This document shows, piece after piece, positions 1 through 46,076 of a DNA stretch of 46,076 nucleotides. The notes below the pieces were generated by a model. The model searched no databases. It had not been told where the DNA came from and worked only from the letters and a program-made list of their open reading frames with translations. The position numbers and the translations under genes are program-made. How positions within the stretch are numbered: position 1 is the stretch's first letter; every line of letters begins with the position of its first letter. The DNA comes from an uncultured Spirochaetales bacterium (GTDB lineage Bacteria > Spirochaetota > Spirochaetia > Sphaerochaetales > Sphaerochaetaceae): contig CADBSO010000011.1 in the NCBI GenBank assembly GCA_902797395.1, positions 1 to 46,076 on the forward strand, given 5' to 3'.

Positions 1-595
1 AACCGGATGACGTATATTGCAATATGTTCTTATCAAGCTTGGAGAAATAATCAAAAGCCTCCGCCTCGCCCCATTCGTTGACCAGCATCAGCACAAACAT
101 ATACGCCGTACCGCTGCTAGTCGGACTTGGCATTGATATCAGGTCCTTATATTCAGGTTTGAGCAAATCAGAATATGATTCGGGAATGGCCAAGCCCTTA
201 TCCCTAAGCATCTTCCCATTGATTATAATGCAACCGCCATTCTTAAGATTAGGAACAAACAAATGGCTTTCCGGCACCAATCCATCCTGAAAGACAGAAA
301 AATCCAAACCTTCAGGCTCCGCAAAATACTGTGAGCACATCTGCAAATAAGCGCATTCCTCCGAAAGTATCATGTCGCATTTGCAATTGTCCTTCTCCTC
401 AAGCACTTTCGCGGCAATATTGCTGGTATTCATGTATTCAAGCGATATGTCATACTGCGGAAATTTCTTCTTCAATTCGGAAGAATACATCTCCATGACA
501 AAATCGTTCTCTGCGGTCCATATGACCACCTTCTCCTTTCTGCTGCATCCGAAGAACGACACAAGAGCCAATAAAAGCAAAATTGCCTTCCGCAT
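1..595 (-). CDS. Lipoprotein solute-binding protein of an ABC transporter (FbpA/PhnS-like), 3' end outside window
   Basis: The first 198 residues are visible. They begin with a lipoprotein signal (MRKAILLL, lipobox FFGC, Cys17) followed by VVIWTAEN, the usual first strand of family-1 binding proteins. MPSPTSSGTAYMF at residues 155-167 is the ligand-loop signature of the iron(III)/2-aminoethylphosphonate binding-protein group. It would sit in the periplasm and feed an ABC importer whose permease and ATPase probably lie beyond the window. The start ATG at 595 follows a strong AGGAGGG site that overlaps the stop of the upstream licC-like gene, so the two are translationally coupled. Given the neighbour, a choline-related or aminophosphonate ligand is possible; iron is the alternative. 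Confidence 0.8.
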   Translation of the reverse strand, partial: MRKAILLLLALVSFFGCSRKEKVVIWTAENDFVMEMYSSELKKKFPQYDISLEYMNTSNIAAKVLEEKDNCKCDMILSEECAYLQMCSQYFAEPEGLDFSVFQDGLVPESHLFVPNLKNGGCIIINGKMLRDKGLAIPESYSDLLKPEYKDLISMPSPTSSGTAYMFVLMLVNEWGEAEAFDYFSKLDKNILQYTSSG

Positions 596-607
596 CAAAA
601 CACCCTC

Positions 608-1510
608 CTAAATATCATATGACTTATCTATGCTCTTAAGCTCGGAAAAAGTGTCTATCTCGACTATATCACTTTCCTTGCATTCCCTAACCGCTATCTT
701 GTATTTGCCCTTGAACACCTTGAAAAAGATCTGCTCCCAGAAAAGCTCCTTTCCTCCGGGCATCGCATAAGCCTTCTTCAAATCCTCTCCGGCGGATCTG
801 CCATCCTTCTCATCAAGATATGTTATTCCGACTTCCTGATATTGGTTGACGCCTCCGACAACTTCCTCGGTTATATATCCGTTTCTAATATTGAAGCACC
901 AATCATCAGTCCTTTCCTTCATCATTCCAAGAATATTGGACTGATACTGGTATTTCGTTATTATCTTCGGATTCGACAAGAGAAGATCGGCTTCACATAT
1001 ATATGCGCGTTCAAGCAAATGGGAAGCCAGCAATGCCGACGATATGTTGTTCGCCTCGCTATAAGAATCGTTTTCTATGAACTTCACGAAAGGATATTTT
1101 TGAAGAAGCGCATCGAACTGTTCCGACAAATACCCCCTGACGATATGCACATCCCTTATGTCCTGAGCAACAAGCGCATCCAAAACAGTATCGATTATCC
1201 TCCTGCCGTTAACCACAACAAGAGGCTTGGGAGTGCTAAGAGTAACAGGAACCATCCTGCTTCCGAAACCGGCCGCAATGAACACAGCTCTTCTCACTCT
1301 GTAGTCCTCTAGAACCGCATAGCCCCTATCCGTAATAATATTGGCATCAGACAATATCCCGTCAGCCCTCAAGCCCTTCACGCAAGCATTCACGGTTCCA
1401 AGGGAAAAACCCGTTTCCTCGCAAATGTCCCTCTGCGTGAGCGCAGCGCCACAACCTCCGGACATCTCATGCACAGCCATAATCACATCAAAGGATTTCC
1501 TATCAAGCAT
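608..1510 (-). CDS. HTH-LicC fusion: winged-helix domain plus CTP:phosphocholine/phosphonate cytidylyltransferase-like domain
   Basis: 300 residues in two parts. Residues 1-70 form a MarR-like winged helix (TQRDICEETGFSLGTV is the recognition helix region). Residues 76-300 are a LicC-type nucleotidyltransferase, with AAGFGSRMVP at 79-88, TPKP at 93-96, the metal-binding EADLLL at 173-178 and IVEID near 282. LicC makes CDP-choline from phosphocholine; the close homologue PntC activates 2-aminoethylphosphonate, and the sequence alone does not decide between them. The fused HTH suggests the enzyme may also regulate its own operon, which is inference. AGGTGA precedes the ATG. It lies between licD and a binding-protein gene on the same strand. 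Confidence 0.85.
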   Translation of the reverse strand: MLDRKSFDVIMAVHEMSGGCGAALTQRDICEETGFSLGTVNACVKGLRADGILSDANIITDRGYAVLEDYRVRRAVFIAAGFGSRMVPVTLSTPKPLVVVNGRRIIDTVLDALVAQDIRDVHIVRGYLSEQFDALLQKYPFVKFIENDSYSEANNISSALLASHLLERAYICEADLLLSNPKIITKYQYQSNILGMMKERTDDWCFNIRNGYITEEVVGGVNQYQEVGITYLDEKDGRSAGEDLKKAYAMPGGKELFWEQIFFKVFKGKYKIAVRECKESDIVEIDTFSELKSIDKSYDI

Positions 1511-1593
1511 TACAAATCACCTATCGGAACATCCATGCCAAAGGTACCGCAAGCATAAGATCCCGAAAGCACCCTGCAGGAAATTCCGCATAT

Positions 1594-1622
1594 ATTATAT
1601 GATTTTCAGTTCAAAAAAACAA
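1594..1622 (-). promoter_or_regulatory. Sigma-70 type promoter before HTH-licC
   Basis: On the minus strand TTGTTT (1617-1622) is followed after exactly 17 bases by TATAAT (1594-1599). Transcription would begin near 1587, leaving a leader of about 77 bases before the ATG at 1510. It allows the licC-like and binding-protein genes to be expressed apart from licD. Confidence 0.5.
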
Positions 1623-1696
1623 GTTGATGCGCAAATTTTGAACAAGACTGCGAATACAAATTGGATTTGAAGGAAATGCATGCAATGCGGAGCGCA

Positions 1697-2602
1697 TCAG
1701 CGATGGGGTTTTTTCCGCGCTTTCCTGCTAAAATTGGCTTCAAAATACTCATCGAAAGGGATGCTGGTATCAAAATACGTTTTCCCATGCATAGTCGGAA
1801 TGCATTTCGGCGTCATGTAATCGCTTCCGTACTGCTTTCTCAAGAACTCATCGAAGCATCCGCACACTTTAACATCAACATATTCGAAAGGCATGGTCAC
1901 CATATCATCCATGCAATCAAGAGGAAAAGTATTGCCAGCCTGCTGAATATAATACACATATGCCCTCAGCGCCTTGAAATCACATTCCTTGGAACATATC
2001 CTATCAAAGCGCCTATACATCCGCTTGGTCGGCACAAGAATGCGAAACCTTCGCTTGAAAAAGCACTGAACACCCTGCATGCCATAGAAAATCCCGTATA
2101 TCAATCCGCCGAGGAACTTGTAACGCAAATACTTGACCATTCTCCTGAAAGGATTCCTCGGAACACCGTCGATGACGAAAATGTCTATGAATATGCCGTT
2201 GTTGAATCTGGAATACATATCAAGCCATGTCGCTCCCGTAGTGGCCGTATTCCTCAGCTTCACAACATCAATGAAATAATCCTCATCCGTAAGCGGCGTC
2301 TGCAGAAAATACGGACTCTTGAATTCGTCCCCATGACTGATGAGGACATCATAATCCTTCCTGTCCATTACGACATCTATGTCGTCATCCCAAGGAATGA
2401 ATCCCTTTTCACGCACCGCACCCAGCATGCTGCCGCCGAACAAGGAATATTTTAACCCGAACTTATCACAAACCCTTTCAAATTCCTTGAGCAGATCTAT
2501 CTCGACAGCCCAAACCCGCTTCATCTCCGGGCTTACCCTATAACCCCGCCTGACTTCTTCATTGAAATAGCCGTCCGGCGGATTCAAATTCAAATCAACC
2601 AT
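1697..2602 (-). CDS. licD: LicD family phosphotransferase
   Basis: 301 residues. The LicD signature is clear: GGSMLGAVR (56-64) and WDDDID (71-76), the acidic metal-binding motif of this nucleotidyltransferase-fold family. LicD enzymes move phosphocholine, or in relatives a phosphonate or other phospho-alcohol, from a CDP carrier to a cell-surface glycan. The gene is upstream of the HTH-licC gene on the same strand, which supports a paired activation and transfer role. The start at 2602 has only a weak AGG six bases upstream. The gene begins 56 bases beyond the 3' end of tRNA-Leu. The C-terminus is rich in basic residues. Confidence 0.85.
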   Translation of the reverse strand: MVDLNLNPPDGYFNEEVRRGYRVSPEMKRVWAVEIDLLKEFERVCDKFGLKYSLFGGSMLGAVREKGFIPWDDDIDVVMDRKDYDVLISHGDEFKSPYFLQTPLTDEDYFIDVVKLRNTATTGATWLDMYSRFNNGIFIDIFVIDGVPRNPFRRMVKYLRYKFLGGLIYGIFYGMQGVQCFFKRRFRILVPTKRMYRRFDRICSKECDFKALRAYVYYIQQAGNTFPLDCMDDMVTMPFEYVDVKVCGCFDEFLRKQYGSDYMTPKCIPTMHGKTYFDTSIPFDEYFEANFSRKARKKPHR

Positions 2603-2658
2603 ATGAAGCCTAACTCATTCAAGGGCGTTTCCGAAACACGCTGAAACCTCACCAAGAA

Positions 2659-2742
2659 TGCCGAAAGCGGGACTCGAACCCGCACGCCTTATCAGGGCTG
2701 GGGATTTTAAGTCCCCTGTGTCTACCATTCCACCATTTCGGC
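2659..2742 (-). tRNA. tRNA-Leu(UAA)
   Basis: An 84-base cloverleaf with acceptor arms GCCGAAA and TTTCGGC plus discriminator A, anticodon loop CTTAAAA (anticodon TAA), the long class II variable arm and T-loop GTTCGAGTC. CCA is not encoded. No separate promoter is obvious, so it may be cotranscribed with the upstream coiled-coil protein gene. Confidence 0.95.
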
Positions 2743-2798
2743 CAAAAAACACAATCCGCACAAACGAATTCCAACAGCACGCAGCCAAATAACAAAAG

Positions 2799-3287
2799 CT
2801 ACAATGCGTTATCCGAGCCCCCATCCGTCAAAACGGGATCCTTGGACCTTAACGACGACGAAAAGATCCTCTTGAAAAACGGAACCTTTCCGGAATACAC
2901 CCTCTCGCCTTCCTCCTCCGCCTCCTTCAATGCGGCAGCCCAAGCCGTACCGAACCCGGGACTGGTCAGAAGAAGCTTATCAACAGCCGTCTGCAAGACT
3001 TGCGCCCTGGCAATCTCCCGCTGATCATGCTTCTGCATTGCGACAGAAAGCGAAATCCTGAAATTCTCGTTCTCCTTTCTCAGCTTCTCGTTTTCCTCCT
3101 TCAGTTTGGAAATGCCCTCGCTTTCCAATTCCATCTTATCGTTCAAAGTCGCCTTCAAACGCTTGACGGTGTCATAAAGCTCCTTTTTGCTTCTGCTGTT
3201 CCTTATTGAGGTAACAACATACATCACAACGAGAAGCAGAAGTCCGATTCCAAATCCAACCAGAAAAAACTTATATTTAACATCCAT
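2799..3287 (-). CDS. Membrane-anchored coiled-coil protein of unknown function
   Basis: 162 residues that I do not recognise. Residues about 7-27 form one transmembrane helix (FFLVGFGIGLLLLVVMYVV). A charged, heptad-like stretch at about 35-90 (ELYDTVKRLKATLNDKMELE and LKEENEKLRKENENF) predicts a coiled coil, and a mixed tail follows with PFFKRIF near 140. The layout suggests a short helix-anchored cytoplasmic rod. It has its own promoter and is followed by tRNA-Leu. The start at 3287 has no strong ribosome-binding site. Confidence 0.7.
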   Translation of the reverse strand: MDVKYKFFLVGFGIGLLLLVVMYVVTSIRNSRSKKELYDTVKRLKATLNDKMELESEGISKLKEENEKLRKENENFRISLSVAMQKHDQREIARAQVLQTAVDKLLLTSPGFGTAWAAALKEAEEEGERVYSGKVPFFKRIFSSSLRSKDPVLTDGGSDNAL

Positions 3288-3320
3288 AAGCCAGCATTAT
3301 CAGCACAACGATCTTCTTAT

Positions 3321-3349
3321 ATTGTATTGATTTGCCTAATGCTTGGCAA
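3321..3349 (-). promoter_or_regulatory. Promoter with overlapping inverted repeat before the coiled-coil gene
   Basis: TTGCCA (3344-3349) and TACAAT (3321-3326) are separated by 17 bases on the minus strand. The -35 and spacer hold the inverted repeat TTGCC-N8-GGCAA (3332-3349), a possible operator. It lies in the short gap after the tolC-like gene. Confidence 0.5.
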
Positions 3350-3367
3350 GAAACAGCAGCAACGAGC

Positions 3368-4774
3368 TCATATCAGCGTCATCAGCGTCCAGTAGCAAGT
3401 CGAGCATCTGATGCGCTCCGACAGCAAATCCGCTTCACTTCTAGCGCTCTCCAGCGATGACCTCAAATACTCAAGCCTCGAAACCGAGCCATTGGACAAT
3501 CCCTCCTCGGCAATCCTAAGCAACTCCCTCTTCTCATCCGATTCGGCTTGCTTGAACCTGATAGCGAAAACCGATGTGTTCAGCTGACTCCTCAGCGAAC
3601 GAACCTCATTGGAAATGCCATCAACTGTTCTTTCGGCGTCATTTTCCGCTATCATGATCTGAAGATCATCCCGGCGAATCCTGAAAAACTGATTCCCGCC
3701 ATCGAACAACGTTCCCGACAGCCTCAAACCCAAGACCGCATTCCAACGATCCTCACCATACCATCCGCTTTCAACGAATGGAAACCTGCTTCCGGAATAC
3801 GAAACGCCGCCGACAAGCATCAGATCAGGAGCATAAAGCGCGGATGCGCCGGATATCGCTCTCATGCCGCCTGCGATATCCTTCATCCTGTCGGATATGC
3901 TTATCGCCGCCTTTTCAGGTGAAATCGCTCCGGATACGAGACTCAATTCATCCTGAGACAGCAATTTGATGCAATCATCAAAACTGGACGGAGACCTTTC
4001 TATATCATCAAGCGCCAAATCGGAAATCCCGGATATGCTCCTCAAGCTCATCAGCGAATTTGAAACCATCATATCACACTTGGCCTTAGCATACCTTATG
4101 GCGCTAGCGACTGACAATGCGCTCAAAACATCCTTGTCCACAGCCATTTGCGCAGAACGAACAGCCTCAGCCAATTTCACAAGCTCATCCGCCTGACTTT
4201 CGGCTTCCGAAAGAACAGAGCTCATCTCATCAAGATACGATAGTGATTCGACGGCAGCCCTTATCCCCATCTCCGACTGCAATTCGATCTGCGAAACCCT
4301 ATCAGACTGAACACCCCTCAATGCCTTAGCGATGCGAAGATTGCTTGACAGCTTCCCCCATGTGGAAACCGGCTGGACAAACCCGAGTGAGAAGGAATAA
4401 TGCGAATTGTCCATCCCATCATATATTGTCGCATAATTTCCCGGCATCGAAGCGGATGCGCCTTGAGACCAACCGGACAGGCTTAACGCATCTTGCGCAT
4501 CCAGTGTGACCCTTCCGGGCGGATTGGCAATGTAATACGCATTCGCGCCATATGCTATCTTCGGCATGAAATTTCCTATTGCCGAACTGACATCCAAATC
4601 CGCCTGCTCAAGCGCAAGCCTTCCGCTGATGACCGCCGGATTCCTCTCCCTCATGCTGGAAATCAAGCTGTTCGCATCATGCTTGCCTGCGGCGAATGCT
4701 CTTGCGCCGCACAACGCCAATGCAATAAAAACGACTGCGAACGGGATTTTTTTAACTATTATCACGAAAGACAT
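3368..4774 (-). CDS. TolC-family outer membrane efflux protein
   Basis: 468 residues with a signal peptide ending near AFAAG (residue 29). After it comes the OEP pattern: two repeats of long helices with Ala/Ser/Glu-rich heptads, the start MRERNPAVISGRLALEQA, and a second half ending LSNGSVSRLEYLRSSLESA, typical of TolC homologues. It should form the trimeric outer-membrane channel for the RND pump encoded upstream. It starts 8 bases after the stop of the lipoprotein gene and is the last gene of the efflux operon. TolC-family membership is secure; the exported substrate is unknown. Confidence 0.85.
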   Translation of the reverse strand: MSFVIIVKKIPFAVVFIALALCGARAFAAGKHDANSLISSMRERNPAVISGRLALEQADLDVSSAIGNFMPKIAYGANAYYIANPPGRVTLDAQDALSLSGWSQGASASMPGNYATIYDGMDNSHYSFSLGFVQPVSTWGKLSSNLRIAKALRGVQSDRVSQIELQSEMGIRAAVESLSYLDEMSSVLSEAESQADELVKLAEAVRSAQMAVDKDVLSALSVASAIRYAKAKCDMMVSNSLMSLRSISGISDLALDDIERSPSSFDDCIKLLSQDELSLVSGAISPEKAAISISDRMKDIAGGMRAISGASALYAPDLMLVGGVSYSGSRFPFVESGWYGEDRWNAVLGLRLSGTLFDGGNQFFRIRRDDLQIMIAENDAERTVDGISNEVRSLRSQLNTSVFAIRFKQAESDEKRELLRIAEEGLSNGSVSRLEYLRSSLESARSEADLLSERIRCSTCYWTLMTLI

Positions 4775-4782
4775 GGCACAGC

Positions 4783-5826
4783 CTATTGACCAGTATCGTC
4801 AGATCGGGGAATTTCCGGCATTACCGCCTGCATATCGGCATTTCTTCTGAAATTGACAACCATTGAATTCGAATATGCGGGCATGACCTTAAATGCCTTC
4901 GTGTAAATGCTGCCGCCCTCCGGCTTCTCCTCCTCTTTCATGCAAAACCAAACATACCCGTCCATGCCGCCATCATCATATATCAAATCGAAAACAGCAC
5001 CCTCGCCGATATTTGAATAAATTCCATGATAAACAAGAAACGATCCGTTATCCAATGCCGCAGATGATGATGTGACAGCCTTTCCAGAGCTTTTCCCCAT
5101 GTCTCCGAAAACGCTCTTCCACTCTCCGGATTCCAAATTCGAAGCATCAATGTAATACAGTCCCAAAACCACATTGTCATCATCATCCGATCCGAAATTC
5201 ATCACAGTAACCGCACCCGGCACCACGCCCCCAGCCTCCGTATCCCTCAAATATCCTGAAATCCCAGAAGAGAACCGCGCCGATTTTCTGGCTATCTGCG
5301 CTTTCACAGCGGATTGGTTGGCGCTATCGGAAACTATGGTGAACGGCTTGTCCTCCCTAATCAGGCCATTGCGCAAGGCGGCGTCCTGCGAATCAAAATC
5401 TCCCGCCATTCTGCTGAAAAACAGAAGATAAATATCGCAAACATCACCATCCTTGCCGAACCTGGGATGAGTGCTGTTCCAGAAAATCCTATTCACCGTA
5501 AACGAACCGTCAGATCCAGTAAGCGCCCTCATCACATTTCTTCCGGATTTAGGCATGAAGTTTCCACTCGAATCGCTATTCTGCCTCGCATGCGATTGTG
5601 ATTCCTCCGCCAGTTCCATATCAGCTCTGAATCCAGCATAATCGGCATCCCTCTCCTTCTCGTCCGTATAAGCATAGACATACACATCCGGAAAAGGAGT
5701 GAATCCGTCTTTCTCATACACCACTCCGGATATGCTCGAGCTGAAATTAACACTGCATGAAAGAGATGCGAACGCAACAACCAAAAAAACAAAATACCCA
5801 AGCAGATGCCTCAAAGCTCCAATCAT
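4783..5826 (-). CDS. Lipoprotein with a carboxypeptidase-regulatory-like N-terminal domain, in the efflux operon
   Basis: 347 residues. A hydrophobic leader ends in a lipobox (FASLSC), so the mature protein is lipidated. The mature N-terminus (SSISGVVYEKDGFTPFPDVY) resembles a carboxypeptidase-regulatory-like beta-sandwich, and another ISGYLRD copy appears mid-protein. The rest is not recognised. The ATG at 5826 is nine bases from AGGAGG and is preferred over the ATG at 5832. Its place between the RND and TolC genes suggests an accessory lipoprotein of the pump, which is inference from position only. Confidence 0.75.
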   Translation of the reverse strand: MIGALRHLLGYFVFLVVAFASLSCSVNFSSSISGVVYEKDGFTPFPDVYVYAYTDEKERDADYAGFRADMELAEESQSHARQNSDSSGNFMPKSGRNVMRALTGSDGSFTVNRIFWNSTHPRFGKDGDVCDIYLLFFSRMAGDFDSQDAALRNGLIREDKPFTIVSDSANQSAVKAQIARKSARFSSGISGYLRDTEAGGVVPGAVTVMNFGSDDDDNVVLGLYYIDASNLESGEWKSVFGDMGKSSGKAVTSSSAALDNGSFLVYHGIYSNIGEGAVFDLIYDDGGMDGYVWFCMKEEEKPEGGSIYTKAFKVMPAYSNSMVVNFRRNADMQAVMPEIPRSDDTGQ

Positions 5827-5854
5827 TATCATTCGCCTCCTCGCAAATCACGCA

Positions 5855-8800
5855 TCACATGCTACGCGACATTCTCAATATCCTTCGCTTCTCAGCGGAA
5901 TAATACAAAGCCGGCACTATGGCCAAAGACAAAAACGTGCTCACAAAAAGCCCCAGGAACATGGACTGTCCGAGAGGCGCATACAGCTCAGCGCCTTCGC
6001 CCTTTCCGAAAGCCATCGGTATAACGCCAAGCACCGTAGTCGCCGCCGTCATGAATATCGGCTTGATTCTGGATGCGCAGCACTCGATCACAAGCCTTTC
6101 AAGAGACTCAAGCTCCCATTTCCAATCCGAAGACAAATCGCGATAATCCTTTCCGCTTATATCGCAATCGCTCTGCGCCAAAACAGCGCTATCAATGCCC
6201 CTCATCCGGCATTCCCTATGCCTATCGCGTTGCATATTCGTATAGTCAATCAATATTATGCCGTTGTTCACAACGGTTCCGCTCAAGGCCACCATAGCCA
6301 AAACCGACATTATCGAAACCGGTGTTCCGAACAAAAGCAGACCCGCTATCACACCAATGAATGTGAAGGGAATGCAAACCATGACTATCATCGGCTGCAG
6401 AAACCTCTCAAATTGCATGACCATAACCGCATATACCAGAAACACTGCTATGAGAGCAGCAAGAAACAAAGGAGGAATGGAATCCGAAATCAGAGCGATA
6501 AGCCCGGTCCTATCCCTCTCAACGCCTTGCGGAAGCGGGTTCTTCTTAAGATAATTCAGCATATGAGCGGTAACCGGAGACAAATCGGATGAAACCAAAG
6601 ATGACTCTATCGAAATGCAGCGCGCCCTGTTCTTCCTGCCTATGAATGTAAGGGTACCGGACTCAGACAGACTGCTTATCCTATCGAACGGCACCATCTC
6701 CCCCGCAACCGATCTGACTCTGATGCGATTCAGAACATCATCCGTTACAGGCGAATCCTTCAACTTGCTAGTCAGACTCAACTTGTATCTCGAATCCTTG
6801 CCTGACTCCCTGATGCGCCCCACCTCGGTTTTCCTGAAATACAAGGCGGAAGCCAATCCGGCCTCAAGCGATGTGACCGCCAGATCAGACATATTGCTGC
6901 GGATCATATCCAAGGAAAGGCTTCGGCTGTCCCATGTCGTGGAAAGTCTGGTGAACATCACATCCGGGTGAGCATTCAAAACATTCCTGATCCTTTCCGC
7001 CTCAGCATACAGGATACGCATGTCCTCACCTATCAGATTCATGCCATACCCTCCTCCGCCAGCCGCATATGCGAGATACGAATCAAAACCGCCATTGCGG
7101 ATACTGATCTTCGCATCGGGAAAAAGAGAATTCAAATCGCCCTGAATCGCAGGTATCATCCTCTGTATCCTCGCGCGCCGTTTTCCAGACGGAACCAAAA
7201 CCACATGGCACGAGACTATGTTGCGGCCGCCAAAATCCAAAATCGACTGCCCTTTTGTCACATTCATCCTGTAGTTATCCAAACCATCAATGCCCTTGAT
7301 GTAATCCGCAATCCTAAGAGCCTGCGATCGCGTATCCTGCTGCGAATATGCCAGCGGAAACTCGAAATCGATATACATTCCAGCTTGATCGACCGAAGGT
7401 ATGAACGTAAAACCCAAAAGCGGAACAAACGCCAGCGAAGAGACAAGCACGCCGACAGAAGCCAATACGACCTTCTTCCTATTGCCCAATATCCACTTCA
7501 AAACGAACGCATAACGCTTCTCAATCCATGCGAAGACCGAATTGACCAGCCTATGCTCCCTTATCGGCTCACCCTCCTTCTTTATCAAACGTATGAAAAA
7601 CGGAACAGCGAGTATGGATACCGCAAGTGATGCCAGCATGCTGAACACCAGAGTCAAAGCGACATCGCTAAGCACCATGCCTACAATTCCCGGCAGGAGT
7701 ATTATCGGAATGAATACGACAACGGAAGTCGCAACCGAACCCAGAATCGAACCGGAAACCTCATCAGAAGCACGATAAAGCGATTGCCTTATTGAAAATC
7801 TGCCGCTTGCCAAATGCCTATATACCTGCTCAAGCATCACAATCGATCCGTCAACCACCATTCCAAGGGACATGACCATCCCCGAAAGCGTCATTGTATT
7901 CAATGAACGGCCTGATACTGACAAGGCGATTACGCAGAAAAGAATGCACAGCGGTATGGAAACGGCAATTATGAAGGTAGCCTTAAAATCAGCCAAACAC
8001 AACCAAATGGACAAGACAGCCATCAATATTCCAAGAACCCCTGATGATATGACAGCCTTAAGCGTCGTTCCGGTAACTTTCGAATCATCATTGAAAACGC
8101 TTATGCTCAAAGCGCCGGAAGACTCGCGCTCCATTTCGGAAATGACCTTCTTAACCGCCGAACATATCCTGATCACATCCCCGTCATCCCTTTTTTGAAC
8201 GGAAACCATGAATGCGCGCTTTCCTCCGACAAGAACATCATCCGGATTCTCAGCCCTATCGGCCATTATATCAGCAACATCGCCAAGTCTCGTCACCACT
8301 CCGCTATCGGATGCGCCCACAGCCATATTCCTCAAATCAGCAATGCTTTTATACGACCCATCGTATTTGAATGAAACTCCGCGTCCGTCATACGAAAACT
8401 CGCCCAAAGGAAAATCGGAGCTTCCGGATGACATAACCTTATAAATATCTATCGGACTTATGTTTCTCGACGCCATATCATCCGGACGCATCACAATGCT
8501 GATTTCCCTGCTTGCATCAGGCGAAACCTCGACGGTAGTGACCCCCGGAATCCTGGTAATGCGGGGGACTATTTCATCGACAAGATATTCATAAGTCCTA
8601 TCCAGATCAGAATTGCTCACGGAAAACGAAATGCACGGAACCATGGAAGACGAAGCTATCAAAGCCTCCGGATCGCCTTGAAGATCGTCAGGAAGCTCGG
8701 ATCTCAGCCTCGAGAGCCTATAGCGCACTTCCTCAATCTTATCCTCAGCGTCGATTCCATCTTGGAAAGACAATGTTATGAGGCTTACGGATTGTCCGGA

Positions 8801-9052
8801 TTCCGACTCAATCATCTTCAGCCCGGACAAGGTGGCCATATCATCCTCAATCACCTTCGTCACATCGTGTTCTATGTCTTGAGCATCCGCTCCCGGATAC
8901 ACGGACAACACAACAATTTCGGGCATAGACAGCGATGGCATGAGGGAAGTGTTTATAGACCGAATGGAAATCAATCCGAAAAACAGCAATGAAATCAGCA
9001 GTATGCCTATGACCGCGGGATGATCAACGGCAAAGCGGCTTATCCTATTCAC
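5855..9052 (-). CDS. RND-family efflux transporter (AcrB/HAE type)
   Basis: 1065 residues with the AcrB architecture: a first transmembrane helix at about 11-29, two large periplasmic domains, and helix bundles around residues 330-480 and 865-1050. In helix 4 VVDGSIVMLEQV keeps the first of the two AcrB aspartates (second replaced by Gly); in helix 10 VVNNGIILIDYTN has Asn where AcrB has the proton-relay Lys, as in many non-proteobacterial pumps. The loop from 940 to 994, before RIKPIFMTAATT, is about 28 residues longer than usual. The start is GTG at 9052 with GGAG seven bases upstream, overlapping the adaptor gene by 8 bases. Substrates cannot be told. Confidence 0.9.
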   Translation of the reverse strand: MNRISRFAVDHPAVIGILLISLLFFGLISIRSINTSLMPSLSMPEIVVLSVYPGADAQDIEHDVTKVIEDDMATLSGLKMIESESGQSVSLITLSFQDGIDAEDKIEEVRYRLSRLRSELPDDLQGDPEALIASSSMVPCISFSVSNSDLDRTYEYLVDEIVPRITRIPGVTTVEVSPDASREISIVMRPDDMASRNISPIDIYKVMSSGSSDFPLGEFSYDGRGVSFKYDGSYKSIADLRNMAVGASDSGVVTRLGDVADIMADRAENPDDVLVGGKRAFMVSVQKRDDGDVIRICSAVKKVISEMERESSGALSISVFNDDSKVTGTTLKAVISSGVLGILMAVLSIWLCLADFKATFIIAVSIPLCILFCVIALSVSGRSLNTMTLSGMVMSLGMVVDGSIVMLEQVYRHLASGRFSIRQSLYRASDEVSGSILGSVATSVVVFIPIILLPGIVGMVLSDVALTLVFSMLASLAVSILAVPFFIRLIKKEGEPIREHRLVNSVFAWIEKRYAFVLKWILGNRKKVVLASVGVLVSSLAFVPLLGFTFIPSVDQAGMYIDFEFPLAYSQQDTRSQALRIADYIKGIDGLDNYRMNVTKGQSILDFGGRNIVSCHVVLVPSGKRRARIQRMIPAIQGDLNSLFPDAKISIRNGGFDSYLAYAAGGGGYGMNLIGEDMRILYAEAERIRNVLNAHPDVMFTRLSTTWDSRSLSLDMIRSNMSDLAVTSLEAGLASALYFRKTEVGRIRESGKDSRYKLSLTSKLKDSPVTDDVLNRIRVRSVAGEMVPFDRISSLSESGTLTFIGRKNRARCISIESSLVSSDLSPVTAHMLNYLKKNPLPQGVERDRTGLIALISDSIPPLFLAALIAVFLVYAVMVMQFERFLQPMIVMVCIPFTFIGVIAGLLLFGTPVSIMSVLAMVALSGTVVNNGIILIDYTNMQRDRHRECRMRGIDSAVLAQSDCDISGKDYRDLSSDWKWELESLERLVIECCASRIKPIFMTAATTVLGVIPMAFGKGEGAELYAPLGQSMFLGLFVSTFLSLAIVPALYYSAEKRRILRMSRSM

Positions 9053-10163
9053 ATCCGATCTCCGCCATCACCTTCTGGCCATCGAACAGAGAATTCTGGC
9101 CGCGAACCACGAACTTCCTTCCGATTCCGGAAGGACCGACAATGACATACTCGCCCTTGATTTCAAAATCAGATCTCTCAAGCATATGCGCAATGCCGAT
9201 CCTCCTGCTATCATCAGGCTTTCCGGATTCGAAATCCACATAATACAAAGCATCGCTTCCGGTAAGCGCGCTCCTCGGCACGCAAATGAAATCACGGGCC
9301 TCATCGGATCCGATTGATATCGCGACATCGACCGAACAGCCGGGAATGAAAACCTCCTTGTCGAACCCGCTGTCAAATGCCACCTTCACTTTAAATGTCT
9401 TGCTTCTAGGATCGACATACGGCTCCACAAGCTCAACCTGACCCGAAGCGGTTTTTCCAGACGAAAGATGAACGATTCGCGCATGAGCACCTTTTCTAAT
9501 AGACCCCAATCCGCTTTCGGGAACATCAGCATAGCAGCAAATACGATCCAAATCGCCAATCAAAGCTATGGGGGAACCCTGCGAAACCGTATCCCCCGCC
9601 TTAACGAAAACAGTCAGAGCCACGCCATCCTTCGGCGCTTTGACATCAGTCCATGACAACTGCAGCGATGCCTGTCTGGTCTGGGCAGCTGATGCGTCCC
9701 TTCTTGCCAAAGCCTCATCATAATCCTGCCTTGAAACGGCGCCCTTGCGATAAAGCTCCTCGACTCTTGAAAACGCGGCTTCGCTTGCAGTCGAAACAGC
9801 AGCCGACATCTCTTCCTGAAGCTGATAAGCCTCCGGATCCACAATTGCCACCACCTGATTCTCGCTCACCCTATCTCCGGAAGCGACTGCGATTTCCAGA
9901 ACCTTTCCCGACGCCAACGATACGACAGGAACCATCCGTTGCGACTCAACATGGCTGAGCATGCTGATATGCCTGTCAAGCCTTACAGTCTCCGGCTCAG
10001 CAACCGATACCACGGGAAGTTTGCCTTCAAACGACTCAGCGCGCCTTGCATTTCCTGCAATAGCAAGAATCACGATGGCAGCGGCAACAACCAATGCCGC
10101 AACCAGGATTATGGCAATCCTCCTCCGACTATCAGCCTTTTCCCGCGTCATTTCCGTCCGCAT
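9045..10163 (-). CDS. Periplasmic adaptor (membrane fusion protein, HlyD/AcrA family)
   Basis: 372 residues: an N-terminal membrane anchor (RIAIILVAALVVAAAIVILA), a lipoyl-like half (ASGKVLEIAVASGDRVSENQ), a short helical hairpin around VEELYRKGAVSRQDYDEALA, the second lipoyl half (VKAPKDGVALTVFVKAGDTV) and beta-barrel segments. It bridges the RND pump and the TolC channel. The first ATG (10163) lies inside the 3' end of rlmN, a 32-base overlap; a second in-frame ATG at 10151 is possible. Neither has a strong ribosome-binding site, so translation probably depends on ribosomes finishing rlmN. Confidence 0.88.
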   Translation of the reverse strand: MRTEMTREKADSRRRIAIILVAALVVAAAIVILAIAGNARRAESFEGKLPVVSVAEPETVRLDRHISMLSHVESQRMVPVVSLASGKVLEIAVASGDRVSENQVVAIVDPEAYQLQEEMSAAVSTASEAAFSRVEELYRKGAVSRQDYDEALARRDASAAQTRQASLQLSWTDVKAPKDGVALTVFVKAGDTVSQGSPIALIGDLDRICCYADVPESGLGSIRKGAHARIVHLSSGKTASGQVELVEPYVDPRSKTFKVKVAFDSGFDKEVFIPGCSVDVAISIGSDEARDFICVPRSALTGSDALYYVDFESGKPDDSRRIGIAHMLERSDFEIKGEYVIVGPSGIGRKFVVRGQNSLFDGQKVMAEIGCE

Positions 10164-11193
10164 GAGCCTTTTTTCGCCTCAACGCCAATTCACCGCAAGC
10201 CGCATTAACCTCTCCGCCTTTGGAATACCGGACGGAATACGGCATGTTCATATTTGAAAGATATTTCTCGAAACGCTTGATTCCTGCCGGATCCGGACGC
10301 TTGAATCCTCCGCGACCACCCTCGTTGAACGGAATGAGATTCACATGGCATATCAACCCCGCCGCAAACGACTTTATCGCCATGGCATCAGCCTTCGAAT
10401 CGTTCACTCCGGAAAACAAAGGATACGCCAGAGTTATTCTCCTTCTATTCCTGCTTTGATATTTCAAAAGCGCCTTCTTGACTTCCGAAAGCGGATTGGC
10501 TACGGAGATCGGCATCAAACCCCGCCTTTTCGCATCATCGGCGCATACGAGGGAAAAAGTCAGCTTGACATCCGGAAAACGAGCAGCAAGCTGCAAAATG
10601 CCCTTCGATATACCCGATGTGCTTATGGTTATGTTGCGAACGGATATCCCCTCCTCATCAGAAAAGAACCTTGCTGCGGCAATCACAGAATCCAAATTCA
10701 AAAGAGGCTCTCCCATCCCCATGAACACGACATTCCCTATGTCGCCGAACAACCTCTTCAGATGATAGAATTGCTCGATTATCTCATAATCATCAAGATT
10801 TCTGACAAACGATATTGAAGCAGTACTGCAAAATCGGCATTTGCAATTGCACCCAACCTGGGATGACAGGCAAACCGTAGCCGATGACGCGCCTACCGGC
10901 TTTATGCAAACCGCTTCCACCTCAAAACCATCATGAAGCCTCACGATAATCTTGGATGCTTCGCTTCCAACCGCAGCATCAGCAACCGATGATGAAAACA
11001 AACCGAAAGACAATGACTTTTCCAGGAAACCGATGGCGTATTTGCCCAGATTCCTATATAACTCCATGTCATCGTATCCCTTCATCCTGAGATTGCGCAA
11101 TTGTGAAAACCTATATGCCGGCACCAATGGAAACGCCTTGCAAAAGCCATCCTTTGTAATCGAATAGACAGATGGAAAAACCAAATCACTCAT
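10132..11193 (-). CDS. rlmN: Dual-specificity RlmN-type rRNA/tRNA adenine-C2 methyltransferase (radical SAM)
   Basis: 353 residues. The radical-SAM cluster is C115-X3-C119-X2-C122 (CNCKCRFC), preceded by the accessory Cys108 in VCLSSQVGC. The second catalytic Cys is C333 in ACGELA near the C-terminus. VFMGMGEPLLN and NLIPFNEGG are family motifs. RlmN methylates A2503 of 23S rRNA and A37 of some tRNAs; the related Cfr methylates C8 and gives drug resistance. Family motifs favour RlmN over Cfr. It shares a TAATG junction with plsC and carries the start of the efflux adaptor gene within its 3' end. Confidence 0.88.
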   Translation of the reverse strand: MSDLVFPSVYSITKDGFCKAFPLVPAYRFSQLRNLRMKGYDDMELYRNLGKYAIGFLEKSLSFGLFSSSVADAAVGSEASKIIVRLHDGFEVEAVCIKPVGASSATVCLSSQVGCNCKCRFCSTASISFVRNLDDYEIIEQFYHLKRLFGDIGNVVFMGMGEPLLNLDSVIAAARFFSDEEGISVRNITISTSGISKGILQLAARFPDVKLTFSLVCADDAKRRGLMPISVANPLSEVKKALLKYQSRNRRRITLAYPLFSGVNDSKADAMAIKSFAAGLICHVNLIPFNEGGRGGFKRPDPAGIKRFEKYLSNMNMPYSVRYSKGGEVNAACGELALRRKKAHADGNDAGKG

Positions 11194-11960
11194 TATTTAT
11201 CGCCTGCCGCCGCCCTTATCCTTTCCTCTATGTCCTTTGCCGCGGCATCCGCCTCGTCCTGCCGCAATCCGGAAAAACCAACGCTATCGAGAACAACCGC
11301 TCTGCCGCGCTCGCGCACAAAAAGCCGCCTTCTGTTTTCCGCATAGTCCCTAAGTCCGGACAAAGCTATCGGCACCACAACAGCGCCCGATCGCTCAGCC
11401 ATCTTGAAAGAACCCCGCTTGAAAGGCGCGATCCTCCCGGTCTTGCTCCTCGATCCCTCCGGAAATATCAGCATAGGCATTCCCGCGCTTATGCTATCAA
11501 CACCGCGCCGAATGGCTTCAATATTGGACCTTACGCTGCTTATGTCAATCGGAACGCAATGCGCGACTTTGAGATAAAGTCTGAAAACCGGTATGGAGAA
11601 AAGGCTCTTCTTCGCTATGAACCCCACCCTCATAGGATAACATCCCAAAATTATCGTCGATATGTCAAGCATGGAAGTATGGTTCGAAATCAAACATATC
11701 CTGGCATCCGAATCGGTTTTCAGCTTTCTGATCGTTTCAAATCCTTCTCCGTCAACCCTTACAAAAAGCAGCAAATGAACAAACCTGGCGTTCAGAACCA
11801 TGCATGAATACATTATGCTTTCACGACGGCGCTTGCCAATCGGAATCAGAAAGGACAACGCATAAGCCAATCCGAACAGCAATGTCGTAGCTAAAATGAA
11901 CAACGCGAACGCAATTGCCGCAAAAAACAAATATACGCAAGTGAAAATGGAACGTCTCAT
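11193..11960 (-). CDS. plsC: 1-acyl-sn-glycerol-3-phosphate acyltransferase (PlsC family)
   Basis: 255 residues starting at MRRSIFTC (ATG at 11960). Two hydrophobic stretches in the first 40 residues anchor it to the inner membrane. The catalytic HX4D box is in NHTSMLD (93-99), FPEGSRS at 166-172 is the acceptor-phosphate motif, and VVPIALSG is block IV. It should make phosphatidic acid from lysophosphatidic acid. The reading frame stays open upstream through tRNA-Tyr, but that extension is translation of a tRNA and is rejected. It follows two tRNAs without a visible promoter and ends in a TAATG overlap with rlmN. Confidence 0.88.
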   Translation of the reverse strand: MRRSIFTCVYLFFAAIAFALFILATTLLFGLAYALSFLIPIGKRRRESIMYSCMVLNARFVHLLLFVRVDGEGFETIRKLKTDSDARICLISNHTSMLDISTIILGCYPMRVGFIAKKSLFSIPVFRLYLKVAHCVPIDISSVRSNIEAIRRGVDSISAGMPMLIFPEGSRSKTGRIAPFKRGSFKMAERSGAVVVPIALSGLRDYAENRRRLFVRERGRAVVLDSVGFSGLRQDEADAAAKDIEERIRAAAGDK

Positions 11961-12023
11961 ATGAAAAACAAAGGACTTCCGACACCGATCCGCAATCGGC
12001 GGGAAGCCCTCTTTCGAACTAGA

Positions 12024-12105
12024 TGGAGAGAGAAGGATTCGGACCTTCGAAGGCTGAGCCAACAGATTTACAGTCTGCCCCCTTTGACCGCTCGGGAATC
12101 TCTCC
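12024..12105 (-). tRNA. tRNA-Tyr(GUA)
   Basis: 82 bases with acceptor arms GGAGAGA and TCTCTCC plus discriminator A, anticodon loop CTGTAAA (GTA) and the long variable arm of bacterial tRNA-Tyr. CCA is not encoded. It lies 47 bases after tRNA-Gln and 63 bases before plsC, most likely in one transcript. Confidence 0.95.
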
Positions 12106-12152
12106 AAACGACTTGATAAAGTTTACAACTTTTCAATTTTTTTTGCAAATCA

Positions 12153-12224
12153 CAGGGGTAACAGGAATCGAACCTGTAATCCCGGAGCCAAAACCCGGTG
12201 CCTTAACCATTGGGCGATACCCCT
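12153..12224 (-). tRNA. tRNA-Gln(UUG)
   Basis: 72 bases with acceptor AGGGGTA/TACCCCT plus discriminator G, and anticodon stem-loop CCGGG-TTTTGGC-TCCGG (anticodon TTG). Position 37 is G rather than the more usual A, giving the G36-G37 pair that TrmD recognises. A good promoter lies 13 bases upstream. Confidence 0.93.
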
Positions 12225-12237
12225 AAAAACTTCTATT

Positions 12238-12266
12238 ATTATAAATAAGCGCCTGAAATATTTCAA
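12238..12266 (-). promoter_or_regulatory. Strong promoter for tRNA-Gln, tRNA-Tyr and plsC operon
   Basis: TTGAAA (12261-12266), 17-base spacer, TATAAT (12238-12243) on the minus strand, with the tRNA 5' end 13 bases below the -10. It is the only clear promoter before plsC-rlmN and may also drive the efflux genes. Confidence 0.65.
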
Positions 12267-12391
12267 GTGCCTATTGCCACACCCTACCATCATCATATGC
12301 GCCAAAAAAACGCGTTCGGACAGCAAACGGATCAGATAGGCGGAACACCAAGACTTGCAAAAGCCCTGACTCGCTCAAATCCTGTGCAAAT

Positions 12392-12410
12392 GCGTTTGCA
12401 GCCCAAACGC
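12392..12410. other. Perfect 7-bp hairpin downstream of the lectin-like lipoprotein gene
   Basis: GCGTTTG (12392-12398) and CAAACGC (12404-12410) flank a 5-base loop, about 52 bases beyond the stop codon at 12463. On the minus strand no T-run follows, so it is a poor terminator in the direction of the gene; on the plus strand an ATTTTTTT run follows a few bases later, although no plus-strand gene ends here. The rest of 12244-12462 shows nothing recognisable. Confidence 0.35.
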
Positions 12411-12462
12411 GAGCGCATATTTTTTTCAATAGCTTCAGAATGCCAACCGATCAATTACCAAT

Positions 12463-15144
12463 TCAATCCACTTCAGCAGCAAGCCGCAGAGAAAATCCGT
12501 TTGCCCTAGGACAATGCGAAGAAGAAGTTCCAGTGTAGAATCTAGTCCTATCAAAACTAATATAGTAAGCTTCTGATGCGCTGTAAGGCTTTGACACCCA
12601 GTAATAACCGGTAGGATTCTGTCCGCCAACGATAACGTTTCCATTGCCGTAATATTTCTGCCCGGATGTCGGAAGAAATACCGCACCTGAATCCTCCATC
12701 GCCTGCCACTGGTTCGCATCATAGACATTGGCTGTCCAGCTCGCCGACCAATCAGCGCTTGTGCCGGTTACCCCCGGAACAAACTCATCGCAATTCTCAG
12801 GCTTGATCCACAAATCCGGCAAAATAACCGCGCCATACATAGTGACATTGCCTATGTTCAGAGTCGCCAGACCATATTTTTCAGCAGCATCCTTGCGAGT
12901 ATCTAAAACATATGTCCACTCATCCTTGTCAAGAGCGCTGAAATCAAATTCAGACACCTCCATAAAATCAGGCAAGTGCGCGAAAAGGACATCATCGGCC
13001 AACTGATTTGAAGAGTCGTAATCATTCGCATACGATCCGCTATTATCAGGCGACCAATAAAACAGTCCGCAATTATTATCAGGCGTATTCGCTGCCGCGC
13101 CGTTTATGATAGCTCCGGAACCTGGTCTTGTCCTGTAATCATACTGATGCGCCTCAAAATTCCAACCATTGTCAGGATCGGTTCCAATATGGTAAAGATT
13201 TCCTTTGGGGAAAATTACCTTGCGGAACGTATTATCGTGACTAATGCCTATGGTAAAAAGTCCGGGAACAAATCGCATATCAAGGCAATTCACCGTAAAT
13301 TCAACGGATTCCAAGGCTGAATACTTTGCATTGCTTGCCTCCAAAAGCGCGAAATTGCCCACATTCGCTGAATTATTGAGTCTGACCGTTGCGCCGGATA
13401 TTCCATTTTCCTGGCTCATCACATTACCTACATCCGAAATAAGCTCAAGCGAAATCTCCGGATAGGTGACATGCGAGGTGATGTCATTCCTGTCACTATC
13501 ATAATAAACAGCTTGAATCACAGCCGATGACCCGGTATGAACATATGCGTTGCTGACTTCCATGCTGGCAGGCACCACCACATGTGAAACGACTACATCA
13601 ATCAGCTGCGTGGTTTCAGGTTCCCCATCATACGCAACGGTAACTGTTACAAGCTTGCCATCATGCTCATTATCATCATTCACCACACCGATCAGCCAAC
13701 GACCGCTATTATCCCGCTCGCCAATAGTCAGAATCCCCTCGGGCGATGCCGAAATGCTTTTAACCGTCTTATCATGCTTCGGAGTTATCGAAAGCTTGAA
13801 TCTCGAAACGGATCCCGTCTCCACTATCGGATTCGGATCATTGTCCTGCACTGCGCTGAGATCCACACTCTTAATGGTTTCCGAAAATACCCCGACCGCA
13901 ACTGCAGCGATCACGTTTCCATTTGAATCCACAGCCTTGATCCTTATATTCGCTCCGCCTTCAGAAACCTGCGCGTCATCGGCAACCGAAAGCTTGCCAT
14001 CAGCGCTAACCGTCACATCACCGGATGTGAGACCGGAGCCGCTGGGAATGTCAACAACATACGTTGGCGTCACGCCAGCCTGAACGGCGGCAGCCAAGGC
14101 AGTCTGAGCCTGTTCGGGAATCCATGAGGACGACTCAAGGCCGGATTCGCCTGTTCCGACCTGTCCGATTTGGGATTCGACCGTCAAAGGAGAAAGGCTA
14201 ACGGCAATAGCAGCTATGATCCGTCCTTGCGCATCCACAGCCTTAACAGAAACATCCGTCCCGTTCTCAGGTATGGCAGTCCCGGTTTTTACTGAAAAAG
14301 CGCCGTTTTCGGAAACGATCACCGCGCCCTCGGAAAGACCGGAGCCCTCAAGATATGAGACATCATATCTATCAAACTTTCCGCTCTCAGTCGCAGCGGC
14401 GATCGCATCAGCGGCCTTCTCAGGAATCCACAGCCCTGAAGCCATCGGATTCGATCCCGGCGCAACAGGCCCTCCCGAGGAAGAGGAAAGCGTCAATGGT
14501 TCGATGCGAACAGGTGCCGAAACTATAACCTTTCCGCTGGCATCCTTCACGTTCACTATTACCCCAGCTCCTTGCTCCGGAACAGCTGCCCCTAAAGCAA
14601 CAGTCACTCCACCTTCGGCGCTTATTTCCAGCGAACCAGTCTCAAGACCGGAGCTCTCAGGCACATCCAACTCCCAACTCACTTGTCCGGATGCTGCTAC
14701 GGTTTCCTGCTGCGCCGCACTCAGGTATGACTCCGGAAGCATGCCAGCGCCTGATGAAGGGCGGGTTTTGGCGCCAACCGTAAGATTGATTGCCTTCTCA
14801 ACGCTATCAGAAGGGTCGTTCTTCAAAGCAACCCTGACGGAAACCTTTGCCGACCCAACAGTTTTGGCTGTGATACCAAATGATTTGCCATCAGCTTCGT
14901 CTGCAGATTCGATTATTCCGGTATCAGGCGAAATCGACCACTCGAACAAGCAATCCGCCTCAGCGGCTCCGGAAACAGACGCCTCCATATCAAAAGCATC
15001 ACCGATATAAATGACTTCGGTTTGTGGGGCACCTGATATCTCAACGCTTTTCAGTTTTCCCCCCTTGCACGAGAAAACCGCAGCCAAAGCAAAAGCCACT
15101 ATGCCCGCCACTACGATCATTCCCGCAAAATTTCTCCTAATCAC
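12463..15144 (-). CDS. Large modular lipoprotein with three tandem repeats and a C-terminal C-type-lectin-like (FISUMP-like) domain
   Basis: 893 residues with lipobox VFSC (Cys26). Residues about 32-125 look like a bacterial Ig-like domain. Three tandem modules of about 102 residues follow, opening LPESY (136), WIPEK (239) and WIPEQ (341), each with a SGL..G..T/V-S..G pattern and ending in I/V-A-P/A-V strands. Further beta-rich domains run to about 620. The last 260 residues (VIFPKGNLYHIG, KDEWTYVLDTRKDA, GAVFLPTSGQKYYG, GYYWVSKPYSASEAYYISFD, GFSLRLA) match the domain repeated in secreted Bacteroidetes, Fibrobacter and spirochaete proteins and resembling variable lectin folds. The start is GTG, seven bases from GAGGAGG. 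Likely a surface adhesin; ligand unknown. Confidence 0.82.
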   Translation of the reverse strand: MIRRNFAGMIVVAGIVAFALAAVFSCKGGKLKSVEISGAPQTEVIYIGDAFDMEASVSGAAEADCLFEWSISPDTGIIESADEADGKSFGITAKTVGSAKVSVRVALKNDPSDSVEKAINLTVGAKTRPSSGAGMLPESYLSAAQQETVAASGQVSWELDVPESSGLETGSLEISAEGGVTVALGAAVPEQGAGVIVNVKDASGKVIVSAPVRIEPLTLSSSSGGPVAPGSNPMASGLWIPEKAADAIAAATESGKFDRYDVSYLEGSGLSEGAVIVSENGAFSVKTGTAIPENGTDVSVKAVDAQGRIIAAIAVSLSPLTVESQIGQVGTGESGLESSSWIPEQAQTALAAAVQAGVTPTYVVDIPSGSGLTSGDVTVSADGKLSVADDAQVSEGGANIRIKAVDSNGNVIAAVAVGVFSETIKSVDLSAVQDNDPNPIVETGSVSRFKLSITPKHDKTVKSISASPEGILTIGERDNSGRWLIGVVNDDNEHDGKLVTVTVAYDGEPETTQLIDVVVSHVVVPASMEVSNAYVHTGSSAVIQAVYYDSDRNDITSHVTYPEISLELISDVGNVMSQENGISGATVRLNNSANVGNFALLEASNAKYSALESVEFTVNCLDMRFVPGLFTIGISHDNTFRKVIFPKGNLYHIGTDPDNGWNFEAHQYDYRTRPGSGAIINGAAANTPDNNCGLFYWSPDNSGSYANDYDSSNQLADDVLFAHLPDFMEVSEFDFSALDKDEWTYVLDTRKDAAEKYGLATLNIGNVTMYGAVILPDLWIKPENCDEFVPGVTGTSADWSASWTANVYDANQWQAMEDSGAVFLPTSGQKYYGNGNVIVGGQNPTGYYWVSKPYSASEAYYISFDRTRFYTGTSSSHCPRANGFSLRLAAEVD

Positions 15145-15177
15145 AAATTACCTCCTCATGTCCTTATGGGCGCCTTC

Positions 15178-15263
15178 AAAAAAAAGGCTATGTCCGAAAG
15201 TTTGACTGACAGGACAGAGCCGCAGAGCTGGATATGGCGGAATAAATGTATTCGGACATAGCC
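15178..15263 (-). terminator. Terminator-like nested hairpin with alternative pairing, upstream of the lectin-like lipoprotein gene
   Basis: In the minus-strand RNA, GGCUAUGUCCGAA (15263-15251) can pair perfectly over 13 bp with UUCGGACAUAGCC (15198-15186), which is followed by eight U. A third copy, GGCUCUGUCC (15221-15212), can pair with the same 3' arm over 9 of 10 bases with a 16-base loop. Either pairing gives an intrinsic-terminator shape 33 bases before the GTG start. It could be a terminator, an attenuator, a small RNA 3' end or a miniature inverted-repeat element. Confidence 0.5.
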
Positions 15264-15271
15264 AAAAAAAA

Positions 15272-15303
15272 TCAAAAAAAATCCCCGCCTAAAGGCAGGG
15301 ATT
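15272..15303 (-). terminator. Rho-independent terminator of the small outer-membrane protein gene
   Basis: On the minus strand AATCCCTGCC, loop TTTA and GGCGGGGATT form a 10-bp stem with one G-T wobble, followed at once by a run of T. It begins about 48 bases after the stop at 15351. A further CAGCCG/CGGCTG hairpin lies between. Confidence 0.8.
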
Positions 15304-15350
15304 ACAATTCGCCAGCCGCACCAGACGAACCGGCTGCGACACAAGCGAAA

Positions 15351-15866
15351 TCATTTCTTGTTCAAATTGAAATTGTATGTAATGCCAAGGCTTCCTGCAA
15401 GTCCGAACCATTCCATTGTCAGCGGATCGCCAAAATGCAATGTAGGCCTATACAATATTCTCGCAAAGATCGAAAGCGGCACTTTCTCGAAATCATAGTT
15501 CGCAATCAAACCGGCTTCAAAAGCAAGAGACGGGCTTCCACTAAAAGGAATATCAACGCCAAGTCCAAGGCCAGCTGAAAAGTCAATGATAGACTCATGC
15601 TTGTCATTCTCAACCGTAGCGAAAATGTATTCGCCCGTGGCGTCAATCGCAATAGCGCTCCCCATGTAGCTGAATGCAGCCGCGCCAAGAACCCTCACAT
15701 TGTCATCATGATACCTGAAAGCCAATCCAACACCAGGATAACCAAGATTCAGACCGAGACCGAAATCCTTTCCATGACGATCAGTCGCTTTTTTGCTTCC
15801 CGCAGCAAAAGCGGAAACAGAGCAAACAAGAGCGATAATGAGAACCGCAACAATCTTCTTCTTCAT
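15351..15866 (-). CDS. Small secreted outer-membrane beta-barrel-like protein
   Basis: 171 residues starting at MKKKIVAV (ATG 15866), with GGAGG five bases upstream. A signal peptide ends at SAFA (about residue 20). The mature protein is a run of alternating hydrophobic strands rich in Gly and aromatic residues (GLGLNLGYPGVGLAFRYH, FSAGLGLGVDIPF, and final GSLGITYNFNLNKK ending close to an aromatic strand), as in 8-strand barrels. No named family is recognised. It forms its own transcription unit with a clear promoter and terminator, suggesting strong separate expression. Confidence 0.75.
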   Translation of the reverse strand: MKKKIVAVLIIALVCSVSAFAAGSKKATDRHGKDFGLGLNLGYPGVGLAFRYHDDNVRVLGAAAFSYMGSAIAIDATGEYIFATVENDKHESIIDFSAGLGLGVDIPFSGSPSLAFEAGLIANYDFEKVPLSIFARILYRPTLHFGDPLTMEWFGLAGSLGITYNFNLNKK

Positions 15867-15953
15867 TTTTCCTCCAAAAACAAAAACCGACAGCCATTGC
15901 AAACCGCGCGATTCAACGCCGCTATGATAGCTGCGATTTCACATAAGTATCTA

Positions 15954-15981
15954 ATTATACACTTAAGAAAAGTTTTTTCAA
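15954..15981 (-). promoter_or_regulatory. Strong promoter for the small outer-membrane protein gene
   Basis: TTGAAA (15976-15981), 16-base spacer, TATAAT (15954-15959) on the minus strand. The -35 is embedded in TTTTTGAAAAAAC, a motif shared with other intergenic regions of the window. Confidence 0.65.
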
Positions 15982-16021
15982 AAACGCCTGCGAATGACTC
16001 GAAAGCAGCAAGCGCTGGCAA

Positions 16022-17233
16022 TCATGTCCAACCAAAAAGCGAAAACACAACGTTCTTGAATATGGGAAACACCGCAAACGTTCCCACTGCGCTCGACAAT
16101 GTGGTAACAGCAAATATCATAAAAGTGTGAAGTATCCTGTTTTTGAACCAGCGTCCGAACGATGAAACATCATCCGTAAGGGTTTCCAAATCGCTGACGC
16201 GCGAACGGCGGACATGAGCCTCCGCAAGACCAGCGAACATTCCTACGCCTAAAATCGGCGTCAGCGCCGAAATAGGAGATGTCAAAGCCGCAACAACCAT
16301 CGTAAGCGGATGAGCAAGGCTAATCGCTGCGCCGACAAAAGCCGACAACGCATTCAATATCGCCCATGCGGCAAAAAACTGCGCACCCATCCTCCAACCT
16401 TTGACGATGCCGACGGCAAGCAATCCCGTCACAAGCAGAATCGGAACAAAATATTCCCTTATGAACCTGCCTTTTCTTTTGGGAACGACATCCAGTTCCG
16501 ACACATCATTCGAGACCTCACCCCTCTCAAGCCTTCCCAATGTGGCTATCAAGCCCTTGACGTGACCTTGTCCTACTATCGCGAACTTGTTGTCGCCGGG
16601 CGCTTCATATATCCTAGTAGCCAGATATCTGTCCCTTTCATCTATAAGCACAGTCTTGATGGATGGCATCTCCTTGGCCATTTCCTCCAGCATCTTGTCG
16701 ATATTGCTCTGCTGCTTAAGCTGTTCAAGCTCCTCCTCGCTTATCTTGCTCTTATCAAAAGCGGAAACGAATAGGTTCGACAATATCATCGCCCTCGACA
16801 ACAGAGATGATTTGGCCCAAGCCCTTTTAAGCGTCAAGGAAATATTCCTATCAGCAAAACACAACGGCACGCCCTTTTCCAAAGCGATTTCCCCTGCGCT
16901 TATTATCTCTTTACCGGATTCGCCAGTGATATTCATGCTCAAACGCTTCTGAAATGACGACAATATGACATTGACCATTATCAAGAAGAATTTCCCCTCG
17001 CGAATGGTTTTTATCAGATCAAAGTTCTTATACGCATCATCCTTATGATGATATTTATCCCATCTGTCCTCATCCAGCTCTATGCAAATGGAATCCGGAT
17101 GAATGGTCTCGATCTGCTCCTTCACCTCATCGACGCTTTTCTGGCTTATATGCGCGCTTCCGACAACGGTCAGCTTCTTTCCATTATCAAAAACAATGCG
17201 CTTTATCGTTTCGCTTTCATCAACAACAGTCAT
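16022..17233 (-). CDS. TraB family membrane protein
   Basis: 403 residues. The N-terminal 240 residues carry TraB/GumN-type motifs: GSAHIS (25-30, His28), the acidic ICIELDEDR and VGQGHVKGL near 230, conserved positions proposed to bind metal in the related TIKI proteases. The C-terminal third holds about four transmembrane helices (PILLVTGLLAVGIV, NALSAFVGAAISLAHPLTMV and two more), the architecture of archaeal and spirochaete TraB proteins. Its function in bacteria outside pheromone shutdown is not established. The ATG at 17233 is five bases after the topA stop, with AGGG overlapping that stop, so translation is coupled to topA. Confidence 0.8.
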   Translation of the reverse strand: MTVVDESETIKRIVFDNGKKLTVVGSAHISQKSVDEVKEQIETIHPDSICIELDEDRWDKYHHKDDAYKNFDLIKTIREGKFFLIMVNVILSSFQKRLSMNITGESGKEIISAGEIALEKGVPLCFADRNISLTLKRAWAKSSLLSRAMILSNLFVSAFDKSKISEEELEQLKQQSNIDKMLEEMAKEMPSIKTVLIDERDRYLATRIYEAPGDNKFAIVGQGHVKGLIATLGRLERGEVSNDVSELDVVPKRKGRFIREYFVPILLVTGLLAVGIVKGWRMGAQFFAAWAILNALSAFVGAAISLAHPLTMVVAALTSPISALTPILGVGMFAGLAEAHVRRSRVSDLETLTDDVSSFGRWFKNRILHTFMIFAVTTLSSAVGTFAVFPIFKNVVFSLFGWT

Positions 17234-17238
17234 GATCC

Positions 17239-19506
17239 CTACTTATCAAACAGCGACAACGCCTCATCCAGCGTCATGCTCAATGCCTTATGGATATCCT
17301 TCACACTCGCATTCCTGCCGTTATAGGATACGTAATATCCGAATCTTCCGCTATTCATCACAAGCGGATTGCCCTCGCCATCCTTGCCGACTTCAAACGG
17401 AATCGCAAAAAGCTTCGATATCTCGTCGCGAGTAAGGTCATCCTTCTTGCATCCTTTTGGGAGCCTGACGCTCCTTTTCTCCCCTTGTATGAAAAAGTAA
17501 GGACCGAACTTTCCGTTCTCATTGAAGAATATCTCCTTTCCAGTGGCTTCATCAACGGATACGGACTCAAACGCCGCTGCCTGCTTACCGCTTTCCTTGT
17601 CATCGATTATCTGACGGATCATCTCATCTGAAACCATATGCGGAAACACATTGGACGGAATGGAATACGATTTGCCGCCATATGAAATATACGGTCCGTA
17701 TTTTCCGACATAAATGGAATATTCGCCGCTGATGCCCGGCAGCAAAACCTTCTGCTCCTCGCGCCTGTCATCTATCTCGAATTCCATGCTTTCCTTAAGA
17801 CCGCCAGGACCCGAATAGAAATCATGCAGATATTCGAATTCGTTTATGCGGGTATTCTCAATCTCATCAAGACTTTCCTCCATCTTGGATGTGAAATCAT
17901 AATCAAGAAACTTGGAGAGGTGATCCGAAAGAAACTTTATCACAATGAATCCCGTGAAAGTCGGTATGAGAGCACCATCCTGACGTTCGGCATATTTCCT
18001 ATTGGTTATTGATGAGATGGTAGCCGCATATGTGGAAGGCCGGCCTATTCCAAGCCTTTCCATTTCGCGTATCAGAGCCGCTTCCGACCACCTTCTGGGC
18101 GGAGAAGTCTGCTGCTTCTGCGAAGAAACATCAACCGCATTCAAATCATCACCTTCTCTAACCGATGGAAGCTTTTTGGCCTCGTCCTTATCATCAGCCG
18201 AGCCATAAACCATTCTGAATCCTTCCTGTATCGTGACATATCCGGATGCTGTGAACTCAAACGAATCATCACCGTTCGCATTGGAAATCCTCAGATTGGT
18301 GGATTCGCGCACATTGTCCCTCATCTGACACGCCAGAGACCTCCGGTAAATCAGACCGTAAAGCCTTGCCTCGTCGCCGGATAAGGGAAGCGACTCGGCA
18401 TTCCTTATCCTACCGTCTATTATAGCCGGCCTTATCGCCTCATGAGCATTCTGCGCGTTCTCATCCTTGGATTTGAACTTTCTTGCAACCTCGCAGATGC
18501 TATCTGCCGGAAGCTCGGACAATATCGCCTGCCTTATGGCGTTCTCGCCGTCCTCAGAAAGCGAAGGCGAATCCGTACGCATATAGGTTATAAAACCCTT
18601 TTCATAAAGATGCTGAGCTATCAGCATCGTCTTAGAAGAGGAGAAATGAAGCTTGGAGTTCGCCTCCTGCTGCAAAGTGGATGTTATGAATGGAACAGGC
18701 GGTTGGGTCTTCACTTCCCTTTTGGTTACCTTGGAAACGCTCCAATCGGCGTTCCGCATCTCCTCCTCGTAAGCCTGCGCCTTATCCTCGTCGAGCAACA
18801 CGAGATCCGGATTCACGACATTTCCAGTATCAGGATCAAAATCATCCTTGCCGCTGACCACTCTCTTTCCGTTCACGCTGACAAGCTTGGATTCGATCCT
18901 ATCCCCTTGCGAAGTCTCGAAAACAGCCTTTATGACACTATAAAAAGAGGATACGAAAGACATCCTGCTATACTCACGGTCGACGATAAGCTTCAAGGCG
19001 GGGCTCTGAACACGGCCGGCGGACAAATGCCTATCGCCTATTGTCTTCCAAAGAAGCGGAGATATCTCATAGCCGACAAGCCTATCAAGAACCCTTCTCG
19101 ATTCCTGCGCGCTGACCATATTCATATCTATATCGCGGGTATTCTCGAATGCGCGCCTGATTGCTGACGGAGTGATTTCATGAAACACCATGCGCTTGGT
19201 CGGAATAGAAGGCTTGAGGACTTCCCTCAAATGCCAGGAAATGCTCTCGCCTTCCCTATCCTCATCAGTCGCAAGATAAAGCTCGTCTGATTCGCTGAGC
19301 AGCTTCTTCATCTTCTTGACAATTTCCTTCTTGTCGCTGGAAATCGCATATTTCGGCTTGAATGTCTTCATATCCACGTTTATTCCGTTTTCAGGAATAT
19401 CCCTAATATGGCCCATTGAAGCCATCACTTCCGCGTTTTCCTTGCTGAGTATGTCTGAAATCGTCTTCGCTTTAGTCGGAGACTCAACTATGACGAGCTT
19501 TTTCAT
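17239..19506 (-). CDS. topA: DNA topoisomerase I
   Basis: 755 residues from MKKLVIVESPTKAKT (ATG 19506); an in-frame extension upstream lacks support. The Toprim domain has VIVESP and DEDREGES, the active-site Tyr is in GFITYMRTDS, and GIGRPSTYAATI is the type IA signature. The C-terminal region has Topo-C repeats (IYVGKYGPYISYG, NENGKFGPYFF, NSGRFGYYVSYNG) and no Cys4 zinc fingers, unlike the E. coli enzyme. It relaxes negative supercoils. The gene follows fba by 22 bases and precedes the TraB gene by 5. Confidence 0.95.
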   Translation of the reverse strand: MKKLVIVESPTKAKTISDILSKENAEVMASMGHIRDIPENGINVDMKTFKPKYAISSDKKEIVKKMKKLLSESDELYLATDEDREGESISWHLREVLKPSIPTKRMVFHEITPSAIRRAFENTRDIDMNMVSAQESRRVLDRLVGYEISPLLWKTIGDRHLSAGRVQSPALKLIVDREYSRMSFVSSFYSVIKAVFETSQGDRIESKLVSVNGKRVVSGKDDFDPDTGNVVNPDLVLLDEDKAQAYEEEMRNADWSVSKVTKREVKTQPPVPFITSTLQQEANSKLHFSSSKTMLIAQHLYEKGFITYMRTDSPSLSEDGENAIRQAILSELPADSICEVARKFKSKDENAQNAHEAIRPAIIDGRIRNAESLPLSGDEARLYGLIYRRSLACQMRDNVRESTNLRISNANGDDSFEFTASGYVTIQEGFRMVYGSADDKDEAKKLPSVREGDDLNAVDVSSQKQQTSPPRRWSEAALIREMERLGIGRPSTYAATISSITNRKYAERQDGALIPTFTGFIVIKFLSDHLSKFLDYDFTSKMEESLDEIENTRINEFEYLHDFYSGPGGLKESMEFEIDDRREEQKVLLPGISGEYSIYVGKYGPYISYGGKSYSIPSNVFPHMVSDEMIRQIIDDKESGKQAAAFESVSVDEATGKEIFFNENGKFGPYFFIQGEKRSVRLPKGCKKDDLTRDEISKLFAIPFEVGKDGEGNPLVMNSGRFGYYVSYNGRNASVKDIHKALSMTLDEALSLFDK

Positions 19507-19528
19507 ATTCCTACCGTCACCCGTAAAA

Positions 19529-20524
19529 TCAGCACTTGTCGTTGCTTCCAAGAACCTCTATGTTCTTCCTCATGTACATCTTCTTGAGCTCGTCGCGAGC
19601 AGCGCCAAGATATTTTCTGGGATCAAAAGCAGCAGGGTTCTCCGCAAGATACTTCCTAACCGCAGCAGTCATGGCAAGCCTTCCGTCGCTATCGATGTTT
19701 ATCTTGCAAACCGCGCTCTTTGCCGCCTGGCGAAGCTGATCCTCAGGTATTCCGATGCTATCCTTGAGATTTCCGCCAAACTTGTTGATGATGTCGACGT
19801 ATTCCTGCGGAACCGATGACGATCCATGAAGAACTATCGGGAAGCCCTTGAGTTTCTCCTCGACCTCTTTAAGAATATCAAATCTAAGACTGGGAGGAAT
19901 AAGCCTTCCGGTTTTCGGATCCCTGGTGCACTGCTCCGGCTTGAACTTGTTGGCGCCATGGCTGGTTCCAATCGAAATGGCCAAGCTGTCAACGCCAGTC
20001 TTGCTGACGAAGTCTATGACCTCCTCAGGCCTGGTATAATGGCTCTGCTCGCTTGCGACCTCATCCTCAACGCCGCTGAGAACACCAAGCTCGCCTTCAA
20101 CCGTAACATCGTACTTATGCGCATATTCAACGACCTTCTTCGTTATCTCTATGTTCTCCTCGTAAGGGTGCGATGAAGCGTCAATCATAACGGAAGAGAA
20201 ACCGTTGTCTATGCACGACTTGCATATATCGAAATCCGCGCCGTGATCAAGATGAAGAACGATTGGAATCTGATACCCCAGGAACTTCGAATACTCGACA
20301 GCGCCTTTCGCCATATTGTAAAGCAAGTTGATGTTCGCATAATCGCGAGCACCCTTTGAAACCTGCAATATCACAGGCGACTTCGTTTCCACGCAAGCCT
20401 GGATTATGGCCTGAAGCTGCTCCATATCATTGAAGTTGTATGCGGGAATAGCATATCCGCCGGTTACGGCTTTCTTGAACATCTCCCTGGTATTCACCAA
20501 TCCCAAATCCTTATAACTAACCAT
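19529..20524 (-). CDS. fba: Class II fructose-1,6-bisphosphate aldolase
   Basis: 331 residues. Zinc and substrate motifs of class II aldolases are present: AIPAYNFND near the N-terminus, VLHLDHGAD with the metal-binding His, GELGVLSGVED, SIGTSHGANKF and VLHGSSS. It interconverts fructose 1,6-bisphosphate with dihydroxyacetone phosphate and glyceraldehyde 3-phosphate. The start is put at the second ATG (20524), nine bases from AAGGAG; the first ATG (20533) directly abuts that site. It has a strong promoter and heads a short operon with topA and the TraB gene. Confidence 0.94.
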   Translation of the reverse strand: MVSYKDLGLVNTREMFKKAVTGGYAIPAYNFNDMEQLQAIIQACVETKSPVILQVSKGARDYANINLLYNMAKGAVEYSKFLGYQIPIVLHLDHGADFDICKSCIDNGFSSVMIDASSHPYEENIEITKKVVEYAHKYDVTVEGELGVLSGVEDEVASEQSHYTRPEEVIDFVSKTGVDSLAISIGTSHGANKFKPEQCTRDPKTGRLIPPSLRFDILKEVEEKLKGFPIVLHGSSSVPQEYVDIINKFGGNLKDSIGIPEDQLRQAAKSAVCKINIDSDGRLAMTAAVRKYLAENPAAFDPRKYLGAARDELKKMYMRKNIEVLGSNDKC

Positions 20525-20581
20525 TTCACTCATCTCCTTATGTCAGAAGCCCGATAAAAGGCCCGACGCATGATTTATTAT

Positions 20582-20610
20582 ATTATAATGACTCCGCAAA
20601 AAACAAACAA
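20582..20610 (-). promoter_or_regulatory. Strong promoter for fba-topA
   Basis: TTGTTT (20605-20610), 17-base spacer, TATAAT (20582-20587) on the minus strand; a second TATAAT-like hexamer follows immediately. The leader is about 50 bases. Confidence 0.65.
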
Positions 20611-20611
20611 G

Positions 20612-20634
20612 AAAATTCCAGCGCACCGCCGGAA
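20612..20634 (-). terminator. Probable rho-independent terminator after rpoN
   Basis: Minus-strand stem TTCCGGC / GCTGGAA (7 bp, one G-T) around loop GGTGC, followed by TTTTCTTGTTTGTTTTTT. It starts five bases after the rpoN stop, and its U-rich tail overlaps the -35 region of the fba promoter. Confidence 0.5.
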
Positions 20635-20638
20635 ACGC

Positions 20639-21934
20639 CTACTGGAGATACAAGGCGCGGTATTTCTGCACGGTCCGACGGGATATGCTTATTCCGCGGC
20701 TTTCAAGAATCCGACGTATCTTCTCATCAGAAAGCTTCTCCGCACTTGTCCTGATTATCTCTGCTATGGCGCTGATGACATCGCTCTTGCTGTTGCTGCC
20801 GTCTGCGGACCTCTCAAGAAAATCGGAAAGCGGAATTACGCGGTTTTCGAATTCCAGATAATTCGAACTGACTATCCTCGAGGCAGTGGATACGGACATG
20901 TTCGAGTAAAGCGCGATGTCCTTGAGCATCAGCGGCACTTTGCGATCCGTTTTGCCCAAAAGCCAGTTCAACTGCTTGCTGATCATAAAATAAGCGATCG
21001 ATGACAATGTCGCGTTTCTGGAGTCTATCATAGAATTGAGAAGCGCTATATCGTTCCTGCAACTCTCCAGCAGCCGCTTGCCTTTGCTGTCCAGCCCTGC
21101 TTCATCATATGTCCTGTCCATCTCTATCGCAGGAATCATGCCATCCGCTACCGAAACCTTCACCTCATTGTCCACAATCACGGCGCGAACCGTTGGAGCA
21201 ACATAACGTATCGGAGAAGAAGAGTAATCACGCGCCGGATTCGGATCAAGTCTCCTTATCACCGAAAAGGCATTGCCTATGCGATCCGAATCCACATCGT
21301 ATTTCAAAGCCAGATCCCTCGTCCTGCCTTTCGAAAACAAAGTGAAATCATCCTCATTGATCATGCCGGACGCCAAATCGATCAGCTCCCCATCAATGCC
21401 CTCATCAAGGAATCCGCCGCGCAATATCGAAATCTGTTTCCGCAACGAATCATAAACATCAGATGCGGCGCAGCCGATCGGATCCAAACGAGAAACCTGA
21501 TCAACCATCCTCTCGTATAATTCGAACTTATCCCTGCCGCTTATCTCAAAAACCTCCAAAAGCTCATCAGCGCCATATACGAAAAAACCCCTGTCGTCCA
21601 AATTGGATATTATGAGACGGCACATTTCCTCCTCATCTCGAGTCAGATCCAAATACTCGATCTGATCGGACAAATGACGCTTTATATCTCCTTCCTTGTC
21701 AGGAATCGAATTCAAGTATTCCTCATGTCTGTCGCTCGCCTCCTGCGCCTGCGATGAAACGCTCCTCGAATACCGAGGCTTGTCAGACCTGCCTTTCAGC
21801 AGCATGAAGGGATTCTGTTCCGCCCGCTTCTCTATGATCTCGACAAGTTCATTGGCAGGAGCAGTAAGAATGCTGAGCGTCTGCACTTGCGCGGCCGATA
21901 GGACCTGCTTCTGCTGAAGGGAAAGGCTAGGCAT
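20639..21934 (-). CDS. rpoN: RNA polymerase sigma-54 factor
   Basis: 431 residues. The N-terminus is the Gln/Leu-rich activator-interacting region I (LSLQQKQVLSAAQVQTLSIL). The centre holds the core-binding domain (DPIGCAASDVYDSL) and an HTH (ALYSNMSVSTASRIV). The C-terminus ends with the RpoN box SRRTVQKYR, which reads the -24 element. It directs transcription from -24/-12 promoters with enhancer-binding activators. It starts 14 bases after lptB, an arrangement also common in proteobacteria. No -24/-12 promoter was spotted in this window. Confidence 0.95.
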   Translation of the reverse strand: MPSLSLQQKQVLSAAQVQTLSILTAPANELVEIIEKRAEQNPFMLLKGRSDKPRYSRSVSSQAQEASDRHEEYLNSIPDKEGDIKRHLSDQIEYLDLTRDEEEMCRLIISNLDDRGFFVYGADELLEVFEISGRDKFELYERMVDQVSRLDPIGCAASDVYDSLRKQISILRGGFLDEGIDGELIDLASGMINEDDFTLFSKGRTRDLALKYDVDSDRIGNAFSVIRRLDPNPARDYSSSPIRYVAPTVRAVIVDNEVKVSVADGMIPAIEMDRTYDEAGLDSKGKRLLESCRNDIALLNSMIDSRNATLSSIAYFMISKQLNWLLGKTDRKVPLMLKDIALYSNMSVSTASRIVSSNYLEFENRVIPLSDFLERSADGSNSKSDVISAIAEIIRTSAEKLSDEKIRRILESRGISISRRTVQKYRALYLQ

Positions 21935-21948
21935 CCGTCAGCCGCCTC

Positions 21949-22704
21949 CTATTGCTTATATTCCTCATAATCCTTTCCGAAATACGTCTTAACGGCAATC
22001 TCATTCGACAGAAGCTCATCCTTAGTTCCGCTTACTAGAATCGATCCGTTGTTTATTATATGCGCGTATTTGGTCACCGCCAACGCATCCCTGACATTAT
22101 GATCGGTTATCAACACGCCTATGTCCAAGGAGGAAAGATACCTTATCATATCCTTGATTTCGCTGACCGCAATCGGATCTATCCCCGCAAAAGGCTCATC
22201 CAAAAGGAGGAACTTTGGCTTCGAGGCCAAGCATCTGGCTATTTCAGTCCTTCTCCTCTCACCACCTGAAAGCGTAAGTCCGTATTGCTTTCTGAGCTTT
22301 GTCAAACCGAATTCTCCGAGCAGCCTTTCAAGCTCGTCCTGGCGTTCCGATCTGCTCAAATCCTTCCTGACCTCAAGTATCAGCATTATATTCTGCTCAA
22401 CCGTCAGCTTTCTGAAAATCGAAGGCTCCTGAGGCAAATAAGCCAAGCCGCGCTGGGATCTCTTGTACATCGGAAGCGAAGTTATATTCTCATCATTTAT
22501 GAAAATGCTGCCCCCGTTTGCCTTTATGAAGCCAACAACCATGTAGAATGTTGTCGTCTTTCCGGCGCCATTCGGACCCAAAAGTCCGACGATATCACCG
22601 CTGCCCATTTCAAAGGAAAGGCCTTTCACGACCTGCCGCTTGCCATAGAACTTCACCAAATTGTCGATTCTGAGAATATTCCTGTCTTTTGAAACCGCTT
22701 CCAT
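21949..22704 (-). CDS. lptB: LPS export ABC transporter ATP-binding protein LptB
   Basis: 251 residues, start taken as ATG 22704. Walker A is GPNGAGKTT, the Q-loop lies in YLPQEPSIF (typical LptB), the signature is LSGGERRR, Walker B is FLLLDEPFAGIDP and the switch His is in ITDHNVRD. LptB powers extraction of LPS or similar glycolipid from the inner membrane with LptFG. In spirochaetes that lack LPS the substrate would be another lipid. It is followed by rpoN. No ribosome-binding site is visible and the apparent -10 is only 14 bases from the ATG. Confidence 0.9.
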   Translation of the reverse strand: MEAVSKDRNILRIDNLVKFYGKRQVVKGLSFEMGSGDIVGLLGPNGAGKTTTFYMVVGFIKANGGSIFINDENITSLPMYKRSQRGLAYLPQEPSIFRKLTVEQNIMLILEVRKDLSRSERQDELERLLGEFGLTKLRKQYGLTLSGGERRRTEIARCLASKPKFLLLDEPFAGIDPIAVSEIKDMIRYLSSLDIGVLITDHNVRDALAVTKYAHIINNGSILVSGTKDELLSNEIAVKTYFGKDYEEYKQ

Positions 22705-22718
22705 ACGCAAAACATAAT

Positions 22719-22745
22719 TTTATACCATAAGTTTCATTTTCACAA
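22719..22745 (-). promoter_or_regulatory. Possible promoter giving a very short lptB leader
   Basis: TATAAA (22719-22724) with TTGTGA (22740-22745) 15 bases upstream, on the minus strand. Transcription would start only about 8 bases before the lptB ATG. The short spacer makes this tentative. Confidence 0.35.
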
Positions 22746-22790
22746 GCAGACAGCGCTTTCGGCGCGCTTATAAAAACCTCAAAGTCCGAT

Positions 22791-24767
22791 TTAGCCTGCG
22801 CCTTTCAGCCTGTTTATCTCATCGCGAAGCGCTATGGCTTTCTCGAACTCAAGACTCTTGCTGGCGATCCTCATCTCCTTCTCAAGCGCTTTTATGCACC
22901 TTTCCCTATCCTTGGCGGACGAGAAATCGAAATCCGGAAGCCAATCGGCCTTCTTGCGCATCGCTTCCTTAGGCTCCTCCCTATCCAAAATATCGGTTAT
23001 CTCCTTACGGACGGTATGCGGGACCACGCCATGCTCCTCGTTGTATTGGGATTGGATACGACGGCGGCGGGCAGTCTCATCAATCGCCTCCCTCATGGAT
23101 CGGGAAATCGAATTCGCATACATTATTATGCGCCCGCGCTCATTTCTTGCAGCGCGTCCGATTATCTGAATAAGCGAAGTGGTGGAACGAAGAAAACCCA
23201 TTTTATCAGCATCCAAAATCGCAATCAGCGACACCTCGGGGAGATCAAGCCCTTCCCTAAGCAAGTTGATTCCGATAAGCACATCGCTTTTGCCAAGCCT
23301 GAGATCCTTCAATATCCCAACACGCTCCATAGTATCTATCTCGCTATGCAAATACGCAACCTTAAGGCCCTTGCCCTTATAGAACTCGCACAAATCCTCC
23401 GCCATCTTCTTCGTCAAAGTCGTCACAAGCACGCGCTCTCCGGCCGATACGGCTTTTCGGATCTCCTCATGCAAATCATCCACCTGGCCTTCCTCGCTGC
23501 GAACCTCTATCGTGGGATCCAAAAGCCCTGTAGGACGCAACACCTGCTCTACGGTCAATTGGCTTTCCGAAAGCTCGCGTTCACCCGGCGTAGCGCTAAC
23601 ATACAAACGTGTCGAAACCATAGAATCAAACTCCTCGTATTTCAACGGACGATTGTCTAATGCGGAAGGAAGCCGAAAACCATAATCGACAAGCGTTTGC
23701 TTTCTGGAGCGATCGCCTTCATACATCGCTCCTATTTGTGAAACAGTGACATGGCTCTCATCTATGAAAACGACAAAATCCTTAGGAAAATAATCCAAAA
23801 GAGCGCTCGACCTCGATCCTGGCGGACGCCCCTGCAAAGGACGCGAATAGTTCTCTATTCCACTGCAATACCCGACCTCCTCAAGCATATCGAGATCATA
23901 TTCGACGCGCGAGCGTATCCTTTCCGCTTCAAGCGGCTTGCCCCGATCCAAAAAATAACTTACCCGCTCCTCCATCTCCTTTCGTATCTTTCCAACGCCT
24001 TTGTCTATGCTCTCCTTGGGAAGAACGAATTGCTTTGCAGGATAAAGGACATACGAATCGAACTCCCTCACCACACTGCGATTCAGCGGATCAACAAACG
24101 ATATTCCGGCAATCTCATCGAAATCAAATTCAATGCGAAGAATATTCTCCTCTCCCGCCGGAATCAATTCCAGCAAATCACCTTTGAGGGAAAATTCTCC
24201 TGCGGAAAGCACGCCGTTCTGATTCGCCGAATATTGCATTTCGCAAAGGCGGGAAGCAACCTTGCGCGTCGGCTGCGTCTCGCCTTTGCTGAACACAAAA
24301 GCCATGCTCTCAACCGCTTGCGGACTTCCCAGACCGTATATGCAGCTGACCGTAGACACCACAACCGTATCAGGACGCTCCAAAAGCGCAAATGAGGCGC
24401 GAAGACGCAGCCTGTCGATTTCAGAATTCAAATCAACTTCCTTCTCTATATACAAATCCTTGCCGGGTATATAGGCTTCCGGCTGATAATAATCGTATGT
24501 GGACACAAAATATTCCACCGCATTATCAGGAAAGAAAGACTTGAACTCCCTGTAAAGCTGCGCCGCAAGGGTCTTATTGTGCGACAAAACCAGCACCGGC
24601 CTCTCAAGCTCGGCTATGAGATTGGCCATCATGAAAGTCTTGCCGCAGCCTGTCACCCCTTTGAGAACCTGAGTCGCATTTCCGGATTTAAAACCAGCGG
24701 AGAGCTTCTCAACGGCAGTCCTTTGGGATTCGGACAGCGAATAAGGCGCTTTGATCTTATAAAGCAT
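22791..24767 (-). CDS. uvrB: Excinuclease ABC subunit B
   Basis: 658 residues. Helicase motif I is GVTGCGKTFMMANL, the beta-hairpin region holds YYQPEAYIPGKDLYIEKE, motif II is VVFIDESHVT, and GRAARNERGR is motif VI. The C-terminal UVR motif (about 625-655, SLEFEKAIALRDEINRLK) binds UvrC. UvrB verifies damaged bases after UvrA loading in nucleotide excision repair. Length and motifs are complete. The ATG shares its A with the stop of the M16 protease gene (TAATG), so translation is coupled. Confidence 0.96.
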   Translation of the reverse strand: MLYKIKAPYSLSESQRTAVEKLSAGFKSGNATQVLKGVTGCGKTFMMANLIAELERPVLVLSHNKTLAAQLYREFKSFFPDNAVEYFVSTYDYYQPEAYIPGKDLYIEKEVDLNSEIDRLRLRASFALLERPDTVVVSTVSCIYGLGSPQAVESMAFVFSKGETQPTRKVASRLCEMQYSANQNGVLSAGEFSLKGDLLELIPAGEENILRIEFDFDEIAGISFVDPLNRSVVREFDSYVLYPAKQFVLPKESIDKGVGKIRKEMEERVSYFLDRGKPLEAERIRSRVEYDLDMLEEVGYCSGIENYSRPLQGRPPGSRSSALLDYFPKDFVVFIDESHVTVSQIGAMYEGDRSRKQTLVDYGFRLPSALDNRPLKYEEFDSMVSTRLYVSATPGERELSESQLTVEQVLRPTGLLDPTIEVRSEEGQVDDLHEEIRKAVSAGERVLVTTLTKKMAEDLCEFYKGKGLKVAYLHSEIDTMERVGILKDLRLGKSDVLIGINLLREGLDLPEVSLIAILDADKMGFLRSTTSLIQIIGRAARNERGRIIMYANSISRSMREAIDETARRRRIQSQYNEEHGVVPHTVRKEITDILDREEPKEAMRKKADWLPDFDFSSAKDRERCIKALEKEMRIASKSLEFEKAIALRDEINRLKGAG

Positions 24768-27700
24768 TACTTCTTGTCCTTACTCTCCTGCTCAGCCTGC
24801 GCCCGTCTTTTTACAGCCCTCTTCCTGTTATCGAATTCGACTATATCAAAGAACCCGTTTATGAAGGCCGACTTTGCATCAAGAGAAGCCTCATTTCCAA
24901 GTATGGCATAGGACTTTCCACCATCAACAAGCATATGCTTCCTAAACAATTCCCTAACAGCCGATCTGCATTCGGACAGCTTAACCTTCAGCGCATCATC
25001 CACCCTCTTGCGCCGAGCCTCATCCGTAATATTCTGGAGAAATCTCGAAAAATACAGAAACGCCTTGCTTTCATCCGATTGCGGATACGAAATAGACACC
25101 AGGGCCGCGCGTTTGGCCGATTTCAAATCCGAAGGGCCAAACCACCTGCCAACAGCTTTGAGAAACGACTTGAACGAATTTATTCCATTCGGATCCCTTA
25201 TGGACGATATGCGGACCATACCCCCATAATAATTGTAATCAAAATACGCGCCATATGCTCCGCCATCAACGCGAACAGCCTCATACAATGCCACATCCTG
25301 GAAATACGAAGCCATCACATCCAAAGCGGACGAATGCGGACGGCAGCGTATCGACATGCTGGGATACGTAACCGTCGATTTGATTCTGTAATATGATAGC
25401 AATCCTCCCGCATAGCGTGCAAAGCGCATGGCCTGCTCGTCCGCCTTATACTTGCCAGCCAGCTGAAGCATGTTGCTGCGCATCACACCTCCTTCGGAAC
25501 CTCCGTTTTCAGACACCGCAATGCAAGAGTCCCCAAGCCTATTCGAAAAATCGAGAACAGCCTTTTGCGGAAATTCATTGGAGAACAGCGAGATCACCAT
25601 CCCGCTCCTCCTGAAAACCTTCGCATAGATTCTCCTCACCGCATCCAAAACCTCATCACACACATTCTTTTTTCTAATATCCAGCGAATCGATGCGCAAC
25701 TTGAAAAGAACACCGCTGGCCGCATTCTTGAACAACGCCGCCGAATCAATGATGCTATCGGACATGACATTTGAAAAACCTTGCGCCATATATGACACAT
25801 CAGCATATTCCGATTGGAGCGACAGAACCGAATCCCTGACCTCCTTTTGCGTAATCACAGCGTCCCGCAACAAATTGAAAAGCAAATCAAAGCATTCCTC
25901 CGTATCCTCAGCCAACGCCTTAAACCTAACTACAAAGCATGGAAAATCGCTTTTTGCGTCGGATACGGACCGGAGCGCTGTCGCATGCATCGAAAACGAA
26001 TGGAACACGCTTTGAAATCTCTCATGAAAGCCCCTGACTCCATTCACTTTGGCTCTGCCAAGGCATTCCGAGAGCACCTGGAGATAACAGACCTCGTCCT
26101 CGCTCAAGCCATCAAGACGGAAAGCCATGTTGAAATTCGACAGCAGCACACTGTCATCACGCGTGAAAACAGCGATTCCTTTTTCCGAATCCCCATAACT
26201 TTCAAAGGTGAGCCCCTTCTTCCATCCATTCACATCGCGCATGCTCTCCTCATCTATCAGGCAGGATACGGTATTCGGAAACCTCATCATCTTCACGATG
26301 CTATCAATCGGCTCAAGCTCAAACATCCCTTTCGAGTCCTCAGCGCTAATGCCAACGCCCTTATCGCTTTCCTCAAATAACTTGCCATCCGCTGCAAGCA
26401 TCCGCTTGTCGCACTTCTCGTTCAGAAACCCTATGATATCATCCGCGAGCTTATCATGCTCGACCTCGTACGAACAAGACGGAACGAGAAGCATCTTATG
26501 ATATATCACAGCCGGCGAACGGAATATCATGTCAAACATCCTTCCGAAAACAGTCTTATCGGATTTCAGCCTTTTCTCGATTTCGCAGATAGACGCATAG
26601 AACCCGCACAGCGACAAATCCTTTGCCTGGCTCTGCATTATCAAACTCGTAATTCTCCTTCCCATCGGATTTGATGTCCTATCGAGCGCCTCGATTTTCA
26701 TTGTCTTTATGGCGTTTTTCAAATACCTGACAACCTTTCCGCTCATATCAAAACCGGAAAGCAACGCCCTGATCTTGTTCTCACATGCTGATACAATCTC
26801 CTCAGAAGAACCATCAATCAACAGACCATCGAGGGATATGGTGAAATACAGCTTTCCGTTGTAAAGACTGACTCCGGTATCATCGCCAACGTCCTTGGCA
26901 AGCCTGAGTTTGAGCAAAGCCTCATACAATGGGGATTTGTACGAGCCTAAAAGCGCTTGCGAAAGCACGGAAGCCATTCTCAGCCCAATGGGATCGCTCA
27001 CGTCTATTCCAGTGTCGAAAACCATATGGAAAGAAGGCTTGGACATGCTTCCGGAGCAATACTTCACCTCAAGAAAGCCGCCCGTTTCGGATTGCTTGTA
27101 TCCCATTCCGGCGCCATCTCCGAAATTCCGGACGAATTCCGCATATTCGGGAAAATCATACTTCAACTCATCGTCACCCGATGCTTCCAGATAATCGCAA
27201 GCCAGCGGCTTATTCAAGACCGTCTTATCCAATATTTCCAGCAGCTTGTCGCACTTATTGCCTCCGTAAACAATCAAAAGGCAATTTTCAGGTCTGTAAT
27301 GCTTCTTGTAATAGCCTATGAACTCCTCATAGGAGAGAAACGGAATGCATAAGCTGTTTCCACCGCTCTCAAAGCTTTCCGCCCCCTTGGCGACCAAACG
27401 CTTATAGCCGTCGAACAACCTCTTTCCGCTTTCAAGCTCGCCTTCCTTCATCTCATTGCACACTATTCCGGAAATGCCATTTATGACGCCATCATCGCCA
27501 AGCGAATAGCGAACGCCCTCCTTCAAAAAAGTCTCTCTTCTCAAAAGAGGATTGAACACGCAATCCGCATACAGCTTGAATGCGCTTTCAAAATCCTTAT
27601 ACACGGTGGAAGCCACAGGAAAGGATGTCCAAAGCTGATGCGTCTCCGCATTCACATACGAGAGCGCGCATTGGGATGCGCATATCTCAAAAGGCTCAGG

Positions 27701-27985
27701 AACATCATACGATTTGGATCCTGATAGCAGCGAATGCTCCAGAATATGCGTAGTCCCCTTGTCGTTTTCAGGCGGTGTGTCGAAAACAAACGAGAAAAAC
27801 ATCTCATCATCATCCGTAAGAACCCTGATGACATCCAATCCCGTAGCCATATGCCTCAAGCGGAGAAAATCTGCCGAATACTCATCTATGCGCTCTTTTC
27901 CGATCAGCCTATAAGCCTTAGTTAAGCTCTTGGGCATATTCGCGGTTTTTTGCGAAACAGCATTTTCAATCCTTCCCATAAGCAA
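24767..27985 (-). CDS. M16C-family zinc metalloprotease (presequence-protease-like)
   Basis: 1072 residues, the single-chain layout of M16C proteases. The inverted zinc motif HXXEH is HILEH in KGTTHILEHSLLSGS (about residues 79-85), and the distal Glu is probably in the GIVCNEMKE stretch. The C-terminal half has the usual inactive homologous domains. Family members degrade short peptides inside a closed chamber; no signal peptide is seen, so it is probably cytoplasmic. The start is read as TTG (27985), seven bases from AAAGGAG; the ATG at 27979 would be 13 bases away. It overlaps uvrB by one base. Confidence 0.88.
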   Translation of the reverse strand: MLMGRIENAVSQKTANMPKSLTKAYRLIGKERIDEYSADFLRLRHMATGLDVIRVLTDDDEMFFSFVFDTPPENDKGTTHILEHSLLSGSKSYDVPEPFEICASQCALSYVNAETHQLWTSFPVASTVYKDFESAFKLYADCVFNPLLRRETFLKEGVRYSLGDDGVINGISGIVCNEMKEGELESGKRLFDGYKRLVAKGAESFESGGNSLCIPFLSYEEFIGYYKKHYRPENCLLIVYGGNKCDKLLEILDKTVLNKPLACDYLEASGDDELKYDFPEYAEFVRNFGDGAGMGYKQSETGGFLEVKYCSGSMSKPSFHMVFDTGIDVSDPIGLRMASVLSQALLGSYKSPLYEALLKLRLAKDVGDDTGVSLYNGKLYFTISLDGLLIDGSSEEIVSACENKIRALLSGFDMSGKVVRYLKNAIKTMKIEALDRTSNPMGRRITSLIMQSQAKDLSLCGFYASICEIEKRLKSDKTVFGRMFDMIFRSPAVIYHKMLLVPSCSYEVEHDKLADDIIGFLNEKCDKRMLAADGKLFEESDKGVGISAEDSKGMFELEPIDSIVKMMRFPNTVSCLIDEESMRDVNGWKKGLTFESYGDSEKGIAVFTRDDSVLLSNFNMAFRLDGLSEDEVCYLQVLSECLGRAKVNGVRGFHERFQSVFHSFSMHATALRSVSDAKSDFPCFVVRFKALAEDTEECFDLLFNLLRDAVITQKEVRDSVLSLQSEYADVSYMAQGFSNVMSDSIIDSAALFKNAASGVLFKLRIDSLDIRKKNVCDEVLDAVRRIYAKVFRRSGMVISLFSNEFPQKAVLDFSNRLGDSCIAVSENGGSEGGVMRSNMLQLAGKYKADEQAMRFARYAGGLLSYYRIKSTVTYPSMSIRCRPHSSALDVMASYFQDVALYEAVRVDGGAYGAYFDYNYYGGMVRISSIRDPNGINSFKSFLKAVGRWFGPSDLKSAKRAALVSISYPQSDESKAFLYFSRFLQNITDEARRKRVDDALKVKLSECRSAVRELFRKHMLVDGGKSYAILGNEASLDAKSAFINGFFDIVEFDNRKRAVKRRAQAEQESKDKK

Positions 27986-28006
27986 TCATAATCTCCTTTA
28001 AATTCC

Positions 28007-28027
28007 GCCACAATGAAAACTTGTGGC
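28007..28027. other. Perfect hairpin between the YD-like gene and the M16C protease gene
   Basis: GCCACAA and TTGTGGC arms (7 bp) around a 7-base loop, just after the stop of the secreted YD-like gene and about 20 bases before the protease start. No T-run follows on the minus strand, so it may tune mRNA stability or be a weak terminator. Confidence 0.4.
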
Positions 28028-28033
28028 TTCCAT

Positions 28034-28918
28034 TCAGCGAAAGTATTCTATATTGCTGACATTCTTATTGTCATCACGATATTTTATCTTCGCATAAAGC
28101 TTTCCGCCTTCGAATCTTTCCTCGATATTTCCGGAAGCATCATATATAATCCTTTTCTCTATCAAACCGTTCTTGAAAAACTCGCTGACATGCTCGACCG
28201 AATCCCTATATTCCGTCCTGCTGACAAGATTCCCGTCCGTCACCACTTCACAAAACCTAAGCTCCCCATCCTCATCGTATGCATATTGCGCATCACCATC
28301 GGATACCACTTTTCCCATCTGATTATAAACCGTAGTCTTGCCATCATCCCTTTTCACAACAAGCCGGCCCTGATCGTCATAGCTGAAATCCAAAGCCTTG
28401 CTATCCGTAGTTATGACAAGCGAGGAAAAAAACGTATTGTAGACGTTGTACTTATCAGACGTCCCCTTCAAAAAAACATCATTATCCTTATCAAGCAAAG
28501 AAAAGAATCCAAGGCTGGATGTCTTGTTATAACCTAAAAGCTGACCGGTCACGCTATCGCGATAAAATACGGTGATCTCAAGCTGCCGGCCAAAGGAATC
28601 ATGCGATATTATCCGCTCCACCTTCCCCGAGATCGAACCATACTCGAAAACATCATAGCTTCCATCGTATGATGTCACTTTTGATATCCTGCCGTCCTTG
28701 CCATATTCGATCGTATCCTTGTATTCGGCAATCATTTCCAAAAAATCCGAACTATCATCAGTCCGGCGGGATGAGTCCGAAAGGGGCTCGGCAATTGCCG
28801 CAGCAGGAGTCAAAACGGAAAAAGCGGCTAGCGGAAAAACAATCTTCTTCAGCCAGGATGCGGTCTCAGCTAAGAAGCGCCTCGATGTATTCCTGCTTGT
28901 TGAATTTCCTGATATCAT
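28034..28918 (-). CDS. Secreted YD-repeat-like protein
   Basis: 294 residues with an Arg-rich N-terminus and hydrophobic segment IVFPLAAFSVLTPAAAIA, a signal peptide cut near AEP. The mature part repeats units such as YGKDGRISKVTSYDGSYDVF, YDDQGRLVVKRDD and YDASGNIEERFEGG, the YD/Rhs style of short beta-hairpins. No catalytic domain is seen. The start is taken as ATG 28918, six bases after GAGG; it overlaps the end of ftsY by 53 bases. The function is unknown; an envelope or secreted binding role is a guess. Confidence 0.72.
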   Translation of the reverse strand: MISGNSTSRNTSRRFLAETASWLKKIVFPLAAFSVLTPAAAIAEPLSDSSRRTDDSSDFLEMIAEYKDTIEYGKDGRISKVTSYDGSYDVFEYGSISGKVERIISHDSFGRQLEITVFYRDSVTGQLLGYNKTSSLGFFSLLDKDNDVFLKGTSDKYNVYNTFFSSLVITTDSKALDFSYDDQGRLVVKRDDGKTTVYNQMGKVVSDGDAQYAYDEDGELRFCEVVTDGNLVSRTEYRDSVEHVSEFFKNGLIEKRIIYDASGNIEERFEGGKLYAKIKYRDDNKNVSNIEYFR

Positions 28919-29735
28919 CATAACCCTCACCGGAACACAAGAACGCAACAGGAAGATCAAGGCTCTGGCATATCCTTATCAGCGTACCTCCCTTGCTCCC
29001 CGAATCAATCTTAGTAAGAACAAGCGCATCTATATCAGCAATGCGATCAAAATTCTCAGCCTGCGAAATGGCATTCTGTCCTGTTGTGCCATCAAGAACC
29101 AAAAGCTTTATGTAATTCTTCCTGTCTGGAAATCCGGAGCTGACTATTCTATCTATTTTACCCAATTCCTTCAAAAGGTTCTCCTTGGTATGCATCCTGC
29201 CGGCAGTATCGGCAATGAGAAGATTCCCATCCGAGCTTTTAAGTGCTGCGAGACCGTCATAAACCACGGCAGCGGGATTTCCAGCCTTATCATTTCGCAC
29301 TATGTTCACAGATAATCTTTGGGAATGAATATCCAGCTGCTCTCCGGCCGCTGCCCTAAACGTATCGGCGGCGCATAAAATCGGGCTATTACCGCGTTCC
29401 TTGAAATATTTCGCCAGTTTTGCGCATGTCGTTGTCTTTCCGCTCCCATTCACTCCCAAAACAAGAATCACGGTTTTCTCATCGAATCTGTCCGGAATAT
29501 CATACTCGCGGATCTTGGATGACAATATCTGAGAAAGCATCCTTCTCATATCATCATCGGAAGATACCTTTCCGGATTTCGACAAATCCATAAGCTCCGC
29601 GGATATCTGAGCGGAAAGGGTTCCGCCAAGATCGGCTTCATACAGTATCTCCTCCAGGCTTTTCGCATTTTCCTTTCGCTCTACTGAGGACTTCGATTGA
29701 AATACGGATGCGATCTTTTTAAAAAACCCAAACAT
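28866..29735 (-). CDS. ftsY: Signal recognition particle receptor FtsY
   Basis: 289 residues, the NG core without the acidic A domain of the E. coli protein. G1 is GVNGSGKTTTCAKLA, then ADTFRAAAGEQL, DTAGRMHT and TKIDSGSKGGT. It binds the Ffh-SRP complex at the inner membrane and hands nascent membrane proteins to the translocon. The ATG lies one base after the stop of the methyltransferase gene, and its ribosome-binding site GGAGGG is formed by the last codons of that gene. The secreted YD-like gene starts inside its 3' end. Confidence 0.93.
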   Translation of the reverse strand: MFGFFKKIASVFQSKSSVERKENAKSLEEILYEADLGGTLSAQISAELMDLSKSGKVSSDDDMRRMLSQILSSKIREYDIPDRFDEKTVILVLGVNGSGKTTTCAKLAKYFKERGNSPILCAADTFRAAAGEQLDIHSQRLSVNIVRNDKAGNPAAVVYDGLAALKSSDGNLLIADTAGRMHTKENLLKELGKIDRIVSSGFPDRKNYIKLLVLDGTTGQNAISQAENFDRIADIDALVLTKIDSGSKGGTLIRICQSLDLPVAFLCSGEGYDDIRKFNKQEYIEALLS

Positions 29736-29736
29736 C

Positions 29737-31257
29737 TCAACCCTCCGACTTGAATTTTCCGGAAGCTTTCCGACCGTTGGACTTGCCTCCTCTCACAAAC
29801 CCAGCCTTCCCGAAACTTTTTTCCCTGTCCGAGTGCGGCCGCCTGGAATTGCGCTCCTTTCCATCCGAAAATCCGCGGCGGCGGCCGAAAGACTCCCGCC
29901 TGCCTGATGCGTCATCATCCGACTTGAAGCGGCCGGCCGGCTTCGAACGACCGAACGGCCTGTCATCGCGTCTGCGATCAGAGTCAGACATTCCATCGTC
30001 AAAACGACGAGATCTCTCGCGAACACCTCGCTCCGCCTTCGAACCGACGCGACCGGATCTGCGATCCGCGCTCTGGCCCCTGCGCCCATCCCTGCAAACA
30101 GCTCGCTCGTCATAAGCGCTCCTGCGCTCATCACGGACGCCAATGCGCTCCTCACGGCCACCAATGCGATGAGATGCGCAAATGTCATCGTCACGCCTGG
30201 CTCGACGCTCATCCATCTTGCGCTTGTCCTCCTCGCTCATTGCCTTCAGGACAAACGTCTTACTCGCGATCGAATTCCTTGTGAAGCCTTTAGGTATCAT
30301 TTCGGATGTATATGTCATTATCTTCAAATCCCGAAGCCTGCCCTTTTCAAGCTCAAACGTGCTCAAGGGCGTCCTGAATATGATTATCCCCCTCTTTGAC
30401 ATTATTTTCGCGCAAGAAGTTATAAGCTCAACATGATCCTTCTGCGCGGAAAACGATCTCTCTCGCCCGCCATGTCTGTTGGAAAAAGAAGGACAATCGA
30501 TTATTATCAAATCAAACGGCGCTCCGTCATAACCCTTAACGAATTCCATAACATCCATGCGCACGAACTTGAAGTCGTCAGATGCGAATCCGTTGGATTC
30601 CATATTCGCCTTACACATATCCAAAGCAAATGAAGACGTATCAACGCTTGTGCAAGCCGATGCTCCGCCAGCATAGGCAAATAAGGTATACCCTCCCGTA
30701 TAGCAAAAAAGATTCAGAACATTTCTGCCTTTGGCGAGTTCCTTCACTAACAGCCTGGAACGCTGGTTCTCCAAAAATATCCCGGTATCAAGGCGCTTGA
30801 GCAGATCAACGCCGAATGCGATTCCGCTCTCATGCACCTGAAGGGCAACTCCAGCCGAACCTTCCTCCTTGTCCGACTCCTCACCGGATGCCTCATCATC
30901 AGAAGCAAGAGGCTCTCCCGCTATCTGCGCGGCGATATCAGTTATATCATTGCTTGTAACGGCGGATTTCCTTATCCTGCTTTTGATCACCACATTCGAA
31001 GATGGAATCCTCAATGACGATCCAACGCACGACCTGATATCATCCTCATCCGCATCCGCACACGGACCATACATTGTCACAAGAGCATGATCCGCATAAA
31101 GATCCACAGTGAGATCAAACGATCTCAAAAACCTGTCATAAACCCTATACACATCAGTTCCCTGACCAAAATGCTTGCGCTGCGATGCATTCCCATCGCT
31201 TATCGCACGCGCCAGCTGCCTAAGCGAATAGCTATTTCTCTTTTGTTCCATTCTCAT
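29737..31257 (-). CDS. RlmI-like 23S rRNA cytosine-C5 methyltransferase with a long Arg-rich tail
   Basis: 506 residues. Residues 1-340 follow the RlmI/YccW layout, with VLNLFCYTGGYTLFA as SAM motif I, FVRMDVMEF, and IIIDCPSFSNR as the catalytic motif region. The expected role is m5C methylation of 23S rRNA. Residues 344-506 form a low-complexity tail rich in Arg, Gly, Ser and Asp (for example GRRESFGRRRGF), like the RNA-binding tails of DEAD-box helicases and unusual here. A start at 31257 or the ATG at 31251 is possible; both overlap the DUF1836 gene. Ends one base from ftsY. Confidence 0.82.
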   Translation of the reverse strand: MRMEQKRNSYSLRQLARAISDGNASQRKHFGQGTDVYRVYDRFLRSFDLTVDLYADHALVTMYGPCADADEDDIRSCVGSSLRIPSSNVVIKSRIRKSAVTSNDITDIAAQIAGEPLASDDEASGEESDKEEGSAGVALQVHESGIAFGVDLLKRLDTGIFLENQRSRLLVKELAKGRNVLNLFCYTGGYTLFAYAGGASACTSVDTSSFALDMCKANMESNGFASDDFKFVRMDVMEFVKGYDGAPFDLIIIDCPSFSNRHGGRERSFSAQKDHVELITSCAKIMSKRGIIIFRTPLSTFELEKGRLRDLKIMTYTSEMIPKGFTRNSIASKTFVLKAMSEEDKRKMDERRARRDDDICASHRIGGREERIGVRDERRSAYDERAVCRDGRRGQSADRRSGRVGSKAERGVRERSRRFDDGMSDSDRRRDDRPFGRSKPAGRFKSDDDASGRRESFGRRRGFSDGKERNSRRPHSDREKSFGKAGFVRGGKSNGRKASGKFKSEG

Positions 31258-31783
31258 CAGTCTTCTTATACATTTTCAACAATTCATTCGCCAGAAACTT
31301 ATACGCATAGCTTTTTGCGGCGAATCTTATTATCATCTTCGAAACGAAAATATCACCTTCGTCCCAACCGTCTATATCCTCTATGACCTCATCAAAAGCA
31401 GTATTCAGGCTCCGCTGATACCTCGTAAAAGCGCTGAACGGATTTATGACATCCATCGTGATGTCCAGAAAATCCTTCACATCGCTTATGCTCATCACCT
31501 GCTTAAGAAGAGATATCGCGACAAGATATGCCAAATGCTCCCTGGAATATTTCTTGCCGTCACAATGCGGAACCAAGCCCTGCTTTATATAGTTGTTGAT
31601 CATCGATCTCGTAAAATTATCCTCATCCTGATTTCCGATGCACATGTTCGGCTCTTTCAAAAAAAGCAGAACCTGCTCCATATACAGCCCGAAATCCGGA
31701 AGGCTGTCCCAATCCTTGAGCTTCTGGCCGTTGAGCCTTCTTTGCAGCTCCTTTCTCTTTGTGCTGATGGCATCGGTATCCAC
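31232..31783 (-). CDS. DUF1836 domain protein, probable MerR-like DNA-binding regulator
   Basis: 183 residues. WDSLPDFGLYMEQVLLFL, the MINNYIKQGLVPHCDGKKYSREHLAYL block (residues about 62-88) and LLKQVMSISDVKDFL match DUF1836 proteins, whose first half resembles the MerR winged helix (helix, wing with a KKY-R-H pattern). The C-terminal half is helical. The targets are unknown. It starts with GTG (31783), seven bases from GGGGG, 15 bases after the transporter ATPase gene, so it may regulate the ABC operon or sense amino acids; this is inference from position. Confidence 0.78.
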   Translation of the reverse strand: MDTDAISTKRKELQRRLNGQKLKDWDSLPDFGLYMEQVLLFLKEPNMCIGNQDEDNFTRSMINNYIKQGLVPHCDGKKYSREHLAYLVAISLLKQVMSISDVKDFLDITMDVINPFSAFTRYQRSLNTAFDEVIEDIDGWDEGDIFVSKMIIRFAAKSYAYKFLANELLKMYKKTDENGTKEK

Positions 31784-31798
31784 AAATCATCCCCCGAT

Positions 31799-32554
31799 CT
31801 AAAGAACGCGTTCCAAAAAGCTTTTCAGCCGCTCCGTCTCAGGAAAGGAGAAAATGCGTTCGGGATCCCCTTCCTCACATATCTTTCCGTCCGCCAGAAA
31901 AACAACCCTATTCGATACCTCTCTGGCGAATTTCATCTCATGGGTCACGGTCAGCATAGTCATTCCGCTTCGAGCCAGCTCACGCATCACCGAAAGAACC
32001 TCTCCGACCATTTCAGGATCCAAAGCGCTAGTCGGCTCATCGAAAAGCATAACGGAAGGCTCCATGCACAAAGCCCTTACAATCGCAACCCGCTGTTTCT
32101 GACCTCCGGAAAGAACGGAGGGGTACTTGTCCTTCTTGTCAAGCAAACCAACCTTTTTCAAAAGCTCAACAGCCTTTGATTCCGCCTCCGCTTTGGTCTT
32201 CTTCTTCAAAAGAACAGGCGCGCAAGTCAGATTCTGCAAAATGGTCATATGCGGAAACAGATTGAAATGCTGGAAAACCATGCCCATCTTCTGCCTGTGC
32301 TTGTCAGCATCGACCTTATCACTCATAAGATCGATTCCATCGAATACTATATTGCCGGAATCCGCCCGATCCAAAAGATTCAATGTTCTGAGAAAAGTCG
32401 ACTTTCCTCCGCCGGACGGTCCGATGATGCTGATGACATCGCCCTTGAAAACATCAAGATTCACACCTGAAAGCACTTTGAGATCGCCAAAGCTCTTGGT
32501 AATCCCTCTCACCTGAAGCAACGGCTTGGCATCCGTTTGATCATCACTACGCAT
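31799..32554 (-). CDS. Polar amino-acid ABC transporter ATP-binding protein (GlnQ/HisP type)
   Basis: 251 residues from ATG 32554, chosen because GAGAGG lies about ten bases upstream; the ATG at 32572 overlaps the permease gene. Walker A is GPSGGGKST, the Q-loop is in [13 protein letters not shown] (typical of amino-acid importers), the signature is LSGGQKQR, Walker B is [14 protein letters not shown] and the switch His is in VTHEMKFA. It energises uptake through the adjacent permease. The binding protein, permease and ATPase together form a complete polar amino-acid importer. Confidence 0.93.
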
Positions 32555-32558
32555 ATGC

Positions 32559-33278
32559 TCAATCCCTCTCATGCTTCATCTTCTTCTCCAGCCTCGACAA
32601 AAGATGCGTCAAAAGCACAACCATCGCAAGGTAGACGAGCGCAACCAGCATAAGCGGATTGAACGCATCATACGTATTGTTCCTTATCATAGTGCCCGCG
32701 CGTGTCAGATCAACCACCGCCACATATCCGGCAACGGATGTCTCCTTAAGCAATGCGATGAATTCGTTGCCAACCCCGGGAAGAATGTTCCTCAAAGCCT
32801 GCGGAGCGATTATTCTCATCATCGTCTGCGACCTGTTCAGCCCCAAGCTGTAGCCTGCTTCGGCTTGACCTGGATCCACGGAATTCAAACCCGAGCGCAC
32901 CAGCTCCGCCATATAAGCGCCGCTGTTTATACCAAAAGTGAGAATCGCCACGGATATCCCTCCGGATGACGGAAAAATCACCAAATAGAATATGAGCAGA
33001 AGAACAACCACCGGTATCCCGCGCACTACGGTAACATAAAAATCGATAACGAAAGTCCCGATGCATCCGGCAACAGTCCTCTTCTTCTGTCCATCTATAA
33101 AATATTTCAAAACAGCTATGGCAAACCCGATGAACACGCCTATCGCAAGCGCTCCTATGGTTATTCTAATGGTATTGCCCAAACCTTGGAATATATACTT
33201 GTAATAGCCCTTTTCGACAAATGTGCTGTATAGCTTAGCCGTCCAGAGCCTGTAAGAACCAGCAATCGAATAGCACAT
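32559..33278 (-). CDS. Polar amino-acid ABC transporter permease (HisM/GlnP type)
   Basis: 239 residues with about five membrane helices. [20 protein letters not shown] is the family start and the EAA loop is [20 protein letters not shown] with [22 protein letters not shown] is also typical. It should form a homodimeric channel served by the neighbouring ATPase. It shares a TAATG junction with the binding-protein gene. The N-terminal 25 residues before the first family motif are slightly long. Confidence 0.92.
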
Positions 33279-34099
33279 TATTTCAGAATGTAATCCTTCG
33301 CCCTGCTGTAAACCGTATCGTATTTCTGGAATATCCTGTCTATCGTACCGTCATCGCCAAGCTTCCTCATCGACTTGTTCACTTCTATGATGAAATCCTC
33401 ATTGTCCTTCGAAGCTATGAAGGCGTACTCGTCCCTCGTAAGCAGGTCATCGAGCATTATGAGCTGATCCTTATTCTCCTGATTATATCTGCTCATCAGC
33501 AAGCTGCCAATGCTATTATCCGTAATCCAAGCATCCGCTGCGCCGGAGCACACCGCCTGCAAAGCATCCGCTGATTTCTTATATGAGACCACCTTGTACC
33601 CTTTGGAATTGCAGTAATCATACGCCTCGCTATTCGCCTGCACTGCGATCCTAGCGCCATTCAGGCTTTCAGTTCCCCTTATTCCCGATGATAGCGGCAC
33701 GACTATCCTCAAACCGCCAAGAGAATGCGGCGTGGAAAACAAAACGGAATCGGCAGTCGACTCATCTATCACGAAGCCGCTGACGCCCAAATCATACGCC
33801 CCGCTACGAACCCCTGGCACTATATCCTCATATTCAACAGTCAGATATCTCAGTTTCAGATTCATTTCCTCGGCTATTTTCGCTATAAGCTCTATCTCTA
33901 TCCCTTCGGGCTCATCATCATCCCCAACGAATTCAAATGGAGGATAATCGGGGCTTGTCGCTATGGTGATATAGCCTCTCTCCCTTATTTCGCTAAGTCC
34001 TGACTTCTTCTGCATGACCGTGCCCTTTCTACAGGAAAACAGCACGAGCGATGCCATTGCCATCAGGAGAACCAAAGCAGCTCTCTTAATATTCATCAT
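33278..34099 (-). CDS. Amino-acid-binding lipoprotein of an ABC importer
   Basis: 273 residues. Lipobox LVLFSC near residue 23 makes it a lipoprotein. The family-3 binding-protein pattern follows: GYITIATSPDYPPFEF, GIEIELIAKIAEEM, then SGFVIDESTAD and the lobe-2 segment GARIAVQANSEAYDY. It captures a polar amino acid for the permease and ATPase encoded downstream. ATGs at 34099 and 34096 follow GGGGG at 2 and 5 bases; either may be used. A palindrome overlaps the promoter. Confidence 0.9.
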   Translation of the reverse strand: MMNIKRAALVLLMAMASLVLFSCRKGTVMQKKSGLSEIRERGYITIATSPDYPPFEFVGDDDEPEGIEIELIAKIAEEMNLKLRYLTVEYEDIVPGVRSGAYDLGVSGFVIDESTADSVLFSTPHSLGGLRIVVPLSSGIRGTESLNGARIAVQANSEAYDYCNSKGYKVVSYKKSADALQAVCSGAADAWITDNSIGSLLMSRYNQENKDQLIMLDDLLTRDEYAFIASKDNEDFIIEVNKSMRKLGDDGTIDRIFQKYDTVYSRAKDYILK

Positions 34100-34123
34100 A
34101 ACCCCCAAGCATATCGTTTAATG

Positions 34124-34142
34124 ATAATTCATTTGAATTATA
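34124..34142 (-). promoter_or_regulatory. -10 element with overlapping palindromic operator before the amino-acid ABC operon
   Basis: TATAAT (34137-34142, minus strand) sits inside the inverted repeat ATAATTCA-TT-TGAATTAT (34124-34141; arms perfect over 8 bases). No good -35 is seen 17 bases upstream; TTTACT with TATCAT is an alternative pair slightly lower. A repressor binding here would cover the transcription start. Confidence 0.45.
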
Positions 34143-34163
34143 AAGTAAAGAAACCCGAAGAAA

Positions 34164-34802
34164 TCACATGAAAAAGCCCTTCAAAAGAGAATACGCAACC
34201 TTAAGGTTGATTTCCCTGATCACAAACATGAGCTCCATATTAGACGAAAGCACCTCGAACACGTTGATTCCCTTCGCCTGAAAAAGCTTAAGAACATTAT
34301 GCATGACACCCGGGGTATTGAGAAAATCGCCCTTGAATCTAAGATGAATGCATGCGAGGTCACGCAATTTGAAAATCAGGTTCTCCGACAAGAAGGGATT
34401 GCTTTCTATCGCAGGCTCGTTCTTCTCATGAGCTATTATCGTAAGCTTATCCTTGTAAATCGAAAAATTCAGCTCGTTATCGCGTCTGGCAGAATACAAC
34501 GCCACAAGCTCATCAAGAACCTGCGGCGTGCATCTCACATTGTAATCAATCGTCTTGTCGGAAACCACGATATCAAAATCGAACTTCTTCGAGGAAATCC
34601 TATCGCATGACCTCACATACCGCCTCGCCGCCATCGATATGGAAGGAATATCCGCATCCCTACCAACAGCAGCGCATATGTCATTACGATATTTTCGAGC
34701 GAAAGCATAAAAATTTATCAGGCCTTCGCTCATGAACATCTTCAGATTGCCATCGCGCTCTATTATGTGCGAAACGGCATCGGAAATGCTGATATCGCTC
34801 AA
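34164..34802 (-). CDS. ACT-domain protein of unknown role
   Basis: 212 residues. The last 65 residues (FKGDFLNTPGVMHNVLKLFQ, ending with LMFVIREINLKVAYSLLKGF) form an ACT domain of the aspartokinase regulatory type, without a kinase. The N-terminal half is helical, with ISMAARRY resembling a small HTH. Such free-standing proteins may sense an amino acid; nothing here names the ligand. It starts with TTG in a TTGA overlap with adk and is the last gene before the amino-acid transporter promoter. Confidence 0.7.
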   Translation of the reverse strand: MSDISISDAVSHIIERDGNLKMFMSEGLINFYAFARKYRNDICAAVGRDADIPSISMAARRYVRSCDRISSKKFDFDIVVSDKTIDYNVRCTPQVLDELVALYSARRDNELNFSIYKDKLTIIAHEKNEPAIESNPFLSENLIFKLRDLACIHLRFKGDFLNTPGVMHNVLKLFQAKGINVFEVLSSNMELMFVIREINLKVAYSLLKGFFM

Positions 34803-35440
34803 GCTTCCTCAAACCTGTTGAACATTCCGGCGATTATATCCGCCGCCTTTTCGGAGCCAGTCTCTATCTCAAGATTGCGCAGGATGCCCCTCTTCTCATA
34901 ATAATCGATAAGCGGATAAGTCTGTTGCCTGTAGACCTCAAGGCGATTCCTTATCGTATCCTCCTTGTCATCCTCTCTCTGAACAAGCCTCTCACCCGTC
35001 TCATCATCAACCCCTTCCACCTTAGGCGGGTTGAACTCGATATGGTAGATCCTTCCGGTAGACTGGCAAACCCTTCTGCCGGACACTCTCCTTATGACTT
35101 CCTCCTCATCGATTATGAAATTGAACACCGTATCTATTCTCGAAAAGTTGTCAAGTTTGTTGGCCTGGGCGATTGTTCTGGGATATCCGTCAAGAATGAA
35201 TCCGTTTTTAACATCCGGCTCCTTGAGCCTGGCGCGAACCATCTCATTCGTTATCTCATCATCAACCAATCCGCCCGACGCAAGTATGCTCTCAACCTGC
35301 TTTCCAAGCGGAGTCTGATCCTTTATCTGCTGCCTGAAAAGATCGCCTGTGGATATATGCGCGATTCCAAGCCTTTCCTTAACCATTTTCGCTATGGTTC
35401 CCTTTCCAGCCCCCGGAGGGCCCAAAAAAATCAAATTCAT
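34799..35440 (-). CDS. adk: Adenylate kinase
   Basis: 213 residues. GPPGAGKGT is the P-loop, HISTGDLFR the AMP-binding region, DGYPRTIAQA the central motif and GRRVCQSTGRIYH opens the long LID domain, which lacks the four zinc cysteines. It equilibrates ATP, AMP and ADP. The ATG at 35440 follows GGAGG by nine bases, 25 bases after hisS, and the gene overlaps the ACT-domain gene by four bases. Confidence 0.96.
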   Translation of the reverse strand: MNLIFLGPPGAGKGTIAKMVKERLGIAHISTGDLFRQQIKDQTPLGKQVESILASGGLVDDEITNEMVRARLKEPDVKNGFILDGYPRTIAQANKLDNFSRIDTVFNFIIDEEEVIRRVSGRRVCQSTGRIYHIEFNPPKVEGVDDETGERLVQREDDKEDTIRNRLEVYRQQTYPLIDYYEKRGILRNLEIETGSEKAADIIAGMFNRFEEA

Positions 35441-35465
35441 AAGACAATACCTCCAATCAAATGCT

Positions 35466-36713
35466 TCAAGTCGAGCTTTTCAGGCCTACCACCTTGCCGC
35501 TCTTGAAATCGCAATAGCAATCGAATCCGTATTCGGCCACGGAATCAAAAAGCTTCTTGCGGCTTTTCACATCCCTGAACACATGCACATAATAGCCTTC
35601 GCCCTGAAGCGCCGACTTCATTTTCAAAACAGAACCGAAATCATCATCCGAATTATAGAAAAGAGCCAATCTGGAAGCCCCTGAAATCCGCATCCCCTTT
35701 TCAGCCAGTATGCTCATTATCCTCTCAAAACCTATCGAAATTCCAACAGCGCCGACCTGTCTTCCTAAAAATTTCCCGATCATTCCATCGTATCTGCCGC
35801 CGCCGGCAATCGATGAGGAGAATTCCTGCGAAACCACCTCCGCAACAATTCCCGTATAATATGACTGTCCGCGAACCAAAACGGGAGAATACGACACGCC
35901 ATATCCTTTCGGAAGCAGAGCGGAAAGCTTTTCAATCACATAACGCAGCTGCGATGAAACCTGACTGGTAGCCTCGCAGTTCAAATCGCCCGACTCTTCC
36001 GATCCAAGCCAGCTTATCAGTTTCCCGATGCTCTCCTGCGCATTTCCAGTCTTAAGCGATGCCGACTTCTCCATAAGCTCGGACGCCACCCCATCTATCC
36101 CGATCTTGTCCTGCTTGTCCAACGAAATGCATACGGTCTCGAAATCCAACTCATCGAACCCGAATGAGAGGAACATGTGCTTCAATATCCTCTTATCGTT
36201 AATCACCAATGTCAGATTCTCAAATCCAAGAAGATGCAATGCGTTGAGGGATGTCAGGAAAAGCTCAATCTCGCAATCAGGGCTTTCATCGCCTATGATG
36301 TCTATATCGCATTGGACAAATTCCCTCAGCCTTCCCTTCTGAGGCCTTTCAGCCCTATAGACGCGACCGGTCTGTATCACCTTGAACGGCATTGGCAGAT
36401 TCGATGCGTTCGCGGAGTAGAATCTGGAAAGAGGAAGCGTGAGATCATAACGCAAAGCCATGTCCGACAGCATCTGACCGCTTTCAATGGCCTTCTGCAG
36501 CTTGTCGCCCCTCTTCATTATCTCGAATATGAGATTGAGATTGCTGCCGCCCTCCGAACGTGATATGTTCTCCACATCCTCAACGGCAGGCGTCTCTATC
36601 CGAAAAAAACCCGATCTCTGATAGAAATCAAGAATCTTCCCAAGAACCTCATTGCGCAGAAACGTCTCGCTTATGCCGCGATCGCACATTCCTCTTACAG
36701 GACTTGTTTTCAT
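35466..36713 (-). CDS. hisS: Histidyl-tRNA synthetase
   Basis: 415 residues. Class II motifs are clear: motif 2 around VYRAERPQKGRLREFVQCDI, the ALRYDLTLPLSRF block, and the histidine-binding and motif 3 region GGGRYDGMIGKF with VGISIGFERI. The C-terminal anticodon domain is about 80 residues. It charges tRNA-His. The ATG overlaps the stop of the oadA-like gene by four bases (ATGA). Confidence 0.95.
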   Translation of the reverse strand: MKTSPVRGMCDRGISETFLRNEVLGKILDFYQRSGFFRIETPAVEDVENISRSEGGSNLNLIFEIMKRGDKLQKAIESGQMLSDMALRYDLTLPLSRFYSANASNLPMPFKVIQTGRVYRAERPQKGRLREFVQCDIDIIGDESPDCEIELFLTSLNALHLLGFENLTLVINDKRILKHMFLSFGFDELDFETVCISLDKQDKIGIDGVASELMEKSASLKTGNAQESIGKLISWLGSEESGDLNCEATSQVSSQLRYVIEKLSALLPKGYGVSYSPVLVRGQSYYTGIVAEVVSQEFSSSIAGGGRYDGMIGKFLGRQVGAVGISIGFERIMSILAEKGMRISGASRLALFYNSDDDFGSVLKMKSALQGEGYYVHVFRDVKSRKKLFDSVAEYGFDCYCDFKSGKVVGLKSST

Positions 36714-38389
36714 GATATGACGCAGACCTTTGATGACTTGGAAATCGAATCACCCGGCTTCACAGACAGCTCGCTGACGGATCCGGAACGCGGAGACACC
36801 AATTCGAATTGCCTTCCGCCGGAGGAATAGACCGCAAGAACCTCACCTCTGCCGATTTTTCCGCCATTCTGAACGGAAACGGAAACTATGCTGCCTTCAG
36901 CGCCGCTTTTCACTACCGTAGATGAATTGCCGGAAGCCTGAGAAGGCGCTGGCGATGGCATTTCCGACTTGAGCCTAACGCCATTAACCTTGCTCTTGCC
37001 CGTAAGGAACATTATCCCCTTCTCCTTACAGCTCGCCGCAATGAATACGTTCTCATCCGTGCAAGGCAAGCCATTGCTCCTAAGAACCTCCTTAGCCGCC
37101 TCAACGCCTTTCTTCGGATCCCTGTTGTTTATGTCGATGCATTTCTCCTTAGTAGGCTCAAGCTTCAATTGCTCGCGAGCGATTGCTACGACCTCAGGAT
37201 CCGGATCAACAGGAGTCTTGCCGAAATAGCCGAGAACCATTTTGCCGTATCCTTCAGCGATCTTCTTCCACTTTCCGAACATGACATTGTTGAAAGCCTG
37301 CTGGAAATAGAATTGCGAAACCGGTGTCACAGATGTCCCATATCCGCCCTTGGCGACCGTCTCGCCCATAGCTTCGACAATCTCAGGATATTTTTCCATG
37401 AGACCATTATCCCTCAGCATCTGGGTATTTGCGGTCAAGGCGCCTCCGGGGAGAGGAAAGAAGGGAATTTCCGGATTCACGGACGAAGCCTCCGGAGGAA
37501 GGAAGTAGTCCGACATGCATTCCTTGAACACATTCTCAGCCTTCTGAATCTTGCTTATGTCTATCTCCTCGCCCTTGTCATTCACCAGAACATAATCAGT
37601 ATGCCTGAGAGCATGCCACATGGTTATTATGTCAACCTGACAGGTTCCGCCCGAAACCGGCTGCATGGAGAGATCCACGATATTCGCGCCGGCGCTTATC
37701 GCTTGCATGTATTGCTGTATGCAGCATCCGGCAGTATCATGAGAGTGCATCGCAATTGGAACATCCGGTCCGAGAATCTCGCGCGCCTTCCGTATCGTAT
37801 CGTAAACATACTTGGGGGTGGAAGTTCCGGAAGCATCCTTATAGCAGAGGGAATCAAACGGAATCTTAGCATCCATTATGTTATGAAGTATCATCTCATA
37901 GAAAGCCGGATCATGCGCGCCCTTGGCATTAGGCGGCAAGCTCATCATCGTTATCACCGCCTCGTGCTTCAGCCCCGCATTCCTTATGGATCTGGCGCTA
38001 TCGATCATATTGTTGACATCATTAAGCGCATCGAAATTCCTTATTGTCGTCATTCCGTGCTTTTTGAAAAGCCTCGCATGCAAATCTATTATATCGCTGC
38101 TCTGGCTTTCAAGACCTACGACATTCACACCCCTTGAAAGGGTTTGCAGATTTATGCCGTCCCCGACAGTCCTTCTGAATTCGTCCATCATGGCGAAAGC
38201 ATCCTCGTTGGTATAAAAATACAACGCCTGGAATCTGGCTCCGCCACCGGCCTCGAAATGATCGATTCCCGCCTCCGCAGCAGCCGCGACAGCCTTCATG
38301 AAATCCTTTGTGAACACTCTGGCTCCATACACTGACTGGAACCCGTCCCTGAACGCAGTGCACATGAACCTAATCGGTTTCTTGCCCAT
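36710..38389 (-). CDS. OadA/PycB-type carboxyltransferase with a biotinyl-like domain that lacks the biotinylated lysine
   Basis: 559 residues from ATG 38389 (GGAG about ten bases upstream; a GTG at 38398 sits too close). The carboxyltransferase domain is intact: FRDGFQSVYG, CYKDASG with the carbamylated metal-site Lys, and MHSHDTAG with the two His ligands, then the OadA-type C-terminal domain. A Ser/Pro linker leads to a biotinyl/lipoyl fold (GSIVSVSVQNGGKIGRGEV to VCVIS), but the AMKM site is replaced by SGGR; Gly525 stands where the biotin Lys should be. So it cannot be biotinylated there. It may work with a separate biotin carrier, or decarboxylate without one. Confidence 0.88.
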   Translation of the reverse strand: MGKKPIRFMCTAFRDGFQSVYGARVFTKDFMKAVAAAAEAGIDHFEAGGGARFQALYFYTNEDAFAMMDEFRRTVGDGINLQTLSRGVNVVGLESQSSDIIDLHARLFKKHGMTTIRNFDALNDVNNMIDSARSIRNAGLKHEAVITMMSLPPNAKGAHDPAFYEMILHNIMDAKIPFDSLCYKDASGTSTPKYVYDTIRKAREILGPDVPIAMHSHDTAGCCIQQYMQAISAGANIVDLSMQPVSGGTCQVDIITMWHALRHTDYVLVNDKGEEIDISKIQKAENVFKECMSDYFLPPEASSVNPEIPFFPLPGGALTANTQMLRDNGLMEKYPEIVEAMGETVAKGGYGTSVTPVSQFYFQQAFNNVMFGKWKKIAEGYGKMVLGYFGKTPVDPDPEVVAIAREQLKLEPTKEKCIDINNRDPKKGVEAAKEVLRSNGLPCTDENVFIAASCKEKGIMFLTGKSKVNGVRLKSEMPSPAPSQASGNSSTVVKSGAEGSIVSVSVQNGGKIGRGEVLAVYSSGGRQFELVSPRSGSVSELSVKPGDSISKSSKVCVIS

Positions 38390-38546
38390 CCGAATCACTC
38401 TCCTTATCCTCTTCTTTTGCTATGCCCTCTTTCCTCAATATCCTGTTGTCGATGAATCTGCTTATGGCTTTGGTAAGGTAAATCAATGCGAATAAAGCGG
38501 CAAAAGCCGCAATGACTATGATTATCGCTTTAAGCAACCTGATCAT
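38370..38546 (-). CDS. Small single-helix membrane protein, OadG-like
   Basis: 58 residues, MIRLLKAIIIVIAAFAALFA followed by LIYLTKAISRFIDN and an acidic hydrophilic tail. One N-terminal membrane helix with a charged tail is the layout of the gamma subunit of oxaloacetate decarboxylase, which tethers OadA to OadB. It precedes and overlaps the oadA-like gene, which supports the call; sequence similarity is too low to be sure. No strong ribosome-binding site precedes the ATG at 38546. The beta subunit (OadB) is not in the window. Confidence 0.6.
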   Translation of the reverse strand: MIRLLKAIIIVIAAFAALFALIYLTKAISRFIDNRILRKEGIAKEEDKESDSDGQETD

Positions 38547-38698
38547 GACAACACCGAATGCGCCCTAACCTGCCAGAGGGCGTTTTCGAAAAACCCCATC
38601 GAACACGCGCATGCGACCTATCTTGTTTCCGCAAATTCATAATGCCACGGCATGCGAAAACAAAATCACATAAGAAAGGTTTTTTCAAATTTCCTCTA

Positions 38699-38727
38699 AT
38701 TATCCTACAAACCACTTTAAAATGCAA
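38699..38727 (-). promoter_or_regulatory. Probable promoter for the oadG-oadA-hisS-adk operon
   Basis: TTGCAT (38722-38727), 17 bases, GATAAT (38699-38704) on the minus strand, leaving a leader of about 145 bases. TTGTTT-N16-TATGAA nearer the gene is an alternative. Confidence 0.45.
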
Positions 38728-38785
38728 AGCATGCCCCCACGCATATGCGAATTAATCCCGAAAATCCCGCATATCCTTATATATG

Positions 38786-38963
38786 AAGAGGTTTTTTCAA
38801 AACTCCTCCCTTCATGCTGCTCGCTCTTTTGAACCAGGGCATAAATCCGGCGGATTCTTCTCAAAAACCCCAAATACATACAGTATTCGCGGTTTTCTCG
38901 AAGAATGCCCCGGTTCAAAATAGGCTTCGCATCATTTTGAAATGAGTTTTGAAAAAACCTCAT
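38786..38963. repeat. Long imperfect palindrome, nested arms
   Basis: Outer arms of 18 bases, perfect: GAGGTTTTTTCAAAACTC (38788-38805) and its complement (38944-38961). Middle arms TTTTGAACCAGGGCAT (38827-38842) and ATGCCCCGGTTCAAAA (38905-38920), one mismatch. Inner arms ATTCTTC, AAAACC and ATAC (38854-38877) pair with GTAT, GGTTTT and GAAGAAT (38883-38906) around a 5-base loop. The arms stay in register apart from an 11-13 base bulge. Folded, it is one large hairpin; it could be a miniature repeat element. Confidence 0.7.
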
Positions 38964-39060
38964 GAAACAAGTAATAAGCGCGCTTTCATAAACCTGATGC
39001 CAAAAAAAGCCAATGCGTTTCAGGGGCTAAGTCAAACCTTGAAACTTTCAAAAGGTTTTT

Positions 39061-40554
39061 TCAAGAATAGCCTTGAAGCCCGTCAAAAGGCTTTGCCTTC
39101 GATTTGCTGAGAACAGCTAAAGACAGGAACATGGCGACAATCAGCACCACACACAAAAATCCCGATACCCCCAAATCAGCCGACAACCCGGCGCAAAAGA
39201 CCAAAATCCTTTTCATGATCAAATGCAGATACCGTGCCAGAAAAGACAGCACCGCGCTTCTCGGAAAAGCAACGAAACAAGCGGCAAGAACCATGAAAAC
39301 CGATGCCATCGCACCTGCGACGGGACCAATTAATAAAGACATCGGCATGAATCCGGAGGATTCGAGCAAACCAACCGCAGCCGAGAAAGACACAGCGCAA
39401 AAGCCGAACGAGAAATAGCCCGCCAGAATTTTCGGAACGCGCATCGCAAACGCAACCGACACCGGCCTGCCAAGAAGCATTATGCCGCAAGTCGCAAGAT
39501 AAGAGTAATCGAACGAAATCGAAACAACCGTCATCGGAAACAGCACATTCTGCAAGAGAAAGCCCAACGGAAGCAGCAGCTTGCGATCATCGGAAAAAAC
39601 ATGCGAAAGCAGAAACATCAGATACGCTCTGACAAACGAAGCGCTTCTTGACGCGATCATGAAATACGCGCTGACAATCAAAACAGTCACAATGTTGGAT
39701 TTCACCATCGTCAGCCTTCTACGGGAAATTCTCAAGATAATAGCGGCAACCACATTCAAATGCATCCCGGACAAGGCGAAAACAAAAGCAAGTCCAGTCG
39801 CGCCTATGCTTTCACGCACATCGTCGTCGAATTCCACCGCATTGCGGCCGAACAGCAATTTCATTGCCATTCCTCTGGCGGAGGCATCCTCGTCGCTCCT
39901 AAAACGATTTGTCATCGTCATAATGCGTCTCTCGGCAAATGCTAACGCCCTCACCCTTAAATCCGAAACGGACGAACGCCTCACCAAGCGACATGAATCA
40001 GCAAAATACAAACCATCGCCATCGCTTTCGCTGACACCAAAAAATTCAACCGCATCGCCATACGCCCCGCGCCAATCCGAGTCCCTCACATATACGCTGA
40101 CAATCCTTGAAGCAGTGGATTCGATGAATCCATTTCCGATAACTTGCGCTTTGACAGAATACAAACAGCCTCCCTTGCGGGTCACAGAACTATCCTGGCA
40201 AAGCGTTCCGGAGATCCGATTTATTTCTCCTATGGAAAACGGCCTCGAACTTCGAAAGCAATTGCACGAATAAACCAACCCGCAAAGAACCGCGACTGCG
40301 AATATCAGCGCCATAGATCGTCCGAACATTCCAGCGGCATCCTTGGAAACGCCATGGAAAACGGAACCGGAAGTCCCCGATCCGCAACAAAACCTCGGTA
40401 AAACCCAAACCACAACGATTCCAAGCAAAACCGCGCATGCTTGCAACACGAGCGAGCGCTTGAAGAACACAAGCAGAACAACGGCGATATTCAATGCGAC
40501 AATAGAAACACGATACCTCATCATACCAAATCCGAATGCGATGCGCATTCGCAT
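39061..40554 (-). CDS. ComEC/Rec2-family DNA-uptake channel protein, membrane domain only
   Basis: 497 residues with about ten membrane helices. An OB-like N-terminal segment after the first helices and the competence core GATGLAFVFALSGMHLNVVA (the family's SGLH-like motif) identify ComEC. No C-terminal metallo-beta-lactamase domain is present, as in shorter members. ComEC carries single-stranded DNA across the inner membrane during transformation; other competence genes are not in the window. The start is uncertain: ATGs at 40554, 40524 and 40521 all lack good ribosome-binding sites. An inverted repeat lies over the first codons. Confidence 0.82.
   Translation of the reverse strand: MRMRIAFGFGMMRYRVSIVALNIAVVLLVFFKRSLVLQACAVLLGIVVVWVLPRFCCGSGTSGSVFHGVSKDAAGMFGRSMALIFAVAVLCGLVYSCNCFRSSRPFSIGEINRISGTLCQDSSVTRKGGCLYSVKAQVIGNGFIESTASRIVSVYVRDSDWRGAYGDAVEFFGVSESDGDGLYFADSCRLVRRSSVSDLRVRALAFAERRIMTMTNRFRSDEDASARGMAMKLLFGRNAVEFDDDVRESIGATGLAFVFALSGMHLNVVAAIILRISRRRLTMVKSNIVTVLIVSAYFMIASRSASFVRAYLMFLLSHVFSDDRKLLLPLGFLLQNVLFPMTVVSISFDYSYLATCGIMLLGRPVSVAFAMRVPKILAGYFSFGFCAVSFSAAVGLLESSGFMPMSLLIGPVAGAMASVFMVLAACFVAFPRSAVLSFLARYLHLIMKRILVFCAGLSADLGVSGFLCVVLIVAMFLSLAVLSKSKAKPFDGLQGYS
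40533..40551. other. Perfect inverted repeat at the comEC start
   Basis: CGAATGCG and CGCATTCG arms of 8 bases separated by ATG. If translation starts at 40524, this hairpin lies nine bases upstream and could mask initiation; if at 40554 it is within codons 2-8. Confidence 0.4.
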
Positions 40555-40675
40555 ATGAGATGAGGATCGAAAACGGGTTTTGTCACCTGCAACAGACGAA
40601 GCGACTGCCTGTCAAAGGGCATGAGCAGATGGTCATTGCAAGACAACGCAAAAATCCAATCCGGATTTCAAAAAC

Positions 40676-40975
40676 TCAGAAACATGCCTCCATCAGAAGC
40701 ACCACAAGGCTCCCAACAACAGAAACGATCATCATGGGAACATTGAAAAACGCGAGCGTGATGCAGATGACAGCGGCTATGGATGCGCTGACGACATCTC
40801 CCGTAGCAAAAAAAACCGAAGGAAACACCATGCTCGAAAGAACCGCATAAGGCATGTAGCTGAACAAGCTGTAAAGAAATCGCGATTTGATTTTCCTTTG
40901 AAAGAAAGCAAATGGCACCATCCTTATCAGATAGGTAATCAGCGACATCAGCAATATCATCAGATATGCATTCAT
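40676..40975 (-). CDS. azlD: AzlD-family branched-chain amino-acid exporter small subunit
   Basis: 99 residues and about four membrane helices, with the family start MNAYLMILLMSLITYLIRMV and FSYMPYAVLSSMVFPSVFF. AzlD forms an exporter with AzlC for branched-chain amino acids and analogues. It overlaps azlC by four bases (ATGA). Confidence 0.88.
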   Translation of the reverse strand: MNAYLMILLMSLITYLIRMVPFAFFQRKIKSRFLYSLFSYMPYAVLSSMVFPSVFFATGDVVSASIAAVICITLAFFNVPMMIVSVVGSLVVLLMEACF

Positions 40976-41745
40976 GCCAAGCCGCCTTCCGCCCGTTCGC
41001 CGGCAGGCGATTCAATGTCGGATGATGCGCCGCCCTCACGACCAGATTGGGATTTCACAGGAAAAATCCAAGCAGCCAATGCCGCGCTCAGTACCGATGA
41101 GATCACAACCGCATATCCGGGCCGTATCCCATTCGCGCAAAAATGAAGGGTTGTGCTGATCAAAGCAGCCAAAAGCACGCAAAAAAGCGCCGGCTTGCTC
41201 CGTCTGGCCTCTGGAACTATTATTGATATCAGCATCGCATGTATCAGTATGGACATTGCGGCCGAAACATCAGACGAAACCACCTCTCCAGCGAATGCCC
41301 CCACAAAAGTCCCCGCAGTCCACCCCGCAATCGGACCCAATATCAGCAAAACAACGGATTTCGGAGTTATCTGCCCCTTTTCATTCGCGAGAACCGCAAA
41401 AATCTCATCCGTTATCCCGTAAGCAGCAAGAAAACGACATCGCCTGTTGAAATCCATTGAAAACCGCTTTTGCGACAACGAAATCGCCATAAGCGCATAA
41501 CGTATGTTTATAACAATCTGCGCCACAACCAACTGCAAATAATCGCCGCCATCTCCAAAAACCGAAATTGCGGAGATCTCACCTGCAGACGTAAGATTGG
41601 CAGCCGACATAAGCGTAGCCTGAAAAGGCGTCATGCCGTTTTTTCCAGCGTAGACCCCAACGCCTATCGCCACGAAAAAATAACCGATCATTATGGGAAC
41701 ACCAGCGAAAAAACCTTTCGCCAAATCAGAATTGCCGCTTTTCAT
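40972..41745 (-). CDS. azlC: AzlC-family branched-chain amino-acid exporter large subunit
   Basis: 257 residues. FAGVPIMIGYFFVAIGVGVY and LTSAGEISAISVFG are AzlC signatures, and NIRYALMAISLSQ is the conserved second block. About seven to eight membrane helices are seen, followed by a hydrophilic tail of about 25 residues (KSQSGREGG onward) not typical of the family. Paired with azlD downstream. It begins 18 bases after prfA with AAGGG seven bases from the ATG. Confidence 0.9.
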   Translation of the reverse strand: MKSGNSDLAKGFFAGVPIMIGYFFVAIGVGVYAGKNGMTPFQATLMSAANLTSAGEISAISVFGDGGDYLQLVVAQIVINIRYALMAISLSQKRFSMDFNRRCRFLAAYGITDEIFAVLANEKGQITPKSVVLLILGPIAGWTAGTFVGAFAGEVVSSDVSAAMSILIHAMLISIIVPEARRSKPALFCVLLAALISTTLHFCANGIRPGYAVVISSVLSAALAAWIFPVKSQSGREGGASSDIESPAGERAEGGLA

Positions 41746-41763
41746 CCGCTGCCCTTCGATTCG

Positions 41764-42825
41764 TCATGTCTGGAGCAGGGCCTTGTTTCCGTCCGCTATC
41801 TTCAGCGCATCAAGAACCTCATCCATATCACCATCCATAAAAGCATCCAGATGATAAAGGGTAAGGTTTATCCTATGATCCGTAACCCGATTTTGAGGAA
41901 AATTATATGTCCTGATTCTTCCGGACCTATCTCCGCTTCCAACCATTTCACGCCTCTGGCTGTCACGCTCGGCCCTCTTCTTCTCCTCTTCAAGATTCAA
42001 AAGCCTTGAACGCAAAACACGCATAGCCTTGTTCTTGTTCTTCAATTGGGATTTCTCATCCTGCTGAATGACAACAAGTCCAGTCGGAAGATGCGTGAGA
42101 CGAACCGCGCTGTCAGTAGTGTTGACGCATTGTCCGCCATGACCTCCAGCGCGCATGACATCAATCCTAAGATCCTCAGGCCGTATGACTATATCGGTTT
42201 CCTCGGCCTCGGGAAGAACAGCAACGGTAACAGCGGATGTATGAATCCGACCCGAGCTTTCCGTTTGAGGAATCCGCTGAACCCGATGCGTACCGCCTTC
42301 GTACCTCAAAGCGGCATACACATTCTTTCCGGAAAGCGAAAATACCACTTCCTTGAATCCCTGCAAAAGAGTCTCATTGGAATTCATGATCTCCAATTTC
42401 CATCCTTTTCTTTCCGCGAACCTGCTATACATCCTGAAAAGATCACCGGCAAACAGCGCGGCCTCCTCACCGCCTGTTCCAGCTCTGATCTCCATGATGA
42501 TGTTCTTTCCATCAAGCGGATCGGGTGGAATGATAAGAAGGCGACATCTATTCGTGACCTTCTCTATTTCAGCGTCGATCTCGGCAAGCTCAAGCTTGGC
42601 CATGCGGGATATCTCCTCATCGCTATCGTCCGAAAGCAGATATGCGCCCTCACGATCCTCGACAAGCTTCTTAAGATGTCGGATCTCCTCTACGACAGGC
42701 TCCAAATGCGAACGCTCAAGCATGAGCTCCTTGTATCTCTTCGGTTCGGAAGATATGTCAAGAGACTCCAAGCTCGAAGTGTTCTGAGCCAAGCGCCTTT
42801 CAAAATCCTCAAGCAGCTCAACCAT
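41764..42825 (-). CDS. prfA: Peptide chain release factor 1
   Basis: 353 residues. The catalytic GGQ is at 230-232 in [17 protein letters not shown] and the stop-codon-reading PxT motif is PQT at 186-188 in [10 protein letters not shown], so it reads UAA and UAG. [18 protein letters not shown] sequence ([14 protein letters not shown]) precedes it. The usual partner prmC, which methylates the GGQ glutamine, is not adjacent. The gene begins only five bases after a lipoprotein gene with a weak ribosome-binding site, an unusual pairing. Confidence 0.95.
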
Positions 42826-42830
42826 CCGAC

Positions 42831-43244
42831 TTACACGCCACCCTGCTGACTCAGCTTGTAATAAACATAAAGCGTAGCATCACTTGCGAACGGAACCGAA
42901 CCGATGCTTGCAGCAGGTATCGATTTTTCAATCTTGCTGTCGTCAGGCATGGAAACAGGCACGACATAATCAGTCGCTTCATTGAATCCGGGCTTCACTA
43001 TGAAAAATTTCTCAATATCACATCCGGATATCGCAAATGCGGTTGTGGAAATAGCAGCCGCGGTATTGGCGTTTATCACATTTCCGCGCAAAACAACAAC
43101 ATCAAGCTCCTGCAAAACTGCAGCCTGCAAGCCACCCACCATATATTTGAACTTCAGCTTCACATAATTGCTCTCAGGCGCCTTGCATGACAAGGAAAGC
43201 AAAGCCACAGCAATTGAAAACAAACCCAATGCGATTCTTTTCAT
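42831..43244 (-). CDS. Small lipoprotein, related to a module of the upstream lipoprotein
   Basis: 137 residues with lipobox LSLSC (Cys20). [24 protein letters not shown] and [10 protein letters not shown] match in order the TLTIKYLREI, DSINLPMLKGTVL and MTLYAYYERA segments of the 464-residue lipoprotein encoded upstream, so both share a domain of about 115 residues. It starts seven bases from GGGGG, 15 bases after that gene. Unknown function; an envelope role is likely from the signal. Confidence 0.75.
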
Positions 43245-43259
43245 ACAAATTCCCCCAAA

Positions 43260-44654
43260 TCATTCAGACAAATTATCAGCCTTGTAGATCACATAGACAT
43301 CAGTAGCCTTATATGCTCCAGAACCCCTGGCTGTCTCGAAAACAGACGTATCCAAAATCAGCTCATCCGTCCCTGCGCGCTTAACGGTAATAGGCTTGAG
43401 CTTCTGATAACCGGTAAGAGTGCCTGATGTCGTAACCGCGCCGTCACCACCAATCGATGTATCCGCCTCGCGCAAGCGCGGAACAGTATAATCAAAATCA
43501 GCTTTGACCTTAACCCCCACCATGCTCATCTTAGCTTCCAGGAAATTGAACGGGTTGTCTCCGCTCTTATACCAATCCAAAAGCTTTTCACCGTTAATCG
43601 TACTGGTATAACCATTAAGAGTTATGTCGTTAAGCGGCTTGGCCCTCATATCCATGTATTCAACAACCTTCTCAAGCGTGGACTCATCCTTCATATTGTC
43701 ATATTCCACGTCTATGGGATATGTCGTCTCCTCAAGGAAACCCACCTTATCGCTACGACCTTGCGTATACTTAAGATGATGGAATGTGATCCTGAATCTC
43801 CTGTAGCTCTTGTCAAGGCTGTATCCGACATAATACTCCTGTTCGGAATCAAATGTCGGAACGGTCATCTTCTTCCATCGGCTCAGCGATTCGGACGATG
43901 TGGCCGTCTCCTGATTATAGTCCTCGACCTCATAATCCTGCAGCTGATAAACGGAATCGATCACATAATGCGAAAGTCCGTTTATGCCTTTCGCCGTATT
44001 GAATCCGATTTCCGCGCCATCCTTCTCGATAGTCGAAACCTCACCAAGTTTCCTCATCAGATCATTTATCGTCAAACGCTCATCGACAGCAAAACGAATT
44101 TCAACCTCATTATCATAAGTAGGCTGCTCGCCGTAGGTCTTTCCATCGAAATTAAGACAATGGATTCTAAAAGAATATTCCTTTTCCGCCGCCCTCTCAT
44201 AATACGCATAAAGCGTCATATCCTTCGATACCGGGTACAATGTAAGATCCTCAACCTGCATCCCGAGCTTGGATTCCAAAGGCATCAATGACGGATCAGC
44301 GTAATCGCTTCTCTCCAAAAAAGCATTATCTTCAGACGCGACCCCATCAAAGAACTTCGATACGGTGAATTTCGGAGTATCGCTCGCGGATGTCGCCTGC
44401 AATATCCCAATCCTGGATGAAAGCATGGCCGCATAATCATCCTTGGTCAAGACAGTGCCTTTAAGCATCGGAAGATTGATGCTATCAACAACATAATCCG
44501 GACCATCAGCTCCGTCGATCTCCCTAAGATACTTTATAGTAAGCGTAGCATAGATATCCTCCTGCTTCTTGCCAAGCATCCCTTCTATCCAATTGCAGGA
44601 CGAAGCCAGCAGGGAAACAAGCAGGACAGTAACGCAAAAGAAACCTCTTTTCAT
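43260..44654 (-). CDS. Lipoprotein of unknown function with repeated domain modules
   Basis: 464 residues with lipobox LASSC. After an N-terminal module shared with the small lipoprotein downstream, further segments open with FRIHCLNFDG and FRITFHHLKYT and end in YVGYSLDKS-like or VYVIYKADN strands, suggesting three or four divergent copies of a beta-rich domain that resembles bacterial InlB-type repeats only loosely. No catalytic motif. ATG at 44654, six bases from AGGA; a TTG at 44660 is in frame. It has a strong promoter and leads into prfA. Confidence 0.75.
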   Translation of the reverse strand: MKRGFFCVTVLLVSLLASSCNWIEGMLGKKQEDIYATLTIKYLREIDGADGPDYVVDSINLPMLKGTVLTKDDYAAMLSSRIGILQATSASDTPKFTVSKFFDGVASEDNAFLERSDYADPSLMPLESKLGMQVEDLTLYPVSKDMTLYAYYERAAEKEYSFRIHCLNFDGKTYGEQPTYDNEVEIRFAVDERLTINDLMRKLGEVSTIEKDGAEIGFNTAKGINGLSHYVIDSVYQLQDYEVEDYNQETATSSESLSRWKKMTVPTFDSEQEYYVGYSLDKSYRRFRITFHHLKYTQGRSDKVGFLEETTYPIDVEYDNMKDESTLEKVVEYMDMRAKPLNDITLNGYTSTINGEKLLDWYKSGDNPFNFLEAKMSMVGVKVKADFDYTVPRLREADTSIGGDGAVTTSGTLTGYQKLKPITVKRAGTDELILDTSVFETARGSGAYKATDVYVIYKADNLSE

Positions 44655-44672
44655 AATCAATCCTATCCTAGC

Positions 44673-44701
44673 ATTATAGCAACATCAATCAGGTTTTTCA
44701 A
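44673..44701 (-). promoter_or_regulatory. Strong promoter for the lipoprotein pair and prfA
   Basis: TTGAAA (44696-44701), 17-base spacer, TATAAT (44673-44678) on the minus strand. The -35 context TTTTGAAAAACC matches that of the outer-membrane protein promoter near 15976. Confidence 0.65.
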
Positions 44702-44748
44702 AATGCCGCCCGCAATTTGAAACCTCAGTTCTTTGGCAACATCCGAAA

Positions 44749-45933
44749 TCACTGCTCCATCACTGACGCATCATACGCTATCGCCTCGCTATCGGAAACA
44801 GCCTGATCCTCCGCTTTTTCCACGCCATCCATTCGGAAATACGCTTCCCTTTCCCTATTGCGATTGGGCCTGGTCATCGGATGAGCCGGAGAAAAAAGCG
44901 AACAGCAATCGCTATATGGAAGAATAGAAGTCTCATAAGTGCCGATTTTCCTGGCAAGCGATATTATAGCCTCCTTGTCCATTCCGATAAGCGGGCGCAA
45001 AACGAGACAGTCAGTCATAGACGTGGTGAAATCAAGAGCTTCAAGCGTTTGGGATGCGACCTGAGCAAGAGACTCGCCCGTCACAAGAGCGCCGCATCTC
45101 CTCTTTTTCGCGAGCTTTTCAGCTACGCGTATCATCGCAGCTCTCAGCATGAGGGTCTTCTCCCTCTCCGATGAGCTGGCTTCTATGAGCTTCTCCATCG
45201 GCGTGAAATTCACGACATGAAGCACAGTCCCATTAAGATACGGGGAGATCAGCTTGGCAAGCGTCCTCACCTTATCAAGCGCCTCCTCTCCAGTGTATGG
45301 ATACGCATGAAAATACACAAGCTCAAGATGCAGCCCTCTCGATGCGGCCATATATGCCGCAACCGGAGAATCTATTCCGCCCGAAAGCAGGCAAAGCGCC
45401 TTACCGGAAGATCCGACGGGAAGCCCGGATGAAGAGGAGGCTTGAGACATATAGGCATATGCCTTGTCCCTTATCTCCACATGAAGCGCATGATCCGGGT
45501 TCCTCAAATCAACCTTCAACGAAGGAAACATCGAATGCGCGATTCCCGCCAAGCGCACCTCTATTTGCGAACTCGTCAGCGGAAACGACTTGTCTTCACG
45601 CCTGGCATCTATCTTAAATGAAGACCCGTCGTCAGCAAAACCCAAAGGCAATATGCTTTTGACAAGACCATCAATCTGATCGAGATCCTTGCCGCACGAG
45701 TAGCACCTCGCAAAAAACGAGATTCCAAATGTGGTGGATAGCGCTTTGCTCAAAACCGAATCGGAAACCTGCTCGTCCACATCAAGATACATTCTCCCCT
45801 TTGTGCTGCGCACTGCCGAATGCGCCGGGCTCAGCTTGGCTTTTATGTTCGTCGCAAGCTGTCTTTCAAAATCCTTCCTGTTCAGTCCCTTGAGCGAGAT
45901 CTCGCCAAGCTTTATCAGATATTCCTTCTTCAT
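44749..45933 (-). CDS. thiI: tRNA 4-thiouridine synthetase ThiI
   Basis: 394 residues: ferredoxin-like N-terminus, THUMP domain at about 85-170, and a PP-loop ATP pyrophosphatase with SGGIDS at 184-189. GYSDCC-like ending (PYSDCCSLFSPAHP) is the family's conserved Cys region. There is no rhodanese domain, as in Gram-positive and many other ThiI proteins. It makes s4U8 in tRNA using IscS-derived sulfur. The ATG lies six bases after the preceding stop, with GAGGAG overlapping it. Confidence 0.93.
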   Translation of the reverse strand: MKKEYLIKLGEISLKGLNRKDFERQLATNIKAKLSPAHSAVRSTKGRMYLDVDEQVSDSVLSKALSTTFGISFFARCYSCGKDLDQIDGLVKSILPLGFADDGSSFKIDARREDKSFPLTSSQIEVRLAGIAHSMFPSLKVDLRNPDHALHVEIRDKAYAYMSQASSSSGLPVGSSGKALCLLSGGIDSPVAAYMAASRGLHLELVYFHAYPYTGEEALDKVRTLAKLISPYLNGTVLHVVNFTPMEKLIEASSSEREKTLMLRAAMIRVAEKLAKKRRCGALVTGESLAQVASQTLEALDFTTSMTDCLVLRPLIGMDKEAIISLARKIGTYETSILPYSDCCSLFSPAHPMTRPNRNREREAYFRMDGVEKAEDQAVSDSEAIAYDASVMEQ

Positions 45934-45939
45934 ATCTCC

Positions 45940-46076
45940 TCATTCGCCCGAAAACAAATCAAGCTCGCCGGGCTTCTCAGGCTTGTCCCCCAGCTTCAGT
46001 TTTCTATAGCTTATGCGCTCAACACCGCGTCTGGTCAGCTGCACCCCTTGGGATGAAACGCCCGTGATGCTGAAAT
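45940..46076 (-). CDS. C-terminal 45 residues of an unrecognised protein
   Basis: The frame runs from the window edge to TGA at 45940 and reads GVQLTRRGVERISYRKLKLG then a Pro/Lys-rich end (DKPEKPGELDLFSGE). The acidic-hydrophobic tail ending LDLFSGE is not a motif I can assign. The stop overlaps the ribosome-binding site of thiI, so the two genes form one operon. Confidence 0.6.
   Translation of the reverse strand, partial: FSITGVSSQGVQLTRRGVERISYRKLKLGDKPEKPGELDLFSGE

Follow-up and report, generated by a model that had tools for sequence, protein, structure and literature searches.

A biotinyl domain without its lysine in a spirochaete OadA-like carboxyltransferase that probably works in trans on a separate biotin carrier

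What does a biotin-dependent carboxyltransferase do when its own biotinyl domain has no lysine to carry the cofactor? The question is raised by a gene in the window, by which we mean the whole stretch of 46,076 nucleotides analysed here, from a draft metagenome-assembled genome of the Sphaerochaetaceae (G000). ORF reading and translation show the frame at 36713-38389 to be intact, and its 559-aa product (P0001) and surroundings comprise the following features.

36713..38389, minus strand: oadA-like gene, 559 aa, an OadA/5S-type oxaloacetate (pyruvate) carboxyltransferase with a degenerate C-terminal biotinyl domain
36710-36712, minus strand: stop codon of the oadA-like gene
37457..38389, minus strand: HMGL-like TIM barrel, the catalytic carboxyltransferase part (residues 1-311)
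38345-38347, 37838-37840, 37745-37747 and 37739-37741, minus strand: metal-site residues D15, K184, H215 and H217, respectively
36974..37456, minus strand: PYC_OADA conserved carboxylase domain (residues 312-472; Pfam PF02436, E 5e-27)
36713..36919, minus strand: degenerate biotinyl domain (residues 491-559; from the PF00364 match, the alignment and the AlphaFold2 model)
36806..36826, minus strand: former biotin-lysine turn, SSGGRQF in place of EAMKMEN
38370..38546, minus strand: 58-aa ORF with a single transmembrane segment, overlapping the oadA start and sitting in the place of oadG

The catalytic part of P0001 has the hallmarks of a working enzyme. Pfam recognises HMGL-like, PYC_OADA and Biotin_lipoyl domains (the last as PF00364, residues 494-558, E 2.4e-6), phmmer aligns the protein to the transcarboxylase 5S subunit (1RQB/1RQH, E 1.5e-47), and a Foldseek search with the AlphaFold2 model (mean pLDDT 89) returns the beta chain of a two-subunit pyruvate carboxylase, 5S (1RQB/1RQH), pyruvate carboxylases and Vibrio OadA. 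Residues of the metal site and the catalytic centre (D15, Q18, K184, H215, H217 and T355) are invariant in an alignment of 44 homologues, bearing out the first-pass annotation of this DNA, which had noted a complete metal site. Within the genus the catalytic part is under strong constraint (pN of 0.06-0.12 against pS of 0.76-0.91), synonymous sites being mostly saturated for the purpose of dN/dS. The 58-aa ORF at the oadA start has 61-aa counterparts in both congeners (G001 and G002), while relatives have oadG there; it has no Ala-rich C-terminal helix of the oadG kind, and matched no Pfam or NCBIfam family above cut-off in a search whose query reference was offset by a few codons.

The biotin site, by comparison, is dead. 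The live motif EAMKMENE aligns with SSGGRQFE, placing Gly525 (36815-36817) at the position of the biotin lysine, so that the annotation was exact in reading GGR where AMKM is expected. The orthologues in the two congeners are 75-76% identical to P0001 and have glycine at the same position, within the motifs SDNGKEY and DSNGKEY. Sequencing error, a possibility raised at the outset, is excluded by this identical dead position in both. The lysine has not moved to a neighbouring position either: the next residue is Arg526 in P0001, and the lysine that follows one residue later in the congeners is not conserved. The domain, joined to the rest of the protein by a linker of ~20 residues, is nevertheless predicted to be well folded (AlphaFold2 pLDDT 93-97), with strands 517-523 and 526-531 linked by a tight turn where live domains carry the biotinyl lysine. 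In most live relatives the biotinyl domain comes after a 'YTVTVNGK..YGVKL' hairpin, which P0001 lacks.

Loss of the lysine is rare in the family, but it has happened repeatedly. Among about 150 distinct homologues, mainly from spirochaetes, intact ORFs without the lysine were confined to the window's genus (three genomes: G000, G001 and G002), genus g44 of family f23 (four of the five members sampled) and L071 of G414, where the motif reads FMMM. Parsimony requires four changes, three of them forced by well-supported branches, giving at least three independent losses; a single origin was rejected, as placing the dead proteins in one clade yields a p-AU of 4e-147. In live members the biotin arm lies within OadA and oadB is encoded beside the gene (139 of 144), whereas oadB is missing from the neighbourhood of all eight dead genes against 5/144 live ones (Fisher p 2e-10; p 1e-4 when the three losses are counted instead of genes). 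The hairpin, too, is gone from all three dead lineages. G114, whose protein is sister to the dead g44 proteins, retains the lysine and has already lost both the hairpin and the oadB linkage, in keeping with a stepwise process in which the lysine was probably lost last.

Other arrangements of the arm were seen in the same set of homologues. Sphaerochaetaceae OadA proteins (L006, L012, L014 and others) commonly carry two to three tandem live biotinyl domains and reach about 830 aa. L101 (G038:C4:64844-65044) has a frameshift in OadA ahead of the biotinyl arm, and the arm goes on in a frame of its own of 114 aa, either through an assembly error or as a real split. L200 and L201 (G108, G083) have ESMKEE for EAMKME and keep the lysine.

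If P0001 has no arm of its own, does its genome encode another? The annotation had proposed a search for a free carrier, a biotin ligase and OadB, and all three were found in G000. Contig C143 holds a cluster in the order acyl-CoA carboxyltransferase, OadG, BCCP and OadB, in which the BCCP is a live free carrier of 128-129 aa with the motif EALKMEN. Above cut-off, Pfam Biotin_lipoyl matches just two proteins in G000, P0001 and this BCCP, and only the BCCP has the lysine. C143 also provides the sole OAD_beta match of the genome, the window having none. A biotin ligase is encoded in G000, and G002 contains a biotin-ligase motif. These are draft assemblies, with G000 87.5% complete, and they may lack a second OadA or a further carrier that the organisms have. 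Clusters of the C143 type recur in G001, G002, G094, G155 and G414, and in G131 with the carboxyltransferase cut by a contig end, so that all three dead lineages have an acyl-CoA carboxyltransferase-OadG-live BCCP-OadB cluster elsewhere in the genome. In G175, which has a dead OadA, no OAD_beta match was obtained and the acyl-CoA carboxyltransferase was not located. Presence of the acyl-CoA carboxyltransferase is not sufficient for loss of the lysine, since five genomes that have it (G012, G029, G074, G088 and G093) keep a live OadA.

Two side observations concern relatives of these components. In the window, a membrane-fusion (RND adaptor-like) protein at 9045-10163 (minus strand) gives a weak Biotin_lipoyl match at 9558-9647; it adjoins an RND transporter and has no relation to biotin. 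In G002 (L138 8746-9825, contig C22), a second, standalone OadB-like gene, 37% identical, has apparent shikimate-pathway genes for neighbours and neither a carboxyltransferase nor a carrier adjoining it; several relatives likewise have a second, weaker copy of OadB.

The reading that we consider likely is that P0001 is an OadA/5S-type oxaloacetate/pyruvate:biotin carboxyltransferase whose own biotin arm has been retired and which acts in trans on a free carrier. Use of a carrier in trans is argued for by the invariant catalytic residues, the dead site shared by the congeners, the repeated losses, the unlinking of oadB and the separate cluster; the annotation had named a separate carrier as one of two options, and the genome supports that branch. 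P0001 would move the carboxyl group of oxaloacetate onto the biotin of the carrier encoded at the second locus (G000:C143). The loaded carrier could then pass it to the acyl-CoA carboxyltransferase, making the whole a transcarboxylase, most likely converting acetyl-CoA to malonyl-CoA, and/or to OadB, with export of Na+. That P0001 physically uses this carrier is our inference, as are the nature of the acyl-CoA and the direction in which carboxyl groups flow; the oadA and BCCP loci are unlinked in G000, and their pairing is putative. A pyruvate carboxylase relying on a separate biotin carboxylase was also considered and rejected, no biotin carboxylase having been found in the genus.

Several characterised systems resemble parts of this arrangement. 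P0001 shares with OadA of the Klebsiella/Vibrio type (TIGR01108) the order of carboxyltransferase, PYC_OADA and biotinyl domains as well as the metal-site residues, and G000 encodes both OadB and OadG; unlike them, P0001 lacks the biotin lysine, the hairpin and the oadB linkage, and scores 218.1 bits against the curated NCBIfam cut-off of 756.5. The Propionibacterium transcarboxylase (5S + 1.3S + 12S) offers a parallel in that G000 likewise has a 5S-like carboxyltransferase without its own biotin, a free carrier and an acyl-CoA carboxyltransferase matching 12S. It differs in that the G000 genes are unlinked and their complex is putative, OadB and OadG are present, and methylmalonyl-CoA mutase is not; moreover, the 5S match stops before the C-terminal domain of P0001, indicating that 5S has no such remnant. 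In Enterococcus faecalis, the biotin acceptor that serves OadA is a distinct protein, OadD (PMC6193673). This OadA-OadD-OadB-OadH system pairs carboxyltransferase and carrier as proposed here, although its genes form one citrate locus, whereas in G000 the carrier sits in an acyl-CoA carboxyltransferase cluster and P0001 retains a dead biotinyl domain. The C143 cluster itself resembles the MmdADCB methylmalonyl-CoA decarboxylase in matching mmdA, MmdD, MmdC and OAD_beta, but the first three matches are below family cut-offs. A biotin-free OadA with a separate carrier is therefore already known, from E. faecalis and by analogy from 5S/1.3S/12S. New, as far as our literature searches show, are the retention of a dead biotinyl domain in OadA, the repeated loss of the lysine in association with the unlinking of oadB and with a carrier cluster elsewhere, and a co-occurrence pattern that makes a bypass of acetyl-CoA carboxylase (ACC) testable.

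Why, then, is the dead domain still there? Plant BADCs, which are BCCP-like proteins without a biotinylation motif, have an assembly role (PMC11926652), and the domain of P0001 could similarly act as a docking or glue module that positively places the separate carrier. By Pfam match, alignment and predicted structure it is a biotinyl fold without the lysine, it is predicted to fold well, its reading frame is intact in each of the three species, and its pN stays under pS (0.36 against 0.81 between G001 and G002). Its sequence has fared otherwise. Within the genus the domain is only 28-52% identical, against 83-91% for the remainder of the protein, while live domains attached to equally diverged remainders average 67-76%; divergence is thus ~2x that of live domains, and a domain evolving this fast gives no argument for a dedicated docking function. 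The hairpin before it has also disappeared from all three dead lineages. BADCs, furthermore, are separate subunits of an enzyme that has a biotin carboxylase, whereas the domain of P0001 is a C-terminal part of the protein and G000 yields no biotin carboxylase match. We regard a BADC-like role as unlikely. The annotation, which had called the fold well preserved and the domain kept for another use, was right about the fold; the sequence is not preserved, and the divergence speaks against the other use. At the sequence level, constraint on the domain appears relaxed yet not gone, with no new dedicated function indicated, and we postulate that what persists is probably a relaxed remnant, with a fold that stability still requires or that continues to be tolerated.

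The second option in the annotation, a biotin-independent reaction, fares worse. P0001, according to the alignment, cannot be biotinylated at the usual site, which would suit a biotin-independent oxaloacetate decarboxylase or some other biotin-free chemistry of the TIM barrel; however, the residues that make up the active site in the biotin-dependent family are invariant, and the genome retains a carrier, a ligase and OadB, making such a reaction very improbable. That the gene is simply degraded, or an artefact of a metagenome assembly, might be suspected from its fast-evolving C-terminus, but three genomes with intact ORFs, a shared dead site and a strongly constrained catalytic part leave this explanation hardly tenable.

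Returning to a P0001 that serves a free carrier, we asked what the carrier delivers. The C143 acyl-CoA carboxyltransferase is of the PccB/MmdA/12S type (match to 12S 1ON3, E 1.6e-160), and its closest solved structures include transcarboxylase 12S and the Thermotoga maritima PCC-beta structure 1VRG. A methylmalonyl-CoA/propionate pathway was rejected, as methylmalonyl-CoA mutase (PF01642) gave no match in G000, G001, G002 or g44; we infer malonyl-CoA to be more likely than methylmalonyl-CoA. No match to biotin carboxylase (PF02785) was obtained in G000, G001 or G002, nor to AccA/AccD in the genus, and yet FabD is present in the genus, with FabD-FabG-FabF side by side in G000 and FabD, FabF and acyl carrier protein in G002. 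The biotin carboxylase of ACC has been noted as missing from Spirochaetes and Thermotogales (PMC3199775).

It is quite conceivable that OadA, BCCP and the acyl-CoA carboxyltransferase form an oxaloacetate:acetyl-CoA transcarboxylase that replaces ACC and would provide fatty-acid synthesis with malonyl-CoA at no cost in ATP and with no need for biotin carboxylase. Among spirochaete genomes without biotin carboxylase, the acyl-CoA carboxyltransferase is present in 15/15 of those with FabD and absent from 10 of the 11 without it (Fisher p 2e-6, a statistic that ignores the relatedness of the genomes and is not phylogenetically corrected). In the control genome of T. maritima, FabD, Carboxyl_trans and OAD_beta were likewise matched and biotin carboxylase was not. 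Together, the co-occurrence and the T. maritima set suggest that malonyl-CoA is made by transcarboxylation from oxaloacetate. Gene neighbourhoods point the same way: in G006/G025 a FabD-carboxyltransferase-FabF-FabG-dehydratase-like cluster encloses the carboxyltransferase, and that of G042 adjoins a ketosynthase, in a neighbourhood with many overlapping frames that is partly resolved. Against such a bypass, OadB is kept, the g44 gene context points to malonyl-CoA breakdown, and searches with simple motifs over about 1.1 Mb of G002 found neither FabZ nor FabH, so its fatty-acid pathway may be partial. In nine other Sphaerochaetaceae (G008, G009, G010, G011, G013, G014, G015, G020 and G026), FabD, biotin carboxylase and the acyl-CoA carboxyltransferase are all under cut-off, which suggests that these have no fatty-acid synthesis of their own.

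The main rival of the bypass is a shared role in a Na+ pump, in which OadA (from oxaloacetate) and the acyl-CoA carboxyltransferase (from malonyl-CoA) would both load one BCCP and OadB would decarboxylate it, with no net transfer from oxaloacetate to an acyl-CoA. The cluster retains OadB and OadG in all three members of the genus. In g44 it lies amid genes that, named by eye from sequence, are PreT/PreA-like or encode an aminotransferase, an aldehyde dehydrogenase and a uracil permease, an apparent catabolic route from uracil through beta-alanine and malonate semialdehyde to malonyl-CoA; in G414 a beta-ureidopropionase-like gene adjoins the cluster. On the other hand, the genus keeps FabD with neither biotin carboxylase nor AccA/AccD and so needs a source of malonyl-CoA, beta-ureidopropionase and malonate CoA-transferase-like queries have no homologue in the stretches of G002 searched, and G175 combines a dead OadA with no OadB match. 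We hold the pump reading to be somewhat doubtful as the main role, though given one shared carrier it and the bypass are compatible and not exclusive. Dimroth and Hilpert (1984) are reported to have carboxylated acetyl-CoA by running Na+ pumps of this kind in reverse. As a separate observation, L216, L219, L332 and L330 (G094, G114) combine PreT/PreA-like, aminotransferase, CoA-acylating aldehyde dehydrogenase-like and uracil permease genes with acyl-CoA carboxyltransferase-OadG-BCCP-OadB, and look like a route of uracil breakdown whose last step is a malonyl-CoA decarboxylase that pumps Na+.

Text searches found no paper on how Spirochaetes and Thermotogales with fatty-acid genes make malonyl-CoA, nor, with partial journal coverage, any describing its synthesis by transcarboxylation. 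We tentatively propose that a split transcarboxylase, composed of a biotin-less OadA, a free BCCP and a PccB-like carboxyltransferase, feeds fatty-acid synthesis without ATP in ACC-less spirochaetes and perhaps in Thermotoga, and that the carboxyltransferases share carriers and OadA repeatedly discards its own arm. The co-occurrence names candidate proteins for ACC-free malonyl-CoA formation, and three proteins in purified form plus two substrates would be enough to put the proposal to the test. That one enzyme family has lost the biotin lysine three separate times, in each case in association with a carrier cluster elsewhere, makes it a clean example from nature of a swinging arm on a covalent tether giving way to a soluble arm held in common, and the borrowed carrier may be how these bacteria arrive at malonyl-CoA, the precursor of fatty acids, when the customary enzyme is missing.
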